In this document: piece after piece, positions 1-64,000 of the stretch
Layout: every line of letters begins with the position of its first letter
Numbering within the stretch: the first letter of the stretch is position 1
NCBI GenBank assembly: GCA_021787845.1
Contig: JAJYLH010000009.1
Coordinates: 1 to 64,000, forward strand
Reading direction: 5' to 3'
DNA from: Myxococcales bacterium
GTDB taxonomy: Bacteria > Myxococcota > Myxococcia > Myxococcales > JAJYLH01
Length of the DNA: 64,000 nucleotides
Notes under the pieces: generated by a model
The model's database searches: none
Told to the model about the DNA's origin: nothing
Seen by the model: the letters and a program-made list of their open reading frames with translations, nothing else
Translations under genes and position numbers: made by a program

Positions 1-70
1 GGGGCCGCTCGCTTCGCATCGCCAGCTCGTCGCGCGCGCACTCTCCGCCCGCGCCCCTGCCGCGCTCCCC

Positions 71-270
71 CTCCGGGTCGATTCTCACGAGCATCCCCGG
101 GTCACTTCTGACGAGCGGCGAAGCCGATTGCTCGCGGGGGGTGTGGGGTACCTCCCGGGAGACTCATCGATTGCTCGCGGGGGGTGTGGGGTACCTCCCG
201 GGAGACTCACCCTTTGCTCGCGGGGGGTGTGGGGTACCTCCCGGGTGACTCACCGATTGCTCGCGGGGGT
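71..270. repeat. 43-bp tandem repeats, possible IS21-type terminal repeats
   Basis: The string ttgctcgcgggggg starts at 128, 171 and 214 and, truncated, at 257, an exact 43-bp spacing. Each unit carries tggggtacctcccggg and ends in gactca. Just before, at 71-120, are two related pieces, gggtcgattctcacgagc and gggtcacttctgacgagc. Stacked copies of gggtca-type motifs are typical of the multiple terminal repeats of IS21-family elements, so an insertion sequence may lie off the left edge. No transposase is visible here, so that origin is inference. Confidence 0.55.
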
Positions 271-515
271 AGGGCGGGCCGGCCACGAGCGGGGGCGGAA
301 CGGACAACCGGCCGTCGGGCAGCGCCGCTCTGTCCGGCGGATGTGGTACAAGCTCGCTGGCGGAAGAGCGCGAGGAGCGGCGATGGCGAGAAGATCGGGA
401 AAGCAGGAGAAAGCGCAGGCCGCCCTGCCCCTCGGGCCGAAGGAGCCGGAGCAGCCGGAGCTGGCGGGGATGGGAGCGGCGGCGGAGCCATCCTTGCCGG
501 CGGACCGATTGAACC

Positions 516-582
516 GTGGCACGGGCGTCCCCGCCCGTGGAGCGCTGGTCGAAGGAAGCACGGGCGAGGACGCCCGTGCCAC
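516..582. repeat. Dispersed palindromic element, family B copy 1
   Basis: The left arm reads gtggcacgggcgtcc and the right arm ggacgcccgtgccac, an inverted repeat around a short centre. The same arms occur at 12004-12093 and 54003-54093. This copy is shorter and shares only the arms and the cacgggcgagg centre with the other two. It lies about 200 bp upstream of the PtuA-like gene. Confidence 0.7.
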
Positions 583-786
583 AAGATCGGGAGACGGGGA
601 GCGAAACCCCTCGGGCGACACCGCGCGCTCCGCCGACGCTGGGTTTCGCTCCGCTCCACCCATCCTACTCGACGTGCTCCCCCGCAAGCCGCGGCTCGCG
701 TGGCAGGGGATGGACCGCCCGGGCTGCGAGCGATCCTTGGTGCAAAGTTTCGGGATGCGCTGGACTCGATTGCCGAAGGAGCCACG

Positions 787-2100
787 ATGTACCTGACCAA
801 GCTGAAGCTCGAAAACGTTCGACTCCTCGAGCCGACCTCGCTCGAGTTCGTGAGCTCCGACGGCACGCCTCGGATGTGGACCGTGCTCCTGGGCGAGAAT
901 GGCGCGTGCAAGTCGACCATTCTCCAGTGCATCGCCGTCGCCGCCGCCGGGGAAAAGCTGTCACGCGCTCTAGTCGAGGACGCGCAGAGCTTCCGGCGCG
1001 AAGGGAGCGACAAGCCTGCGTCGATCGCCGCTCTCTTCAGTGATCCTCGAGCACGGTCGAATCGTGTGATGCCTCCCTCCGGGTTGCTTCGCTTTGCGCC
1101 AGACGGACCGATCGCAAGACTCGCCTCGGTGCTGGAAGTCCTGCCAGGGCGCACCGATTTCGTCGTTCCCCCAAGGAGTCGAGAGGCGGGCGACGCTCTC
1201 GACGACCTTCGGGCGCGAAGCGACGCGACGGGTTGGTTCTGTGTGGGGTACGGGGTGGGACGGTTCCTTCCAGAGCCGGGCCAGGTGGCGATGCCGAAGA
1301 ATCCCGCGATGGAACGGGTCGAGGGGCTCTTCCGTAAGGACCACCGGGTTCTCGGAACCGATTTCTACGGCGCCCTACGCCAAACGGCGCCCAAGTTGGC
1401 GCTGAAGTTCTCGAAGGCGCTTCGGGACGTGCTGCTCACCGAGCACAAGGGAGAGAGGTTGTTCCCGCTTCTCGAAAACGTCGAGCTGCGTGGCAAGGGT
1501 GGACTCAAGACGGTCGAGGGCCTTCTGGAATCGCGGCGCATGATCGTGGAGCTCGGCGGAGTGCGTTTCCGGCTACCCGCGACGGCGCTCTCCGACGGCT
1601 ATCAGTCCATGCTCGCGTGGGTGGCGGACTTGCTGGGCCATGCTTTTCTCGAACTGGGAGAGACCGCGACCCCAGCCGATCTCGAAGGGCTGGCTCTTCT
1701 CGACGAGGTGGATCTGCACCTCCACCCCACCTGGCAACGGCAGTTGGTGCCGCTGCTCAAGCGCGCCTTCCCCTCCCTCCAGTTCATTGCGACGACTCAT
1801 TCGCCGTTGGTCGTCGCCGGATTGGAGAGCCAAGAGATTGTGCGCCTTCGCGCGGAGGGTGACCGGGTGGTGGTCGATCAAGAGGAGCCCGAGCCAGGGT
1901 TACGAACGGCGACTCAGCTCCTGACGACCTACTTCGATGTTCCCTTCGCCGCGCGGCCGGAGCTCGTCGCGCTACGGCGTCGATGGGCGGAGCTCAAAGC
2001 GATCGAACGACCCAGCGCGGCCGAGCGCCGAAGGCTGGATGATCTCGAAGAGAAGTTGCGTCCGTATTGGCCGCAGTCCGATGGGGGAGTGCTGAAATGA
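787..2100 (+). CDS. ptuA: PtuA-like AAA/ABC ATPase (Septu-type defence)
   Basis: A 437-residue ATPase of the AAA_21/OLD-like ABC class. Visible motifs are a P-loop GENGACKST at residues 36-44, a signature-like LSDGYQS, the Walker B run LLDEVDLHLHP and the switch histidine in TTHSP. The gene overlaps the downstream HNH nuclease gene by four bases (ATGA). An ATPase followed by an HNH protein of this type is the Septu (PtuA-PtuB) arrangement, also used as the effector module of some retrons. In Septu the ATPase forms the complex that controls the nuclease. No reverse transcriptase is visible upstream, so a stand-alone Septu-like system fits best. Oddity: the glycine before the P-loop lysine is cysteine (codon tgc). 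The start at 787 is chosen because the protein-like sequence begins there; the frame is open further upstream but is not protein-like. Confidence 0.82.
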   Translation: MYLTKLKLENVRLLEPTSLEFVSSDGTPRMWTVLLGENGACKSTILQCIAVAAAGEKLSRALVEDAQSFRREGSDKPASIAALFSDPRARSNRVMPPSGLLRFAPDGPIARLASVLEVLPGRTDFVVPPRSREAGDALDDLRARSDATGWFCVGYGVGRFLPEPGQVAMPKNPAMERVEGLFRKDHRVLGTDFYGALRQTAPKLALKFSKALRDVLLTEHKGERLFPLLENVELRGKGGLKTVEGLLESRRMIVELGGVRFRLPATALSDGYQSMLAWVADLLGHAFLELGETATPADLEGLALLDEVDLHLHPTWQRQLVPLLKRAFPSLQFIATTHSPLVVAGLESQEIVRLRAEGDRVVVDQEEPEPGLRTATQLLTTYFDVPFAARPELVALRRRWAELKAIERPSAAERRRLDDLEEKLRPYWPQSDGGVLK

Positions 2101-2825
2101 CGTCGCTCGATCGCGCCGCCATTGCATGGCCGGCCTGGTTCTCGAGTGACGGGTCCAAAGCGCTTCGGCGTTTGCACGCGCTTCGCCGTCGTCGCTCTTT
2201 GGCGACCAGCGACTTCGACAAGGGAGTCTACGGGCACCCGGAGGTCAAGAAAGCCCTCTGGAAAGCGCAGCACCGCAAGTGCGCCTGGTGCGAGACCAAG
2301 GTCGAAGCTCGGACCAATCATGTGGACCATTTCCGGCCGAAGTCGAGGGCGCGCGGACGAGATGGCTCGTTCTCTGAAGGCTACTGGTGGCTTGCCTATG
2401 CCCGGGACAACCTGATGTTTTCCTGCTCGAACTGCAACATCGAGAAGGGTGACTGGTTCCCGCTCGCCAAGGGCGCGACGAAGCTGCGTCGCGGGGATGA
2501 TCCCGCAACGATTGACGAGAAGCCGCGGCTCATCGACCCGAGCCGGCAGGACCCGTCCCAGTATCTGACGTTCGTTCGTGGAACGAGTGGCTGGCATCCG
2601 GCCCCACGTAACAAGTCCGCACGAGGACGGTGGACCCGAGATGTCCTGGCGCTCGACCGCGATGAGCTCACGGAGCTTCGTGCGGACTACGTTCGTGACG
2701 TTCTTCGGCCGGTCCGCCGGCGATTCGGGGCAGCACAAACGCCAAAGGAGAAGCAACAAGCGAAGCACGATGCGCAAGCGCTTGTTAAACCCGACCGAGA
2801 GTACTCCTTGTTGGCGCGAGAATAA
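2097..2825 (+). CDS. ptuB: PtuB-like HNH endonuclease (Septu-type defence)
   Basis: A 242-residue HNH nuclease. Two zinc-knuckle CxxC pairs (CAWC at 62-65, CSNC at 110-113) bracket the core NHVDHFRPKS (74-83), where His78 is the likely general base. YWWLAY and the later KGDWFPL match the family known as retron/Septu HNH endonucleases (TIGR02646-like). The start codon overlaps the ATPase stop codon, so the two are translationally coupled and should act as one complex that degrades DNA on phage infection. The C-terminal third is charged and ends in a normal stop. The role is by family and context; the trigger is not visible. Confidence 0.82.
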   Translation: MTSLDRAAIAWPAWFSSDGSKALRRLHALRRRRSLATSDFDKGVYGHPEVKKALWKAQHRKCAWCETKVEARTNHVDHFRPKSRARGRDGSFSEGYWWLAYARDNLMFSCSNCNIEKGDWFPLAKGATKLRRGDDPATIDEKPRLIDPSRQDPSQYLTFVRGTSGWHPAPRNKSARGRWTRDVLALDRDELTELRADYVRDVLRPVRRRFGAAQTPKEKQQAKHDAQALVKPDREYSLLARE

Positions 2826-2852
2826 TTTCGCGTGCATGGTGTCATCGCCTGA

Positions 2853-3185
2853 TCTTCTGGAGACCGGGATGGCCAGGAAGAGGGGATAGGAGGCGCAGAC
2901 CGCGTTGCCCATCGAGCCAGGAGCGAGCTGGCGAGGGTGGGAGCCGCGACGGAGGCATCCCAGCTCGACGGCCGTCGCGTCGTCGTCCAGCTCCGTGCCG
3001 GCGCCGACGAGGAGACCGGCGGCGCGTTCACGCTCAAGCGCCTCAAGATTGCCAAGCTCGACGAGAACGGCGCAGCGCGGGAAGTCTCGCTCGCGCCGGA
3101 CAACCGCACCTTCCGAGCGCGCACCCTCTCCGATGCGGAGGCCGACGTGCGAATCGTCGCCGAGCTGCTCGAGGTGCTCCGGTAG
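2853..3185 (+). pseudogene. Remnant of an S24/LexA-like peptidase C-terminus (tentative)
   Basis: The open frame from 2853 to the stop at 3185 reads like protein only in its last ~80 residues. The run GRRVVVQLRAG followed by FTLKRL and, later, SLAPDNRTF resembles the C-terminal half of an S24 peptidase fold, where the lysine of a (T/V)KRL motif is catalytic. The half that would carry the catalytic serine is missing, and the nearest ATG (2937) lies inside the domain with no ribosome site. I read it as a decayed gene end left beside the defence pair. The family call is an inference from short motifs. Confidence 0.35.
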
Positions 3186-3212
3186 ACCGGACGACTGGAC
3201 GACCAAGACAAA

Positions 3213-3251
3213 CCCCTCACGCCGGGACGGGCCTGGTCCGGGCGTGAGGGG
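3213..3251 (-). terminator. Hairpin terminator of the act operon
   Basis: The arms cccctcacgcc (3213-3223) and gggcgtgagggg (3240-3251) form a strong stem. Read on the minus strand, the stem is followed by tttgtcttgg, a T-rich run, about 60 bp past the actF stop. The plus strand has no T-run after the stem, so it mainly serves the act operon. Confidence 0.7.
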
Positions 3252-3309
3252 CGCGGTCGCGCGCGGAGGGCAGTCCTGTCGCTCCCGCGAAGTCAAGTGC
3301 TCTGGAGGC

Positions 3310-4443
3310 TCACATCTCCCGGGCGGCCCGGGCCGGCAGGCGCAGCGGTTCGGATTCCTCCTCCGCGGAGTCGGCGCGCTCTCCCACGCCCTGCGGCCGG
3401 AAGGTGTCCCAGCTCGCGAGCACGAACGCCGCCAGGATGCCCAGCGCAATCAGCTCGCCGTGCCAGTCGAAGGGCGAGGCGCCGTGCGGCGAGAGGGACG
3501 GCACCACGAGGAGGTGTTTCTCCATCCACAGCCCCGCGAGCTGCAAGCCCGCCGCGAGGCTCAGGATCGTCGGCGACTCCTTGGCCCGGCCCATCAGGAG
3601 GAGCAGGAGCGGGAAGAGGAAGACGCAGAAGACGACCGCCAGGGTCTCGATTTGCCAGCCGTTGAGGTTACGCCTCAGGAAGAACTCGACCTCGTCCGGG
3701 AGGTTGCCGTACCAGATGGTCAGGAACTGCGACCAGAAGAGGTAACCCCAGAAGACCGAGAGGGTCGTGACCAGCGCGCCCGCGTCGTGCCGCGCACGCC
3801 GGTCGAGGCGGCGGCGCTGGATGGCGACGATGGTCGACAGCGCGCTGCCCGAGACGAACGCGCCCGCGAAGAGATGCGGTCCAATCAGCGTGCTCATCCA
3901 GTGCAGATCCGGTCCCAGGATGAAGTCGAAGGCCCACATCGAGACGACCGCCGCGTAGAGCAGGCACCAGGTCACGGAAACCCAGCCCGGCAGCTTGCCG
4001 CCCGGGCGGAGGAAGAGCATCGCGAACCCGAAGAGCGCGAACGAGCCGAGGATCTCTCGCGTCGCGAAGAGCGGTGTGTCCAGCCAGAACGCCTGCTGGC
4101 CGGGCGTGTGGTGGTACCAGGGCGCCCAGCTCGACATGCCGAGAAGGATGATCAGGAGCAGTCCCGCCGCGACGGGGATGAAGCGGGAGAAGCCGCGGGC
4201 GATGTCGGCGATGGGCTCCGCCCACCTGGCGCCCGCGAGGCTCATGATCGCGGCGTAGGTCAGAGCGCCCACCGAGAGGCCGGCGAAGAAGAGCCAGCTC
4301 GCGATCAGAGCGCCGAAGGTGCGCACGCGGTCGGCGCCGCTGACGCCGGTGAGGAGCCCGACCGCGCCGAGCACGATGAGCGCGAGGCAGGCGACGAGAA
4401 TCGCCTTCGCGCGCGGAGTTTCGCTGCCAAAACGCCAGCTCAT
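3310..4443 (-). CDS. actF: Alternative complex III subunit ActF (quinol-binding membrane subunit)
   Basis: A 377-residue polytopic membrane protein with about ten hydrophobic segments, of the NrfD-like quinone-site type found as the last Act subunit. It belongs to alternative complex III, which oxidises quinol and passes electrons to cytochrome c or directly to an oxidase. The start at 4443 (MSWRFG) overlaps the actE stop by four bases, so the upstream in-frame extension is rejected. It is the last gene of the operon and is followed by the hairpin at 3213-3251. No cytochrome oxidase genes follow, unlike many act clusters. Confidence 0.9.
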   Translation of the reverse strand: MSWRFGSETPRAKAILVACLALIVLGAVGLLTGVSGADRVRTFGALIASWLFFAGLSVGALTYAAIMSLAGARWAEPIADIARGFSRFIPVAAGLLLIILLGMSSWAPWYHHTPGQQAFWLDTPLFATREILGSFALFGFAMLFLRPGGKLPGWVSVTWCLLYAAVVSMWAFDFILGPDLHWMSTLIGPHLFAGAFVSGSALSTIVAIQRRRLDRRARHDAGALVTTLSVFWGYLFWSQFLTIWYGNLPDEVEFFLRRNLNGWQIETLAVVFCVFLFPLLLLLMGRAKESPTILSLAAGLQLAGLWMEKHLLVVPSLSPHGASPFDWHGELIALGILAAFVLASWDTFRPQGVGERADSAEEESEPLRLPARAAREM

Positions 4444-5000
4444 GGCGTGCCTCCCGTGGCGCCGCCCGGAGCCTGCGCGGCTTCCGGATTGACGCATCCC
4501 TGGCTCTGAATGTTTCGAACGAACGCGACGAGATCCCAGCGGTCGTGCGAGGAGAGGCCGTACCGCAGGGAAGGCATCGCGCGGCCGCCGGCGGTGATGG
4601 TTCCGTAGATGAACCCGTCCGTGCGGTGGCAGATGGTGATGTGCCGCAGGTCCGGCGCCGGCGGGAAGACCTTCGACAGCTTCCCGTTTCCGTGCCCGTC
4701 CGCGTTGTGGCAGATGGCGCAGTGGATTTCGAAGAGGTCGTGCCCGCGCTCGACCGCCGCCGCGTCCTTGGGGAAGGGATCGGCCAGGTCCTGGTCGTCC
4801 TCGCGGTCGTCGAGATGCTCGACGCCCCCGACGGGCACCGAGCCCGGAGGCGCCGGCCGGATGTCGGTCAAGGCGTCGCGAATCGGCTGGTCGCGCATGC
4901 TCGACGGCCAGGGGCCACCGTTGCAGCCGGCAAAGACGAGAGCGAGGGCAAGGAAGAAGAGAAAGCCAGACACGTGAGTGTCCGGGTTCAGGAACGGCAT
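4440..5000 (-). CDS. actE: Alternative complex III subunit ActE (monoheme lipoprotein cytochrome c)
   Basis: A 186-residue exported lipoprotein with a hydrophobic signal, lipobox FAGC (Cys26) and one heme site CAICH. A methionine in GGRAMPSLRYG is a likely axial ligand. ActE carries electrons from the pentaheme subunit toward the oxidase. The ATG at 5000 has a cggaga ribosome site in front. Oddity: residues 5-12 (NPDTHVSG) are encoded by one arm of an inverted repeat (4966-5101), so a dispersed repeat has become the N-terminus of the signal peptide. A GTG at residue 10 is a possible alternative start but lacks a ribosome site. Confidence 0.9.
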   Translation of the reverse strand: MPFLNPDTHVSGFLFFLALALVFAGCNGGPWPSSMRDQPIRDALTDIRPAPPGSVPVGGVEHLDDREDDQDLADPFPKDAAAVERGHDLFEIHCAICHNADGHGNGKLSKVFPPAPDLRHITICHRTDGFIYGTITAGGRAMPSLRYGLSSHDRWDLVAFVRNIQSQGCVNPEAAQAPGGATGGTP

Positions 5001-5101
5001 TCGTCTCCGCGCGAACGTCGCTGCGCAGCGGTCGGCGATCGGCAACGCGCCGACGTGAGAATCCCGTTGGCCCTGCATTACCCGGACACTCACGTGTCCG
5101 G
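4966..5101. repeat. Inverted repeat pair spanning the actE start
   Basis: The arms at 4966-4987 and 5080-5101 are inverted copies with one mismatch. Each arm is itself a hairpin (ccggacac/gtgtccgg) around cacgtg. The pair resembles a bacterial interspersed mosaic element. The left arm lies inside the actE coding sequence and the right arm in the actD-actE gap. Confidence 0.75.
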
Positions 5102-5134
5102 CTCCAATTCCGGGTCCATTGTTCGCGCTGCTCT

Positions 5135-5647
5135 TCACGGCATCACCTCGACGCGAAAGGCGCCCGCGAGGTCGGAACGGATCGCCGCGATGTCGTTGTC
5201 GCTCTTGCCGCCGACCGGCACCACCACCGCGACGCGGTCGGCGGTCACCGCCTCGCGCGCCTTGCGATGAATCTTCCGGCGGCTGAGCCAGGAGAGGACG
5301 ATCAGCGAGACGAAGTTGGTGAGGCCGGCGCCGAGCATGGTCAGCTCGAACATCACCACGCCGAACGCGGGCCAGGCGACGTCGGGCTTGCCGCCGACGT
5401 GGAGGACCGGATGCGCCGCGGCGCTTCCCGCTTCGAGGACGATGGCGGTCGTCAGACCGAGCATGCCGCCGGCGAAGGCGAGAAAGCCCATCAGCCGCCA
5501 CGGGCCCGGCTTGCCGGTCTGATGAACGACCGGGTACGCCGCCGGACTGACCACGCGCACGCCTTCGACCGCGCGATGCCCCAGCGAGCTGAGCGCTTCC
5601 GACGCGGTATCGGGGTTGTCGTAGAGCGCGAGCAGCGTTTTAGCCAT
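5135..5647 (-). CDS. actD: Alternative complex III subunit ActD (DUF3341)
   Basis: A 170-residue membrane subunit. It has a cytoplasmic N-terminal alpha/beta region beginning [11 protein letters not shown], two transmembrane helices (around LMGFLAFAGGMLGLTTAIV and VMFELTMLGAGLTNFVSL) and a short C-terminal region. This matches the DUF3341/ActD subunit. The ATG at 5647 overlaps the end of actC by eight bases, so the longer in-frame start at 5731 is rejected. Confidence 0.9.
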   Translation of the reverse strand: MAKTLLALYDNPDTASEALSSLGHRAVEGVRVVSPAAYPVVHQTGKPGPWRLMGFLAFAGGMLGLTTAIVLEAGSAAAHPVLHVGGKPDVAWPAFGVVMFELTMLGAGLTNFVSLIVLSWLSRRKIHRKAREAVTADRVAVVVPVGGKSDNDIAAIRSDLAGAFRVEVMP

Positions 5648-6980
5648 GAGCACCCTCATCGCCGGCGTGCGCCGCGGCGTGCTGCGCCTGCATCGTCTCC
5701 GAAACGGAGATCGACGGCAGCAGCTTGGCAAACACCATGAAGAGCAGAGCGAAGAAGCCGAAGCCCGCGAGGCACAGGGTCAGCTCTTTCGCGGAGAGCA
5801 TGTAGAAGCGCCAGCCGTACGGCTCGTAGTTGTGAGAGAGGCTGGTGACGACGAACATGAACCGCTCGAACCACATCCCGATGATCACCGCGACGGACAC
5901 GAAGACCATCCAGCCGATGCTCCGGCGGAAGCGGCGGAAGAGGACGAGGAGCGGAATCACGCAGTTGCAGAGGATGATGACCCAGTAGACGAGCGCGTAG
6001 TGGCCGAACATCCGGAAGGTGAAGATGGAGACTTCCGTCGGGCTCCCGCGGTAGTGCGCCATGAACAGCTCGGTCAGGTAGACGCTCGTCATCACGAACG
6101 ACATCGCGAGCAGGAGCTTGGCGAGGATCTCGAAGTGCGCCTCGCGCAGGTAGGCGTGGAGGTTGTAGCCCTTGCGGAGGAACGCGAGCAGGATGATCGC
6201 CATCGCCAGGCCAGAGAAGATGGCGCCGGCGACGAAGTAGGGCGCGAAGATGGTCGAGTGCCAGCCGGGAACCAGCGTCATCGCGAAGTCCCAGGAGACG
6301 ACGCTGTGCACCGAGACCGCCAGGGGAATCGCCACCGCCGCGAAGATGGGATAGGCGCGCTCGAAGAGGTTCCACTCGGCGTCGGTGTTGGAAAAGCCGA
6401 GGGACATGACGCGGTAGAGCGTCCGCCGCCAGCCCTTGACCCGTTTCGCGAGGAGCGCCAGGTCGGGAAGCATCCCCATGTAGAGAAAGAGGATGCTGAT
6501 GGTCATGTAGCAGCAGACGGCGAAGATGTCCCAGATCAGCGGCGAGTGGAAGTTCGGCCAGAGCTGCCGCTGGTTCCAGTACGGGAGGAGCCAGAACGCG
6601 AACCAGGTGCGGCCCATGTGCATCAGCGGGTAGAGGCCGGCGGTCATGATCGCAATGACCGTCATCGCCTCCGCCGACCGGCCGACCGACGAGCGCAGAG
6701 GCGAGCGCGTGAAGTAGAGAATCGCCGAGACCAGCGTGCCCGAGTGGCTGATGCCGATGAAGGCGACGAAGCTCGCGATCAACCCGCCCCACATCACCGG
6801 CTCGTCGAGGCCGGTGATGCCGAGACCGCGCTTCATCAGAATCGCGAACGTCCAGGTGCCGAGGGCGGTGATGCCCGCTGCGGTCAGAAGCGCCAGCCAG
6901 TAGCGGCGGCCGGGCGTCTTGAAGGTGGCAAGCGTGTCCCGCTCGATGGCGGGCATCGGCAAGGATGCGGCCGGGGTCAT
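5640..6980 (-). CDS. actC: Alternative complex III subunit ActC (NrfD/PsrC-like)
   Basis: A 446-residue integral membrane protein with about ten helices, the NrfD/PsrC-like ActC. With ActF it forms the membrane core and the quinol site. The loops [15 protein letters not shown] and [24 protein letters not shown] are typical of this family. It is separated from actB by 253 bp that carry a dispersed repeat (7041-7195), a wider gap than is usual inside act operons. Confidence 0.93.
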
Positions 6981-7040
6981 GCGAGGCTCCGAAGGGAGTG
7001 GCGGAAGGACAAACCTGTCCAGAAGAGACTTCCCGGCTGA

Positions 7041-7195
7041 GCGAAGAACCGCTCGTCCTGAGCGCAGTCGAATGGCGAGTGGTTCTTCGCGGAGGCGCTC
7101 ATCCTTCGACTGCGCTCAGGATGAGCGGGAATCGTAAGCGTCTCAGGATGAGCGGGAATCGTAAGCGTCTCAGGATGAGGGGAAATCGCAGGCGC
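7041..7195. repeat. Dispersed repeat family A, intergenic copy with three 27-bp units
   Basis: A hairpin with arms gcgaagaacc (7041-7050) and ggttcttcgc (7081-7090) encloses the core gagcgcagtcgaa. It is followed by the reversed core tcgactgcgctcaggatgagcg and then exact tandem units whose ctcagg starts fall at 7115, 7142 and 7169 (27-bp period). It lies in the actC-actB gap. Confidence 0.85.
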
Positions 7196-7233
7196 CTGTT
7201 GAATCATCCCGATCGATGTTTCAGCCCGCTCGC

Positions 7234-10260
<3,027 letters not shown>

Positions 10261-10294
10261 CTCGTCCTCACACTCCCGTCCAAGATGGGGCCGA

Positions 10295-10385
10295 GCGAAA
10301 AGCCGCTCGTCCTGAGCGCAGTCGAAGGGCGAGTGGCTTTTCGCGGGTGCGCGCTTCATCCCTCGACTGCGCTCGGGATGAGCGG
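10295..10385. repeat. Dispersed repeat family A, actB-actA gap
   Basis: A hairpin with arms gcgaaaagcc (10295-10304) and ggcttttcgc (10335-10344) surrounds the gagcgcagtcgaa core. The reversed core catccctcgactgcgctcgggatgagcg follows. There is no tandem expansion in this copy. The stem arms differ from the 7041 copy while the core is conserved. Confidence 0.85.
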
Positions 10386-10422
10386 ATCTGGCGTGCGCGT
10401 GTCTCGAGAGACAATCTCGTCC

Positions 10423-10980
10423 TCACTTGTGGCAAGCGATGCAGGCGACGGGCGCGTGCCGCGCCTCGTGGCAACGCAGGCAGAAACCCATCGACAACGA
10501 AGTGACCCGCCGGACCGTGTGCATCGAGCCGACGTCGCCATGGCAGCTCTGGCACTGGACCTTCGCCGCCAGGTGCACCTCGTGGGAGAAGTAGACGTAG
10601 TCCGGAACCGAGTAGACCCGCTGCCAGACCGGCGCCTTACCCTCGCGCCAGAGTGTCGCCAGCGCCTGGACGCCGGGCTTCTCTTTGTCCACGAACTTGT
10701 GGCAGCCCATGCACTTCGCGACCGGCGGGAGCCCGGCGACCGTCGACTCCGTCGCGTACACGTGGCAGTCGAGGCATTGCATTCCGTACTTGCCGACGTG
10801 GATGGTGTGGTCGAAATGGATGGCATCGACCGCGGAAGGGTCGGCAATCTTCGCCGGCGCTCCGGCGATCTTGGTCGACGCGCGAGCCGAGGCCGCCCCG
10901 AACGCCACCGCGAGGACGAGCGCCGCCAACCCGAGGCCGCCGGCGACCAGGGCCCAGCCCATTTTGCGCGCAGAAGACAT
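10423..10980 (-). CDS. actA: Alternative complex III subunit ActA (pentaheme cytochrome c)
   Basis: A 185-residue exported multiheme cytochrome with an N-terminal membrane anchor. It has five heme motifs: CLDCH, CMGCH, CQSCH, CLRCH and CIACH. Its FDHTIHVGKYGMQCLDCH segment is typical of the family. ActA receives electrons from the Fe-S subunit ActB. The ATG at 10980 has gaggtg nine bases upstream; a GTG at 10992 is possible but overlaps that ribosome site. It lies downstream of the cupredoxin gene and is followed by actB after a repeat. Confidence 0.93.
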   Translation of the reverse strand: MSSARKMGWALVAGGLGLAALVLAVAFGAASARASTKIAGAPAKIADPSAVDAIHFDHTIHVGKYGMQCLDCHVYATESTVAGLPPVAKCMGCHKFVDKEKPGVQALATLWREGKAPVWQRVYSVPDYVYFSHEVHLAAKVQCQSCHGDVGSMHTVRRVTSLSMGFCLRCHEARHAPVACIACHK

Positions 10981-11024
10981 GGAGGTGCCCACCTCTGGCT
11001 TCGTCTCTTTCCGATTGTCACGCT

Positions 11025-11070
11025 GATCGGACCGATCGGTCGGATCCGACTGATCGGTCCGATCGCTCCG
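11025..11070. repeat. GATCGG-rich direct/inverted repeat, family C copy 1
   Basis: A run of gatcgg/ccgatc words about nine bases apart (gatcggaccgatcggtcgga and onward). Similar tracts occur at 47501-47549 and 59951-59990, each between genes. It fills the gap between the cupredoxin gene and actA. Confidence 0.75.
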
Positions 11071-11082
11071 GACGAACGCCGG

Positions 11083-11697
11083 CTACAGGTTGATCGAGGT
11101 GTGCGCGATGCCACCTTGCACGTTCACCGAGAACACCCGCTTCTTGGCCTTGCTCTTCAAGTGCTCGCCCCAGACCTTGAGCTGGTAGTGGCCATCGGGG
11201 ATGTTCTTGATGGTGAAATGGCCGTCCGAGTCGCTGATCGCGTAATAGGGGTTCTGCAGGACCACGATGTACGCTTCCATCTCCGGGTGCAGCGAGCAGA
11301 GCTGCGTGTAGACGCCCGCGCTCTTGAAGGTGTAGCTGCGATGCTGCCCGTAGCCCCACGAGCCGAGGTTGTAGCCCTCGTTGTCCGGCGAGAAGACGTT
11401 GTGGTTGATGTGATCGCTGTTCAGGAAGTCCACCGTCGTGCCCTGGACCACCGCCATCACGTGCGGGACGAACTTCATCCGGTGCTGGTCCATCTCCGCG
11501 TGCTTGACGGGATCGAAGTTGCCCGCCGCCTTGACCACGTAGACGACGAGCCCCTTGCTCCCGTGGCTGGACGAGACCGTGCCCTCGATGCGGCCTTTGC
11601 CGGCCGCCGAAGCGGGCGAGGAGCCGACGAAGACCAGGCCCGCCGCCAGCGCGGCGACGGCGACGACAGAGCGGAACGAACCGACCGAACGAGTCAT
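11083..11697 (-). CDS. Cupredoxin with carboxypeptidase-regulatory-like domain
   Basis: A 204-residue exported protein with signal peptide (cleavage near SSPASAAG). The first domain is a cupredoxin fold: His99 in HINHNVFS, then Cys134, His137 and Met140 in QLCSLHPEM supply a type I copper site. The last ~60 residues (from AISDSDGHFTIKNIPDGHY) match a carboxypeptidase-regulatory-like beta sandwich. The gene is directly upstream of actA on the same strand, so the protein may be a mobile copper electron carrier or accessory for alternative complex III. That role is inference. A ggagg ribosome site precedes the ATG. Confidence 0.85.
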   Translation of the reverse strand: MTRSVGSFRSVVAVAALAAGLVFVGSSPASAAGKGRIEGTVSSSHGSKGLVVYVVKAAGNFDPVKHAEMDQHRMKFVPHVMAVVQGTTVDFLNSDHINHNVFSPDNEGYNLGSWGYGQHRSYTFKSAGVYTQLCSLHPEMEAYIVVLQNPYYAISDSDGHFTIKNIPDGHYQLKVWGEHLKSKAKKRVFSVNVQGGIAHTSINL

Positions 11698-11959
11698 GGC
11701 AAGCCTCCAGGTGAAGTCAACACCCGCCAGGGGTCCAAAGCAACCTTCGTGCCCGACGCGCGAGCCTGCGAAATCACGCGGCGTTTCCGATCTTTCGCGG
11801 GGCGCCGCCGGCCGAGCGCGGCGTGCATCGTCGCACGATGAGGCCCGCCAGCCGTGCGCCGCTGCGAGCGGGGGAGCGGGCGCCCAGAACGCACCGGGCC
11901 TATCCGGTTGACACACTTGCTCGTTCCACCGCTCACCCTGATCTACTGAGCCGCGAAAG

Positions 11960-12128
11960 GCTCGCGCCGCGCGCAGATTCTCGGCGCCACGTAGCACGAC
12001 TTCGTGGCACGGGCGTCCCCGCCGTGAGCGCTTGGGGACCTGCCATGCCAGCGGGTTCGACTGGGCTTTCACGGGCGAGGACGCCCGTGCCACGATTCCG
12101 ATCGTCTCCAAGGTCGAGCTTGGGTTGT
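11960..12128. repeat. Dispersed ~170-bp element, family B copy 2
   Basis: The inverted-repeat core (12004-12093) has arms gtggcacgggcgtcc and ggacgcccgtgccac around ctgccatgccagcgg. The similarity to the copy at 53958-54128 extends outward through ctcgcgccgcgcgca on the left and aaggtcgag(c/a)ttgggttg on the right. It occupies the 483-bp non-coding gap 11698-12180, which also holds a duplicated 22-bp unit (caggttgtactcggaccac at 12131 and 12153). I see no gene there. Confidence 0.75.
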
Positions 12129-12180
12129 ACCAGGTTGTACTCGGACCACAACCAGGTTGTACTCGGACCACGAGGCCGCT

Positions 12181-13518
12181 TCACCCGAGCCCGTACTTCT
12201 GGAGCTTGCGGTAGAGGGTCGCGGCGTCGATTCCGAGGAGCGTCGCCGCCTTCCCCCGGACCCCCTCCGAAAGGCGCAGGACGTAGGCGAGGTGCTCCTT
12301 CTCGAAGACCTGGAGCGCGTCCCGCAATTCCAAGGGGGCGGACGCGGAACCGTGGAGCTCGATGGGAAGCTGCCCCGGCCCGATCACCTCGTCGGAGGCG
12401 AGAATCGCCGCCCGCTCGATCAGGTTGGAGAGCTCCCGGACGTTGCCCGGCCATTCGTATTCCATCAGGAGCTTCATCGCCTCGTTCGACACCCCGGGCG
12501 GCCGCCGGCCGAGGTCGCGGGCGTGCCGGAACGCGAAGTGCGAGACCAGCGCCGGAATGTCCTCCCGCCGCTCGCGCAAGGGCGGCATGTCCACCCGGAA
12601 GACGTTCAGCCGGAAGTAGAGGTCCTGCCGGAACCGGCCCTCGCGCACCCGGTCCTCGAGCTTCTGGTTAGTCGCGGCGATCAGCCGGAAGTCGACGTGC
12701 ACCGGATGGTCGGCGCCGACCGGCAGCACCTCGTGCGCCTCGATGGCCCGCAGGAGCTTCGCCTGGGCCGCGAGGGGAAGGTCACCGATCTCGTCGAGGA
12801 AGACCGTTCCCCCTCGGACGGAGCGCAACAGCCCCTCGCGCTGCCGGTCGGCTCCGGTGAAAGCCCCCTTCTCGTGGCCGAAAAGCTGGCCCTCGACCAC
12901 CTCCGACGGCAGCGCCGCCATGTTGATCGCGAGGAACTCTTTCTCCGCGAGCTGCGAGCGGGCGTGGATGGCGCGGGCGACGAGCTCCTTGCCGGTCCCG
13001 CTCTCGCCCATGATGAGCACGGTGGTCCGGGTCGGCGCGACCCGCTCGACCAGGTCGAACACCGCCCGCATCCGCGGGCTGTCGCCGACGATCCCCTCGA
13101 AACCCAGGCGGGAGTGGAGGTCGCGCCGGAGCCTCGCCACCTCCGCCTGCAGCGCGCGGTAGGCGACGAGGTGCTGGATCTTGCGCAGGAGGTCCTCGAA
13201 CGGCACCGGCTTCAACAGATAGTCGAAAGCGCCGTACCGGAGCGCCTCGACCGCGGTCTCGACCGAGGCGTAGGCGGTCGTCAGGAGCACCACCGTCTCC
13301 GGCCGCTCCGCCATCAGCCGCTTCAGGAGCTCGACCCCGTCCATCCCCGGCAGCCGGATGTCGCTGACCACCACCGCGAGGTCCTGCTCGAGCGCGAGCT
13401 GGAGCGCGGTCTCCCCGTCGGGGACCCCCGCGACCTCGTAGCCCGCGCGCTGCAGCATCTCGCACAGGTTCGCCCGCAGAATCGGCTCGTCCTCGACGAG
13501 CAGCACCCGGTCGCTCAT
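12181..13518 (-). CDS. Sigma-54-dependent response regulator (NtrC family)
   Basis: A 445-residue regulator. The receiver domain (1-120) has acidic pocket Glu9/Asp10, phospho-acceptor Asp53 in VVVSDIRLPG and the lysine in LLKPV. The central AAA+ domain (about 140-375) has Walker A GESGTGKE and the sigma-54 contact loop GAFTGA. The C-terminal Fis-type helix-turn-helix ends in LLGIDAATLYRKLQKYG. It activates sigma-54 promoters when phosphorylated. It lies 46 bp downstream of its likely partner kinase. The start at 13518 (MSDRVLLVEDE) is set by the receiver domain. Target genes are not shown; the cytochrome gene at 15971 is a candidate by position. Confidence 0.93.
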   Translation of the reverse strand: MSDRVLLVEDEPILRANLCEMLQRAGYEVAGVPDGETALQLALEQDLAVVVSDIRLPGMDGVELLKRLMAERPETVVLLTTAYASVETAVEALRYGAFDYLLKPVPFEDLLRKIQHLVAYRALQAEVARLRRDLHSRLGFEGIVGDSPRMRAVFDLVERVAPTRTTVLIMGESGTGKELVARAIHARSQLAEKEFLAINMAALPSEVVEGQLFGHEKGAFTGADRQREGLLRSVRGGTVFLDEIGDLPLAAQAKLLRAIEAHEVLPVGADHPVHVDFRLIAATNQKLEDRVREGRFRQDLYFRLNVFRVDMPPLRERREDIPALVSHFAFRHARDLGRRPPGVSNEAMKLLMEYEWPGNVRELSNLIERAAILASDEVIGPGQLPIELHGSASAPLELRDALQVFEKEHLAYVLRLSEGVRGKAATLLGIDAATLYRKLQKYGLG

Positions 13519-13564
13519 GGAGTCGACTCCCCTTCCGAACGGCGGGGGACAAAGCCCCCTTTGG

Positions 13565-15802
13565 CTACGCGGCCCAGCCGGGCGCAATCGGCAGGTCGAT
13601 GCGAAACACGCTCCCCGCCGGCCCGGTCGACTCCAGGTCGAGCGAGCCGTTGAGCGCCTCGACGATGCCCTTGGACACGAACAGACCGAGACCGGTGCCG
13701 CGCCCCGGCGCCTTGGTCGAGAAGAACGGCTCGAACAGGTGCCCCCGCGCCTGGTCGGGGACACCGCTGCCGCTATCCTTCACGCGGGCCACCACCCGGC
13801 GCTCCTCCCGACAGGTCTCGAAGATCAACGCGCCGCCCTTCGGCATCGCGTCCAGGGCATTCAAGCCGAGGTTCAGGAAGACTTGGATGAGATGATCCTC
13901 TTTCGCCTGGACCGGCAGCCCCTCGGCCGAGAACCGCGTCTCGAAGTCGACGTGCTTCGCCCGCGGATCGTTGCGCAAGAGGCGGGCGACGTCCTGAATC
14001 ACCTGCTCCACCGAGACCCGGGTGGTCCGGTCTTCCCGCTTCCGGGTGACGCTGACCAGCTCCCGCAAGAGCCGGCCGATGCGCTGCACCTCACCCGAAA
14101 CGATGTCGAGGGTCTGCTCCACCCGCCCCGGCGCCGGCGCCTCCCGGGCGAGCCGGAGCTGCGACTCGATCGACGCGAGCGGATTGCCGATTTCGTGGGC
14201 GACCCCGGCGGCGATGATGCCGAAGGCGGAGAGCTTCTCCTGGTTCACCATCTGCGCCTGGATGCGCCGCTCGTCGGTGACGATGCGCCGGAGCTGAATC
14301 ACCGCCTCGACCTCGCCGCCGGGCGCGAGGACCGGGAACATCTGGAGGTTGACCACGTCCTCCGCCTCGCCCAGACGCTCCAGCTTGTCGGCCGCCGCCG
14401 GACGGCCGGTCTGGAACACGGTCCTGAGCGGACAGTCGCCGCACGGGTCGGACGGACCGCAGGGCTCCCCCCGGCATTCGAAGGCCGAGTTGTAATGGGT
14501 GCCGACGATCTCCTGCCCGTAGCGCCGGATCGCCGCCTGGTTCGCCTGGAGCACGGTCAGGTCCCGGTCGGCGACCACCACCGGCTGCGCGATGGAGTTC
14601 AAGAGCCGCTCCGAGAACTCCTGGCTCGTCTTCAGCTCGTGGGTCCGCTCGGCGATGCGCTGCTCCAACAGGTCGTGCGACTCCTTGACCGCAGTGCTCA
14701 TCCGGTTGAACGAGCGGGCGAGGTCGGCGACCTCCGCGGTCCCGCCGGGCGGGACGCTGACCCCGAGGGTTCCTCGAGCGCTCCTTCTCGCCGCCTCGGC
14801 GAGCGCCATCAGCGGTTCCGTCAGGCGTCTGGCGACGATCACCACCGCGAGCAGGACCAGGGTCGTCAGGACCAGGGCGAAGACCGACGCCTGCCACTTG
14901 AGGACGTCGAGGGAAGCGAGAGCGGCCTTGACCGGCGTCTGGACCAAGACCCCCCAGCCGAGCTCCGGAATCGGCGCGTAGGCCGCGATGATGTCGTGGC
15001 CGCGGCCGGTCGTGAACTCGCCCTCCCACGAGTCCATCGCGAACTTCCAGCCAGGCGCTGCGTCCCTCAGGGTTCCCCCCAAGTCGGCCGGCTCGTCGGG
15101 GGTGTTCGCGATGATGCGGCCGCCCGGACCAAGCAGGGTCAGGCGGGTGGGCGAGGAGTGTGGCCGGGGGTGTAGCTCCAGGCTCTCCTGCAGCTCGAAC
15201 CCGACCCGGGCGCAGAAGACGCCGAGGAAGGTGCCCGCGGTGTCGACGATCGGCGCGGAGAGCAGGAGCGCTGGCCTTCGGCCCGAGTAGTCGATGCCGT
15301 CGATCGCCGCCACCTCGCGGCCGCGATGAAAGCAGATCGCCGCGCCGGGATCGCCCACGGCCGTTCGTCGATGCAGCGAGGAGCCGACGAGGATCGCTTT
15401 CGGCGAGAGGACGTAGAACTCCTCGATCGCCCCGCTCTCCTCGGCTTCCGCCTGGAGCTGCGTGTCGAGCGCCCGGGTGACCGAGGCGCGCGCGACCGGG
15501 TCGGGGGTCGCGAGCGCTCTCAAGAGGCCGAAGAGGTGCTGGTTACCGGCGACGACCGAGGCGACCAGGTTGTGCTTGGCGTGGACGAACCGGAAGACGC
15601 CCACCGCCTCGAGGGCGGCGACGTTGCGGGCGTTTCGCAGCTCGCTGCGGGCGAAGAAGCGGCGGCTCTGGAGGTAGCCCCAGGCGTTCGTCAGAATCAG
15701 CGGGCCGACGGTGAAGAGGATGAGTAGCGAGAGGAGCTGCCGGCGCAAGGTCGGCTCGCGGGTGGCCCGCCCGATCACCGAATCCTTCCGTGCCGGGACC
15801 AT
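13565..15802 (-). CDS. Sensor histidine kinase with periplasmic Cache and Cys-rich PAS domain
   Basis: A 745-residue membrane kinase. It has a first transmembrane segment near 20-42, a long periplasmic Cache-like sensor (about 45-305), a second segment (about 310-335), HAMP, PAS (about 400-520), HisKA with His536 in VAHEIGNPLAS, and an ATPase domain (NLGLNALDAMP, DSGSGVP, GRGTGLGL). The PAS domain holds four closely spaced cysteines (CRGEPCGPSDPCGDCPL, near 443-460), which could bind a metal or Fe-S centre or sense redox state; that is inference. It should phosphorylate the sigma-54 regulator encoded just downstream. Confidence 0.93.
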   Translation of the reverse strand: MVPARKDSVIGRATREPTLRRQLLSLLILFTVGPLILTNAWGYLQSRRFFARSELRNARNVAALEAVGVFRFVHAKHNLVASVVAGNQHLFGLLRALATPDPVARASVTRALDTQLQAEAEESGAIEEFYVLSPKAILVGSSLHRRTAVGDPGAAICFHRGREVAAIDGIDYSGRRPALLLSAPIVDTAGTFLGVFCARVGFELQESLELHPRPHSSPTRLTLLGPGGRIIANTPDEPADLGGTLRDAAPGWKFAMDSWEGEFTTGRGHDIIAAYAPIPELGWGVLVQTPVKAALASLDVLKWQASVFALVLTTLVLLAVVIVARRLTEPLMALAEAARRSARGTLGVSVPPGGTAEVADLARSFNRMSTAVKESHDLLEQRIAERTHELKTSQEFSERLLNSIAQPVVVADRDLTVLQANQAAIRRYGQEIVGTHYNSAFECRGEPCGPSDPCGDCPLRTVFQTGRPAAADKLERLGEAEDVVNLQMFPVLAPGGEVEAVIQLRRIVTDERRIQAQMVNQEKLSAFGIIAAGVAHEIGNPLASIESQLRLAREAPAPGRVEQTLDIVSGEVQRIGRLLRELVSVTRKREDRTTRVSVEQVIQDVARLLRNDPRAKHVDFETRFSAEGLPVQAKEDHLIQVFLNLGLNALDAMPKGGALIFETCREERRVVARVKDSGSGVPDQARGHLFEPFFSTKAPGRGTGLGLFVSKGIVEALNGSLDLESTGPAGSVFRIDLPIAPGWAA

Positions 15803-15833
15803 CTGCCTTGTCGCCTCCCCGAGCCAAAGAACA

Positions 15834-15867
15834 CACCGGGCCGCGCGGCGTTCCGCGAAGCCCGGTG
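15834..15867 (-). terminator. Hairpin between the cytochrome gene and the kinase gene
   Basis: The arms caccgggc (15834-15841) and gcccggtg (15860-15867) are perfect. On the minus strand the stem is followed by tgttcttt, so it can end transcription of the cytochrome gene that stops at 15971. A tataaaa sequence lies just upstream of the hairpin on the same strand and might be a weak -10 box for the kinase gene. Confidence 0.5.
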
Positions 15868-15970
15868 CCGAAGCCTTTTATAGCCGGTCCGCTGGTCCCC
15901 CAGCGAGAGGTCGTTCACTCGCCGCCCGGGCGCCGGTCGCATCGGTCGACCGGCACCCGCGGTGTGCCCG

Positions 15971-17377
15971 CTAGACGCCCCACTGGAGGAACAGCACCAG
16001 CGCCTCGACCTCGGGGCCAGTCTTGGCTGTGCCGCTCGGCGGAACGATGGTCGCGCCGTCCGCCGGATCGCCCCAGCCGCCTACCGGCGCGCCGTGTGCC
16101 GCCTCGATGTCGCCGACCAGCCGCAGCTTGAGATTCGGCCGGATGAGCCCCACGATTCCCGGCTCGATGCGCCAGGTCGATTGGGTGGTGCCGTCGCCGG
16201 TGGCGGCGATGTACTCGAACCGCGCCGCCGGAACGAGCCAGGGGAAGGCGACCCAGGACAGCTCGTCGTACTGCACGAACGCGTCCACCGGGCTGCCGAC
16301 GTCGCTCGCGTGGCTGTGGCTCTCGCCGTAGGCGCCGGCATCCAGCTCCCAGGAGGCCCACTGCGCTCGCAGGGCGCCGCCCAAGGTGGTCGCCACGTCC
16401 TGGAGGGTGACGCCAGCGGCATTGGTCAGGCGGGTGTTCGAGTGGTAGCCGAAGAGGTCGAGGGTGAGGGCGTCCTCCTCCCAGGGCTTCATCGGGTTGG
16501 CCGGGGTGTAGTTCTCGCCGTCGAGCCGCGCGCCGCCGATCTTGTAGCCGACGTGGACGTAGGAGTTCTCCGTCGGGCGGACGTCGATGTTGCTCCCGGA
16601 TTGGAGTCCGAGCGAGTAGTCGAAGCGGCCCGCGACTACGCCGTTGAGCTCCAGGGTCATGTGGTTGTCGTTGAAGGACCACGGGTTCTGGGTGCCGTAG
16701 AGCCCGGTCACTTGCACCTGGGGAACGTTCTGGTCGTCGATGTAGGTCGAATGCAGGCCGAAGCTGTTGACGTCCGCTCCGGCTTCGCCGACCTCGAGGT
16801 TGAGGAGGTGGGCGGGGCCGAGGAGATCGTTGAAGAGAACCTGGGCCTTCTCGACGGACAGGCTGCCGTCGCCGCCGAAGGTGACCTCGGCGTAGTAGGT
16901 GTTCTTCTCATCGAAGCTGCCGGCCGCGTAGAGGTGTCCCTCCTCGACCAGGCTGTCCATGTTGAACACCGTCTTGTTGTCCGCACGCGCTGCGGTGGCG
17001 TTGGTGTCCGGGTGGATGATGGCCTGGCCGTTGAAGCTCATCGACAGCGGTGCGAAGGCCTGGACCACTCCAGGCCAGACCGCGTTGGGGAACATCTTCT
17101 TGTAGGCCGCGCGGCCCAGGGAAACGGTCTTGCCCTGCCAGTAGTCGCTGTCCTCGCCGGGGAACCGGTAGCCGTTGCGCCGGAACGCCTCGCCGAACGG
17201 GTTGAGCTTGGGGAAGATGGTGTGGCACGTCTCGCAGCTCGTCTGGTACTTGCGGGCGAAGGATGGAAGGGCTGTGGCTCGGCGCGGTGCCAGTAGAACG
17301 ATAGCGGTGCCGAATACCAGGAGGACTGCCGCCAGGCGCGCCAAGCGCGGGTCGGCTCGAACGGGCGTACGGGTCAT
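15971..17377 (-). CDS. Monoheme cytochrome c / outer-membrane beta-barrel-like protein
   Basis: A 468-residue exported protein. The signal peptide is followed at once by a single heme site CETCH (48-52) in SFARKYQTSCETCHTIFPKL. The remainder is rich in alternating, aromatic-containing strands and ends VEALVLFLQWGV, consistent with an outer-membrane barrel. Related monoheme porin-like proteins occur in delta-proteobacteria with extracellular or respiratory electron transfer. The barrel is inferred from composition only. Its position beside a sigma-54 two-component pair suggests regulated expression. The ATG at 17377 is chosen because the signal peptide begins there. Confidence 0.8.
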   Translation of the reverse strand: MTRTPVRADPRLARLAAVLLVFGTAIVLLAPRRATALPSFARKYQTSCETCHTIFPKLNPFGEAFRRNGYRFPGEDSDYWQGKTVSLGRAAYKKMFPNAVWPGVVQAFAPLSMSFNGQAIIHPDTNATAARADNKTVFNMDSLVEEGHLYAAGSFDEKNTYYAEVTFGGDGSLSVEKAQVLFNDLLGPAHLLNLEVGEAGADVNSFGLHSTYIDDQNVPQVQVTGLYGTQNPWSFNDNHMTLELNGVVAGRFDYSLGLQSGSNIDVRPTENSYVHVGYKIGGARLDGENYTPANPMKPWEEDALTLDLFGYHSNTRLTNAAGVTLQDVATTLGGALRAQWASWELDAGAYGESHSHASDVGSPVDAFVQYDELSWVAFPWLVPAARFEYIAATGDGTTQSTWRIEPGIVGLIRPNLKLRLVGDIEAAHGAPVGGWGDPADGATIVPPSGTAKTGPEVEALVLFLQWGV

Positions 17378-17663
17378 GGAGGGTCTCCGAGGCGGCCGAC
17401 ATGGCCGTGAACGAACAGATCGACCCCCCGAGCAAGGGGCGTGCCCAGCCGTCCGCCCGCGCCCAATCGCCCGGTGGTTGCGAAACGATGAGAGAGTGCT
17501 GAGAAAGGCTCTCGCGCGTCGTGCGCGCCTGCACGATCGGCGAAGACGGTTTCGCGCAGTCGCAAGATCGCGAGCCCTGTCGCCGGGCGAAGGCTGCCGC
17601 CGGCGCGACCTCGGGCGGCTCGCGGCATCTCTGGCGCTGGTTCGCGTGCGGAGGTCCTCATCG

Positions 17664-18653
17664 ATGTCCGAATCTCGAGCTTCCTCGGAGCCCCTCGCCT
17701 CCGCCGTCGCTCCTTCGCGCCTGTTCTTGGCTCTCGCCGCGGTCACCTGGGCGCTCATCGCCTTCGGCGCCCTGGTTCGCGCGAAGCAGGCCGGGCTCTC
17801 CTGTCCCGACTGGCCCCTGTGCCACGGCGACGTGGTGCCGAACCTCGCCTTGAAGGGCGTCGTCTACGAGTTCGGCCACCGGGTCCTGGCCGGCCTCGTC
17901 ACCCTGACCTACGTGAGCGGTGCCGTTCTCCTCTGGCGCCGCGGCGACCTGTGGCAAAGGGTGCGCCGATGGGTGGCCCTGGGCGGCGCGCTCCTCGTCA
18001 CCCAGATCGTCTTCGGCGCCCTGACGGTGCTCGTCGTCCACCACGACGACGGCGCGTCGCGGCCGGCGGCCTGGACGGTGGCGACCCACCTGGTCCTCGG
18101 CAACAGCTTCGCGGCGGTGGCGCTGGTGCTGGGGCTCGAGCTCCGGCGTCTTTCCCGCGGCACGACACCGGCACCGGTGCCGCTCAGCTCGACGGCCCGC
18201 GTCCTCGCCGCCGGCTGGACCGCCTCGCTCTTCACCCAGTTCGTCCTCGGCGGCGCCATCGCCGGAAGCCTCGAGGGGATGGTCTGCACCACCTTCCCCG
18301 GCTGCTATCCCGGCGCCTTCGTGCCGAGCTGGACCGGCTTCATCGGGCTCCAGGTCTTCCATCGCCTCAACGCGCTCTTGCTCGCGCTCTGGGGCGGGTC
18401 GCTCGTCCTCGCCACCTGGAAGGCGGGTCGCGTCGGGCGGGTGGCGCGCCTCCTCGGCGGCCTCGTCGTCCTGCAGATCGTCCTCGGCGCGGTGAACATC
18501 TGGTCGTTCCTCCACGCGCCAGTCACCACCGCCCACTCGGCAGTGGCAGCGCTCCTGTTCTCCGGCACCGCCGTCCTCTGGTTCGAAGTCGCCCAGATCC
18601 AGTCCTCGTGGTCGGCGAAACCGCAAGCGGCGAGCCTCAGCGCCGCCGCTTGA
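17664..18653 (+). CDS. ctaA: Heme A synthase (CtaA/COX15)
   Basis: A 329-residue membrane enzyme with eight helices in two four-helix halves. It oxidises heme O to heme A for aa3-type cytochrome oxidase. The family loop GLSCPDWPLCHG, the His in YEFGHR and the second-half His in QVFHRLNALL are visible. A cysteine pair CTTFPGC lies in the second-half loop, as in the Cys-containing bacterial class. The ATG at 17664 is preceded by ggaggt. It shows that a heme-A oxidase exists in the genome, a plausible acceptor for the act complex. Confidence 0.93.
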   Translation: MSESRASSEPLASAVAPSRLFLALAAVTWALIAFGALVRAKQAGLSCPDWPLCHGDVVPNLALKGVVYEFGHRVLAGLVTLTYVSGAVLLWRRGDLWQRVRRWVALGGALLVTQIVFGALTVLVVHHDDGASRPAAWTVATHLVLGNSFAAVALVLGLELRRLSRGTTPAPVPLSSTARVLAAGWTASLFTQFVLGGAIAGSLEGMVCTTFPGCYPGAFVPSWTGFIGLQVFHRLNALLLALWGGSLVLATWKAGRVGRVARLLGGLVVLQIVLGAVNIWSFLHAPVTTAHSAVAALLFSGTAVLWFEVAQIQSSWSAKPQAASLSAAA

Positions 18654-18808
18654 CTCTGGCGAAGACCGCTCCCTTCCGGTGACGCGCGAAAAGCCGCCGT
18701 CCGAGCCCTCGGCCCCGGGGCGCTCCGAAAGAAGCGCGTCCCTCGCCGCCGCTGGCCGTCCGCCTTAGCTTGACTTGGTGGGCGTTCATGGCCCCAGGGG
18801 GGGAAGCG

Positions 18809-19225
18809 ATGGCGTTCAGTCCAGGAACCGACGCGCCCTACACGACCGAGGAGCTGGCGCCGGTGCGCGAGGTCCTCCTGCGCCGCCGCACGTTGCTGCT
18901 CGACTCCGAACAGGCGCACGGCCGCGAGATGGCCGACGAGCAGGACCGCGACCCGGCGGCGGAGGAAGAAGAGGCCGCTGCCCACCAGCACATGCAGTTC
19001 GTCGCCGCCCGGGTGCGCGAGGGCATCCAGCGCGAGCTGATGCTCATCGATCAGGCGCTCGCGCGGATGGACGCCGGCGTCTACGGCCGCTGCGACGAGT
19101 GCGACGAGCCGATCGCCATCGAGCGGCTGAAGGCGCTGCCGTACACCCGGCTGTGCGCGCCCGACGCCGCCCGCGACGAACGCGACAAGATCCCGCACTC
19201 GCCCGGCCGGAGCCTCACGCTCTAG
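18809..19225 (+). CDS. DksA/TraR-like zinc-finger protein
   Basis: A 138-residue protein with a coiled-coil N-terminal part (acidic run AAEEEEAAAHQ) and a C-terminal DksA-type finger GRCDECDEPIAIERLKALPY. DksA relatives bind RNA polymerase through the secondary channel and tune stress and rRNA transcription. Oddity: only three finger cysteines remain, because the fourth position reads LCAPDAA, so zinc binding may be weak or use aspartate. A long gggggggaag ribosome site precedes the ATG at 18809. Confidence 0.85.
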   Translation: MAFSPGTDAPYTTEELAPVREVLLRRRTLLLDSEQAHGREMADEQDRDPAAEEEEAAAHQHMQFVAARVREGIQRELMLIDQALARMDAGVYGRCDECDEPIAIERLKALPYTRLCAPDAARDERDKIPHSPGRSLTL

Positions 19226-19296
19226 GAGACCGGTCCCGCTGGGCCGCGCGGCCGGCGACCGCCGATCGGCTCGGGCGCGAGCCCCGCCACAGACAC

Positions 19297-19331
19297 GAAC
19301 GGCCCGACTCCGCACCAGAATCGGGCCGTTC
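19297..19331. terminator. Perfect 11-bp stem between dksA-like gene and tRNA-Glu
   Basis: The arms gaacggcccga (19297-19307) and tcgggccgttc (19321-19331) enclose a 13-base loop. It sits between two convergent transcription units. No T-run follows on either strand, so termination strength is uncertain. Confidence 0.5.
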
Positions 19332-19336
19332 GCTTG

Positions 19337-19412
19337 TGGCGTCCCCAGCGGGATTCGGACCCGCGTTGCAGCCTTGAAAGGGCTGAGTCCTTGACCCCTA
19401 GACGATGGGGAC
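19337..19412 (-). tRNA. tRNA-Glu (anticodon TTC)
   Basis: A 76-base cloverleaf on the minus strand. The acceptor GTCCCCA pairs with TGGGGAC, followed by discriminator G and an encoded CCA. The anticodon arm CAGCC-CTTTCAA-GGCTG gives anticodon TTC. The TPsiC arm contains GGTTCGAATCC. Confidence 0.95.
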
Positions 19413-19449
19413 CGACTGCGGTAGCGCTCCGGGTGGGCGCTGGCGGTGC

Positions 19450-19524
19450 TGGTGAGCCGCGTGGGGCTCGAACCCACAACCAATGGCTTAAAAGGCCATT
19501 GCTCTACCATTGAGCTAGCGGCCC
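19450..19524 (-). tRNA. tRNA-Lys (anticodon TTT)
   Basis: A 75-base cloverleaf on the minus strand. The acceptor GGGCCGC pairs with GCGGCTC (one G-T), followed by an encoded CCA. The anticodon loop CTTTTAA gives anticodon TTT. It lies 37 bases upstream of tRNA-Glu in the same direction, so the two are probably co-transcribed. Confidence 0.95.
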
Positions 19525-19578
19525 GTCGGTCGTTCCGCCGGCCCGTCCTGATGCAGCGCAAACCGGCGAACGCGGCGG

Positions 19579-19607
19579 ACTGTAAGCGTCGAAAAGCGCG
19601 CGGTCAA
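19579..19607 (-). promoter_or_regulatory. Sigma-70-type promoter of the tRNA-Lys/tRNA-Glu unit
   Basis: On the minus strand TTGACC (19607-19602) and TACAGT (19584-19579) are separated by 17 bases, close to the consensus. The -10 box lies about 55 bases before the mature tRNA-Lys 5' end. Confidence 0.75.
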
Positions 19608-19699
19608 GCGGTCGTGCCGTGAAAGCCGCCGGCAAAGGCGCGTGTTACCGTCCATCGAGCGCGGCAACGACTTCGCGCACCGTGAGTCGGGAAGGGACC

Positions 19700-21520
19700 G
19701 TGGTCAAGATCCGCATCGGCGAGAGCTGGAAGCACAACCCGTCGTACGTGACGGGACTGCGCGCGCTCGCCGAGGGCACTTCGCGCGGCTTCTCCCCCCG
19801 CGACATCGTCGACGTCCTCGGCATCGAGGTCGACGGGGTGGACCTCGCCCAGGGCTTGGCGGAAGCGGCGCTGCTCGACGCGATGGGCGAATTGGTCCGC
19901 GCGGCTCGCTCGCTCGCCGCGACCGACGGCGAAGAGCGGGTGCACCTCGCCCGGGCCCCGGTGGAGCTCAAGCTGACCCGCCAGGGCGACGAGCTGCACC
20001 TCGCCCTGCGCGTGCTCGACGGCGACGTGGCGCTCGTGCGCGACGCCATCGTCGAACCCCGGCGGTTCTTCGAGGCCGTGCGCCGCGCCGTCAGGACGCT
20101 CCTCACCGACCTCACCGCCATCCATCCGGCCCTGGGGGAGGTGCGCGCCGTGCGCGCCCTCTCGCTCGAATCCGTCCGTCCAGCTCGCCGCCGTCCGCCC
20201 GCGCGCGCCCGCTCGGGGCCCCCCGCCGCCTCGACCCCGGCCGCAGACGCGCCAGCAGCGGAAGCCGGACCGGACCAGGCGCCGGCGCCCCTCGGACGCC
20301 AGGCTGGATCGCTGCCGGTAAGCAGACCGCTCCGCGCCCCCCCGATCCGCGCACCGGGGATGCGGGCCGACGGGCTGCGCCGGCTGATGCTCCGCCCCGC
20401 CTGGCGCGCGGACGCTCCCGCCGCCCGACCGCACCTCGCCCGGGCGAGCGACCTCATCCTGATTCTGACCGCAGCCCAGGTCGAAGCCCGCCGGCCCGAC
20501 GGGAGCGTCGCCTGGTCGCTGCCCTTACGCGATCCGATCGCCTCGGCCGGCGCCGAGCCGACGCTGCTCGTCGGCCGGGAAGCGCCCGACGTGGTGCTGA
20601 TCGTCGACGGGACGACCGGCCAGCGCCTCGGGTGCGCCCGCGTGCCCCTGCACTCGCCGCTCCAGGAGGCGGTCTGTCTCGGCGGGAAAGCCGTGGCGGT
20701 CAGCGATGGCGCGAGCGTCTTCGGCCTCGGTCCGGAGAAACGGCAGGCGGCGTGGCGCTTCCACCCGCGCCCGGAGGGTGCGCTCAAGCTCTGCAGCGCC
20801 GGTGCGGGATTGCTCGTGGCGACGGAAGCGGGCGACCTCCACGGCCTGTCCCGTGACGGAACCGTCGTCCTGCGCTCGGCGCGGGCGCTCGAACGGACGC
20901 GCGCGGTGGCGGTGAGCGCGAAGGCCCGGCTCGCCTTCCTCTCCGGGCAGGACGAGACCGGCGCCGCCGCCCTCGCCGCGGTCTCGCTCTTCGATGGCCG
21001 CGTCGCGTGGCGCCGGGTCCTGCCGGGCTTGCGCCCGTCGGCACCGGTGCTGGCCTCGACGCGGGTGGCGGTCGGGTTCGAGGGCACGGACGGACCGACC
21101 CTGGCGCTGTTCGACGCGAAGACCGGACGCCCGCGGTTCCAGGCGCTGGTGCCGCCGGACGGGCCGGTCTTGCCCTTCGCGGCCGGCCGGCTGACTGGGG
21201 CCGCGCGCTTGGGCGGCGGGCTCTGCCTCTACGCGCCGGATGGGACCCGGGTCGCCAACGCCCGGGCGGCGGACCCCGACCCGGCGCTCTCGCCAGTGCG
21301 GCCACGGCCGGTGCGGACCGGCGCGGGCCTCATCGTGGTCGCGTCCGCGCTCCTCCACGTGTACGACGCCGCCCGGGGCCGGCTTCTCGCGTCCCTCGAA
21401 CCGGCGGAGCTCGCCCCGGAAGCGCTGGCGCTCTTCGACGGCCCGCTCGTCGTGGCGGCCGGTCGCGAGGGCCTGGTCGAGGCCTGGCGGACGCACGGGC
21501 ACCTGCGGCTCGTCGACTAG
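19700..21520 (+). CDS. PQQ-like beta-propeller protein, cytoplasmic
   Basis: A 606-residue protein in two parts. The first ~180 residues (MVKIRIGES onward) are an unrecognised domain. A Pro/Ala/Arg-rich linker follows, then a beta propeller built of repeats such as AGAGLLVATEAGDLHGLSRD and LFDGPLVVAAGREGLVEAW, which match PQQ/pyrrolo-quinoline-like blades. There is no signal peptide, so it is probably cytoplasmic. The GTG at 19700 has gggaaggga in front; a GTG at 19619 is possible but its extension is not protein-like. It runs in the same direction as the PilZ-Hsp70 gene 90 bp downstream. Molecular function unknown. Confidence 0.8.
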   Translation: MVKIRIGESWKHNPSYVTGLRALAEGTSRGFSPRDIVDVLGIEVDGVDLAQGLAEAALLDAMGELVRAARSLAATDGEERVHLARAPVELKLTRQGDELHLALRVLDGDVALVRDAIVEPRRFFEAVRRAVRTLLTDLTAIHPALGEVRAVRALSLESVRPARRRPPARARSGPPAASTPAADAPAAEAGPDQAPAPLGRQAGSLPVSRPLRAPPIRAPGMRADGLRRLMLRPAWRADAPAARPHLARASDLILILTAAQVEARRPDGSVAWSLPLRDPIASAGAEPTLLVGREAPDVVLIVDGTTGQRLGCARVPLHSPLQEAVCLGGKAVAVSDGASVFGLGPEKRQAAWRFHPRPEGALKLCSAGAGLLVATEAGDLHGLSRDGTVVLRSARALERTRAVAVSAKARLAFLSGQDETGAAALAAVSLFDGRVAWRRVLPGLRPSAPVLASTRVAVGFEGTDGPTLALFDAKTGRPRFQALVPPDGPVLPFAAGRLTGAARLGGGLCLYAPDGTRVANARAADPDPALSPVRPRPVRTGAGLIVVASALLHVYDAARGRLLASLEPAELAPEALALFDGPLVVAAGREGLVEAWRTHGHLRLVD

Positions 21521-21610
21521 GCGCCTTTCGAACCGGTCGCCCGGAAGTGAAGGCCCGTGGACCGCGTGCCTCGCTTCGCCTTACCCTCGGCCTGAGTCGG
21601 AGGCTTTGGC

Positions 21611-23992
21611 GTGGCCGAAACGCCCAAGGCGCCGGGGCGCAACCCGCCGGTGCTGAACCTGCAAGTCAAGCTGCCGGTCGCGACCCGGGCCGACCTCGTG
21701 GCCCGCCACGGCGCCGAGCTCGGCCAGGGGCGGCTCTTCGTGCGCACGAGGGTGCCCAAGCCGGTGGGCACCCGGCTGCGGGTCGACCTCAAGCTCGCCG
21801 ATGGAACGACCGTCCTGCGCGGCATCGCCGACGTGACCGAGGCGGCGACGGCGGACGAGGCCCCCGAACGGCCGGGAATGCAGCTCGTCTTTCGCGCGCT
21901 GGATCCGGAAGGCCAGGCGTTCGTACGCGGCTCGAGCCCGCCGGCGACGAGGCCGGCCGCCGCGCGCCCAGCGCCGCCGGTCTCGGCTAGCGGCACCGTT
22001 CCCGCCGACCGGCAACCGCGTCCGGGGAGCGAGAGCGCTGGCGCTCCCTCGTCGACCCCGAGCCCGCCGGCTCCGGAGGTGGCGGTAGCGTCGCCGGTCG
22101 AGGGAAGCGCAACCGATGGGCAGGATCGGCTTCGCCCGAGGGCAGCGCCGGCGCCCGCCTCGACGATCGAGCGCCGTCCGGCGGCGCCGCCCCTCGGGGT
22201 CCCCCCGGCCAGCGGTGCCAGTGGCGGTGCCAGCGGGCTGGACAAGGCTCCGGCACCGGTGCCGGAGGCCACGACCGTTCCAGGGTCAGCGGGCGGACCA
22301 GGGGAGCCGGCCGGGAGCGTCGCGGCCGCGTCCTCGGAGGCGCCGGCGACATCGGCGACGCGCCGGCCGCCGGCGCGCTCGGGGCCGGTGGTCGGCATCG
22401 ACCTCGGCACCACCAACTCCTGCGTCGCCTGGGCCCACCACGGCAAGCCGGTCGTGATTCCCTCCCGCGAGGGCTACAACGTCGTCCCGAGCGTCGTCGC
22501 GGTCAACGACCAGGGCCGCCTCCTCGTCGGGCAGAGCGCGAAGGGCCAGCTCCTGACGAACCCCGCCAACACCGTCTACGGCGCGAAGCGGCTCGTGGGC
22601 CGGCCGTTCCATTCGCCGGTGGTCTCGGGGCTCAAGGAGCACTTCAGCTACCCCATCGTCGAAGGTCCGAAAGGGGAGGCAGCGGTCTCGCTCGGCGGCA
22701 AGACCTACACCCTGCAGACGATTTCCGCCTTCGTCCTCAAGGAGCTGCGGGAGGTCGCGCGGGGGAAGCTCGGGCAGGACGTGCACCGGGCGGTGATCAC
22801 CGTGCCGGCCTACTACAACGAGCACCAGCGGGAAGCGGTCCGCGAAGCGGGCGAAATCGCCGGGCTCCACGTGGAGCGCATCCTCAACGAGCCGACCGCG
22901 GCGGCGCTGGCCTTCGGCTACGGGAAGAATCTGGAGAAGCGGCTCTTCGTCTACGACCTGGGCGGCGGCACCTTCGACGCGTCGGTCCTGGAGCTGCACG
23001 GCGGGAGCATCTACGAGGTGGTCTCCACCGGCGGAGACACCTTCTTGGGCGGCGTCGATTTCGACCTCGAGCTGCTGGAGGTCTTGAAGGAGAAGTTCGC
23101 CCAGCAGAACGGCGTGCCGTTCGAGGGAGACCGGGTGGCGCTGCAGCGGATGCTCGATGCGGCCGAGCGCGCCAAGGCCGGCCTGAGCGAGGCCGAGACC
23201 CAGCACGTCCGGGTTCCGTTCGTCGCGATGCGCGGGGAGCGGGCGCTGAACCTGGACGTGACCGTCACCCGCCAGGAGCTCCAGAAGGCGACCGAGCACC
23301 TGGTCGACCGGACCTTGAAGGTGACCAACGAGGTGCTCGCCGCGAAGGGCTTGAAGCCGACCGACATCGACGAAGTGCTCCTCGTCGGCGGGCAGTCGAG
23401 GATGCCGCTCGTGCGGGACAAGGTGCGCGCGTTCTTCGGGAAGGACCCGCACCACGGCGTGCACCCGGACGAGGCGGTGGCGCTCGGCGCGGCGCTGCTC
23501 GCGCAGACCATCGCGACCGACACGGTCGACGGCGTGGTGCTGATCGACGTGTTGCCGATGAGCATCGGGGTCGGGCTTCCCGGCGGGCGCTTCAAGCGCA
23601 TCGTCGAGCGCAACACGGCGCTGCCGTTCACCCGCACCCACACCCTCCAGACGACCCACGACCAGCAGACCACGCTGGAAGTGCACGTGTTCCAGGGCGA
23701 GAGCGAGAGCGCGCTGGAGAACGAGCTCTTGGGGAGCGTGCGCCTGTCGGGGCTGCCCAAGGCGGCGCGCGGCGCGGTCAAGGTCGACTTGACCTTCCGC
23801 CTCTCCAGGGAAGCGCTCCTGACCATCGTCACGCGGGAGGAGGCGACCGGAAGCGAGCGCCGCCTGGAGCTCGCGACCCAGGACACGCCGGAGAAAGTGC
23901 GCCAGCGGCTCCAGGCATTGGCGCCCGGGGCGGCGAAGGTCGGCCTGTGGGGACGACTGCGCCGCTGGCTCGGCGGGAGGGCTTCCGCCTAG
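21611..23992 (+). CDS. PilZ-Hsp70 (DnaK-like) fusion protein
   Basis: A 793-residue protein. Residues ~10-105 resemble the PilZ-type domain common in Myxococcota (RVDLKLADGTTVLRGIADV, then GMQLVF). A 150-residue Pro/Ala/Glu-rich linker follows. From ~258 it is an Hsp70: GIDLGTTNSC phosphate loop, VYDLGGGTFDAS, NEPTAAALAFG, VLLVGGQSRMP and a substrate-binding beta domain. The C-terminal lid is mostly missing. The GTG start at 21611 is preceded by ggaggc. PilZ domains often bind cyclic di-GMP, so the chaperone may be signal-controlled. The key RxxxR motif is not obvious in this domain, so nucleotide binding is unproven. Confidence 0.88.
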   Translation: MAETPKAPGRNPPVLNLQVKLPVATRADLVARHGAELGQGRLFVRTRVPKPVGTRLRVDLKLADGTTVLRGIADVTEAATADEAPERPGMQLVFRALDPEGQAFVRGSSPPATRPAAARPAPPVSASGTVPADRQPRPGSESAGAPSSTPSPPAPEVAVASPVEGSATDGQDRLRPRAAPAPASTIERRPAAPPLGVPPASGASGGASGLDKAPAPVPEATTVPGSAGGPGEPAGSVAAASSEAPATSATRRPPARSGPVVGIDLGTTNSCVAWAHHGKPVVIPSREGYNVVPSVVAVNDQGRLLVGQSAKGQLLTNPANTVYGAKRLVGRPFHSPVVSGLKEHFSYPIVEGPKGEAAVSLGGKTYTLQTISAFVLKELREVARGKLGQDVHRAVITVPAYYNEHQREAVREAGEIAGLHVERILNEPTAAALAFGYGKNLEKRLFVYDLGGGTFDASVLELHGGSIYEVVSTGGDTFLGGVDFDLELLEVLKEKFAQQNGVPFEGDRVALQRMLDAAERAKAGLSEAETQHVRVPFVAMRGERALNLDVTVTRQELQKATEHLVDRTLKVTNEVLAAKGLKPTDIDEVLLVGGQSRMPLVRDKVRAFFGKDPHHGVHPDEAVALGAALLAQTIATDTVDGVVLIDVLPMSIGVGLPGGRFKRIVERNTALPFTRTHTLQTTHDQQTTLEVHVFQGESESALENELLGSVRLSGLPKAARGAVKVDLTFRLSREALLTIVTREEATGSERRLELATQDTPEKVRQRLQALAPGAAKVGLWGRLRRWLGGRASA

Positions 23993-24052
23993 CAATACGA
24001 GCTCGACGCGCCATCGACGAGCGGTCTTGCCCGGGGAGCCACCATGCTCGAG

Positions 24053-24072
24053 ACTCTCGGGCGGCCGAGAGT
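24053..24072. terminator. Perfect 8-bp stem between convergent genes
   Basis: The arms actctcgg and ccgagagt surround gcgg. It lies in the 139-bp gap between the convergent Hsp70 and kinase-like genes. No clear T-run follows. Confidence 0.4.
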
Positions 24073-24131
24073 GGCGAGACCGCTATGGGATGGCGAGTGC
24101 GCCTCTGGCGAGCGGCGGCGGAGGTTCTCGG

Positions 24132-24986
24132 TTACGCTCTCGCTCCCCATTTACGGTCGGCGCCCCGAGGCATCACGGCGTCGAAGGGCCCGGCGCAGCC
24201 GGGCTCGTATTCGACCTCGGTCACGCCGACCACCGTCCGGGCGACTTCCAGAATCAACTCGTGCTCGTGGTCCTCGACGTACGGCCCTTCGAGGTGGACC
24301 CGGCCGCCTTGCGCCTTGGCGCCGATTTCGTAGCCGAAGGTCCGGGTGTCGCAGACGAGCGCCGCCTCCACCCGGGTCGCGAGCTCGAGGTCCTCCAGCG
24401 CCCGGGCGCTCTCGGGGGTCGGCTGGAACACGTCGAACGCGAGGCTCGCCGCGATCATCGAGCAGGCCGCCTCGACCGAGAGCCGGTCGAGCGACAGGCA
24501 GGCGTCGTAGAGCGAGACGTCCCGCAAGTCGCGGCCGTACATGAAGCGCGCCCAGCGCACCCGCTCCTCGTCTTCCCGCTGCACCGCCTCCTTCGCTTCC
24601 GCTTCCCCGAGCCCGAGCCGGCTCATCGCGCTCTGGACCCGCTGGGCCATCGGCGCGATCACCCGCACGTGCATGCATCCGGGCACGCCGACGAGCAAGA
24701 GGTGGCTCGCGTACCCGTCGTAGACCACGTTCCCGTCGCGGATGAAGCCGAGGAGCGCCGAACGCATCAGGATGAGGAACGGGCGCCTCAAGTCGCTGAA
24801 CTGCTGGTACGCCTTCGTCGCCCGGTCGAGCGATTCGCGCACCTTGCGGGCGTGGTCGCCGCAGGAGTCGACCGCTCGAATCAAATCCTCACGGCGGAGG
24901 TATCGGTACGAGAGCCGCTCGGCGAGGCGCCGCGCCAGGGCCTGGCCACCCGACATCGTTCCCCGGGAGATCAGCACCACCGCCAT
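24132..24986 (-). CDS. Cytidylate-kinase-like protein with BON-like C-terminus
   Basis: A 284-residue protein. The N-terminus AVVLISRGTMSGGQALARRLAERL matches the cytidylate-kinase-like (Cytidylate_kin2) family, in which the P-loop is degenerate (SGG instead of GxGK). The C-terminal region (about 200-270) resembles a BON domain, a small lipid- or ligand-binding fold. It is paralogous to the next gene, 102 bp upstream on the same strand, and both keep the same domain order. Substrate unknown; kinase activity is doubtful given the altered loop. Confidence 0.8.
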   Translation of the reverse strand: MAVVLISRGTMSGGQALARRLAERLSYRYLRREDLIRAVDSCGDHARKVRESLDRATKAYQQFSDLRRPFLILMRSALLGFIRDGNVVYDGYASHLLLVGVPGCMHVRVIAPMAQRVQSAMSRLGLGEAEAKEAVQREDEERVRWARFMYGRDLRDVSLYDACLSLDRLSVEAACSMIAASLAFDVFQPTPESARALEDLELATRVEAALVCDTRTFGYEIGAKAQGGRVHLEGPYVEDHEHELILEVARTVVGVTEVEYEPGCAGPFDAVMPRGADRKWGARA

Positions 24987-25088
24987 CGCCTCCGCCTCCG
25001 TCGGGTCGAAACCGCCCGAACGCCGCGCCGCCCCTCGACTGCGGCGAACCTGAACGGCAGCGCCGCTGGTGACCGGCAGCCGAGCCGG

Positions 25089-25904
25089 TCAGCCTTGCTC
25101 GATTCCCCCGGAGAAGGCGAGCTCGGTCCTGACGCCCTTGACCCGGTCGAGGCGCCCCAGCACCGCTTTCACCGTCTCCACATCCTGCGGCGAGTAGCCG
25201 ACGCCCCGGACGGTGACCACCCCGTTGACCGCGTCCACCTGGAGCTTGCGTAGCCGCGTGTCCTTGTCCTCGAGCAGCGCCGCTTCCGCCGCGGCGGCGA
25301 TTTCCGCGTCCACCAGGGTGGCCCGCGACGCGGGGGTCGAATGGAACGCCGGCAGCTCGGTCATCCGCGTCACCACCTGGCAGGCGTCCTCGATGGTGAT
25401 CTTCTGGAGATTGACCGTCAGGTCGAACTGGAAGGGGTCGCGCCAGTCTGCGTTGTAGAGAAACCGGGTCCACTTGCGCCGCTGCTCGTCGACCGTCTGG
25501 ATGTGGGACTCCGCCGCCGCGCGGGTCAGGTGTTTCGCCTGCATCGCCTGGTCGATGCGAAAGTCCATGTCGGCGATGACGAGGACCCGCAGGACGTGCG
25601 AGATGCCGCCCAGGAGGAAGTGTCCGGCGTGGCCGTGGTAGACGAACTTGCCGCTCTGGGCGTGCTGGCACAGGGTCTCGCGCAGGTGGGCGAGGTAGAC
25701 CTGCCGTTTCCAGCTCATCCGGTCCCAGAAGCCGGGCGGCTTCTCCAGCGCGTCGTTGAGCTCGTCGGCGTCGACCCCGTACTGCTGGGCCGCCTCGGTC
25801 AGCAGCTCCCGGCTCACGCATTCGAGCCCGAGCTTCTCGGCCAAGCATTCGGCCAGGTCCTTGCCGCCGCTGAAGGTTCCCCGGGAGATCGTGATGACGG
25901 GCAT
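25089..25904 (-). CDS. Cytidylate-kinase-like protein with BON domain
   Basis: A 271-residue paralogue of the neighbouring protein. It opens PVITISRGTFSGGKDLAECLAEKLG, giving the same degenerate loop. The tail KLQVDAVNGVVTVRGVGYSPQDVETV is a clear BON-type segment. An aaggaggg ribosome site precedes the ATG at 25904, so the longer in-frame start is rejected. The two genes look like an old tandem duplication and may form a hetero-oligomer; that is inference. Confidence 0.83.
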   Translation of the reverse strand: MPVITISRGTFSGGKDLAECLAEKLGLECVSRELLTEAAQQYGVDADELNDALEKPPGFWDRMSWKRQVYLAHLRETLCQHAQSGKFVYHGHAGHFLLGGISHVLRVLVIADMDFRIDQAMQAKHLTRAAAESHIQTVDEQRRKWTRFLYNADWRDPFQFDLTVNLQKITIEDACQVVTRMTELPAFHSTPASRATLVDAEIAAAAEAALLEDKDTRLRKLQVDAVNGVVTVRGVGYSPQDVETVKAVLGRLDRVKGVRTELAFSGGIEQG

Positions 25905-26277
25905 CGGGTGCCCTCCTTCGCACGAGGGGGTCGCAGCTTGCACCCTTCGGCGGCGGTCGCGCAAGGGACCAGCCAGACCTCGACGCGGGGCGGGACGTGC
26001 CTCTCGGGTCGGCGCGCCGCGGGATGGATCGTCCCGTGCCGATGCGGTCGGCGCACCTGTTCCGCAAGACCGTAGGGCGGGGGCTGGTCCCCGCGGGTGC
26101 TGATTTGTGCTTGCACGCGAGCCAGCCGGATCCCGCACTGCGACCGTGAGGAACCGGCGCACGGCCGATGAGCTTCGGCGGCGTCAAGCGGACCAGCAGG
26201 TCAGGTCCGGACCAGCAGGTCAGGTCGGCTTCCGTCTCGCCTGCGAGCCCACCAGCACCGCTACCCGGCTCACGGGA
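25905..26277. other. Intergenic stretch with a 19-bp duplication
   Basis: A 373-bp gap between the BON/kinase-like gene and the PPC lipoprotein gene. A 19-bp unit ggaccagcaggtcaggtcc is present twice head to tail at 26190-26227. I see no gene or convincing promoter. Confidence 0.5.
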
Positions 26278-28080
26278 CTAGCGCAGGGAGAGCGTGTAGG
26301 GCTCGAACGGATTCGACGCCCGGTCCTTCGCCTCGACTTCGAGGAAGAAGGTCCCCGCGGTGAACGGCACCACCAGTCGCTCCCCGGCCTGGATCCGGCC
26401 CTGGTCGGCGGTGCCGACGACCTGTCCGTCGGCGTCCTTCACCGTCAATACGAGGTCGAGCTTCGGCACCCCGCTGACCGTGATCGCCACGTTCTGCGGC
26501 GCCGCGAGCACGAGCTTGTAGAAATCCCTGTCGCCCGCGGGCTGGATGTAGCCCCGGTAGTCCTTGCCCACCTGGACCGCCGTCGCCAGGGCGTTCGAAT
26601 CGTTCGGCTCGCGCTCGGTCGTGCCGTCGTCGGGCGCGACGTTCAAGGTCAAGGTGTAAGGCTCCTGGGCGTTCTCGTAGTCCTTGACCCAGCGCTGGTC
26701 GACCTTCTTCCAGGCGCTGTCGACGACCACGTAGTCGTCCCCCGCCGGCACCGCGATGTCCGAGACCGCTTCCGGCTCCTTGATGCCTCCCTGGTCCGAC
26801 CGCGCGAGCGTGTTGTGGTCGCGCGCGTTCTTCTTCGTCGGGTCGATCACCGAGAGGACCAGGTCCACCCCGTCGACCCCGGTGACCGACGCGCAAACGA
26901 TGCTCGGCCGGTCGACGTGGAAGGTGTACCAATCCGAGTCGCCCTTGGGCGCGACGAATCCCGTCCGCGTGATGGTGGCCCCCTGGACGGGAGCGGTACC
27001 GCTTGGCATCGCGCCAGCCGCGGTCGGGCTCGGGGCCATCGCCGTCCGAACCCCGCCGTCCCCGGCCGTCGCCAGGGCGGGAGGGGTACCGCCATCCGCC
27101 GGCGCTTTCGGGCGAGCGCTTGCGGTTCCGCCATCCGGAAGCGCAGCCGCTGGACTCACGAGCGAAACCAGCGTCGCGTGCGCGGCGTCGTTGTTCGGCT
27201 CCGTTTCGAGATCCGCCGCGGCGGGAAGCGCCTTCACCGCAATCGTGTAGGCGATCTTCGGATCGCTCGCCCGAAAGTCCTTCTTGCCGGCCGCCGCCAT
27301 CCACGCCGACCGGACCACGAGGTACCAGCCCTTCTCGGTCGAAGGAGGCAGCGACAGGTCCGGCAGCCCCAGGTCCTCGCCGGCCGCGGCCGCGCGATAG
27401 GTGCCCATCGGCGCCTGGTCGCTCGGGCGGACGACCGCGAGCTCGACGCGCACGTCCGGCGGCGAGGCGAGCGTGACGCTCAGCACCTGCCCTGCCGGAA
27501 CCCCCGCGGTCTGGACGAAGTACCAGTCGACGTCGTCCGCCGGCGCGAGATAGCCGTCGATCGATCCGCCGACCGGAAGCGGCTGCGCGTCGACGTAGCG
27601 GTTGTTCGGCTCGCGCTCGCTCGTGGGCAGAGGCGCGCTCGTGGTGACGGTGAGCGAGTATGCTCCCGAGCTCATCTTGTCCGCTGCCGCCACCTCGAAA
27701 AAGCAGGTGCCGGAGCAGAGAAGGTTCGGGAAGACCGCGCTCTCGCCATCCTTTCCGACCGTGCGCAGAAGACGATTGTGCTGCTGGTCGAACGCCACCA
27801 GCTCATACGCGCCGCGGATTTCGCTCGCGACCTCGACCCGGACGAGCACCGGCGCCGCCGCGTCGAGGCGATAGAAATCCGCGTCGCGACCGGCCGCCGC
27901 CAGCGACGCCCGCACCCTCATCGGCGCCGTGAGCACCTGCGCCTGGCGCGAGGTGTCGTTCGGCTCGACCTCGGCGACGACCTCGGGTCCCGGGTTCGCC
28001 GACGGCGCCGGGGGCGACGGGTGGTGGCACGCGGCGACCGCGACCGCCAGGGAGAGGACGATGATTCGCGCGCCGCGCAT
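26278..28080 (-). CDS. Lipoprotein with repeated PPC-like domains
   Basis: A 600-residue envelope lipoprotein: signal MRGARIIVLSLAVAVAAC with a lipobox Cys. It contains four repeats beginning with an E-P-N-(D/N) motif (VEPNDTS, REPNNRY, TEPNNDA, REPNDSN). Each is followed by a beta sandwich with a D-x-D-(W/F)-Y motif such as GDSDWYTFHV and GDRDFYKLV. This is the pre-peptidase C-terminal (PPC) domain pattern common in secreted myxobacterial proteins. There is no catalytic domain. An Ala/Pro/Gly linker splits repeats 3 and 4. A gaggag ribosome site precedes the ATG at 28080. A surface-binding role is inference. Confidence 0.82.
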   Translation of the reverse strand: MRGARIIVLSLAVAVAACHHPSPPAPSANPGPEVVAEVEPNDTSRQAQVLTAPMRVRASLAAAGRDADFYRLDAAAPVLVRVEVASEIRGAYELVAFDQQHNRLLRTVGKDGESAVFPNLLCSGTCFFEVAAADKMSSGAYSLTVTTSAPLPTSEREPNNRYVDAQPLPVGGSIDGYLAPADDVDWYFVQTAGVPAGQVLSVTLASPPDVRVELAVVRPSDQAPMGTYRAAAAGEDLGLPDLSLPPSTEKGWYLVVRSAWMAAAGKKDFRASDPKIAYTIAVKALPAAADLETEPNNDAAHATLVSLVSPAAALPDGGTASARPKAPADGGTPPALATAGDGGVRTAMAPSPTAAGAMPSGTAPVQGATITRTGFVAPKGDSDWYTFHVDRPSIVCASVTGVDGVDLVLSVIDPTKKNARDHNTLARSDQGGIKEPEAVSDIAVPAGDDYVVVDSAWKKVDQRWVKDYENAQEPYTLTLNVAPDDGTTEREPNDSNALATAVQVGKDYRGYIQPAGDRDFYKLVLAAPQNVAITVSGVPKLDLVLTVKDADGQVVGTADQGRIQAGERLVVPFTAGTFFLEVEAKDRASNPFEPYTLSLR

Positions 28081-28279
28081 GGCTTCTATTCTCCTCGTTC
28101 GCACGGGTCCGAGCGTGGTCTACCGCTTTGCCCGTCGATGGAGCAAGGCCCGAGAGACCGGCGCCGTCGACGGCCCCGAACCGAGAGCGCAGCTGGTGGC
28201 CGTCCCCACGATTTCCCGGTCCGCCTCGCCAGGGTCGAGCGGACGAGGAGCGGCTTGTCGTCCCGAGGCGAAAGCCCCG

Positions 28280-30316
28280 TCAGAACGTGGTGCCGAGGAA
28301 GAGCCGGTACACCTGCCCGAGCTTGGCGGTGCCGTCGCCCCAGGGCGAGTTCGCCGTCGGCAGCGAGTTGTTGTTCAGCCCGTCGAGCGGGAGGAGGAAG
28401 CCGGCGATCACCCCGCCGAAGAAGCCGTCGGCCGAGGTGTAGCTCGCCGAGGCATCGAGCTCGACCCCGAGCGGCAACGCCTTGCCGCTGGGCGTCGACG
28501 CGGCGTAGATCGCCTGGGAATAGATGGCCGCGCCCGACAGCTCGAACCCCGCGTCGCTCGCACCGCCGCTGGCGCGCCCCCCCGGCTTGTACCGCGCCTC
28601 CGCCCGCGCGAACCAGGCGTCGGTGATGGTCGTGAAGAGGTTTCGCCACAAGAGCTGGTCGATGCGGAAATCCGGGTTCATCCGGAAGTTCGTCACGTCG
28701 GTGTCGTTGCCGCCGTACTGCCGGCCGTCGATGTCGCCCTTGCCGGCGGCCCCTCCAGGACCGCTGCCGGGCTCCCCCGGGCGCGCGCCCATCCCCGGCG
28801 CCTTGTCGCCACTCGCGACGCCGAGGTCGAGGCCGAGGAGGAGCGCGTTCTGCGAGAGCAGCGCGTACTGCCCGCGGACGACGCCCGCGCCTTGGAGCAG
28901 GTTCAGCGGCGTCGGCCCCGCGCCGGTCGGGGTCAGGGTGTGGTCGAAGCTGCCGTCGATGCCAGCCCATTCGGTCGCGAGCTTCAGCTTGCGGAAGAGA
29001 ACTTCCGCGAAGCCGTCGACCTCGAAGAGGTGGCCGTTGATGTTGGCGAGGGTCTGCCCGTGCGCCAGGGTCGGCGTCGTGCCCTGGGCGTTCACCTGCG
29101 CCATCTCGGTGCCGGCGAAAGCCTCCATCCGGTACGCGCCCAACAAGCCGTAGTCGACGACCCACTCGCCGTCGTCGAGCTTCTCCCGCCGCTCGTCCTT
29201 CGGCGTCATCCGGGTGACGGCGAGGCTGAACCGATACGCGCCGTCGAACGGCGACAGGGGGAGCGCCGAGCCGTAGTTGCCGTAGAGCGAATAGAAGTCG
29301 CTGTTGGCGGTGGTCTCGCCCGCGTACAAGGAGTCGATGGCGAGGGTCACCACGTGGTGGAGCATCGGCCCGACCGCGAACTGCAGCCGGTCGAAGGTGG
29401 TGCCGTAATCGCAGTCGAGGCAGTTGCCGTCGTTGTAGAGCATCCCCTCGCCCCAGTGGTAGCCCATCCGCCCGAAGGCGAGCTGGCCGATCGGGGTCTC
29501 GATTTCCGCCCACAGCCGCTTGACCGAAATCGGTTCGCCCTTGATGCGGTTCGAGAGGAGCTGGGCCGAGGTCGTGGCGTCGAAATAGGGCTCCGCCAGC
29601 GGGTTTCCGCCGTAGATCGCGTTGTCCAGCACGTCGAGCTGACCGTAGAGCGCGATCTTGTCCGAGATCCGCAGGATCGGGTTCAGCCGCAGGCGCATGT
29701 CCGCCGCGCCCACCCAGCTCGGCCCGTTCGCGCCGGTCGAGCGCGGAAACAAGAAGCGCCCCGAGGCGTCCGGCCCCCGGCCCAGGTCCGCCTGGTCGAA
29801 GAGGTTCAAGCGGGACCGGAAGTAGCCGTGGAGCTGCAGCAGGTTCACGGTCTGCTTGAGCTCCTCGAGCTCCTTCGCGTCGTAGCTGCGCGCGTCTTCC
29901 GCCGCCTCGACGTACCCGACCGCGTCTTGCAGCCGGTCCTTCACCTTCTTCATCTCGCGGCGCACTTCCGCCTGCACGTCGCGGTGAACCGCTTCCGATT
30001 CGACCGACTGCCCTACGCTGGCGCCACCGGGGAGCTCCACCGGTCCCGTCGAGCTCGGTGACGGCGAGGGCGGCGGCACCGGGCCCGGCGAAGGGGGAGC
30101 GGCAGCGGAGCCGGCTGTCGGCGCCGCGGTCGAGCCCGAGCCGGTGCCCGCTGCGGCGCCTTGCTTCGCCTTCGCCGCGTCGGCCGGGGCGGGGCTCGCT
30201 GACGCGCCGGGATCGGACGCGCCGTCGGAGCTCGCCTGGGCGCGCGCGAAGGGGGCGAGCGCGAGCGAAGCGGCGGCGAAGAGCAGGAGGCGCGAGGCGG
30301 CCACGAGGTTATCCAA
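28280..30316 (-). CDS. Outer-membrane protein resembling TIGR04551
   Basis: A 678-residue exported protein. After the signal peptide (ending ARAQA) comes a ~75-residue Ala/Pro/Ser linker, then a short coiled-coil (EVRREMKKVKDRLQDAV) and a long beta-rich region with aromatic strand ends. It finishes LGQVYRLFLGTTF, a typical outer-membrane C-terminal Phe. The LHGYFRSRLNLFDQADLG opening of the barrel resembles the TIGR04551 family of Myxococcota. Function unknown. It lies 199 bp upstream of the PPC lipoprotein on the same strand. Confidence 0.78.
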   Translation of the reverse strand: MDNLVAASRLLLFAAASLALAPFARAQASSDGASDPGASASPAPADAAKAKQGAAAGTGSGSTAAPTAGSAAAPPSPGPVPPPSPSPSSTGPVELPGGASVGQSVESEAVHRDVQAEVRREMKKVKDRLQDAVGYVEAAEDARSYDAKELEELKQTVNLLQLHGYFRSRLNLFDQADLGRGPDASGRFLFPRSTGANGPSWVGAADMRLRLNPILRISDKIALYGQLDVLDNAIYGGNPLAEPYFDATTSAQLLSNRIKGEPISVKRLWAEIETPIGQLAFGRMGYHWGEGMLYNDGNCLDCDYGTTFDRLQFAVGPMLHHVVTLAIDSLYAGETTANSDFYSLYGNYGSALPLSPFDGAYRFSLAVTRMTPKDERREKLDDGEWVVDYGLLGAYRMEAFAGTEMAQVNAQGTTPTLAHGQTLANINGHLFEVDGFAEVLFRKLKLATEWAGIDGSFDHTLTPTGAGPTPLNLLQGAGVVRGQYALLSQNALLLGLDLGVASGDKAPGMGARPGEPGSGPGGAAGKGDIDGRQYGGNDTDVTNFRMNPDFRIDQLLWRNLFTTITDAWFARAEARYKPGGRASGGASDAGFELSGAAIYSQAIYAASTPSGKALPLGVELDASASYTSADGFFGGVIAGFLLPLDGLNNNSLPTANSPWGDGTAKLGQVYRLFLGTTF

Positions 30317-30459
30317 GGTCCGGCCGCGCCGGCATGCGCTGCCGGAACCCGCTCCGACAGCGAGAGAAAAGGCTCGGGAGGCTTACACGCATCGGCAAGA
30401 CCGTGTCAACGCTTTGATGGTGTCCGGTGGCTCGCGCGAAGGGAGCGAAGCACGCTCCT

Positions 30460-30867
30460 TCACGTTTCGACCAGCTCGAGCAGCACCCCGTGGGCGGTTT
30501 TCGGGTGGACGAAGGCGACGCGCGTGCCGTGCGCGCCGGGCCGCGGGACCTCGTCGAGCAGAGCGGCGCCGCGAGCCTTGAGCGCGAGGAGCGCGTCGGC
30601 CACGCTCGGCACGCGCACCGCCAGGTGGTGCAGCCCCTCGCCGCGCCGGGCGAGAAAGCGCGCCACCGGGCTGCCCTCGTCGGTGGGCGCGACCAGCTCG
30701 ACCCGGCCGGGCTCCTCGCCGGCGAACGCGACCTGGACCCGCTCGGTTTCGACCCGCTCCACCCGGCCGACCGGCAAGCCCAGCACGTCGCGATAGAAGG
30801 CCAGCGCCGAATCCAGGTCGCGCACCGCGATCGCGACGTGGTCCACCCGAGAGGCCTGCGCGTCCAT
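30460..30867 (-). CDS. mce: Methylmalonyl-CoA epimerase
   Basis: A 135-residue vicinal-oxygen-chelate protein, a usual length for this enzyme. It interconverts (R)- and (S)-methylmalonyl-CoA in propionate metabolism. The metal ligands are suggested by HVAIAV near the start, GLHHLAVRV mid-protein and the final VLLELVE glutamate. The aaggag site eight bases before the ATG supports the start at 30867. No methylmalonyl-CoA mutase gene is adjacent. Confidence 0.85.
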   Translation of the reverse strand: MDAQASRVDHVAIAVRDLDSALAFYRDVLGLPVGRVERVETERVQVAFAGEEPGRVELVAPTDEGSPVARFLARRGEGLHHLAVRVPSVADALLALKARGAALLDEVPRPGAHGTRVAFVHPKTAHGVLLELVET

Positions 30868-31035
30868 CGGAGAGCTCCTTCGCGGGGCTCTTCTAATGGA
30901 GAAGTCGAGCTCGCGTCCACCGTCTCGCCGCCCGACCGAACGACCCTGGCGCTCTCGACGGGGACGGCCGGGGCCAGAGGCGGACTCGAGGATCGTCAGC
31001 GCTCTCGATCGGCGTTGCGCAGTCGGGCTGGCGCT

Positions 31036-31707
31036 CTAGTTGCGTAGCCCCCGCTGGTCCTCCGGCGCGCGCAGGACGAGCAGCTCCGCGATCGACGACT
31101 GGGCGATGGCGAGGCGCTCGCCGACGTTGGGCGTGACGAGCGAGAGCTGCCGGCGCGCGTGGTCGGTCACCAAGGCCGCGATGACGATGTCGGCGAGAGC
31201 CGCCGGTCCCTGGGCGTGGGCGGCGAGCTGCGCGAGCGCGTTCGAGCCCGGACCCGGCCGCGCCGAGCAGAGCGCGAAGAGCATCCGCCGCACGCTCTCC
31301 TCGGCTTCCTCCAGCGTCGCCCTCTCCGGCAGCTCGTCCTCGACGAGCTGCGCGCGCGCCTGCCGATAGGGCTTCTGCGCCGGAAGCTCGCCCAGAATCT
31401 GCACCCGGGCGACGCCGCGCACGAGGATGTTGTACCGGCCGCCGTCGAGCTTCTCGTGCTGGGTGATGAAGCCCGCGCCGCAGATCGGCTCCACCCGCGG
31501 GCGACCTTCGTAGTTCCCCTCCCACCCCGGTGAGAGCTGCGCGATGCAAAGCGGCAGCTCCCGCAGGAGCGCGTCCTCGACCAGCGCCCGGTAGCGGGGC
31601 TCGAAGACGTGCAGCGGGAGCATCTCGTACGGCAGGAGAACCGCCATCGGGAGCGGGAACAGCGGCAGCGCTCCCAGTGCCGCTTCCAGCTTGGCGAGCT
31701 CGAACAT
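31036..31707 (-). CDS. LON substrate-binding-domain protein
   Basis: A 223-residue protein consisting of the LON N-terminal (PUA-like) domain only. It has the typical opening LPLFPLPMAVLLPYEMLPLHVFEPRYRALV and no ATPase or protease part. Stand-alone LON-domain proteins are common in myxobacteria; their role is not settled. It has no obvious operon partner and diverges from the YggU gene. Confidence 0.85.
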   Translation of the reverse strand: MFELAKLEAALGALPLFPLPMAVLLPYEMLPLHVFEPRYRALVEDALLRELPLCIAQLSPGWEGNYEGRPRVEPICGAGFITQHEKLDGGRYNILVRGVARVQILGELPAQKPYRQARAQLVEDELPERATLEEAEESVRRMLFALCSARPGPGSNALAQLAAHAQGPAALADIVIAALVTDHARRQLSLVTPNVGERLAIAQSSIAELLVLRAPEDQRGLRN

Positions 31708-31894
31708 CGCTCCCCGCTTTCGGTTCTCGCCAGCGGTCGCCTGCTCTTTGCGAAGAACCTCTTGGGAATTGTACGAGCCCGGCTGCCCGTCGCGCCAGGG
31801 CTCCCGAGGGATGTGGGCTTTCTGGCGTCAGATCGCGCGGATGCTCGGCGCGCGTGGCAGCAGAACGCTCCCTCGCGTTACCATCGTTCTTCGC

Positions 31895-32200
31895 GTGTCG
31901 TCCTCGCCTCCCTTCCTGCGCGCGGCCGGCTCGGGCGTCGAGCTCGACGTCCTCGTCCAGCCACGGGCGTCCAGCTCGCGCTTCGTCGGCTGCCACGACG
32001 GGCGGCTCAAGCTCCAGGTCGCCAAGGCGCCGGTCGACGGCGAGGCCAACCGGGCGGTCATCGGGCTGGTCGCGGAGCTGTTCGGCATTCCCCGCCGTCA
32101 GGTGCGGCTCCTGCGCGGCGAGGCTTCCCGGCGCAAGACGCTTTCGCTCGACCTGCCGCTGGGCGAGGCGGAAGGACGCCTGGCGGGAGTGCTTCCATGA
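31895..32200 (+). CDS. YggU/DUF167 family protein
   Basis: A 101-residue protein with the family core VELDVLVQPRASSSRFVG, then KLQVAKAPVDGEANRAVI and GEASRRKTLSL. It is a small conserved protein of unknown function. The GTG at 31895 puts the conserved strand at the usual distance from the start; there is no strong ribosome site. The stop overlaps the next start codon (ATGA). Confidence 0.85.
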   Translation: MSSSPPFLRAAGSGVELDVLVQPRASSSRFVGCHDGRLKLQVAKAPVDGEANRAVIGLVAELFGIPRRQVRLLRGEASRRKTLSLDLPLGEAEGRLAGVLP

Positions 32201-33300
32201 AGCGGGTGGGCTGTCTCTTAGTGGCAGCCCTGCTGTCGCTCCCGGCCCGGGGCGACATCCTGAGCCCGAGCGGGCGCCTCAGGTTCGTGCCCGGCCCCGG
32301 CGCGGTCGGCCTGGCGCAAGGTCTCGCGAAGACCGCCGATCGCGATCGCGCCCAGGTGATTCGGGACGTCGGCCGGGACTTTCCCGGCCCGACCGAGGTC
32401 CGGGTGACCCTCGACCAGACCTCGTTCCGCGCGGCGCTGCCGAAGGGCGCGAGCGTCCCTGCCTGGGCGGTGGGGGTGGCGTTCCCCGACCGCGACCTCG
32501 TCGTGCTGCGCGCGACCCCCGGCGATCCCGAGGCACGGGCGACCCTGCGCCACGAGCTCAGCCACGTCGCGGTGGGCCGGCTGACGCACGGCCGGGTGCC
32601 GCGCTGGTTCCTGGAAGGCCTGGCGATGCTGCGCGAGGACACGCCCTGGAGCGACCGGGGCCCGAACCTCGCGATCGCCGCGCTCCTCGGGAAGCTGTAC
32701 CGCTTCCGGGACCTTTCGACGGGCTTTCCCGCCGACGAGAACGGCGCCCAGCTCGCCTATGCCGAGAGCGCCGATTTCGTTTCCTTTCTCCGCGCCCGCG
32801 CGGGAGCGCGCGCCCTGGAGCTCCTCCTCAGGGACGTGGTCGCCGGCCAGGCCTTCGACGCGGCCGTGCGCACCCGCCTGGGCCAGGGGCTGCCCGCGCT
32901 CGAACGGCAGTGGCGGCGCTCGCTCGCGCGCTGGGAGCTGTTCGCGCAGCTCCTGACCCGCAGCGACCTGCTCTTCGCGCTCTTGGCGCTCTTGCTCATC
33001 GCCGTCGCGGTGCGGCTCAGGACGCGCAAGAAGCGATGGATCGAGCGCCAGGAAGCGGAGGAGCGGTTGGAGCGGATGCGCGCGTTCCAGGCGGCTCCGG
33101 CTGTCTGGGCGGACGAGCCCCCGCCGAGTGCGGACCTGCGCGCCGCGGCCGCGGACGACGCCGAGGTCGAGACGGACTCCGAAAGCCCTGCTGGAGGGCT
33201 TGCCGCCGGGCTCTTCGAGCGGGATTCCGCAAGCTTCGCCGACGACGAATCGAGCGAGGACGAACCCGGGCTGGCGCCGAAAAAGCCGACCCTCCACTGA
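32197..33300 (+). CDS. Membrane-anchored peptidase MA-like metallopeptidase
   Basis: A 367-residue protein with a short signal peptide. The zinc motif LRHELSHVAVGR (HExxH) lies near residue 130, with a following WFLEGLA glutamate segment typical of the peptidase MA-like clan. A single transmembrane helix (about 255-272, LFALLALLLIAVAV) precedes a charged, acidic cytoplasmic tail. The catalytic domain should face the periplasm. It is translationally coupled to the DUF167 gene. Confidence 0.82.
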   Translation: MKRVGCLLVAALLSLPARGDILSPSGRLRFVPGPGAVGLAQGLAKTADRDRAQVIRDVGRDFPGPTEVRVTLDQTSFRAALPKGASVPAWAVGVAFPDRDLVVLRATPGDPEARATLRHELSHVAVGRLTHGRVPRWFLEGLAMLREDTPWSDRGPNLAIAALLGKLYRFRDLSTGFPADENGAQLAYAESADFVSFLRARAGARALELLLRDVVAGQAFDAAVRTRLGQGLPALERQWRRSLARWELFAQLLTRSDLLFALLALLLIAVAVRLRTRKKRWIERQEAEERLERMRAFQAAPAVWADEPPPSADLRAAAADDAEVETDSESPAGGLAAGLFERDSASFADDESSEDEPGLAPKKPTLH

Positions 33301-33420
33301 GCCTTTCACTTCCGCGGGTGTGAACCGGGTTGCCCACCGGTCCTCGGGGGACGGTCCGCGCCGAGGCGCGCCGAGGCCTGGCACCGGGATTGCTCGCTTG
33401 GCGCCCTGGGGGGCAAGGCC

Positions 33421-33897
33421 ATGGACGACGGATGGGTCGGGCGCAAGCTGATGCTGGCGAGCCGTGCGCTCTGGGAGCGGTACCGGGATGATCCGGACAA
33501 CGGCTCGGCGGCAGCGCCGCCGGTGGGCGCCATCGCCGCCTCGCTGCTGCGAGAGGTCGGCCGGTCGATCGCGCTGAAGGAAGCGGACCCGAAGCTGCCC
33601 TTCGCACGCGCGCGTGGGATCTTGCGCCTGTCGCCGGAGACCAGCGACCGGGCGGTGGCCCAGGCGGTCGGAACGCTCAGCAGCATCGCTCTCGATTACC
33701 TGGAGCACCTCCCTGGCTCGACCGAGGGGCAACGGCGCTTCGCCCGGATGGCGATGGGCCATGCGGGCAGGGGCATCGTGGTGCTGCACCGGCTGCTCGC
33801 CGCGGGCCTGCAGGACCCCGAGACCGAGCGGCTCTTCGGCGGCGTCGCGGTGCTTGTCTTCCGGCGCGACGCGCGAACGGTCAGCCTCGCCGGCTAG
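33421..33897 (+). CDS. Hypothetical protein, helical
   Basis: A 158-residue soluble, mostly helical protein that I do not recognise. It has no signal peptide or transmembrane segment. The sequence is well balanced and codon use resembles its neighbours, so it is probably a real gene. It starts 120 bp after the peptidase gene in the same direction. Confidence 0.6.
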   Translation: MDDGWVGRKLMLASRALWERYRDDPDNGSAAAPPVGAIAASLLREVGRSIALKEADPKLPFARARGILRLSPETSDRAVAQAVGTLSSIALDYLEHLPGSTEGQRRFARMAMGHAGRGIVVLHRLLAAGLQDPETERLFGGVAVLVFRRDARTVSLAG

Positions 33898-34050
33898 GCC
33901 TCGCTTCGCCGAAGGAGCGCGGGGGCTGTTGACTATTGGGCCTGCCTCGTGTCAGGGTGCGGAGAGTTTCGTCGGGGCGCCGCGGGCGCGAGGCGGTCGT
34001 CGAGAGGCGAAGGGAAGCCTCCCAGGCTGTCGTCCCCACCTTTCCAGGCC

Positions 34051-35481
34051 ATGCGCATGGCGTCTCCTCGATTCGAGTCGGCGGCTCGCTCCATCGTCTC
34101 ACCGCGAAAGCTCGCGCTCCGCCCGGCGCGCGCGGCCCCCGCGCCCGCGCCCGAGGCACTCTTCGAGGAGCCCCATCGCGGCGACGGGTGGGACTGGGGC
34201 ATCCGGGTGGGCATCGTCGCGGGCGTCGTCTACCTGGCCTACGCGAGCTTCACCTCCCGGGTGATCGTCCCGCTGATCCACGCGGCCGAGCACAACCACT
34301 GGATGCGCGTCGTGGAGCGGCCGAGCGTCTTGTGGGCCGCGATGGGCACGCTGCTCATCTTCTTTCGGACGGCGCTCTGGTTCCGCTACCGCTCCTATCG
34401 GCCGTCGACGATGGCGAGCGCCCCGCGGCTGACCGTGATCATCCCCGCCTACAACGAAGGACCGATGGTGGCGAAGTCCATCGACTCGGTCGCCTCCGCC
34501 CGCTATCCGCGCGACCGGCTGGAGATCTTCGTCGTCGACGACGGCAGCCGCGACGACACCTGGCGGCACATCCGGCGGGCGGCGTCCCGGCACAAGGGGC
34601 TCGTCACCGCGGTCCGCTTCCCGGTCAACCGCGGCAAGCGCGCCGGGCTCGAGGCCGGATTCCGCCAGGGCAAGGGCGAGGTCTTCGTCACCATCGACTC
34701 CGACAGCGTCATCGACAAGGACACCCTCCTGTCGATCACCGGGCCCTTTCGCGACCCGCGCATCGGCGCCGTGGCGGGCCGGGTGGCGGTCTACAACAAG
34801 CGGGCCGGCGTCATCCCCCGGATGCTCCACGTGCGCTTCACGCTCTCGTTCGACTACCTGCGCGCGGTCCAGTCGACCTACGGCACCGTCTACTGCGCTC
34901 CGGGAGCGCTCGCGGGCTACCGGGCGGGCGTCGTGCGTGACGTGCTCGACGCCTGGGTGAGCCAGTCGTTCCTCGGCGCGAAGTGCACCTACGGCGAGGA
35001 CCGGGCGATGACGAACTATATCCTCGACAAAGGATTAGACGTGGTCTACCAGCGGACCGCGGTCGTGCGCACGGTGGTCCCCACCACCTACAAGCAGATG
35101 ACGAAGATGTTCCTGCGCTGGGACCGCAGCTACATCCGCGAGGAGATCCGGTTCGCCAGCTCCGTCGTCTGGAAGCGACCGCTCGTGAAACGGCTGATCG
35201 CGCTCATCGACGTCGTCGTGATGAACCTGCGCTTTCCCATCGGCTGGCTGAGCCTGGTCCTGATCATCATCCTCGCGTTCCACGACCCGCTCACCATCGT
35301 CCGCTTCCTCTCGGCCATCGGCCTCTTCTCGCTCTTCAACATGCTCTACTACCTGCGCGCGGAGCGTTCGACCGATTTCGTCTACGGGGTGCTCTACTCC
35401 TACTTCTCTTTCGCGGCGCTGTTCTGGATCTTCCCCTACGCCTGCCTGACCCCGCGCGCCCGCGGCTGGCTGACCCGGTAG
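34051..35481 (+). CDS. Family 2 processive glycosyltransferase (hyaluronan synthase/NodC-like)
   Basis: A 476-residue membrane enzyme. Two N-terminal helices precede the GT-A domain: VIIPAYNEG, DDGSRDD, DSDS (metal-binding), GEDRAMTN (catalytic Asp) and MFLRWDRSYIRE (the RW acceptor motif). At least four helices follow. The layout is that of hyaluronan/chitin-oligomer synthases, which polymerise a sugar and thread it through the membrane. The product is not deducible. The ATG at 34051 is used (another lies at 34057); upstream GTG starts are not protein-like. Confidence 0.88.
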   Translation: MRMASPRFESAARSIVSPRKLALRPARAAPAPAPEALFEEPHRGDGWDWGIRVGIVAGVVYLAYASFTSRVIVPLIHAAEHNHWMRVVERPSVLWAAMGTLLIFFRTALWFRYRSYRPSTMASAPRLTVIIPAYNEGPMVAKSIDSVASARYPRDRLEIFVVDDGSRDDTWRHIRRAASRHKGLVTAVRFPVNRGKRAGLEAGFRQGKGEVFVTIDSDSVIDKDTLLSITGPFRDPRIGAVAGRVAVYNKRAGVIPRMLHVRFTLSFDYLRAVQSTYGTVYCAPGALAGYRAGVVRDVLDAWVSQSFLGAKCTYGEDRAMTNYILDKGLDVVYQRTAVVRTVVPTTYKQMTKMFLRWDRSYIREEIRFASSVVWKRPLVKRLIALIDVVVMNLRFPIGWLSLVLIIILAFHDPLTIVRFLSAIGLFSLFNMLYYLRAERSTDFVYGVLYSYFSFAALFWIFPYACLTPRARGWLTR

Positions 35482-35495
35482 GCGCCCGAAAGAGC

Positions 35496-36158
35496 TCACG
35501 GCTCGCAGGTCGTGACGTTCGGCGCGGGGCCGGTGCACAAGGGCGCGTCGAACTGGCCGGTGAAGCTGCCGTCCGGAAACTCGGCGGTGAAGGTGCCGCG
35601 CCAAGCGCCCGCCGGCGGGACCCCGGCAGCGGTGACGGTCACCGTGCCGCCGTCGGCCTCTTTGAGCGTTCCCGAGGAGCAGACGCCGTCGGTGCCGTCG
35701 AACTCGACTCGAGCGGTCAAGCCCGGCGTGGTGGTCGACATGGTTACCGCGTAGGTCCCCACCGTCAGCGGCCGTGCGTCCAGAGACGGCGTCAAGTTTC
35801 GCAGGGTGATCCGCAGCTCTTCGCGGTCCTGGTGCCCGATGCCGGCCTGGAGGTCGGCGCAGGCGTTCTCGGTCTCGCTGATCGTGACCATCCGGTCGTA
35901 CGAGCTCAAACGGTCGACCTCGGTCAGGGCGTCCTTCGCGCGTAGGCCGATGCCGCCGACGAGGCCGCCCACCTTCGCCGACCCAGCGGTAGGGGTGCCG
36001 CCATCCAGCCCCGCATCCAGAGAGCTTCCGGCATCGCCCCCGCCGCCCGCGTCGGCCGTCTGGGCATCGGGAGCGCTGCCGCCATCCGATGCCGCTGACG
36101 CCCCGTTGCATCCCGCGACGAGCGCCAGCGCCACGAGCCCGACCTTCCACCGCCCCAT
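35496..36158 (-). CDS. Small Gly/Asp-rich lipoprotein
   Basis: A 220-residue lipoprotein: signal LVALALVAGC with a lipobox Cys. It then has a low-complexity Asp/Gly/Ala stretch typical of myxobacterial lipoproteins, and a beta-rich C-terminal domain ending FDAPLCTGPAPNVTTCEP. No family recognised. It converges on the glycosyltransferase gene with only 14 bp between. Confidence 0.75.
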   Translation of the reverse strand: MGRWKVGLVALALVAGCNGASAASDGGSAPDAQTADAGGGGDAGSSLDAGLDGGTPTAGSAKVGGLVGGIGLRAKDALTEVDRLSSYDRMVTISETENACADLQAGIGHQDREELRITLRNLTPSLDARPLTVGTYAVTMSTTTPGLTARVEFDGTDGVCSSGTLKEADGGTVTVTAAGVPPAGAWRGTFTAEFPDGSFTGQFDAPLCTGPAPNVTTCEP

Positions 36159-36294
36159 CGATCGCTCCGGCCGGACCGGTCGCCCGGCCTCTGGCTTGCA
36201 ACCTGGAATCGCGGTCGCCAAGCGGCAAGCCCTCGAACGGCTCCGGCGGAAGACGCGCCCGCCCGGGTATCCTCGGAGCCTCGGGGAGCGCCGC

Positions 36295-37533
36295 ATGAAC
36301 GTGCTCATCGCCGCCGTGGGGACCCGAGGGGACGTGCAGCCCGCCGTCGCCCTCGCGCTAGGCTTGAGCGCTCACGGCCACCGGGTGCGCTTCGCGGTGC
36401 CGCCGAATTTCCAGGCTTGGGTCGAGTCGTTGGGGCTCGAGGTGATTCCCATCGGCTTCGACGTCGAGGATTTCATCGGGCACATCGGCTACCGGGCGCT
36501 CAAGGGCACCCGCCGCCTGCGCGGACAGACCCAGGTGCAGTTCGACGCCCTCGACGAGGTCGCGAGCGAGGTCGACCTGCTGGTCGGCACCTCGGTCTTC
36601 GCCGCGGGCCCGACGCTCGCCGAGCGGCACCGCATCCCCTACCGGCACGTGGGGTTCGGCCCGTCGCTCCTGCCGTCGCGCGAGCACCCGGGGCTGCTCG
36701 TCAAGTGGCAGCGGCTGCCGAGGTGGCTCAACCGCCTGTCGTGGCGGCTCAACTCGCTCGGCTGGAACCTCGCCTTTCGCGGCCCCTTGTCGCGCATGCG
36801 CGCGCGAGCGGGGCTCGGGCCGGTCGAAGACCTCTGGCGGCACCTGTGGGGCGAAGAAGCGTGGATCGCCGCCGACCCCGCGCTCGCGCCGCTGCCGGCC
36901 GACGCCGAGATTCCGGCGGTCCAGACCGGCTGCTGGTGGCTTCCGGAGCCCGAGCCGATTTCCGCCGAGACCGCGGCCTTTCTCGCGCGCGGTCCAGCGC
37001 CGGTCTTTCTCGGCTTCGGGAGCATGGGCGACCCGAACCCCTCTCGGACGACGGCGACGGTCCTGGAAGCCGTGCGCCGCGCGGGCGTCCGGGCCATCGT
37101 CTCGCGCGGCTGGGCGAAGCTCGACGCGGCCGCTCCGTCCTCGAACGTCCACTTCGCCGGACCCGAGCCGCACGGCAAGCTCTTTGCGCGCTGCGCGGCC
37201 ATCGTCCACCACGGCGGCGCGGGCACCACCTCCCAGGCGGCCCGCGCGGGCGTGCCCCAGCTCCTGGTGCCCCACCTGCTCGACCAGTTCTTCTGGGCCG
37301 ACCGCGTCTGGCGCGCGGGCTTGTCGCCTAAGCCCATTCCTCGCACTCGGCTGAACGCCGACCGGCTCGCGCGCGGGCTGCGCTCGTGCCTCGACGACAC
37401 CCTGGCCGAGCGCGCCCGCGCGCTGGCGCCGCGGATGACGACCGACGGCGTCGAGCGGGCCGTTAGGTTGGTGGAAGCGCTGGCGCCTGGCAGGAGCGAA
37501 GCAGCCAATCGTGAGCGGCGCGGGGTAGGGTAG
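36295..37533 (+). CDS. GT1-family glycosyltransferase (UGT/sterol glucosyltransferase-like)
   Basis: A 412-residue GT-B enzyme. The N-terminus VLIAAVGTRGDVQPAVALA is the classic acceptor-domain start of sterol/macrolide glycosyltransferases. The C-terminal donor domain has FLGFGSMG and the PSPG-like segment HHGGAGTTSQAARAGVPQLL followed by DQFFWADRV. It transfers a sugar from a nucleotide donor to a lipid or small molecule. It converges on wecB with 3 bp between the stops. Confidence 0.9.
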   Translation: MNVLIAAVGTRGDVQPAVALALGLSAHGHRVRFAVPPNFQAWVESLGLEVIPIGFDVEDFIGHIGYRALKGTRRLRGQTQVQFDALDEVASEVDLLVGTSVFAAGPTLAERHRIPYRHVGFGPSLLPSREHPGLLVKWQRLPRWLNRLSWRLNSLGWNLAFRGPLSRMRARAGLGPVEDLWRHLWGEEAWIAADPALAPLPADAEIPAVQTGCWWLPEPEPISAETAAFLARGPAPVFLGFGSMGDPNPSRTTATVLEAVRRAGVRAIVSRGWAKLDAAAPSSNVHFAGPEPHGKLFARCAAIVHHGGAGTTSQAARAGVPQLLVPHLLDQFFWADRVWRAGLSPKPIPRTRLNADRLARGLRSCLDDTLAERARALAPRMTTDGVERAVRLVEALAPGRSEAANRERRGVG

Positions 37534-37536
37534 CAG

Positions 37537-38646
37537 TCAGCGCCCGAGGAAGCGGCCGATGGCCTCGGCGACGCGGTCGGATGCGTGGCCGTCCCAGAGC
37601 GCGGGGATGCGGCCGCTCTTGCCGTGGCCGGCGAGAATCTTCTCCACCTCCGGGACGATGCGCGCCGGATCGCGGCCGACCAGGGTGTTCGTGCCCTCGG
37701 TCACCGTCACCGGCCGCTCGGTGTTGTCGCGCAGGGTGAGGCAGGCGACGCCGAGCGCGGTCGACTCCTCCTGGATGCCGCCGGAGTCGGTGAGGACGAC
37801 CTTGGCGTTGGCGAGCAGCGCCTGGAATTCGAAGTAGCCGGCCGGTTCGGTGAGCCGGATGCGCGTGGCCCGGAGGAGACGCTGACCGGCGACGCTCTCG
37901 CTGAGCCTCGCGCGCGTGCGCGGGTGGACCGGGAAGAGCACCGGTAGCTGCGCCGACACGGTTTCCAGCGCCTCCACGAGCTTCGAGAAGATCGCCGGAG
38001 CGTCCACGTTCGCCGGCCGGTGCAGGGTAACGAGAGCGTAGCCGCCCCTCGTCAGGGCGAAGCGGGCGAGCAATTCGGGCGCGCGTTTCTCGCTGACCGG
38101 GAGCGCCCGTCGCAGCGAATCGATCATCACGTTGCCGACGCGGGCGATGCGCTCGGGCGCGACGCCTTCGCGCTTGAGGTTCTCGTCGCCGTCGCTGGAG
38201 GGCGTCAGGCACAACGCGGCCAGGCGATCGACCACGACGCGGTTGACCTCCTCTGGCATCGTCCAGTCGAACGAACGCAAGCCCGCCTCGACGTGCGCGA
38301 CGGGAATCGGCGGCACGGCCTTGGCGGCGACGAGCGCGGCGGCGAGGGTCGAGTTGACGTCGCCGGCGACGACGACCAGCGCCGGCTTCTTCTCGGCGAG
38401 CACCGGCTCCAGCGCGGTCATCACGCGGCCGGTGGTCTCGGCGTGCGAGCCGGAGCCGACGCCCAGGTCGAGGTCGGGCCGCGGCAGGTCGAGGTCGCGA
38501 AAGAACACCTCGCTCATCTGCGGGTCGTAGTGCTGGCCGGTGTGGACGAGGAGTTGCTCGAACCCGCCGCGGGCCTCGAGCGCCCGTATCACCGGCGCGA
38601 TCTTCATGAAGTTCGGGCGGGCACCGACGACGTGGACGATCCGCAT
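37537..38646 (-). CDS. wecB: UDP-N-acetylglucosamine 2-epimerase (non-hydrolysing)
   Basis: A 369-residue enzyme of usual length that converts UDP-GlcNAc to UDP-ManNAc for surface polysaccharides. Visible motifs are GARPNFMKIAPV at the start, HTGQHYD, GDVNSTLA, HVEAGLRS, PEEVNR and TDSGGIQEE near the end. The ATG at 38646 gives the family start MRIVHVVGARPN. The flanking glycosyltransferase genes suggest a shared glycan-related neighbourhood, although they lie on opposite strands. Confidence 0.94.
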   Translation of the reverse strand: MRIVHVVGARPNFMKIAPVIRALEARGGFEQLLVHTGQHYDPQMSEVFFRDLDLPRPDLDLGVGSGSHAETTGRVMTALEPVLAEKKPALVVVAGDVNSTLAAALVAAKAVPPIPVAHVEAGLRSFDWTMPEEVNRVVVDRLAALCLTPSSDGDENLKREGVAPERIARVGNVMIDSLRRALPVSEKRAPELLARFALTRGGYALVTLHRPANVDAPAIFSKLVEALETVSAQLPVLFPVHPRTRARLSESVAGQRLLRATRIRLTEPAGYFEFQALLANAKVVLTDSGGIQEESTALGVACLTLRDNTERPVTVTEGTNTLVGRDPARIVPEVEKILAGHGKSGRIPALWDGHASDRVAEAIGRFLGR

Positions 38647-38794
38647 GGAAGCTCCGCGCCGGCGACGGCGCCTTCGGGACCGAGCGAAACTAGGCCGGCT
38701 CGGCTCCTTGTGCCACGACGAGAGCCGAAGCTTGCGGCTCGAAGCGGCGGGCCCGACGCGACTCGCGCAGGTGGCGCGCCTACAATCGAAGCCG

Positions 38795-39760
38795 ATGCCG
38801 GTGGTCGAAGTGCCGTTCGAGGTCGAGGGCAACTACGCCGGCTGGCGGCTCGACCGCTACCTGCAGCAGAAGATCGCGCGCCTGAGCCGCACGCGCATCC
38901 AGCAGCTCATCCGCGAGCGGCTCAAGTGCGACGAGCGGCCGCTCAAGCCGTCGAGCCCGGTGACGCCGGGGCTCAAGTTCGTGCTCGTCAAGGATGTCGA
39001 AGACGAGCCCGAGCCGCCGATTCAGGAGCCGGTCGCCATCCTGTTCGACGACGCGCACCTCATCGTCCTGAACAAGCCGGCGGGCCTCGCGGTGCACCCG
39101 AGCGCGCGCTACTTTCGGCACACGGTGACGCAATGGCTGTCGGACCACGCGCTCGGCGCCGACGGGCGGCGGCCCGACCTCGCGCACCGGCTCGATAGGG
39201 AGACCAGCGGCGTTCTTGCTTGTGGGCGGGGCATCAAGTCGACGAGAGCGCTCAAGCTCGCCTTCGCGCGGCGGAGGACCGACAAGATCTACCTCGCGCT
39301 GTGCGAAGGCACCATCGAGCGCGACCGGTTCGACATCGACGCGCCGCTCAAGCTGACCGAGAGCGTGAAGGTGGTGATGGAGGCGCGCCCGGACGGGCTG
39401 CCGAGTCTGACCGAGGTCCAGGTCCTGCGCCGCGGAACGTTCCGCGACGGCACCGGCTGCACCCTGGTCGAGTGCCGGCCGCGCACCGGACGCCAGCACC
39501 AGATTCGGGTCCACCTCGCGTCGGTCGGCCATCCGGTGGTCGGCGATAAGATCTATGGCCAGGGCATCGAGGCGTTCCTGCGCTTCTGCCACGACGAGCA
39601 GACCGACGAGGACCGCGCCCGCCTGCGTTTCTGGCGCCAGGCGCTGCACGCGCACCGACTGGTCCTGCCGCACCCGGCGACCGGCGAAACGCTGGCCATC
39701 GAGGCGCCGCTCGCGGGCGACCTCACGCGCTTCATCGAGGCCGAGGTCCGGTGGCGCTGA
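38795..39760 (+). CDS. RluA-type RNA pseudouridine synthase
   Basis: A 321-residue enzyme. An S4-like RNA-binding region (about 15-75) precedes the catalytic domain, with NKPAGLAVHPS, the active-site Asp in AHRLDRETSGVL, and PRTGRQHQIRVHLASVGHPVVGD. It converts specific uridines in rRNA or tRNA. The exact target (RluC/RluD or other) cannot be assigned. The ATG at 38795 is in an appropriate position for the S4 domain. Confidence 0.9.
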   Translation: MPVVEVPFEVEGNYAGWRLDRYLQQKIARLSRTRIQQLIRERLKCDERPLKPSSPVTPGLKFVLVKDVEDEPEPPIQEPVAILFDDAHLIVLNKPAGLAVHPSARYFRHTVTQWLSDHALGADGRRPDLAHRLDRETSGVLACGRGIKSTRALKLAFARRRTDKIYLALCEGTIERDRFDIDAPLKLTESVKVVMEARPDGLPSLTEVQVLRRGTFRDGTGCTLVECRPRTGRQHQIRVHLASVGHPVVGDKIYGQGIEAFLRFCHDEQTDEDRARLRFWRQALHAHRLVLPHPATGETLAIEAPLAGDLTRFIEAEVRWR

Positions 39761-39833
39761 ATGATTGGGCTCGCGCGCCCGCGCGTCACGCGCACCCGCG
39801 CCCGTGCGTCACGCGCGCGCACGCCTGCCCGCG

Positions 39834-41081
39834 TCAAGCGCGCGCGGGGTAGAGCGGGAACTGCATCGCCAGCTCGCGCGCCTCTCCCTTGACGCGAGCG
39901 AGAGCGCTCTCGTCCTCCGGCGCCGCCAGCGCCTTCGCGATGAGGTCCGCGACGAAGGAGAGCTCTCGCGGTCCCATCCCCCGGGTGCAGAGCGCGGGCG
40001 TGCCCAGCCGGATGCCGCTCGTCACCATCGGCTTTTCCGGGTCGAACGGAATCATGTTCTTGTTGACGGTGATGCCGGCCTTTCCCAGCGCGGCCTCGGC
40101 GAGCTTGCCGGTCAGCTTCTTCGGCCGCAGGTCGACCAGCATCAGGTGGTTGTCGGTCCCGCCGGAGACCAGCCGGAAGCCGTGGTGGGCGAGGCGCTCG
40201 GCGAGAGCCCTGGCGCTTAGCAGCACCCGTTCCTGGTAGCTCTTGAAGCCAGGCAGGAGCGCTTCCCCAAAGGCCACGGCCTTGGCGGCGATGACGTGCT
40301 CCAGCGGCCCGCCCTGGATGCCCGGGAAGATCTGCGAATCGAGCGGCTTCTGGTAGGCGGCCTGGCACATCGCCATCCCGGCCCGCGGGCCGCGCAGGGT
40401 CTTGTGCGTGGTGGTGGTGACGATTTCACACAGCGGCACCGGCGACGGGTGGAGCCCGGTCGCCACGAGCCCCGCGATGTGCGCGATGTCGCAGACGATC
40501 TTCGCGCCCACCTCGTCGGCGATTTCCCGGAACCGCGCGAAGTCGATGAGGCGCGGGTACGCCGAGGCGCCGACGACGATGACCGCCGGCTTCACCTCGC
40601 GCGCCAGCTCCCGCGCCTTCTGATAGTCGATGCGCTCGGTCTCCGGGTCGAGCCCGTAGTGGTGGATGTCGAAGAGCTTGCCGGAGAAATTGACCGGCGA
40701 GCCGTGCGTCAGGTGGCCGCCCTGCGCGAGCGAGAGCGAGAGCATCCGGTCGCCGGGCTTCATCAGCGCGAGGTAGGCGGCCATGTTCGCCTGCGAGCCC
40801 GAGTGCGGCTGGACGTTGACGTGGTCGCAGCCGAAGAGCCTTTTCGCGCGCTCCTGCGCCAGCCGCTCGGCGCGGTCGACCTCCTCGCAGCCACCGTAAT
40901 AGCGCTTCCCGGGCAGGCCTTCCGCGTATTTGTTGGTCAAGGGCGAGCCCATCGCCTCCAGCACCGCCTCGGAGACGAAGTTCTCGCTCGCGATCAGCTC
41001 CAGCCCTTCTGCTTGGCGTCGGGTCTCCGCTTGGACGATGTCGAAGACTTCCGGATCCTGAGCCTTGAGCGCCGATGCCAT
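39834..41081 (-). CDS. glyA: Serine hydroxymethyltransferase
   Basis: A 415-residue PLP enzyme of usual length that makes glycine and 5,10-methylene-tetrahydrofolate from serine. Motifs are [10 protein letters not shown], the folate/PLP segment [14 protein letters not shown], and [12 protein letters not shown] with the Schiff-base lysine. The rpiB gene lies 40 bp upstream on the same strand, an arrangement seen in many bacteria. Confidence 0.96.
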
Positions 41082-41121
41082 GGGGTCTCTCCTTGGCGAA
41101 AGAGTCGCGCCGCGCGTCTGT

Positions 41122-41568
41122 CTAGCGCCGCTTCGAGTCCATGTCGCGGATCATCTGGACCCGGCGCTCGTGGCGCCCGCCCTCGAAGGTCGCGTCGAGG
41201 AACGCGTCCGCGATGGCGCAGGCGAGGTTCGGCCCGGTGATGCGCCCGCCGAGGCAGAGCACGTTCGCGTCGTTGTGCTCCCGAGCGAGCCGGGCGGACA
41301 GCTCGTTCTCGCACAGGGCCGCCCGCACGCCCAGCACCTTGTTGGCGGCGATGGACATCCCGATGCCGGTGCCGCAGACCAACAGGCCCAGATCGCCCGG
41401 CGAGAGCGCTACCGCCTCCCCGACCTCGCGGGCGTAGCGTGGGTAATCGGTCGACTCCGGCGTGTCGCAGCCGAGGTCCCGCACCTCGACGCCCTGCTGG
41501 CGGAGGTGATCGAGAACGATTCGCTTGAGCTCCAGCCCCGCGTGGTCCGAGCCGGCGATGACGGTCAT
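41122..41568 (-). CDS. rpiB: Ribose-5-phosphate isomerase B
   Basis: A 148-residue enzyme. It interconverts ribose-5-phosphate and ribulose-5-phosphate. The motifs are [10 protein letters not shown] at the start, the catalytic Cys in [15 protein letters not shown], and [23 protein letters not shown]. It precedes glyA on the same strand and is itself preceded by a family A repeat. Confidence 0.95.
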
Positions 41569-41624
41569 GGCTCACCTCGAACGCAGGCGCGCCGGCGGAC
41601 GCCTGCAAACGGCCCAGGGAGGTC

Positions 41625-41832
41625 AGAACCGCTCGTCCTGAGCGCCGTCAACGGGCGCGGGGTTCTCGCCGAAGCGCGCTCATCCTTCGACTGCGCTCAG
41701 GATGAGCGGGGTGGAAGCGCTCAGGATGAGCAAAGCGAAGTCGCTCGGGTTGAGCGAGGTGGAGTCGCTCGGGATGGGCGAGGTGGAGTCGCTCGGGATG
41801 AGCGAGGTGGAGTCGCTCGGGATGAGCGGCGG
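41625..41832. repeat. Dispersed repeat family A with six 24-bp units
   Basis: The element starts with a degraded hairpin (cagaaccgctcgtcctgagc) and the reversed core tcgactgcgctcaggatgagcg. Tandem units follow with ctc(a/g)gg at 41696, 41720, 41744, 41768, 41792 and 41816, an exact 24-bp period. It fills most of the gap between rpiB and the acyl carrier protein gene. No gene is seen in the stretch 41569-41871. Confidence 0.88.
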
Positions 41833-41871
41833 GAACGAGCCCAGGCGAGGGGAGTCGGGCGCGCATGGCGT

Positions 41872-42123
41872 TCACGCCGCCGGCTGGACGTGCCCCTTGA
41901 TGTAGTCCACCGCGTCCTTGACGGTCCGGATGGTCTCCGCGTCGTCGTCGGGGATGTCGATCTCGAACACCTCTTCGATGGCCATCACCAGCTCGACGAT
42001 GTCCAGGCTGTCGGCCCCCAGGTCCTCGATGAACGACGACTCGGCGTGAATCTCGGTTTCGCCCACGCCGAGCTGCTCGGCGATGATGCTCTTGACCTTC
42101 GCTTCGACGTTCTCGACCGGCAT
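41872..42123 (-). CDS. acpP: Acyl carrier protein
   Basis: An 83-residue acidic protein with the 4'-phosphopantetheine serine in [20 protein letters not shown]. It carries fatty-acyl intermediates. Two ATGs are possible (42123 and 42129); the first is preferred since an aaggag site lies nine bases upstream and the family usually begins close to VEAKVKSI. No fatty-acid synthesis genes are adjacent. Confidence 0.92.
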
Positions 42124-42226
42124 GCGCATGGACTCCTTCGACGAGCACTGTCGGGGCGCGGGGAATATCAGCCCTCGGGTTCCTTGCCAAGCGATTCGCA
42201 CCCCGAGGCGCCGCTCGCCGCGCAGA

Positions 42227-45166
42227 CTACACGACTCCGAGGCGGACGGATTCCTTGACGAGGCGCGTCGGAGCGCAGCCCACGAGCGATTGCACCACCT
42301 CGGCCGGCCGCGCCGTGCCCTCCTGCGTTTGCAGAATCTCCATCGTCAGAGCATCCGCGTCCCGAGCGAGCGCGCGCACGAACTTCTTGAGGTCGATTTC
42401 GCGGCGGTAGCCGTCGTAGGCGCGCTCGACCGGCCACGTGGGCGCGTGCGCGAAGCGGTCGAGGGCTTCGTCGACCCGAGCCACCGCGTCGGGCGCGAGC
42501 TGCGCGCGATAGACGACCGCGGCGCCGGCGGAGAGCGGCAGAGCAGGAGCGGCTTCGGCTGCCAGGACCGACAAGCCCGGCGGGAGCTCCGCCGCCAGGC
42601 GAGCCGCGATGTCGCGGGCGTCGTGATGACCGACGAGCGTCAACTCCATCAGCTCGGCCTGGCTCTCGATGCCCACCGGGAGCGCTGGCGAATAGGCGAG
42701 CTTCGGCTTGGGCGAGAAGCCCTGCGTGTACGCGACCGGCAGCTTCGCGCGGCGGATGGCCCGCTCGAGAGCGGTCTTGGTCTCCAGGTGGCTGAGCGCC
42801 CGCAGGCGGCCTTCTTTGGCGTAGGTCACGCGCACGATGGTGCGGTCGGCGTCGGTGGTGCTGGGGCTCTTGGTCGCGTTCGAGGAAGGCCCGGACCGCT
42901 CATCCTGAAGCCCGGACCGCTCATCCTGAAGCCCGGACCGCTCATCCTGAAGCCAGGACCGCTCATCCTGAAGCCCGGACCGCTCATCCTGAAGCCAGGA
43001 CCGCTCATCCTGAAGCCCGGACCGCTCATCCTGAGGCCCGGACCGCTCGTCCTGAGGCCAGGACCGCTCGTCCTGAGCGCAGTCGAAGGATGGGCGATCC
43101 TGGCCGGAGGGCGCGCTCGTGCCGCTGCTCCCGAGCGTCGTCGACGGGCTGCGATCGGGATGAGCGGATTGTCCGGCGCGGCCTGGGATGGGTGGGGTGG
43201 GGCGGAGCCCATCGACCGCGGCCGCCGATGGGCTCCGCTGCGCTTCACCCATCCTACCGAGCGGCACCACTTGTGCCTTGCGGTAGTCCTCCTGCCTGTA
43301 GACGCGGGTGTCGACCGCGAAGTAGTCGCACGCGCCGCAGGCCGAGCAGCGGTCGATCGCGCAGTCGACGACCTGCGCCTCTTCGACCGCCTTGCGGTTC
43401 TGCTTCCACAAATAGGGCTTGGTGACGTCGCAGTCGATGTGATCCCAGGGCAGCACCTCGTCGTCGCCCTTGCGGCGGTGGGCGAAGAAGGCGAGGTCGA
43501 CGCCGTGCTCGCGGAGCATGTCCGCTTCCGCTTGGTGCCAGGCGTCGAGGCGGAAGTGCTCGGTCCAGCTATCGAGCCGCTGCCCGCGCCGGAACGCGCC
43601 CAGCACCACCGTCGCCATCCGCCGGTCGCCGAGCGCCAGCGCGCCCTCGAGCGAGCTCTGCGTCGCGTCGTGCGGCCGCACCTTGAGGTTTCCGAAACCC
43701 CGCCCGAGCCTCCCGAGCTCCGCCCGGATGAGCGCGTGCTTGCGGCGCGTCTCTTCCAGCGGAATCATCGGCTCCCACTGGAACGGCGTGAACGGCTTGG
43801 GGACGAAGGTGGAGACGCCGACGTGGATCGCCGGGTTCTTCGCGTGCTTCTTGGCGAGCTGGAGCGCTTTCGCCGAGAGCTGCACGATGGCGCGGACGTC
43901 GGCATCGGACTCGGTGGGCAGGCCGATCATGAAGTAGAACTTCACGAGGCTCCAGCCCGACTGGAAGATCGATTCGACCGCGTCGAGCAGGTTCTCTTCC
44001 TTGTTGCCCTTGTTGATCACCCGGCGCATCCGCTCGGTCGCCGCCTCGGGCGCCACGGTGAAGCCGCTCTTCTTGACCCGCCGGATCTGCTCGGCGAGGC
44101 GGGCGTTCATCGTCTCGGTCCTGAGGCTCGGCAGCGAAATCGCCACCCGCTCGGGCGCGAAGCGGTCGAAGAAGTCCTCCAAGAGCCCGTTGATGCAGTC
44201 GTAGTCGCCGGCGGAGAGCGAGAGGAAGCCGACCTCCTCGTAGCCGGTGGCGGCGAGACCGCTCTCGGCGAGCTTGCGGACGTTGTCGGGCGAGCGCTGG
44301 CGCGTCGGGCGGGTGAGCATCCCGACCTGGCAGAAGCGGCAGCCGCGGGTGCAGCCGCGCTGGATTTCGATGGGCAGGCGGTCGTGAATCGTCTGCATGA
44401 ACGGCATCACCGGCCGCTCGGGCATCGGGACCGCGTTCAGGTCGGGCACCACCCGGCGGGTGATGCGCTCGTAGCCGGGCTTCAAGGGCTCGAGGGCGGC
44501 GAGGGTCCGGTCGGGCGCGTAGCGCGGGCGAAAGAGCGAAGGCACGTAGACGCCGTCGAGGTCGGAGAGCCGCCAGAGCAGGTCGCGCCGCGACTCGCCG
44601 GACACCTTCCAGTCGGCGACCACGTCGCTGATTTCGTGGACCGCCTCCTCGCCCTCGCCGATGACCAGCGCGTCGAAGAAGTCGGCGACGGGCTCCGGGT
44701 TGTAGGCGCAGGGGCCGCCGCCGAGGATGAGCGGGTCGTCGCGGCCGCGCTCCTTCGCGAAGAGCGGGATGCCCGCGAGGTCCAGCATCGCGAGGACCGT
44801 CGGGTAGCAGAGCTCGAACTGCATCGAGAAGCCGAGGACGTCGAAGGCCCGCGCCGGCAGCCGGTTTTCCAGCGAGAAGAGCGGGATGCTCCGACCGCGC
44901 ATCAAGGCTTCGAGGTCGACCCAGGGCATGAAGAACCGCTCGCAAGCGGTGTCGGGCCGGGCGTTGAGCGCGTGGTAGAGCGTGCGAAAGCCCACGTTGC
45001 TCATCCCAACCTCGTACGTGTCGGGGAACGCGAGGCCGAAGCGCACCCGCACCGCGCGCGGGTCCTTGACCACCGCGTTCAGCTCGCCGCCGAGATAGCG
45101 GGAGGGCTTCTGCACTTCGAGCAGCAGGTCGTCGATGCCGGCGATCGGTTCGAGCGCTTGTGCCAT
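42227..45166 (-). CDS. B12-binding-type radical SAM protein fused to DUF2344 (TIGR03960/TIGR03936)
   Basis: A 979-residue protein. The N-terminal cobalamin-binding-like region is followed by a radical SAM domain with CTRGCRFC (CxxxCxxC). The C-terminal DUF2344 domain begins [18 protein letters not shown]. This fused family is widespread and may modify RNA or protein; the substrate is not established. Oddity: between the two domains lie about 130 residues encoded by repeats, namely nine 7-residue units (S-x-x-Q-D-E-R) from a 21-bp family A array and a palindromic cassette, all in frame. The start at 45166 fits the family N-terminus. Confidence 0.9.
42893..43096. repeat. Family A array of nine 21-bp units inside a gene
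   Basis: ggaccgct recurs nine times from 42893 at exactly 21-bp spacing. It ends in the core cgctcgtcctgagcgcagtcgaagg. The units differ mainly at one or two bases (a/c before ggaccgct, a/g in cctgaag). It is translated on the minus strand as a 7-residue repeat in the linker of the TIGR03960-type protein. Confidence 0.9.
43186..43254. repeat. Imperfect palindromic element (cacccatcc type) inside a gene
   Basis: The left arm ggatgggtgg...cggagcccatcg and right arm cgatgggctccg...cacccatcc are inverted, with a few mismatches, around accgcggccgc. A half copy with the same cgctccacccatcctac end is at 638-665. It lies in frame in the same protein linker as the 21-bp array. Confidence 0.7.
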
Positions 45167-45558
45167 CGCCTCTCCGCGCGGGGACGTCCGCGGCGGGCGT
45201 TGTACGGGCCGGCGCGCGATCACGCAACCACGACCGGGCTGCTTCCAATAGCGGTACGACCGGCCTCCAACCGATGCTTGGCAGTGTGCGAGCGTCGGCG
45301 TTCGCGATGCGCGGGTGCCGACCGCTGGTTCGACGCAGACCGGACCGCTCGCGCTGCTGAGCACGAGGTACATCGAGTCTCGCAACCCTTCGCAGTCCGG
45401 AATTCCGGCCACGATTCGAGAAGCGGAAAGCGCCTTGGATCTGGCGCGCCGCATCGTCGAGCGCGCCGCGGTCTGCGGAGGAGCTGGATCGAGCGGACCC
45501 TGAAAATCGGTCGCCTGGCTTCCGATTTTCAAGGTCGCTGCGAACTGGAGAGCGTGCC
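45167..45558. other. Intergenic stretch, no gene seen
   Basis: A 392-bp gap between the sigma-54 activator gene end and the radical SAM gene start. It carries a hairpin near 45501-45531. A short open frame (45315-45503) has no ribosome site or recognisable family. Confidence 0.5.
45501..45531 (-). terminator. Terminator-like hairpin after the sigma-54 activator gene
   Basis: The arms tgaaaatcgg and ccgattttca are perfect over 10 bp, an AT-rich stem unlike its GC-rich surroundings. It lies 28 bp beyond the activator stop codon. There is no long T-run. Confidence 0.5.
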
Positions 45559-46668
45559 CTACGGCAGGCTCTCGGCGATGCGCGGGTCGACGATGCCGCA
45601 CTCCTTGATCTTGTAGAGCAAGGCCTTGTAGCTGATCTGCAGCTTCTGGGCGGCCTTGCGCTTGTTCCAGGCGCACCGTCGGAGCATGAACCCGATCGCC
45701 TCGCGCTCGGCGGCGACCTGGGCGCGGTGGGCGACGTCCTTGAGCGGCAGCTCGTCCTGCTCCGCGACCCAGAGGATGCCCAGCCGCTCCAAAGCGGCGG
45801 TGGCGGTCATCGTCGGCGGCGCGGCGATCACCGGCGTCGAGGTCGGCGCGCTCGACTCGATCGGCTTCGGGTCCTTCAGCTCGCCCACGATGCAGCGGAC
45901 GTCGCCCAGCACCACCATCCGGCGCACGAGGTTTTCCAGCTCGCGAACGTTGCCCGGCCAGGGGTAGCGGACGAACAGGTCCAGCACGTCGTCCGGCAGG
46001 ATGTCCAGCCCCGAGTCGTAGCGGCGGGCGTAGCGTTGGAGGAAGTGCTCGACGAGAATCGGGACGTCCTCCGGCCGCTCGCGCAAGGGCGGCACCCGGA
46101 CGCTGACCACGTTCAGCCGGTAGTAGAGGTCGCCGCGAAAGCCGCCGCGGGCGATTTCCACTTCCAGGTCGCGGTTGGTGGCGACGACGACGCGGGTGTC
46201 GACTCGAATCGGCTTGGTGCCGCCGACGCGGAAGTACTCTCCGTCCTGCAGCACCTGGAGCAGCTTCGCCTGCATCTCCGGCGGCATCTCCCCGATTTCG
46301 TCGAGGAACAGGGTGCCGTCGCTCGCGAGCTCGAACTTGCCCTTGGTGTCGTTCTGGGCGCCGGTGAAGGCGCCGCGCTGGTAGCCGAAGAGCTCGCTCT
46401 CCAAGAGGCTCGCTGGCAGCGCCGCGCAGTTGATTTTCAGGAACGGCTTGTGCGCCCGGGGGCTGCGCGCGTGGATGGTGCGCGCGACGACGTCCTTGCC
46501 GACCCCGCTCTCGCCGCGCACCAGGACCGGCACGTCCGTCGCCGCGACCCGATCGACCATCCGCCAGACCGCGTCCATCGCGCCCGACGCGGAGACGAAC
46601 TCCGGCGGCTGCCCATGGCTTGCGTCACCGTCGATTTCCACGCGCTCGACCGCCGAACCGGCACTCAT
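45559..46668 (-). CDS. Sigma-54 activator without receiver domain
   Basis: A 369-residue regulator. It begins almost directly with the AAA+ domain: Walker A GESGVGKD, GAFTGA loop in ELFGYQRGAFTGA, FLDEIGEMP. It ends in a Fis-type helix-turn-helix (CAWNKRKAAQKLQISYKALLYKI). With no receiver or GAF domain, its activity is probably controlled by another protein or constitutively active, as in PspF-like activators. A gggagaag site precedes the ATG at 46668. Confidence 0.9.
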   Translation of the reverse strand: MSAGSAVERVEIDGDASHGQPPEFVSASGAMDAVWRMVDRVAATDVPVLVRGESGVGKDVVARTIHARSPRAHKPFLKINCAALPASLLESELFGYQRGAFTGAQNDTKGKFELASDGTLFLDEIGEMPPEMQAKLLQVLQDGEYFRVGGTKPIRVDTRVVVATNRDLEVEIARGGFRGDLYYRLNVVSVRVPPLRERPEDVPILVEHFLQRYARRYDSGLDILPDDVLDLFVRYPWPGNVRELENLVRRMVVLGDVRCIVGELKDPKPIESSAPTSTPVIAAPPTMTATAALERLGILWVAEQDELPLKDVAHRAQVAAEREAIGFMLRRCAWNKRKAAQKLQISYKALLYKIKECGIVDPRIAESLP

Positions 46669-46801
46669 CCTTCTCCCCCCCACGGCGATAAAACCTGCGA
46701 CCCGCCGAACGGACCGTTGCCAGCCCGTTCCCCCGATGGGAAGGCTCATTCCCTGTCGCGGCGGCGGCAAGCCCCGGCAGAAACGTCGGATGCCCGCCCG
46801 A

Positions 46802-46984
46802 TCAGGTGCTCGGCCGTTCGAGCGGCTTCGCCTCGTCGATCAGCATCGTCGGGATGTCGTCGACGATCGGGTACACGAGCTTGCAGGCGAGGCAGTGGAT
46901 TTCGTTCTGGTCTTCGTGGAACTCGAGCTCGCCCTTGCACTTCGGGCACACCAACAGCTCGCGCAGCTCGGGGGAAATCGGCAT
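46802..46984 (-). CDS. Trm112-like small zinc protein
   Basis: A 60-residue protein with two CxxC pairs (VCPKC and CLAC) and the family core LLVCPKCKGELEF and KLVYPIVDDIPTMLIDEA. Bacterial Trm112-like proteins of this size often sit beside lipid A or ADP-heptose genes, as here; the role is unclear. It lies 7 bp downstream of the heptose adenylyltransferase gene, so the two are co-transcribed. Confidence 0.88.
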   Translation of the reverse strand: MPISPELRELLVCPKCKGELEFHEDQNEIHCLACKLVYPIVDDIPTMLIDEAKPLERPST

Positions 46985-46991
46985 CGGTCCT

Positions 46992-47468
46992 CTACCTTCC
47001 GCGCGCGCGCAAACTCTGCACGAGCGCGCTCGTCGAGTGGTCCTTGGGGTCTCCGGCGATGGCGACCCGGCCGCCGAAGCTCTGCACGATGTCGCGCTCC
47101 GGCACGGTCTCGGGAGTGTAGTCGGTGCCCTTGACGTGCACGTCGGGCCGGAGCGCGAGGAGGAGCTTTCGCACGTCGGGGTCGTCGAAGACGAGCACCC
47201 GGTCGACGCATTCGAGCGCGGCGACGAGCTCGACCCGCTCGCTCTCGGGCACCACCGGCCGGCCGGGACCTTTGAGGGCGCGGGTCGAGAGGTCGGAGTT
47301 GACCGCGACGACGAGCGCGTCCGCGAGAGAGCGCGCGCCTTGGAGATAGCGGACGTGGCCGACGTGCAAGAGGTCGAAGACCCCGTTCGCGAACGCCACC
47401 GACTTGCCCGCGCGCCTCTGGTCGTCGCGCCAGCGCAAGGCGCCGTCGAGGGTGACGAGCTTGGTCAT
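46992..47468 (-). CDS. rfaE2: D-glycero-beta-D-manno-heptose 1-phosphate adenylyltransferase
   Basis: A 158-residue nucleotidyltransferase with [21 protein letters not shown] (GxFDxxHxGH) and [12 protein letters not shown]. It adds AMP to heptose-1-phosphate on the way to ADP-heptose for lipopolysaccharide. In many bacteria this domain is fused to the kinase as HldE; here the two are separate genes, the kinase lying 265 bp upstream beyond repeats. Confidence 0.92.
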
Positions 47469-47500
47469 CGCGACAGTCCCCGCGGGGCCTCGGCGCTCGT

Positions 47501-47549
47501 CAGACCGATCCGTCCGATCCGACCGATCGGTCTGATCGGTCTGATCGGC
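47501..47549. repeat. GATCGG-rich repeat, family C copy 2
   Basis: Repeated gaccgatc/gatcggtc words (cagaccgatccgtccgatcc and onward to gatcgg) fill the start of the gap between the two heptose genes. It is related to 11025-11070 and 59951-59990. Confidence 0.75.
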
Positions 47550-47603
47550 GCGGCGGAAGGCCGGTCACCGTTTCCCGCCACTCCTGTGCAAGACAGAATC
47601 CGT

Positions 47604-47692
47604 GCGAAGAACCGCTCATCCCGAGCGTAGTCGAGGGACGAGCGGTTCTTCGCAGCGGCGCCTATCCCTCGACTGCGCTCGGGATGAGCGGG
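47604..47692. repeat. Dispersed repeat family A, no tandem expansion
   Basis: The arms gcgaagaaccgctc (47604-47617) and gagcggttcttcgc (47640-47653) form a perfect 14-bp stem. The reversed core ccctcgactgcgctcgggatgagcg follows. It lies in the rfaE2-rfaE1 gap. Confidence 0.88.
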
Positions 47693-47733
47693 AATCTCCG
47701 ACAAGGCGTGTCTTGGACCGCAGTTGTCCCTCA

Positions 47734-48741
47734 TCACGGCCGCCCCGCGCGGACGATGTCGTCGCCGTCGCGCAGGGACGCGACCGCCTGGGCGAGCTCG
47801 TCGTGGGAGCAGGTGGCGGTGCCGGGCTTCTGCACGACGATGCCGCCGGCGATGTTCGCGAGCACCGTGGCTTCCCGGAACGACGCGCCGGCGCCGAGCG
47901 CGCACGCGAGCGTCGCGAGCACGGTGTCGCCCGCGCCGGTCACGTCGACCGCCTCCTCCGGGCCGAACACCGGCAGCTTCAGCGTCTCCTGGTCGCGCTC
48001 GAACAGCCACATCCCCTTGCGCCCGCGGGTGACGACGACCGCCTGCACTTCCATCCGCGCCATCAGCGACCGGCCCGCGCGTTCGACGTCATCGTCGCCG
48101 CGCAGGAGGATGCCCGTCGCCGCCTCCAGCTCGGGCTCGTTGGGCTTGATGAGCGCGGCGTTGCGAAAGCGCGCGAGCTCGTAGCGCGAGTCGGCGCAAA
48201 TCGGCGTCCCCGCGGCGAAGGCGGCGGCGAGCGTCTTGTCGTCGAAGAGCCCGCCGCCATAGTCGCTGACGATCAGCGCGTCGGCCTCGTGGGCGGCGGC
48301 CCTCAGGTGCCGGCGCAGGAGCTTGCGATGCGTTTCCGGCAGCGGCGCATCGTCGGCGCGGTCGAGCCGGAGCATCTGCTGGCGGGTCGTCGAACGGCCG
48401 CCGGCGAGGATGCGGGTCTTGGTCCAGGTCCGTCGGGTCGAGCTGACGATGATGTTGTGGATGTCCGCGCCGAGCGCCTCGAGCTGGAGGACGATTTCGC
48501 GCCCGGGCTCGTCGCGTCCGACCAGGCCGACCGGCACCGCTCGCGCGCCCAGGGCGGCGACGTTCGCGGCGACGTTGGCCGCGCCGCCGGGGCGGGTCTC
48601 GCTCGACTCGTGGCGCACGACGAGCACCGGCGCTTCGCGGCTGACGCGGTCGGTCTCGCCGAAGACATACTCGTCCGCGACGAGGTCGCCCGCGACGACC
48701 GTGCGGACCGTGCGCATCCGCTGGAGGAGGGCACCGAGCAT
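47734..48741 (-). CDS. rfaE1: D-glycero-beta-D-manno-heptose-7-phosphate kinase
   Basis: A 335-residue PfkB/ribokinase-type sugar kinase. It has RPGGAANVAANVAALG, the KPNEPELEAATG motif and the catalytic DVTGAGDTVLATLA. It phosphorylates heptose-7-phosphate for ADP-heptose synthesis. The ATG at 48741 (MLGALL) is used; an upstream GTG at 48759 is possible. Confidence 0.92.
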   Translation of the reverse strand: MLGALLQRMRTVRTVVAGDLVADEYVFGETDRVSREAPVLVVRHESSETRPGGAANVAANVAALGARAVPVGLVGRDEPGREIVLQLEALGADIHNIIVSSTRRTWTKTRILAGGRSTTRQQMLRLDRADDAPLPETHRKLLRRHLRAAAHEADALIVSDYGGGLFDDKTLAAAFAAGTPICADSRYELARFRNAALIKPNEPELEAATGILLRGDDDVERAGRSLMARMEVQAVVVTRGRKGMWLFERDQETLKLPVFGPEEAVDVTGAGDTVLATLACALGAGASFREATVLANIAGGIVVQKPGTATCSHDELAQAVASLRDGDDIVRAGRP

Positions 48742-48855
48742 CGGCCGCGCAGCATACACGAGTCACGGGCAGGGGGTGAGGCCCCATGAGCGTTGACCTA
48801 TCGTCGCGTCGGGCGGGACCGGGATCGTTGGGCGGGGGCTTGTCCGTCGCCGGGC

Positions 48856-48875
48856 GGGCCGGGCAAGCCCGGCCC
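48856..48875. terminator. Perfect GC-only hairpin
   Basis: gggccggg and cccggccc flank caag in the gap between the divergent kinase and nucleotidyltransferase genes. There is no T-run, so a terminator role is uncertain. Confidence 0.3.
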
Positions 48876-49027
48876 CCACGGTTCTGAATAGGCGGTGAGA
48901 GAAGAATGGAGACTTCTGGCGCCTGGGACCAGGCCAGGTCTTCGCCGCCAAGACCGCGCCCCAAACTGGACTGAGAGTGCGAAAGCGGCTACGTTGGGAG
49001 GTGTTGCTGGCCCCGGGAGAGGGTGGC

Positions 49028-49531
49028 ATGGCGCACGGCATCGAACAAGTGCTCGCGGCGCTGAATGCGCAGAATGTTCGTTACCTCGTGGTCGGCGGAG
49101 TCGCCGTGGTTCTGCACGGCCACCTGCGCACGACCGCGGACCTCGACCTCGTCGTCGAGCTGGCACCCGAGAACGCAATGCGCGCCATTCGCGCGTTGTC
49201 GGGGCTCGGGTTTAGGCCGCGCGCGCCGGTCCCCGCGGAGCAGTTCGCGGACCCGGAGGCCCGCCGGCTCTGGATGGACGAGAAGGGCTTGACCGTTTTC
49301 TCTCTCTGGAGTGATCGGCTCCCGGAGGTCGAGGTGGACCTGTTCGTGCGCGAGCCTTTGGACTTCGAGGCCGCGTATGCCCGAGCCGTCCACGTTCCCC
49401 TCGATACGACGACGGTCACGGTCGTCGCGCTCGAAGATCTCATCGCGTTGAAGCAGGCGTCCGGCCGGCCCGTCGATCTCGCGGACATCGAGGCCCTGCG
49501 CGCGATCGCGTCGAGCGAGGCGAAGCGATGA
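49028..49531 (+). CDS. MNT-type nucleotidyltransferase-like protein
   Basis: A 167-residue protein with the minimal nucleotidyltransferase pattern: YLVVGGVAVVLHGHLRTTADLDLVV (GG, then D-x-D). A later EVDLFVRE gives a third acidic residue. Such proteins include AbiEii-like and DUF6036-like enzymes, several of which are toxins that modify tRNA. It overlaps the following 62-codon gene by four bases, the layout of a toxin-antitoxin or similar pair. Activity is inferred. Confidence 0.8.
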   Translation: MAHGIEQVLAALNAQNVRYLVVGGVAVVLHGHLRTTADLDLVVELAPENAMRAIRALSGLGFRPRAPVPAEQFADPEARRLWMDEKGLTVFSLWSDRLPEVEVDLFVREPLDFEAAYARAVHVPLDTTTVTVVALEDLIALKQASGRPVDLADIEALRAIASSEAKR

Positions 49532-49716
49532 GCCCCTCGGAACCGGCGCCGGCGTGGAGCCCAGGGTTCGACGAGCACCGCCGCGCCCAGGCCGGGTTCG
49601 GCCTCCGGCTCACGCCGGCACAGCGGCTGCGCTGGCTCGAGGAGACGATGGCGACGCTCCGGCGCTGGCAGGGGCGCGCGCGGGAGGCGGAGAAGGGCGC
49701 TCGCGATCGCCGGTGA
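49528..49716 (+). CDS. Small partner protein of the nucleotidyltransferase
   Basis: A 62-residue protein with a helical core LTPAQRLRWLEETMATLRRWQ. The ATGA overlap with the upstream gene implies coupled translation. Short proteins with a LTPAxRLxWLEE core often accompany nucleotidyltransferases of this type. Its role (antitoxin, inhibitor or subunit) is not known. Confidence 0.7.
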   Translation: MSPSEPAPAWSPGFDEHRRAQAGFGLRLTPAQRLRWLEETMATLRRWQGRAREAEKGARDRR

Positions 49717-49899
49717 TCATCGCGAGACCTGAGCGCGGCTCTTGCGCAGGCTCTGCACAACGAACGTCCACGCCGAGCGTCCGGGGAAGATGGTGATTCG
49801 CCCTCGCACCTGCCCTTGCGCTCCCACGCGCTTCGCTCGCGGACCAGTGTTACACTTCGCCGCTTCCCGGCCTCGGGGCCGGGCTTGTCGGAGGGAGCC

Positions 49900-51402
49900 G
49901 TGCGCATCTTCCTGGTTTTCGCGGCCATCGTGGCTCTCGCGGGCTGCACGCAGACCGGCATTTCGGGCACGGTCCACGTCGGCTCCGGCGAGAACGGCGT
50001 CGCCATCGTCGCGTTCCTCCTGCAGGTCTCCGACTCCGGCGCGATCGACCTGAGCAACGCTGTCGAGATCAGCCAGCTCGTGGTCGGCACCGCCGGCAAG
50101 AGCGGCGGAACGTTCGGCTACACCTTCGACGTGCTGACGGCGGGGCGCTACGTCGTCGGGGCCTACGCTGACGTGCACGACGACCGGCAGCTCACCGGCG
50201 ACGACCCGCTGACGGTCAACCTGGACCAGCCGATTACCATCGACCCTTCGAGCTCCAAGACGGCGTCGGCGACCCAGGACATCTGGATCGGAATGAGCGC
50301 GCCCGCCCGGACGACCATCCGCGGGACCTTGCACCTGAGCGCGACCGCGGCGGCGTCGCCGGTGTACGTGGCGCTCCTGGATCGGGGGATGCTCGTCCAG
50401 GGCGTGGCGGCGATTCAAGAGATTTCGGTGCCCGCGGGCTCGGGGTCCGAGGTGCCGTTCGCCCTCTACAACGTGCCGGCGAGCGCCGACTGCAAGTACG
50501 CGAGCGCGGGATCCTCGCTGCCGAACACGCCTTGCTCCCTCCACCTCATCGCGCAGGCGGACGTCGGGAACGATGACAACTCGACCACCCCGAACTACGC
50601 CAACGATCTCTACGCGCTTTCGACGCTCAACCCGATCACCACCAAGGCGGGGCAGGAGATTCAAGGGGCGGACCTGTGGCTCGGCACGCAGGATCCGAAG
50701 CTCGGCTCCATCAGCGGGACCGCGACCTTCAACGCCCCGCTCTCGACGCTCCAGCTCCAGCTCATGGTCCTGACGCCGGACCCGACGGCGACGGCGCCGG
50801 TCCTGAGCAACGCGTCCGACGTGGAGGCGATTCTCAACGTGCCCGTGGCGTCGATGATGTCGGCGAATTTCACGATCCCGTCGCTCAAGCTCGGCACCCA
50901 CTTCCTCGTGGCGGCGGTCGACGACAGCACCGCGCCGAGCACCCTCTTCGCTCAGCGGGTGTACAGCACGAACAACAAGGACACGCCCATCGCGCTGACG
51001 GCGGACCAGAAAGATCAGAAGGGCCTCGAGTTCCCGCTGGGCGTCGGGCGGGTGTCGGGAACGGTCGACGTGACCGGGGCGCCGAAGACGATGTCCTTTG
51101 CGGTGGTGTTCGCCCTGCCGCCGGCGGACTTCGTCCCGGGCGGCTTCACGCCGGACACCCAGCGGGAGGCGGTGGTGCCGATGACGCTGACGAACGGCAG
51201 CGGCTCGGCGAGCTATGTCGTCTTCGGGCTGGAGGACAACACCTACACGATGCAGCTCATCCCGGACGTCAACGGGGACGGCGACCTGAACGACGAGTAT
51301 CAGGCCAAGCAGATCTTCAACGGCGATCCGCCGACGGTCACCATCAACGGCGGCGGCCGGCAGCAGAGCGACTTCACGGTCGACATCGGCTCGGGCGGGT
51401 AG
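49900..51402 (+). CDS. Large lipoprotein, beta-rich, family not recognised
   Basis: A 500-residue lipoprotein: signal VRIFLVFAAIVALAGC with a lipobox Cys. It consists of repeated beta-sandwich-like segments with GTV/GTL openings (ISGTVHVG, IRGTLHLS, ISGTATF, VSGTVDVTG), like carboxypeptidase-regulatory or similar folds. A calcium-like DVNGDGDLNDEY lies near the end. A ggaggga site precedes the GTG at 49900. Surface-exposed; function unknown. Confidence 0.78.
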   Translation: MRIFLVFAAIVALAGCTQTGISGTVHVGSGENGVAIVAFLLQVSDSGAIDLSNAVEISQLVVGTAGKSGGTFGYTFDVLTAGRYVVGAYADVHDDRQLTGDDPLTVNLDQPITIDPSSSKTASATQDIWIGMSAPARTTIRGTLHLSATAAASPVYVALLDRGMLVQGVAAIQEISVPAGSGSEVPFALYNVPASADCKYASAGSSLPNTPCSLHLIAQADVGNDDNSTTPNYANDLYALSTLNPITTKAGQEIQGADLWLGTQDPKLGSISGTATFNAPLSTLQLQLMVLTPDPTATAPVLSNASDVEAILNVPVASMMSANFTIPSLKLGTHFLVAAVDDSTAPSTLFAQRVYSTNNKDTPIALTADQKDQKGLEFPLGVGRVSGTVDVTGAPKTMSFAVVFALPPADFVPGGFTPDTQREAVVPMTLTNGSGSASYVVFGLEDNTYTMQLIPDVNGDGDLNDEYQAKQIFNGDPPTVTINGGGRQQSDFTVDIGSGG

Positions 51403-51420
51403 GGCGAGCGTCTGAAGTTA

Positions 51421-51443
51421 CTGGGTATCCACTCATCTCCGGT
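51421..51443. repeat. Solo copy of the family D end sequence
   Basis: ctgggtatccactcatctcc resembles the 23-bp ends of the element at 56001-56254, with about four differences. It stands alone in the 73-bp gap between the lipoprotein and peptidase genes. Confidence 0.5.
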
Positions 51444-51475
51444 GACTGGCGGCCCAGGCTGTTCGGCCTCTCTTG

Positions 51476-53326
51476 CTACCTGCCGGTCCGCCTCGGTTCG
51501 AGTGACCGAATCCATTGGGCGTACTTGTCCGCGACGTCTTCGAAACTCGCGTCATCGGTGCTCGCGATGACTTCGCTTCCGTGGACCATGCGCAAGGTGA
51601 GGTCGAGGTCGACCTTGCCCTCGAACCTGGGCCGGTCCTCGAGCCGTTCGAGTCGCCGCCGCTGATCCGCGACCGCTCGATCGGCCGTGCGGGAGGCGTC
51701 GGCGACCAGGGCATCGAAGGAGAACGGCGAGCCGGTCAGCCGGGCGAGGTAATCGGTGAAGGTGATGGAGTTGCCCGGCAGCCAGTACTTGTCGCGCAGC
51801 GTGGGGCCGATGTCGGGATTGTCGGTGAGGAATCCGTCGCGCTGCTCGAAGTAGTGCCGGGTCTGCGCGACGCCGCCCAAGGCCAGCAGGTAGCCGTGGT
51901 AGATGCACGCCGCCTCGCCGGCGAGGAGGTGCGGCACGGCCAGCGTCGGCCGCGGGCAGCGGTCGATGAAGTTCAGACGCCGCTCGACCTCGATGAGCGC
52001 GTGCATCACCGCGCCGGGCGTCAGCTCCGATTCCGGCAGCTCGTAGAGCGCCTTCTCCGCGTAGGCGACGGTCATCAGATTGCGCAGTTGGACGACCTCG
52101 TTCTCCTGCGACAGCCGCGTCGCCTTCTCGATGAGCTCAGTCGGCACCGCGCGCCCGTCGCGGTCGGTCGCGTAGCGGACCAGCCAGTCGCCGTCGCCCA
52201 GGAGCGAGTCGCAGAACTGCGATTGCGTCTCCGCGAAGGCCGCGCTCGACGGCGCGAACTCCTGGGAGAAGCACGGCGCGCCCATCAGCATGTTCGCGAA
52301 GTGCGCCGCGTGTCCGCCCTCGTGGAAGAGCGTCTCCGCCGCCCGCTTGCCCGAGCCGACCTGCCCCGGCACCGCGGTGCTGGTGAAGTTCACGCGTGCC
52401 CGCACGCGCCCGCGCCCGTCCTCGAAGGGCGGCTGCGGCGCGTGGCAGAAGCCGTTCTCGTATTTGCCGTCGCGGACGACGAGGTCGAGCTGCACGACCG
52501 CCTCTTCGAACCGGATGCCCAGGCCGGTGAAGCTCCTCCCCCAACGCAAGAGCGCGTCATCGAAACGCATGTATGGATCGAGGTCGCGCATCACGTCGCC
52601 CTGGGTGTGGAAGCGGAAGTTCCACGGTTCGAGCGCTTTGTCGCCCAGGCGAGAGCGCACCGCCTCGACCCACCGGCGGCCCGCGTCGCGCGTGCGCCGC
52701 TCCAGGTCGTCCATCAGCTCGAAGAGCGGCGCCTTCCCGAAACCCTCGGTCGTCGAGACCTTCCAGTCGTAATAGTCCTGGAACCCGAGCCGCCGGGCGA
52801 AGCGGTTGCGCGCCTGGACGATGTCGAGAAAGCCCGCGCCGAGGACGTGCGCCTCGATGCTCTCCAGCCCGCGAAACGCCGCCTCGCGCACGCGCTCGTC
52901 GGGGTCGGAGGCGAGCTTGAGCCCCAGCTCGACCGAGCTCGCGCGCACCTGCTGTCCGGTCGCCGGGCTCCGGTAGCCGAGCGGCATCGCGCCGCGGCTC
53001 TTGGCGAGCGCGCTCTCCATCTCCACGATTTCGGCCGCCTCGCGCCGCGCGGCCTCGTCCTCGATGACCCCGCACTCGAAGAAGCGCGCCCAGCCGCCGA
53101 GCGTCTCCCGCTGCCAGGCGGTCGAGGCGCGCGCGAGGAGGCCCCGCACCGAGGCGAGCCGCGCCGCGTCCTGGCGAAAGGCCTGCAGCGCGTTCTCCGC
53201 GGCGTTGAAGGCGTCGTAGTCGCGGTCGATGCCCATCTTGGTCGTCCAGAACCGTTCCTCTTTCGCCGCGTGCAGCGCCAGGTACTCGCGGTTCAGGTCG
53301 GCGATCGCTCGGTCGATGTGGTCCAT
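51476..53326 (-). CDS. M3-like oligoendopeptidase
   Basis: A 616-residue zinc peptidase. The active site FHEGGHAAHF (HExxH with Gly) lies near residue 340, and a following ETQSQFCDSLL supplies a third ligand region, as in oligopeptidase F/M3-M2-like enzymes. There is no signal peptide, so it is cytosolic and likely degrades peptides. The start at 53326 begins MDHIDRAIADL. Confidence 0.85.
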   Translation of the reverse strand: MDHIDRAIADLNREYLALHAAKEERFWTTKMGIDRDYDAFNAAENALQAFRQDAARLASVRGLLARASTAWQRETLGGWARFFECGVIEDEAARREAAEIVEMESALAKSRGAMPLGYRSPATGQQVRASSVELGLKLASDPDERVREAAFRGLESIEAHVLGAGFLDIVQARNRFARRLGFQDYYDWKVSTTEGFGKAPLFELMDDLERRTRDAGRRWVEAVRSRLGDKALEPWNFRFHTQGDVMRDLDPYMRFDDALLRWGRSFTGLGIRFEEAVVQLDLVVRDGKYENGFCHAPQPPFEDGRGRVRARVNFTSTAVPGQVGSGKRAAETLFHEGGHAAHFANMLMGAPCFSQEFAPSSAAFAETQSQFCDSLLGDGDWLVRYATDRDGRAVPTELIEKATRLSQENEVVQLRNLMTVAYAEKALYELPESELTPGAVMHALIEVERRLNFIDRCPRPTLAVPHLLAGEAACIYHGYLLALGGVAQTRHYFEQRDGFLTDNPDIGPTLRDKYWLPGNSITFTDYLARLTGSPFSFDALVADASRTADRAVADQRRRLERLEDRPRFEGKVDLDLTLRMVHGSEVIASTDDASFEDVADKYAQWIRSLEPRRTGR

Positions 53327-53469
53327 GTCGGCTCCTCCAGAAGCTCGCGCGAGCGATCTAGCAGACTTGCGGGCGCCAGGCTAAGGCGAGGCCGACCGCG
53401 ACCGCCGATGACGCCCCGCGGCAAGTCTCGGCCCGAGAGCGCCCGGCCTCGGGGCTCGAAGACGAGCGT

Positions 53470-53746
53470 TCGGCCCGAAGCGCTTCGACCTCGGGACTGG
53501 GAAACGAGTTTTCAACCCGAAGCGCTTCGACCCAAAGGTTGGGTACCCAACGTTCGACCCGAAGCGCTTCGACCTGAAGGTTGGGTACCCAACGTTCGAC
53601 CCGAAGCGCTTCGACCCGAAGGTTGGGTACCCAACGTTTGACCCGAAGCGATTCGACCTGAAGGTTGGGTACCCAACATTTGACCCGAAGCGCTTCGACC
53701 TGGAAACTGGGAAACGAGCCTTCGACCCGAAGCGCTTCGGGTCGAA
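53470..53746. repeat. 42-bp tandem array of alternating perfect palindromes
   Basis: cgaagcgcttcg recurs seven times, with the gcgctt start at 53481, 53522, 53564, 53606, 53648 (one base changed), 53690 and 53732, so the period is 41 then 42 bp. Between these lies ttgggtacccaa or a variant (53538-53549, 53580-53591 and two more). Both motifs are perfect 12-bp palindromes spaced about 21 bp, two helical turns. The outer units carry degenerate gggaaacgag in place of the second palindrome. Confidence 0.9.
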
Positions 53747-53957
53747 AGCTCGTCCTCAGGCTCCGAGGTCGAGTTGCTTCGGGGCCCGCGCTGGTCTTCC
53801 GGTCGGCGGCGCGTGTCGGCCCGGGTGGCGCCTCAGGGGTAGCGCGGCACCGTCGTCGGGCCTGGGTCGCCGGCCAGGGTTTGACGCCACGCGTCGAAGG
53901 GACGGACGCAGCTTCGGGTCGGCTTTCGCGGTCGGCGTGATCGACCAAGCCGCCTGG

Positions 53958-54128
53958 TCCTCGCGCCGCGCGCAAATCTTCAGCGCGGTGCGGCAGACCG
54001 TCGTGGCATGGGCGTCCTCGCCTGTGAGCGCCTGGGGATCTGCCATGCCAGCGGATCCGGCTGACATTTCACGGGCGAGGACGCCCGTGCCACGCTTCCG
54101 ATCCTTTGCGAAGGTCGAGATTGGGTTG
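53958..54128. repeat. Dispersed ~170-bp element, family B copy 3
   Basis: The inverted-repeat core (54003-54093) has arms gtggcatgggcgtcc and ggacgcccgtgccac around ctgccatgccagcgg. The match to 11960-12128 extends outward through ctcgcgccgcgcgca and aaggtcgaga(t)tgggttg. Confidence 0.75.
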
Positions 54129-54404
54129 CAGGCGCGAGCCTGCGCCGGGGTGAGCGCCGGGTGCGGCTCGACGTGGCGATGCCCAGGTTGATTGCCGCGA
54201 GTGCTTCCACGGGGGCGGGAGCTCCGTCCCTCGGTTCGCGCGCTCGTGGCCACCGAGGCGCGCCCGCGAAGGGCTGGTGCAACACGTGTCGAACGACGGT
54301 GCGCTCGCGGTCCTCGAGAAGCCCTCCAACGCCATCGAGAAGTCCTCGAGCCTCGCGGCCCGCTCGGACGCGGTGAGCCGCGGCCCGCCTGCGAAAGGTC
54401 GTTC

Positions 54405-55895
54405 ATGACCAAGCTCAACGTCGCCTTCATCGGTTGCGGCCGCATCGCCGATCTGCACGCGCCCGGCTACGACCACAACCCCGACGCGCGCATCTACGCC
54501 GTTTGCGACCGTAACCGCGACCTGCTCGCGCGCCGTCAGGCCGAATGGTCCGCCGAGCGCGCCTTCACCGAGCTCGAAGAGGTCCTCGCCGATCCGAACG
54601 TCGATGCGGTCGAGATCCTCACGCCGCAGTTGCTCCACGAGCCGATGACGCTCAAGGCCCTCGCCTCGGGCAAGCACGTGGCGCTGCAGAAACCGATGTC
54701 CATCGACCTGCCGAGCGCGCGGCGCATGCTGCGCGCGGCGGCCCGCTCCGGCCGGGTCTTCAAGATCACGGAGAACTACGTCTTCTACCCGCCGCTCGTC
54801 CTGGCGCGCCGCCTCATCGAGGACGGCGCCATCGGCGAGCCCATCGGCATGCGCATCCACTATCTCGGCGGCAGCACCGGTGGCTGGAAGGTTCCGGCCA
54901 CGGCCTGGGTCTGGCGCATCCAGGAGGCGGCGGCCGGCCGCGGCTTCGTCACCTTCGACCACGGGCACCACCTCCTGTCGACCGCCTGGTTCCTCCTGGG
55001 CGAGGTGGAGCGGGTCGCCGGCTGGATCGACTCGATCGACGGCGTGGTGGATGCGCCGAGCGTCTTCATGTGGAAGTACGCCGGCGCCAAGCGCTATGGC
55101 GTTTGCGACATCGTCCACGGCCCCGAGCTCAACGTGCCTTCGAAGTACTACTCGAACGACGAATGGGTCGAAATCACGGGCAGCCGCGGCGTCATCCGGG
55201 TCTCGCGCTGCACCGGCAACGTCCACGACGGCCCGCCGGTGCTCCTGTTCGACGGCACGCGCTGGCGCCCGTTCGTGGACGTTCCCTCCGACTGGGGAGC
55301 GGGCTTTGTCGGCGCGACGCAGAACTTCATCGACGCCATCCGCGGCCGCGCCGAGCCGTTGCTCTCCGCGGAGCAAGCCTTTGGCATCCTGCGCTTCGCC
55401 CTCGCGGTCCAGCGCGCCGCCCGCGAGCGCCGGGAGGTCTTCCTCGACGAGATGGAGCATCCGTTCCCGCGCTTGTACTCCCGCGGCCGCCGGCAACAGG
55501 AGCAACGAGCCGAGCACGGCGGCTTTTTCGCGCGCCTCGGCCTCGGCCAGAGCCTGTCACGCTACGCTCGCGAGGCCCTCTCGCTCACCGAGGACGTCGT
55601 GCGCCATTACGACGTCGAGGCGGCCCGCAAGGTCGAGACGCTCATCGGCCTGCACCTCACGGCGGACAACGGGGTCGAGGAGAAGCTCGCGCTGCGCGTC
55701 GCCCACGGCACGCCCGAGCTGACCCGCGGAGAGCTCCCCGAGGGAGCGGCGCTCACCGTGATGGTGCCCGCCGGCGTCTGGGCCGCCATCCTCCTGAAGA
55801 AGAAACGCCTCGAGACCGCGCTCTTCCAGGGCAAGATCAAGTTCCGGGGCAGAATCGAGGAGGCGCTGAAGCTGCGCGCGTTGTTCCAGTTGTAA
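54405..55895 (+). CDS. Gfo/Idh/MocA oxidoreductase with SCP2-like C-terminal domain
   Basis: A 496-residue protein. The N-terminal Rossmann domain has NVAFIGCGRIADLHAPGY (GxGxxA) and LQKPMSID, a variant of the family's EKP motif (Glu replaced by Gln). The second domain is the usual Gfo alpha/beta C-terminal sheet (WRIQEAAAGRGFVTFDHGHHLLS). The last ~80 residues, PEGAALTVMVPAGVWAAILL, then ETALFQGKIKFRG, resemble an SCP2 sterol-carrier-like domain. The substrate should be a sugar-like or hydroxylated compound, perhaps lipid-linked. The ATG at 54405 is preceded by a short gap with an ATGA overlap to an open frame. It lies about 1 kb upstream of a fusion with another Gfo domain. Confidence 0.85.
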   Translation: MTKLNVAFIGCGRIADLHAPGYDHNPDARIYAVCDRNRDLLARRQAEWSAERAFTELEEVLADPNVDAVEILTPQLLHEPMTLKALASGKHVALQKPMSIDLPSARRMLRAAARSGRVFKITENYVFYPPLVLARRLIEDGAIGEPIGMRIHYLGGSTGGWKVPATAWVWRIQEAAAGRGFVTFDHGHHLLSTAWFLLGEVERVAGWIDSIDGVVDAPSVFMWKYAGAKRYGVCDIVHGPELNVPSKYYSNDEWVEITGSRGVIRVSRCTGNVHDGPPVLLFDGTRWRPFVDVPSDWGAGFVGATQNFIDAIRGRAEPLLSAEQAFGILRFALAVQRAARERREVFLDEMEHPFPRLYSRGRRQQEQRAEHGGFFARLGLGQSLSRYAREALSLTEDVVRHYDVEAARKVETLIGLHLTADNGVEEKLALRVAHGTPELTRGELPEGAALTVMVPAGVWAAILLKKKRLETALFQGKIKFRGRIEEALKLRALFQL

Positions 55896-56000
55896 GGCCG
55901 GCTCGCCGCTGGCCGGAGGCGCGGGCCTGGCGCGGAAGATCGTGCGCGCTTCATGCCGGCGAAGGCGCCGCCCGCCAGGATTCGATCTGCTCGACGAAGG

Positions 56001-56254
56001 CTGGGTATCCAGACATCTCAGGTTGTCGTTCCCGCTCGCCCTGAGGCGGCCGGGCCCACGGACCTCGCTCGTTGCCACCGCCCTCGTGCCCGGCCCTCGA
56101 AGGGCCGTGAGGGCTCGGCACAGCCTGTGCCACCCTCGCGCTCGCCCTTCGAGGCCCGCGCATGCTTGCCGTGCTCCATTCATGCTCCGTGGGCGCGGGC
56201 ACCTCAGGGTGAGCGGATCGGGGACCAAGACACCTGAGGTGTCTGGATACCCAG
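56001..56254. mobile_element. MITE-like element with 23-bp terminal inverted repeats
   Basis: The ends at 56001-56023 (ctgggtatccagacatctca...) and 56232-56254 are inverted copies with one mismatch. The 254-bp body has no gene but several nested inverted segments (ggccctcgaagggcc, ccctgagg). No target-site duplication is clear at the borders. It follows the Gfo/Idh/MocA-SCP2 gene and overlaps the 3' end of the truncated gene at 56204-56734. Confidence 0.7.
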
Positions 56255-56734
56255 TCGACGCGCAAGACGCTTCGCGAACGGGCGAGCTATCGGCTCTTCG
56301 TAATGCGCTTCCGGCGGGCGTTCGCCGAAGTCGTGCCCGCTCACGCAGAGGCGCCATGTTTCCAGCGTCTGAACGGGCACGGTGATGCAGGCGCGCCGAT
56401 CGTCTGTCCGCCAACTCGCAGGCAGCCAAGTCGCCAATGCGCAGAAGCGACATCCCTCGCGATCGCTCGCCTGCGCGGCGGCATCGTGCGCGGGAAGATG
56501 CTCTGGGTGCCGCTTCGACCCGCCGTCGTTGTCGATGGCGACGAGCGCCCGCGTCACTTTCTGGTCGGCCGCGGCTTGGAGAAAGAGCGGCAGTTGCGCG
56601 CGAATATGCTTCCATCCGGTGAACACGAGATCGGACCGCCAGCGCTCGACGTTCTCGCCGAGCTCAACCTCGAGAAGCGCGCGGTAGACCTCCGCGTCGT
56701 AGAGATCATTCTCCGCGGCGATCGCGCAGAGCAT
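56204..56734 (-). CDS. Truncated Toprim-like protein (3' end replaced by repeat)
   Basis: A 176-residue open frame. The main part looks like a real protein: an acidic EVYRALLEVELGENV segment, then RALVAIDNDGGSKRHPEH, which resembles a Toprim-type D-x-D-G core, then VPVQTLETWRL. Residues after about 160 are encoded by the end of the 254-bp element (GIQTPQVS...), so the native C-terminus is lost or extended. The start at 56734 is the first ATG. Function unknown; the Toprim assignment is tentative. It is divergent from the radical SAM gene. Confidence 0.55.
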   Translation of the reverse strand: MLCAIAAENDLYDAEVYRALLEVELGENVERWRSDLVFTGWKHIRAQLPLFLQAAADQKVTRALVAIDNDGGSKRHPEHLPAHDAAAQASDREGCRFCALATWLPASWRTDDRRACITVPVQTLETWRLCVSGHDFGERPPEAHYEEPIARPFAKRLARRLGIQTPQVSWSPIRSP

Positions 56735-56886
56735 CAGGTCAAGCCTTCTTCCGCCGCATCGGGCGGCCAGAAGACACGCTCCGGTCCGTGGCGCGCGACC
56801 GCCCGCTCAGGCTTTCGCCTTGTCACGCCCGCGCGCTGCCGCCTATCCTCCGTTCTTTCGCGCGCCGCGTCTGGCGCTCTTCGGTC

Positions 56887-59877
56887 GTGCGCGCGAAATC
56901 GGAGGCGAGAAAAGGGTTGGCGGGCGCGGCGCAGCGGTCGGTCGAAATCTATCTCCCGGGTCCCTGCGACCTCGGCTGCGCCGTCTGCGATTGCCGGACG
57001 CAGCCCACGCCCGACAGCCGCGTCGCCCGCGACCTCGCCGGCGGCGGCATCCGGCTCACCCTGCGCGGCGGCACCGCCAACCTCCGGCTCGTCGAATCGC
57101 TCCTCGGCCGCGCCCGCGACGGCGGGTTTTCCGAAGTCGCCGTCCGGATGAGCGCTCACGCCATCCCGAACGTCGAAGCAGCGCACGCCCTCGCGCGGCA
57201 GGGGATGGACGTCGCCATCATCCCGCTCTTCTCCCACGTCGCCCCGGTTCACGACCGCATCGCGAGCCGGCCGCAAGCGCTCGTGAAGACCCTCGTCGGC
57301 ATGCGCGCCCTCGCCGAGGCCGGCATCGGCATCGAAATCGAAACGCCGCTCCTCCCCGCGCGCCTGCAGAAGCTCGAAGACCTGATCGACCTCGCCCGCC
57401 GGGCCGTGCCGACGCTCAAGTCCGTCCGCTTCTACCTTCCGCCGCTCGCCCAGCCGCCGCCGCTCGCGCCGCCGCCCTGGAAGGAAGGCGCACCGCTCCT
57501 GGTCGGCGCCCTGACCCACGCGCAATCGCTCGGGCTGAAGACCGCGCTACGCCGGGTCGACCTCGTGCCGCTGTGCGCCCTGCGCGATTTTCCCGCGCAG
57601 CAGACCGTCTTCCGCTTCAACCCGCGAAAGACCGAAAGCACGACGCCCGGCGCGGACACCGGCGAGGTCTGCGAGAAGTGCGCGGTGCGGGGACAGTGCC
57701 CGGGCATCGCGAAGAGCTACCGCGAGGCCCACGGCGAGAGCGATCTTCACCCGTACACGCGCCGGCCCGAGGCGATGTACGAGCAGCGCACGACCCCGAG
57801 CCGCCGCTGGGACGAGTCGCAGCGCAAGGCCGCGCGTGAAAGCCGGATGCTGGTCCTCCGGCCGACCGTCAACTGCAACCAGGACTGCACCTTCTGCAGC
57901 GCGAACGAGACCTCGAACAACGTCTGGACCGACCGCGAGCTGATGCTCCGGCAGATCGCCCGCGCGGCCCGGCGCGGCGTCACCTGGCTCTCCTTCTCCG
58001 GTGGCGAGCCGACGCTCTCGAAGGACTTGACCGCCTTCGTCCGCGCCGCGAAACGGCTGGGCATCCGCTACATCGAGCTCGTCACCAACGGCGTCCTCCT
58101 CGACTCGAAGCCGAAAGTGCAGGCGCTGGTCGAGGCCGGACTCTCGCGCGCGTTCGTCTCGATGCACGCGCACACCGAGGACCTCTCGCGTCACCTGACG
58201 CAGAAGGTCGGCGACTTCGAGCGCACGGCGACAGCGATAGGGCTCCTGGTCGACGCCGGCGTCTGGGTCACGCTCAACCACGTCATCAGCGCGCGCAACT
58301 ACCGCTATCTGGAGAAGTTCATCGAGGTCGTGCACCAGCGCTTTCGCGGCAAGGTCGACATCTCCTTCGCGTTCGTGACGCCGCAATACAAGGCGCTGGA
58401 GAACATCGAGCTCGTGCCGCGTATCTCGGACGTGTGGCCGCACCTGCGCGCCGCGCTGCACCGGGCGATCGCGCTCGAGCAGACCTTCACCGTCGGCGCG
58501 CGCCAGGGCATCCCGCCCTGCTTCCTCCACGAATTCCAGGGCTTCAGCGACATCCGCATCCGCACCTTCGAGCTCTTGGGCGAGGACGCGCCGCAGAAGG
58601 TCCGGGGGCCGCGCTGCGACGAGTGCGCGTACGGCGACCTCTGTCCGGGCCTGTGGAAACCGTACGCCGCGCGGTACGGGCTCGACGAGCTCGTGCCGGT
58701 GCTCGGACGGGAGCGGGTGAAACCGGACATCGACCAGCCGATTCGCCGGACGTTCGAGTCGATTCCCGATGCGCAGCGCGACCTTCACGGCGAGGAGCAC
58801 GGGCTCCAAGATGCGCGCGCGGCCATCGCCGCCCAGGCCCTCGCCGAACCGGAGGGCTTTCGCTTACCGGCCTTCGCGCCAACGCGTTCGCGCCCGCTGC
58901 GCCTGGCGATGCTCGGAACCGGCCGGCAGGCCCGCCGCCTGGCGAGAGCGCTGAAGAACGTCCGCGGGCTCTCGCTCGACGCGGTCGCTTCTCCGCACGC
59001 GCCGGCGGATTCCGGTCCCGAGCTCGGGCATTGCCCCTCCTGGCGCGACGCCGCGCAGGCCCTGGCGGAGATGCGGCCCGACGCCGCCATCGTCGCCGCC
59101 GCCACGCACGCGCACGCCGAGCTCGCGCGCCTCTGCCTCGCCGCGAGCGTCCCCGTGCTCGTGGAGAAACCGTTCACCCGCACCATCGAGGAAGCAGAAG
59201 AGCTGGCGCGCCTCGCGGTCGAGAAGCGCGCGTTGCTCGTGCCCGCGCATCAGGTGCTCTTTTCCGAGGGGCTCGAGCGATTCTTCGAGCTCACCGGCAG
59301 ACGTCGCGTCGCCTACGCGCGGCATCTCCCGCCGAGCGCGCCGGATGTCCCGCGGCTCTGGAGCGCCGCCGCCCTCTCGCAGACGCTCTACCACGCGCTC
59401 ATCCTGGTTTCGCGCGCGATGGGCGGAGGTTCCGCGCAGGTCTTGGAAGCGCACCCGATCGGCGACGCCGCTCCCGAGAGGCTCAGGCTTCGTCTCGCGT
59501 TCGCCGAGGGCGAGGCGGACCTGTCGTTCGATTTTTCCGCGAGCGGCGACTCGCTTTCGCTTTCGAGCACCCCGGCCGATGGCCACGACCTCGTCTGGCG
59601 GCGGCGGGAGCGGGAGGTGACGCTGACCGCCGGCGGCGTCGCGGTGCCGGTCGAGCGGCGGGGCAGCGACATCGAGCAGATGCTGGAGGCGTTCCGGCTC
59701 GCGGTCACCGGCGAGGCGCCCGCGCCGTCGACGCCGGATGAAGCGCTCGGCGTGATGGCCGCGACGGACGCCTGCGTCGAGGCCCTGGGGCAGGCTGGCG
59801 CGCCTTTCGAACGGCCGAACGCGCCCCGGCACGTCGCCTCGCGCGCCATCGCCGAACCCCGGCGCGCCGGGCGGTGA
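56887..59877 (+). CDS. Tandem radical SAM - Gfo/Idh/MocA trifunctional fusion
   Basis: A 996-residue protein. Module 1 (about 15-300) has the radical SAM cluster CDLGCAVC (27-34), LRGGTANLRL as a GGE-like motif and a C-terminal CEKCAVRGQCPG. Module 2 (about 320-640) has CNQDCTFC (330-337), FSGGEPTLSKD and a C-terminal CDECAYGDLCPG. The paired CxxC-x5-CPG ends suggest an auxiliary cluster or metal site in each. Module 3 (about 665-996) is a Gfo/Idh/MocA-type oxidoreductase with MLGTGRQA (GxGxxA) and LVEKPFT. The enzyme could couple a radical step to an NAD(P)-linked oxidation. Substrate unknown. The start is uncertain: GTG 56887 gives a clean N-terminus; GTG 56788 adds Arg-rich sequence. Confidence 0.85.
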   Translation: MRAKSEARKGLAGAAQRSVEIYLPGPCDLGCAVCDCRTQPTPDSRVARDLAGGGIRLTLRGGTANLRLVESLLGRARDGGFSEVAVRMSAHAIPNVEAAHALARQGMDVAIIPLFSHVAPVHDRIASRPQALVKTLVGMRALAEAGIGIEIETPLLPARLQKLEDLIDLARRAVPTLKSVRFYLPPLAQPPPLAPPPWKEGAPLLVGALTHAQSLGLKTALRRVDLVPLCALRDFPAQQTVFRFNPRKTESTTPGADTGEVCEKCAVRGQCPGIAKSYREAHGESDLHPYTRRPEAMYEQRTTPSRRWDESQRKAARESRMLVLRPTVNCNQDCTFCSANETSNNVWTDRELMLRQIARAARRGVTWLSFSGGEPTLSKDLTAFVRAAKRLGIRYIELVTNGVLLDSKPKVQALVEAGLSRAFVSMHAHTEDLSRHLTQKVGDFERTATAIGLLVDAGVWVTLNHVISARNYRYLEKFIEVVHQRFRGKVDISFAFVTPQYKALENIELVPRISDVWPHLRAALHRAIALEQTFTVGARQGIPPCFLHEFQGFSDIRIRTFELLGEDAPQKVRGPRCDECAYGDLCPGLWKPYAARYGLDELVPVLGRERVKPDIDQPIRRTFESIPDAQRDLHGEEHGLQDARAAIAAQALAEPEGFRLPAFAPTRSRPLRLAMLGTGRQARRLARALKNVRGLSLDAVASPHAPADSGPELGHCPSWRDAAQALAEMRPDAAIVAAATHAHAELARLCLAASVPVLVEKPFTRTIEEAEELARLAVEKRALLVPAHQVLFSEGLERFFELTGRRRVAYARHLPPSAPDVPRLWSAAALSQTLYHALILVSRAMGGGSAQVLEAHPIGDAAPERLRLRLAFAEGEADLSFDFSASGDSLSLSSTPADGHDLVWRRREREVTLTAGGVAVPVERRGSDIEQMLEAFRLAVTGEAPAPSTPDEALGVMAATDACVEALGQAGAPFERPNAPRHVASRAIAEPRRAGR

Positions 59878-59950
59878 GGTTCCGGTCGTTGGCGTTTCCG
59901 GTCCGCCCTTCGACCTCGCCCGCACCGCGCGAGCGTCTCGCTCACCGCGC

Positions 59951-59990
59951 CGATCGGACCGATCGGACCGATCCGACCGATCGGTCCGAT
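59951..59990. repeat. GATCGG-rich repeat, family C copy 3
   Basis: cgatcggaccgatcggaccg and following words at about 9-bp spacing lie in the gap between the fusion gene and purE, like 11025-11070 and 47501-47549. Confidence 0.75.
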
Positions 59991-60083
59991 TCACGCGGGG
60001 TCGGCCGCGCGCCCGATCGCGCGCTCCCGTCATAGGATGCGCCAAGCGGAGCGCGACCGCGCCGTCGCACAGGAGCACGAGCG

Positions 60084-60566
60084 ATGCCCCCCCTCGTCAG
60101 CGTCATCATGGGCAGCACGAGCGACTGGGAGACGATGCGCCACGCGTGCGAGACGCTGGAGAAGCTCGGCATCGCCTACGAGAAGCGGGTGCTCAGCGCG
60201 CACCGGACGCCGGACCCGCTCTTCGAGCTCGCGTCGCAGGCCGAGGCGCGAGGGCTCGTCGCCTTCATCGCCGGCGCGGGCGGCGCGGCGCACCTGCCGG
60301 GGATGCTCGCCGCGAAGACGCTGGTCCCGGTCCTCGGCGTGCCCCTCGCCGCCACCAGCTTGAACGGCCTCGACGCGCTGCTCTCGATGGTTCAGATGCC
60401 CGCGGGAATTCCCGTCGGTACCCTCGCCATCGGCAAGGCCGGAGCGGTAAACGCCGCCCTCCTCGCCGCGCAGATCATCGCGCTGAGCGATGCCGCCGTC
60501 CGCGAACGCTTGCGCGCCTACCGCCAGGAACGCGCCGACGAGGCCCTCGCGGCCGAGCTGCCGTGA
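60084..60566 (+). CDS. purE: N5-carboxyaminoimidazole ribonucleotide mutase (PurE)
   Basis: A 160-residue enzyme, usual length for class I PurE. It has [19 protein letters not shown] and [11 protein letters not shown]. It moves the carboxyl group in purine synthesis from N5-CAIR to CAIR. An aggag site lies upstream of the ATG. No purK is adjacent in this window. Confidence 0.95.
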
Positions 60567-60653
60567 AGCGAAGCATCCACCGCCGGCCCGCCGCGGATGG
60601 CCGCGCCGAGTCGCTCCGCCCCTCCCGCTGGTCGCGTCCGCGGTGACGGGAGC

Positions 60654-62579
60654 TCACATCGGAATCTGGAAGCCGATCTCCATCACGCGCCGGGTGGGGA
60701 TGTTGAAGTAGGTGGTCGGGCGGACGGCGTTGCGCTGGAGAAACGAGAACAGGCCGGTGCGCCAGCGCGACATCCCGCTCTTGCCCTCGGGCAGCACGAT
60801 CTCGTTGCCGAGAAAGAACGTCGTGTACTCGATGGGCGGGGTGGGCGTGTCGTCCCGCGCGAACAAGGCCACGATGTCGGGGGACTCCATGAAGCCGTAG
60901 CGGGCGATGATTCGCGAGAAGCCGTGCTCCAGGGTCTGCACGGTGACGCGCTGGTCGTCGTCGATGTGCGCCATCTCCTCGATGTGAATGGTGAGGAGCA
61001 CCACCTGCTCGTGGACCGCGTGGTTGTGCATGAAGTTGTTCATGAGCGCGGGCGGCGCGCCGGTCGGGTTGCTCGTCATGAACACCGCCGTCCCCGGGAC
61101 CCGCAGGGTCGGCTCGACGCCGCTCATCAGCTCGTAGAAGTCCTCCAGCGGCACGACGCCCTCTTGGATTTTCCCGGCAATCAGCTTTCTGCCGCGGCGC
61201 CAGGTGGTCATGACGATGAGCAGCAGAGCCGCGACCGCGAGGGGAAACCAGCCGCCGGCCAGCACCTTGATCAGCATCGAGCCGAAGAAGGAGACGTCGC
61301 CGACGAGGAACAGGCCGGTGACGGTCAGAGAGAGCCAGAGGCTCCAGCCCCACAGCCTCCGGGTGACCACGAAGGCGAGCAGCGTCGTGATGAGCATGGT
61401 GGTGGTCAGCGCCACGCCGTAGGCCGACGCCACCGCGCTCGAGCTGCCGAAGCCCACCACCACCGCGATCGTCGCCACCATCAGCGCCCAGTTCACCTGG
61501 GGGACGTAGATCTGCCCGACCTCCCGCGCCGAGGTGTGCCGGATGAGCAGCCGCGGGAGGTAGCCGAGCTGCACCGACTGGCGCGTCAGCGAGAACGCGC
61601 CGGAGATGATGGCCTGCGACGCGATGATCGCGGCCGCGGTCGCGAGCACCAGGAGCGGATACTGAGCCCAGGAGGGCGCGAGCAGGTAGAACGGGTTCTT
61701 CGCCGCGGCCGGGTGCGAGAGCACGAGCGCGCCCTGCCCGAAGTAGTTGAGCAGCAAGGAGGGCGCGACGACGCTGAACCAGTCGAGCTGGATGGCGCGC
61801 TCGTGGAAGTGACCGAGGTCCGCGTAGAGGGCCTCGCCGCCCGTCGCCACCAGGAACACCGCTCCGAGGACGAAGAAGCCGACCCATCCGTTCGCCAGGA
61901 AGAACTTCACCGCGTACCAGGGATTGAGCGCCGCCAAGACGCCCGGGTGCAGCAGGATGCCGTGGACGCCGAGCACCGCGATGGTCAGAAACCAGAGCAC
62001 GATCACCGGTCCGAAGACCGCTCCCACGCCGGCGGTCCCGCGCTTCTGGAAGAGGAACAGGCCGACGAGGATGGCGACGCTCAGCGGAACCACGTACTGG
62101 GCGAAGCCGTGGCCAGCGACATCGAGCCCCTCCATCGCGCCCAAGACCGAAATCGCGGGCGTGAGCGCGCCGTCGGCGTAGAGCAGGGCGGCGCCGAACA
62201 GGCCGAGCACGAGCACCACCTCGCGGGCCCGTCCTTTCACCTGCCCGTGTACCAGCGCCATCAGCGCCAGGATGCCGCCCTCGCCCCGGTTGTCGGCGCG
62301 CAGCACGTAGACGTGGTACTTGAGCGTCACCACCACGACCACGGTCCAGAAGATGAGCGACAAGACGCCGAGGACGTTGCCCGCGGTGGCGCCGACCCCG
62401 TGCGACCCGTAGAAACACTCCCGGACCGCGTACAGCGGGCTCGTGCCGATGTCTCCGTAGACCACGCCCACCGCGGCCAGGCTCAAGCCCAGGAGGTACT
62501 TGCCGCGAGGGACCGCCTTCGCGTGGGGCGGCTCGTCCGCTCGCGCGGCGGCCTGAACGGCGGATGAGTCGTCGCCCAC
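60654..62579 (-). CDS. kup: Kup-type potassium transporter
   Basis: A 641-residue membrane protein with about twelve helices and a cytosolic C-terminal domain. The opening LAAVGVVYGDIGTSPLYAVRE, then ALYADGALTPAISVLGA, GGEALYADLGHF and IASQAIISGAFSLTRQ, are the Kup/HAK/KT family signatures. It imports K+ with protons. The GTG at 62579 has gaggag eight bases upstream and gives a usual length; an ATG at 62630 lacks a ribosome site. Confidence 0.93.
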   Translation of the reverse strand: MGDDSSAVQAAARADEPPHAKAVPRGKYLLGLSLAAVGVVYGDIGTSPLYAVRECFYGSHGVGATAGNVLGVLSLIFWTVVVVVTLKYHVYVLRADNRGEGGILALMALVHGQVKGRAREVVLVLGLFGAALLYADGALTPAISVLGAMEGLDVAGHGFAQYVVPLSVAILVGLFLFQKRGTAGVGAVFGPVIVLWFLTIAVLGVHGILLHPGVLAALNPWYAVKFFLANGWVGFFVLGAVFLVATGGEALYADLGHFHERAIQLDWFSVVAPSLLLNYFGQGALVLSHPAAAKNPFYLLAPSWAQYPLLVLATAAAIIASQAIISGAFSLTRQSVQLGYLPRLLIRHTSAREVGQIYVPQVNWALMVATIAVVVGFGSSSAVASAYGVALTTTMLITTLLAFVVTRRLWGWSLWLSLTVTGLFLVGDVSFFGSMLIKVLAGGWFPLAVAALLLIVMTTWRRGRKLIAGKIQEGVVPLEDFYELMSGVEPTLRVPGTAVFMTSNPTGAPPALMNNFMHNHAVHEQVVLLTIHIEEMAHIDDDQRVTVQTLEHGFSRIIARYGFMESPDIVALFARDDTPTPPIEYTTFFLGNEIVLPEGKSGMSRWRTGLFSFLQRNAVRPTTYFNIPTRRVMEIGFQIPM

Positions 62580-63011
62580 TCGTGTCGCTCCTCGGGGCTG
62601 ACGCGCAAGCCCACGGCGGGGCGCGAACATACCGGGCGGGTCGGCTGGGAATCAAGCAGGAGGGAGTGTCTTTCGGCTGTCGCGATCGCTGCGCTTCCAT
62701 CGGCTGGCGCTCGATGGCGTCTACCTCGCGCGCCGCGCGCCGCAGGTGCCGCCGGCCTTCTGCGGTCAATCCCGGTTGACCGCACCTGAACGAGAGAGCG
62801 CCTCCACGAATCGCAGTGCGGGCTGGTGGCCTGCCAGAAGGACGCATTGGTCCACGTCTCGCGGGCCACGGACCCGCGACCACCGAGTCGGCGAGTCGAT
62901 GGTGGGGTCAATCCCCGGAATCCTCGCTCGAAAGACCTTGCGCTTGCGGCGGCGCACGCTCAGCTCGCGTCACCGCTCGGGGCGCGGGCAGCGTCGGCAC
63001 GAGCTCTTCGA
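62580..63011. other. Intergenic stretch upstream of kup
   Basis: A 432-bp gap between the kup start and tRNA-Arg. Overlapping short open frames exist but none has a ribosome site or recognisable product. A small inverted repeat cggtcaatcccggttgaccg lies at 62761-62780. No promoter is convincing. Confidence 0.5.
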
Positions 63012-63088
<77 letters not shown>

Positions 63089-63103
63089 CCTCCTACGATC
63101 CCG

Positions 63104-63133
63104 CGTCTAGCGCAATCCGGCCCGGCGAGGCAA
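63104..63133 (-). promoter_or_regulatory. Possible sigma-70 promoter of tRNA-Arg
   Basis: On the minus strand TTGCCT (63133-63128) and TAGACG (63109-63104) are 18 bases apart and end about 16 bases before the mature tRNA. The match to consensus is moderate. Confidence 0.45.
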
Positions 63134-63140
63134 CGCCCCT

Positions 63141-63566
63141 CTATTGCATCACCGGCTGCGCCGGACGCCCGTCCTCCTCGAACCGCAGGAAACGCACGCC
63201 CATCCCCCGCACGCCCTCCTGCTCTCCGCCCGTTCCCGAATAGTTCAGGTACGCCTGGAACCGGACCAGGGCGACCGCGGTCAGGTTCGTCGCCACCCCC
63301 GGCGCCTCGAAGGTCACCCGCACCTCGGTCCCGATGGGGCACACCTCCCGGGTCTCGATGAACATCCCTTCCGGCGAGATGTTGCGCCCGACGCCGTTCT
63401 GGATGCCCCGGACGCTGGTGAGGAACACCGGAAACGCCTTGTCGAGCCGATGCGCCGCCGCCAGGCGGGAGCCCTTCTCCGACACCGCGGCGGCGAGGGA
63501 GCTCGGCAGCGCAGACGCCGGGCGCACAGGTGCCGAGGAAGGCTTCGCTTTGCCGCGCTGGCTCAT
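63141..63566 (-). CDS. PilZ-domain protein
   Basis: A 141-residue protein. After a disordered N-terminus it has a PilZ-like barrel: NISPEGMFIETREVCPIGTEVRVTFE, then TAVALVRF and GMGVRFLRFEEDG. This is the short myxobacterial PilZ type, which often lacks the full cyclic-di-GMP motif; no RxxxR is visible here. The ATG at 63566 (MSQRGKAK) is preceded by gagag. A surface-motility or adaptor role is possible but unproven. Confidence 0.85.
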   Translation of the reverse strand: MSQRGKAKPSSAPVRPASALPSSLAAAVSEKGSRLAAAHRLDKAFPVFLTSVRGIQNGVGRNISPEGMFIETREVCPIGTEVRVTFEAPGVATNLTAVALVRFQAYLNYSGTGGEQEGVRGMGVRFLRFEEDGRPAQPVMQ

Positions 63567-63631
63567 CTCGCTCTCTCCGGACCCGTCCTCGAAGCTCGCC
63601 GACGACGACTGTAGCCGCCTTGGCTCCCAGG

Positions 63632-64000
63632 TCAACTTCCTGCTCGGGCCCGACCGGCGGCGGTCGCGGCCAGCCGCTCCAGCATGCCGGCCGGCGTCAG
63701 GCTGCATCCCGGCGAACGCTCCGGCGTCCGGTCGGCCCCGTGAAAATCGCTCCCGCCGGTGACGGCGAGCCCGAGCGCTGCCGCCCACCGTTCGTAGGCC
63801 GCCACCTGGGTCGGCGGATGTTCGGGATGGCGTGCCTCCACCGCATCGACGCCCGCCGCCGCGAGATCCTCGAGCTCGCGTCGCGACACGCGGTCGACGC
63901 CCGGATGCGCGACCGACGTCGTCCCGCCCGCCGCCCGCACGAGCGAGACGACCTCGCCGACGCTCGGCTTCCAGCGAAGGACGTGCCCCGGCCGGCCGGG
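63632..64000 (-). CDS. PHP-domain phosphoesterase, C-terminal part (runs off the window)
   Basis: The last 122 codons of a gene that begins beyond position 64000. Visible are GTTSVAHPGVDRV (metal-binding His in AHPG), VEARHPEHPP and the closing GGSDFHGADR motif, all typical of the PHP/TrpH-like phosphoesterase family. It lies upstream of the PilZ gene on the same strand with a 65-bp gap. The N-terminus and full length cannot be judged. Confidence 0.85.
   Translation of the reverse strand, partial: PGRPGHVLRWKPSVGEVVSLVRAAGGTTSVAHPGVDRVSRRELEDLAAAGVDAVEARHPEHPPTQVAAYERWAAALGLAVTGGSDFHGADRTPERSPGCSLTPAGMLERLAATAAGRARAGS

Follow-up and report, generated by a model that had tools for sequence, protein, structure and literature searches.

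The closest described systems are four. Intragenic REPs of the GTAG and CGTC superfamilies are short high-copy palindromes, most of them intergenic and most of them in inverted pairs, and a minority of them lie in frame in genes, where they encode 20-82 residues (PMC3733652). Rickettsia palindromic elements are about 150 bp long, are frequently located in genes and are tolerated in frame in unrelated genes (PMC10969869). REPINs are inverted REP pairs whose distances peak at 71 and 110 bp, and they are also found as tandem clusters which include flank sequence (PMC3116915). In Borgs, the arrays behind amino-acid tandem repeats are all divisible by three when they lie in genes and give disordered stretches, while other arrays are intergenic (PMC9879509).

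Here we analyzed a window of 64,000 nucleotides from a Myxococcales bacterium (contig JAJYLH010000009.1), in which two dispersed palindromic families, termed A and B, are found in the linker of a conserved fusion protein. It is likely that both palindromes entered the seam between two domains in frame, that the 5′ arm of one was then tandem-duplicated and that the linker is mostly disordered filler.

The gene of the fusion protein, identified by ORF and profile matches, occupies 42230-45166 on the minus strand and encodes a TIGR03960 B12-binding radical SAM domain, a linker and a TIGR03936/DUF2344 domain, with 979 residues counted from the ATG at 45166. It belongs to the TIGR03960-TIGR03936 fusions, since two families score above their cut-offs within one chain (708.9 bits against 462.3 for TIGR03960 and 160.7 bits against 71.9 for TIGR03936). 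The first match ends at about residue 614 and the second begins at about residue 778, which leaves a linker of about 163 residues with approximate ends (42836-43324, minus strand). The original prediction had placed two different repeat families within this one linker, both in frame, and this holds true: the array and palindrome B both lie between the two family matches, and the minus-strand ORF 42227-45676 is open across both of them. In the AlphaFold2 model residues 635-772 have pLDDT <50 and the array region appears as a low-confidence helix (residues 714-755), so the product of the array and palindrome B is most likely, as modelled, a disordered filler which itself has little or no function.

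The tandem array was tracked by Tandem Repeats Finder at 42889-43076 (plus strand) with period 21, 95% matches, no indels, a score of 327 and 9.0 copies, the count of nine coming from one draft assembly in 153 contigs. Its 12-nt core occurs 32 times in the window when up to one mismatch is allowed, where shuffles average 1.1, and thus the array is not there by chance. The encoded peptide is (S-G/W-L/P-Q-D-E-R)n. It had been described as heptad-like, which is correct for the seven-residue period and goes no further, as only one of the seven positions is regularly hydrophobic and the pLDDT is low throughout. Nor is the array a free-standing repeat, as it had first appeared: the unit is the 5′ stem arm of a family A hairpin, the last unit is the arm of a complete hairpin at 43056-43105, and arm arrays are present at many other loci.

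Three sites vary among the units when compared by eye, of which two alter the amino acid (Gly/Trp and Leu/Pro) and one is silent. Units 8 and 9, the nearest to the hairpin centre, share the core variant of the hairpin; the final base is G in units 7-9 and A in the others; and the fourth base runs C, A, C, A through units 3-6 (all by eye). This pattern agrees with an array which extended away from the hairpin and at least once gained two units together. The proposal that the array grew by slippage-type tandem duplication is rated the most likely route, arrays of the same kind recurring elsewhere in the genome both within and between genes. Folded alone as single-stranded DNA, the array gave no structure above shuffles.

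The complete family A hairpin (43056-43105, plus strand, 50 nt; from folding and hairpin alignment), whose 5′ arm is the ninth unit, folds at -16.6 kcal/mol (z -3.7 against shuffles). Core matches place a decayed inverted partner core at 43155-43166 on the minus strand, as the second half of the usual inverted pair. In the 6.2-Mb genome the 5′-arm 13-mer of family A has 111 exact matches against 0 for the reversed control, and a 23-nt hairpin pattern with at most one mismatch has 191 against 0; family A is therefore a high-copy dispersed palindrome, as REPs and REPINs are. Canonical copies consist of two inverted cores whose starts are separated by 66-67 bp, and the 38 multi-hit clusters contain many plus-minus pairs at this spacing, as in REPs and REPINs, along with some unpaired copies. 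The outer stems differ in sequence and still pair: 7 or more of the 9 outer pairs form in 17 of 115 hairpins, among which 11 different left arms occur, where 1000 shuffles of the partners reached this in 2.1 hairpins on average and in 7 at most.

The placement of family A was sampled over 702 kb (the window, L039 and up to the first 20 kb of contigs 1-39 and 41), where a simple codon-based gene caller gave a coding share of about 0.79. Among the 32 clusters found there, 23 were intergenic, 7 lay inside predicted genes and 2 did so partly; set against the coding share, the element is tolerated in genes and under-represented in them. Beyond this genome, which has 191 matches, family A is present in six more of the 145 genomes of the order (123 in G074, then 19, 8, 4, 1 and 1), making 7/145, and with zero mismatches in 4 of 195 genomes of the phylum. 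It is also present in 3 of 15 genomes reached via the loci of other groups, all three records being named Scalindua or Brocadiaceae. The plasmids searched with the 88-nt element gave no match, and in the viral collection the exact core pattern was seen on eleven contigs (L221-L231), in several cases close to the contig end.

No conserved GTAG or CGTC tetranucleotide tag was found beside the 115 hairpins, only a C before and mostly a G after the core. Y1 transposases were searched in genomes G000 (this genome), G072, G074, G075 and G101, and no family A copy stood beside any of the three matches (two in G000 and one in G074), as would be expected of a RAYT. As no end tag and no adjoining tyrosine transposase turned up, family A is called REP-like here and is kept out of the GTAG/CGTC superfamily; it is possible that its transposase has diverged or been lost. 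One weak Y1 match lies in an ORF at about 1501-1716 of L002 (G000:C84:45805-49020). Repeats of a different palindrome family, translated as GHVSVRV and DTHVSGS, form the ends of that ORF, and the locus resembles a separate pair of REP and transposase.

The second palindrome, of family B, lies at 43186-43254 and was defined by inverted repeat search and folding. Its two 34-nt arms (43186-43219 and 43221-43254) are 79% complementary and 1 nt apart, and 43185-43256 folds as single-stranded DNA at -32.3 kcal/mol (z -6.4 against shuffles). Family B is also dispersed, with 75 matches of 73-100% identity over both strands of this genome, 40 of 223 first-look candidates having been scored. In 13 places it was intergenic ten times, partly in a gene twice and inside a gene once. 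The Rfam search over 41400-45700 gave no family at cut-off and only miRNA models far below it, four of the five on palindrome B.

The corresponding linkers were then compared in relatives from outside this bacterium's own family. The insertion is missing from 18 of 18 aligned relatives, which came from a contig search. The linker was measured from the C-x-x-C-G-x-C motif to the second domain, which could be done at 27 of 36 loci of Myxococcales relatives, representing 26 distinct genomes as L038 duplicates L029; the motif was unmatched at the other nine, among them L016, the window's own locus. It has 31-35 residues in 24 of the 26 genomes, and 44 and 70 in the remaining two. A fixed unit number in distant relatives would have pointed to a selected protein domain, and these short linkers speak against any such fixed domain. 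From D614 to R779 there are 165 residues in the window protein and 34 in a relative such as L044; the excess of 131 residues corresponds to 393 bp, of which the 371 bp of 42889-43259, running from where the array starts to where the query used for family B ends, make up about 94%. Three Clostridia have the two domains as separate overlapping ORFs, each above its own family cut-off. Together with the short linkers, this places the insertion where two units join, in a weakly constrained, Pro-rich stretch.

Because the repeats make up nearly all of the excess, the linkers of relatives are short and the Clostridia keep separate genes, the insertion is DNA of a drifting or selfish kind, which the domain seam tolerates and which tandem duplication has made longer; it is not a conserved domain. 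The order of events may be reconstructed as follows. Two dispersed palindromic elements would have been inserted in frame at a permissive Pro-rich seam between domains which are separate in some lineages. Thereafter the 21-bp 5′ arm may have been tandemly duplicated by replication slippage or template switching at the hairpin, running outward from it with at least one step of two units, and only the in-frame products would have survived.

Three other explanations were weighed against this one. The heptad array could be a part of the protein under selection, either a coiled coil or a linker for binding, which tunes the distance or contacts of the domains, with the palindromes as raw material only. 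Its exact seven-residue period, the Leu in most units and the low-confidence helix at 714-755 would fit such a module, but the array is absent in all the aligned relatives, two of its three variable sites change the amino acid, the linker is modelled with very low pLDDT and the same DNA core is arrayed between genes too, which together make selection for a module very unlikely. A role at the level of RNA or DNA, in which the hairpins are kept at the fusion gene for mRNA stability, attenuation or protein binding, would draw on the strong hairpins and on the pairing of differing outer stems beyond chance. Against it, the array shows no more structure than its shuffles, none of the Rfam families scores at its cut-off here, and family A is rarer in genes than the coding share predicts (7/32 against about 0.79); we regard such a role as very unlikely.

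Arrays are hard to assemble from short reads, and the genome is a draft of metagenome type divided into many contigs, so the array number or even the in-frame join might be an artefact of assembly. The three variable sites give anchors between the units and arrays of the same kind stand on many contigs, and an artefact is accordingly the most improbable of these explanations. Tandem duplication of the arm of a tolerated palindrome thus remains the preferred reading, and the other arm arrays of the genome bear on how it may proceed.

The 18 core-bearing arrays which were printed all have the form (5′ arm + spacer)n followed by one hairpin. Their spacers range from about 5 to 33 nt, most commonly 12 nt, and are near-identical within most arrays and different between most. 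A CRISPR-like array was also considered and dropped, as there are no variable spacers within an array. The 18 arrays had been picked by their 5′-arm motif, and because of that choice a symmetric test was made, in which the 60 nt upstream of each complete hairpin were searched for copies of its 5′ arm and the 60 nt downstream for copies of its 3′ arm. Hairpins less than 75 bp from a stretch end were excluded, and so were 3 of 179 that were nearly identical to others. Arm copies on the 5′ and 3′ sides numbered 9 against 1 in stretches of this genome chosen by contig and position (n=49 hairpins), 13 against 1 in stretches around core matches (n=64) and 8 against 0 in G074 in stretches around hairpin matches (n=63). 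The total is 30 against 2 (30/32; sign test 2.5e-07), where some cases depend on one another: a single duplicated region (L139) provides two of the nine, and several of those in G074 belong to a longer subfamily. For this genome alone, with L139 counted once, it is 21 against 2. The two hairpins with a downstream 3′-arm copy appear by eye to have the inverted partner REP there, and they were still counted. A looser test, now superseded, gave 10 against 1, 17 against 0 and 11 against 0; it also gave 36 same-strand 5′-arm matches downstream, most probably the inverted partner picked up by the loose pattern.

By folding, the 15-mer of the 5′ arm forms a small perfect hairpin on its own, which the 3′ arm does not, and this self-folding is a possible cause of the one-sidedness. 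Part of the 15-mer hairpin is lost in the units of 42889-43076, which makes the whole 21-bp arm the likelier slippage unit there. In some 24-bp cases (L161, L175 and L197) the extra unit lies between the outer stem and the core and its spacer is absent from the flank, a pattern which plain slippage or simple duplication leaves unexplained.

The window holds further family A 5′-arm arrays at 7050-7188 (period 27), 8922-8997 (period 24, inside a predicted gene) and 41625-41828 (period 24), each of which ends in a complete hairpin. At L189:1484-1640, 5.7 identical 24-bp units stand directly before an ORF which by eye resembles the start of an Era-type GTPase, and the hairpin supplies a possible ATG of this Era-like ORF. 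At L179:1501-1620 a 24-bp family A array follows a stretch which by eye resembles a lipoprotein signal sequence, and it is open in frame. Limited term searches of the open-licence literature found no paper on one-arm amplification, and the papers which matched family A motif strings were, by title, all on other subjects.

The periods of the arrays were surveyed over 1.03 Mb of this genome, where Tandem Repeats Finder gave 61 arrays with a score of at least 100. The period is divisible by three in 24 of 24 in-gene arrays and in 16 of 34 intergenic ones. Of the latter, 21/34 lie within 1 bp of a multiple of 21 bp, against 3/21 by chance (p = 2.5e-10), with periods mostly of 21, 22, 41, 42, 43, 62 and 63; two such intergenic arrays of the window are 124-269 (43 bp) and 53428-53739 (42 bp). 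The 24 arrays near these multiples with periods up to 64 bp, in genes and between them, form 21 clusters of unrelated units. A mere coding effect was dropped as the source of period 21, since intergenic arrays share it, and this suggests that the period of 42889-43076 was set by more than the reading frame. Two turns of B-DNA span 21 bp. In-gene arrays of this genome alone show no 21-bp preference (4/24). Those of G011 and G033 are often near such multiples (4/10 and 6/10), and 42-bp coding repeats are therefore no peculiarity of this genome. The sampled stretches of three other Myxococcales genomes held only 3, 1 and 1 intergenic arrays, too few for comparison. A further dispersed family, with 9-bp (18-bp) arrays of the CCGATCGGT type, occurs in the window at 11025-11065, 47505-47548 and 59950-59990 and at many other loci of the genome.

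The insertion itself is ordinary, and the one-sided amplification of an arm and the 21-bp step are the parts which deserve a second look. A single array-making process may be imagined, in which the 5′ arm of a REP-like hairpin seeds each short tandem array, growth is outward and confined to that side, and the periods come in steps of about 21 bp; it would produce intergenic arrays and, where the steps are multiples of three, disordered peptide repeats in working proteins; we offer this tentatively and hold it to be rather doubtful. With this polarity and the 21-bp step, the origin of such arrays would become testable in a single genome that offers many examples. The locus shows in a concrete case how a scattered DNA palindrome can become a long disordered linker of a conserved enzyme, by insertion at a seam and then amplification of one arm. 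It also calls for caution: where predicted proteins contain QDER-, HPERS- or SAVEG-like repeats, these can be translated DNA elements.

Set beside the known systems, family A is like the intragenic REPs of PMC3733652 in being short, high-copy, mostly intergenic, paired and sometimes in frame in genes. It differs from the GTAG and CGTC elements there in having no such flank tag and no adjoining tyrosine transposase that we could find, and one stem arm is amplified here rather than the whole REP. As with the Rickettsia palindromic elements (PMC10969869), there is in-frame insertion in genes, seen in the fusion gene and in the clusters inside predicted genes (7/32); unlike them, family A is mainly intergenic (23/32 clusters) and seeds tandem arrays. 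It shares with REPINs (PMC3116915) the inverted pairs, at a fixed distance of about 67 bp between core starts, and the tandem clusters, whereas the whole REPIN is repeated there and only the 5′ arm of one hairpin is repeated here, with no RAYT found nearby. The in-gene arrays of this genome are all divisible by three with others intergenic, as in Borgs (PMC9879509), and the linker is likewise predicted to be disordered, although the array here is seeded at a dispersed palindrome and lies on a bacterial chromosome. The locus is thus of a known kind, that of intragenic REPs and Rickettsia palindromic elements, and the one-sided amplification of an arm is a variant of it.

Follow-up and report, generated by a model that had tools for sequence, protein, structure and literature searches.

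A radical-SAM, radical-SAM and Gfo/Idh/MocA fusion protein and its genomic association with HxsA4-type His-Xaa-Ser peptide systems

A single gene in the 64,000-nucleotide stretch of DNA analysed here (the window) joins two radical-SAM modules to a full Gfo/Idh/MocA fold, and its orthologues occur in genomes that also encode the HxsA4-type His-Xaa-Ser ribosomal-peptide system. We regard it as moderately probable that the protein serves this system as an accessory tailoring enzyme, in which a radical step would be combined with NAD(P) redox chemistry. The association ties a conserved set of proteins to His-Xaa-Ser peptides, namely the fusion, two sister tandem proteins, a radical-SAM-like module and an aKG-HExxH hydroxylase. 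In most genomes the set is scattered, and it would be missed if only adjacent genes were considered. The outcome is a concrete list of enzymes for co-expression with a known precursor, and it points to a type of redox chemistry that has not been reported in peptides of this kind. Literature searches on His-Xaa-Ser enzymes and on tandem radical-SAM proteins brought up no paper about this system, and no characterised HxsA4 or His-Xaa-Ser product was found in the literature searched.

Architecture of the fusion protein

Counted from GTG 56887, the frame at 56887-59877 of the plus strand runs for 996 codons without a stop. No Shine-Dalgarno sequence was evident ahead of this GTG on inspection of the sequence. 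An alternative in-frame start, TTG 56917, has a GGAGG 11 nt upstream and would yield a protein of 986 aa, and conservation among the orthologues sets in near this codon. On sequence evidence it is uncertain whether GTG 56887 or TTG 56917 is the true start. The features of the gene, with the evidence for each, are as follows.

56887..59877, plus strand: radical SAM / radical SAM / Gfo-Idh-MocA fusion gene (open frame, Pfam, 12 orthologues elsewhere)
56901..56905, plus strand: GGAGG, likely ribosome-binding site for TTG 56917 (putative, read from the sequence)
56935..57801, plus strand: module 1, degenerate radical-SAM barrel, residues 17-305 (strand and helix order in the model; no Pfam hit)
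56965..56988, plus strand: CxxxCxxC of module 1 (C27, C31, C34; residues 27-34), kept in 12/13 orthologues
57574..57699, plus strand: auxiliary cysteines of module 1 (C230, C262, C265, C271), invariant in 13/13 orthologues
57802..58761, plus strand: module 2, intact radical-SAM module, residues 306-625 (PF04055, 1e-25)
57874..57897, plus strand: CxxxCxxC of module 2 (C330, C334, C337), invariant among 13 orthologues
58000..58008, plus strand: GGE of module 2, residues 372-374, invariant wherever orthologue sequence is present
58519..58644, plus strand: auxiliary cysteines of module 2 (C545, C577, C580, C586), invariant in 13/13 orthologues
58882..59841, plus strand: Gfo/Idh/MocA oxidoreductase domain, residues 666-985 (PF01408; Foldseek)
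59164..59172, plus strand: EKP motif (E760, K761, P762), present in 12/13 orthologues and deleted in the orthologue of genome G346
59392..59394, plus strand: H836, candidate catalytic His in an (E/Q)xxxH motif, present in 12/13 orthologues and replaced by Asp in G346

The earlier note on this DNA had described two complete radical-SAM modules, which proved accurate for module 2 and not for module 1. Module 2 combines the CxxxCxxC and GGE motifs with six alternating strands and helices in the (beta/alpha)6 barrel order of the AlphaFold model and with a Pfam Radical_SAM match above cut-off (residues 326-480, 1e-25, 91 bits versus 29.5), as is characteristic of the radical SAM superfamily. Its nearest NCBIfam model is HxsC4 (NF038332; 127 bits), with HxsC (TIGR03977) at 100 bits; both scores are far below the curated cut-offs of 500 and 268 bits, respectively, and place module 2 outside these families. 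HxsC and HxsC4 also have one radical-SAM module, whereas the fusion has two, plus Gfo/Idh/MocA.

Module 1 has the same six alternating strands and helices in the model, in the order of a (beta/alpha)6 radical-SAM barrel, and gave no Pfam match in the profile search of the fusion protein. In the alignment the GGE motif is absent from this module in 13/13 orthologues, and one of them (G541) is without the CxxxCxxC as well. Mean pairwise identity among the 13 orthologues is 37% for module 1 versus 56% for module 2. Judged from the alignment, module 1 evolves faster than module 2, and in some relatives it is a predicted pseudo-radical-SAM module. GGE is not a strict requirement in every radical-SAM enzyme, so module 1 may still be active.

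The C-terminal third resembled complete Gfo/Idh/MocA enzymes in Foldseek (target TM-score 0.6-0.8, lowest E 3e-17), with GnnA, inositol dehydrogenase and biliverdin reductase among the matches, and residues 672-785 matched Pfam GFO_IDH_MocA at 8e-19 (69 bits versus a cut-off of 24). The Rossmann domain above cut-off, the EKP lysine and the C-terminal alpha/beta domain assign it to the Gfo/Idh/MocA group, its activity being a prediction; no equivalog-level NCBIfam model matched the domain. PF01408, the fold, the EKP lysine and a histidine in the C-terminal domain are shared with inositol dehydrogenase, the UDP-GlcNAc 3-dehydrogenase GnnA and biliverdin reductase. The domain differs from these enzymes in being fused to radical-SAM modules and in having (E/Q)xxxH in place of DxxxH, the usual Gfo/Idh/MocA motif.

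At about 40% overall identity, 12/13 orthologues still have K761, E/Q832 and H836, and the mean pairwise identity of the two halves of the domain among the 13 orthologues is 42% and then 33% for the C-terminal half. The G346 orthologue has lost both the lysine and the histidine, which suggests that some lineages can do without the redox step. The earlier note's proposal that a radical step acts in combination with NAD(P)-dependent redox gains support, as an idea, from the catalytic-looking residues kept in module 2 and in the Gfo domain. The AlphaFold model, computed with 12 aligned orthologues as input, has a mean pLDDT of 80.6 and a pTM of 0.56, and at this modest pTM the arrangement of its domains is unreliable.

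Orthologues and sister tandem proteins

Full-length orthologues, 39-47% identical to the window protein, were found in 12 other genomes: a Polyangiaceae genome (L009/G195), RBC016 (L010/G196), whose copy is cut by the contig end and contains a run of N, and ten further genomes drawn from 379 sampled in the phylum of G195. These orthologues belong to another phylum-level group than the window's genome, and none was detected among 144 other genomes of its own order or 194 other genomes of its own phylum. Genes outside the window were called by a crude codon-usage caller, and their starts are approximate (for example, in G514).

Could the fusion be an assembly or frame error, or a chance event of one genome? 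The window's genome is a draft of 153 contigs, and it is the only one of 195 genomes of its phylum to have the fusion; both facts speak for an artefact. However, the same order is repeated in the 12 genomes at the divergence given above, one copy (G537) lying on a 13.2-Mb contig, which excludes an assembly error; the artefact is refuted and we give it practically no credence. The existence of the three-module fusion, as the earlier note had read it, is thus borne out by the open frame, the Pfam domains, the predicted folds and the 12 further genomes.

In the window's genome the fusion gene stands alone, flanked by purE and by a gene at 54405 that encodes, according to Pfam, Gfo/Idh/MocA plus SCP2. 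A pathway shared with the 54405 gene had been suggested earlier. When the same fusion was sought in other genomes, both it and its partners were found, and the comparison of neighbourhoods revealed no homologue of the 54405 gene near any other fusion, which speaks against the suggestion. The ORF at 56204-56734 on the minus strand was also considered as a partner and rejected: it has no Pfam or NCBIfam match, a low coding score and a weak similarity over 49 residues elsewhere.

The window's genome encodes two paralogues of the fusion, T2 (contig C19, L039:9917-11833) and T3 (contig C108, L040:10324-12132), which share both radical-SAM modules with it and differ in having no Gfo domain. The first modules of the fusion, T2 and T3 form one clade in the module tree (support 0.993), which makes a single origin of the tandem the most likely history. 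T3 retains CxxxCxxC and GGE in both modules. The first module of T2 has lost both motifs (the loss of CxxxCxxC was seen in 5/5 T2 proteins) and has retained the auxiliary cysteines (CxxC...C). The unequal retention of the SAM motifs across the fusion, T2 and T3 suggests that the function which module 1 has throughout lies in its auxiliary cluster and scaffold and not in the cleavage of SAM. T2 adjoins the fusion in G196 (at 36 bp) and G253, and T3 does so in G490, G568, G537 and G195.

Further modules are found in some relatives. The fusion chains of G282, G484, G514 and G447 begin with an extra N-terminal module, some 490 residues long and marked by a GCPY...CxxC cysteine pattern, and reach about 1460 aa. 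The same module exists as a separate protein in several other genomes and in the window's genome (C113:55621-57075; 51% identical, 5e-139), where its gene adjoins that of a GYPxCC-motif protein. G417 has a divergent tandem protein with a GYPxCC domain where Gfo would be and a first module without CxxxCxxC; its gene lies between a T2 gene and the gene of the separate N-terminal module.

Association with the HxsA4 system

HxsA4, HxsB and HxsD are all present above cut-off in the window's genome. NCBIfam models identified HxsD on contig C104 (64.5 bits versus a cut-off of 50) and HxsB on contig C58 (548 bits versus 370). Two long Gly-Ser-His repeat peptides adjoin HxsD on C104, and both ORFs score above the cut-off for HxsA4 (99 and 73 bits versus 55). 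The aKG-HExxH hydroxylase is encoded on C56. The fusion gene is not adjacent to HxsA4 or HxsB here, and the genes of the proposed system are probably scattered over at least six contigs.

HxsB and the aKG-HExxH peptide hydroxylase score above cut-off in 13/13 fusion genomes. In the 379-genome sample, of which 127 genomes are HxsA4-positive, HxsA4 is present in 11/11 fusion genomes versus 116/368 others (p=4.4e-6); one of the 11, G514, narrowly misses the family cut-off. Collapsing three near-identical genomes gives p=4e-5, and these values treat genomes as independent, kinship being handled solely by collapsing near-identical copies. The hydroxylase is likewise present in 11/11 fusion genomes versus 99/368 others (110/379 overall; p=8.5e-7, genomes taken as independent). 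HxsA4 and HExxH occur together in 93 genomes (p=1.5e-41), often no more than 20 kb apart, and 14 control genomes gave no match to HxsA4, HxsB or HExxH. About 116 of the 127 HxsA4 genomes are without the fusion, which is therefore optional to the system.

The fusion thus resembles HxsC and HxsC4 not only in the best family match of module 2 but also in occurring in the same genomes as HxsA4 and HxsB. It shares a contig with them and lies close to HxsA4 in 2/13 genomes (G541 and G282); elsewhere HxsA4 is mostly on another contig or far off. In G541 the fusion, HxsA4 and HxsB are together on a 22.7-kb contig. In G282 a 36-kb block contains the aKG-HExxH hydroxylase, several radical-SAM proteins, the fusion, T2, HxsA4, HxsB, an HxsD-like protein and HxsD, with the fusion 16 kb from HxsA4/HxsB/HxsD. 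The HxsD of G282 scores 42 bits against the cut-off of 50, yet it shares 46-49% identity with its counterpart in the window's genome, which scores above that cut-off. By reciprocal BLAST the genes of this block correspond, at 42-63% identity, to genes on contigs C40 (the fusion), C113, C104, C19, C58 and C128 of the window's genome. From these comparisons, the predicted linked system is the HxsA4-type peptide system plus the two sister tandem radical-SAM proteins, encoded outside the window.

Proposed role and alternative explanations

The substrate, the division of labour and the direction of the redox step in our scheme are proposed from the architecture, conservation and genomic association described above. 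Module 2 would be the working radical-SAM site, whose [4Fe-4S] cluster would cleave SAM; the 5'-deoxyadenosyl radical would abstract a side-chain hydrogen of the HxsA4 peptide, the presumed substrate, and the auxiliary cluster may take up or relay the electron. Module 1 would be a partly decayed barrel, retained above all because it holds an auxiliary cluster and can serve as a platform for binding or docking. The Gfo/Idh/MocA domain would then exchange a hydride between the radical product and NAD(P); it might, for instance, reduce a carbonyl left by the radical step, or oxidise a secondary alcohol such as beta-hydroxy-His from the aKG-HExxH hydroxylase. Gfo/Idh/MocA domains contain no flavin and transfer hydride, which makes the NAD(P)H of this domain an unlikely source of electrons for the iron-sulphur clusters. 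We know of no Gfo/Idh/MocA domain previously found to act on a ribosomal peptide. In ribosomal peptides, enzymes of the aKG-HExxH type introduce a hydroxyl group at the beta carbon of His and Asp (PMC12636437). Such a reaction would give a secondary alcohol, the type of group which Gfo/Idh/MocA enzymes oxidise or form. Tentatively, and with more doubt than for the accessory role itself, these proteins may represent a new peptide-modifying machine: a radical-SAM maturase with its own Gfo/Idh/MocA dehydrogenase, in some cases with a third radical-SAM-like module (the chains of about 1460 aa), which would act on a His-Gly-Ser repeat peptide after beta-hydroxylation.

It is rather unlikely, in our judgement, that the fusion and its sister tandem proteins serve a second pathway, on another peptide or a small molecule, and are merely common in HxsA4 genomes. 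The fusion cluster of G195 includes further tandem radical-SAM genes, two PhyH genes and genes for a WelO5-like protein, a Rieske protein, an SDR and a methyltransferase; it could make another product, HxsA4 being on a different contig of this genome, and Gfo/Idh/MocA enzymes act mostly on sugars and inositols. Nevertheless, the fusion lies near HxsA4/HxsB in G282 and G541, module 2 and the neighbours are HxsC4-like, every fusion genome has HxsB, and no precursor or substrate gene specific to such a pathway recurs.

Two alternatives concern the modules themselves. Both radical-SAM modules could cleave SAM, with two radical reactions in succession before the redox step, as in FO synthase FbiC, a fused CofG/CofH with two radical-SAM domains per chain (PMC11917521). 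We consider this unlikely: in spite of this precedent and of the CxxxCxxC kept by most first modules of the fusions, the GGE of module 1 is gone throughout, the CxxxCxxC has disappeared from the first modules of all five T2 proteins and of the G417 protein, and module 1 appears to be the faster-evolving one. The fusion differs from FbiC in its one degenerate module, its extra oxidoreductase domain and its genomic setting, and an FbiC-like enzyme was rejected, there being no FbiC, CofG or CofH model among the family matches listed for the fusion. The Gfo domain, for its part, could be an appendage that has a structural role or senses NAD(P) for regulation, with module 2 alone responsible for the chemistry. 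The complete Gfo fold predicted for it and the retention of K761, E/Q832 and H836 in so divergent a set make this improbable, even though the lysine and histidine are lost in G346, the tandem relative of G417 has a GYPxCC domain replacing Gfo, and the C-terminal half is poorly conserved.

For the accessory tailoring role that we prefer, a works-like analogy only can be drawn with AprD4/AprD3, where a pyridine-nucleotide reductase acts after the radical-SAM step. To our knowledge, the AprD3 reductase is not a Gfo/Idh/MocA enzyme. AprD4/AprD3, a radical-SAM dehydratase with its NADPH reductase partner (PMC5461906), differs from the fusion in consisting of separate proteins and in having an aminoglycoside substrate.

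Larger and divergent relatives of the fusion

The fusion consists of two radical-SAM modules followed by a Gfo/Idh/MocA domain. In proteins of about 1460 aa, a third, unusual radical-SAM-like module with the cysteine pattern GCPY...CxxC is fused N-terminally, ahead of the other three domains. These proteins were found at:
L076:15072-19472
L048:1-4410
L072:12378-17732
L079:8118-12491

In the window's genome, the GCPY...CxxC module is a stand-alone protein (L135:1156-2982).

Genome G417 encodes a tandem radical-SAM relative:
L090:8425-11421 (G417:C37:278425-281421)

Its module 1 lacks CxxxCxxC, and a GYPxCC-motif domain occupies the place where Gfo would be. The gene is flanked by genes for T2, a paralogous tandem radical-SAM protein, and for a stand-alone N-terminal module.

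The cluster surrounding the fusion orthologue of the Polyangiaceae genome G195 is located at:
L031/L032 (G195:C272:1-40000)

Its further genes encode tandem radical-SAM proteins, two PhyH oxygenases, a WelO5-like oxygenase/halogenase, a Rieske oxygenase, an SDR and a methyltransferase. This is possibly a natural-product cluster of its own.

HxsA4 precursors and the hydroxylase

Among 379 genomes, HxsA4 precursors and the aKG-HExxH peptide beta-hydroxylase were both present in 93 (p=1.5e-41), often less than 20 kb apart. Because of this very strong co-occurrence and frequent proximity, the hydroxylase looks like a regular component of HxsA4 systems.

The window's genome has two HxsA4-like precursor ORFs in tandem, adjoined by HxsD and several radical-SAM genes:
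L041:11958-13352 (C104:65350-66744), minus strand

Their Gly-Ser-His repeats are very long and end in Gly-Ser-Trp.

Other features of the window

54405-55895, Gfo/Idh/MocA oxidoreductase with an SCP2 sterol-carrier domain
53428-53739, tandem repeat, 42-bp unit, about 6.5 copies
43000-43077, 21-bp repeat

The first gene is an unusual fusion, with SCP2 (match 1e-6) at the C-terminus, and is apparently unconnected to the radical-SAM fusion. The 42-bp repeat lies between the 54405 gene and a peptidase-like gene. The 21-bp repeat lies within a long radical-SAM ORF (42227-45166, minus strand) and gives its protein a repeated DERSGLQ-type insertion.
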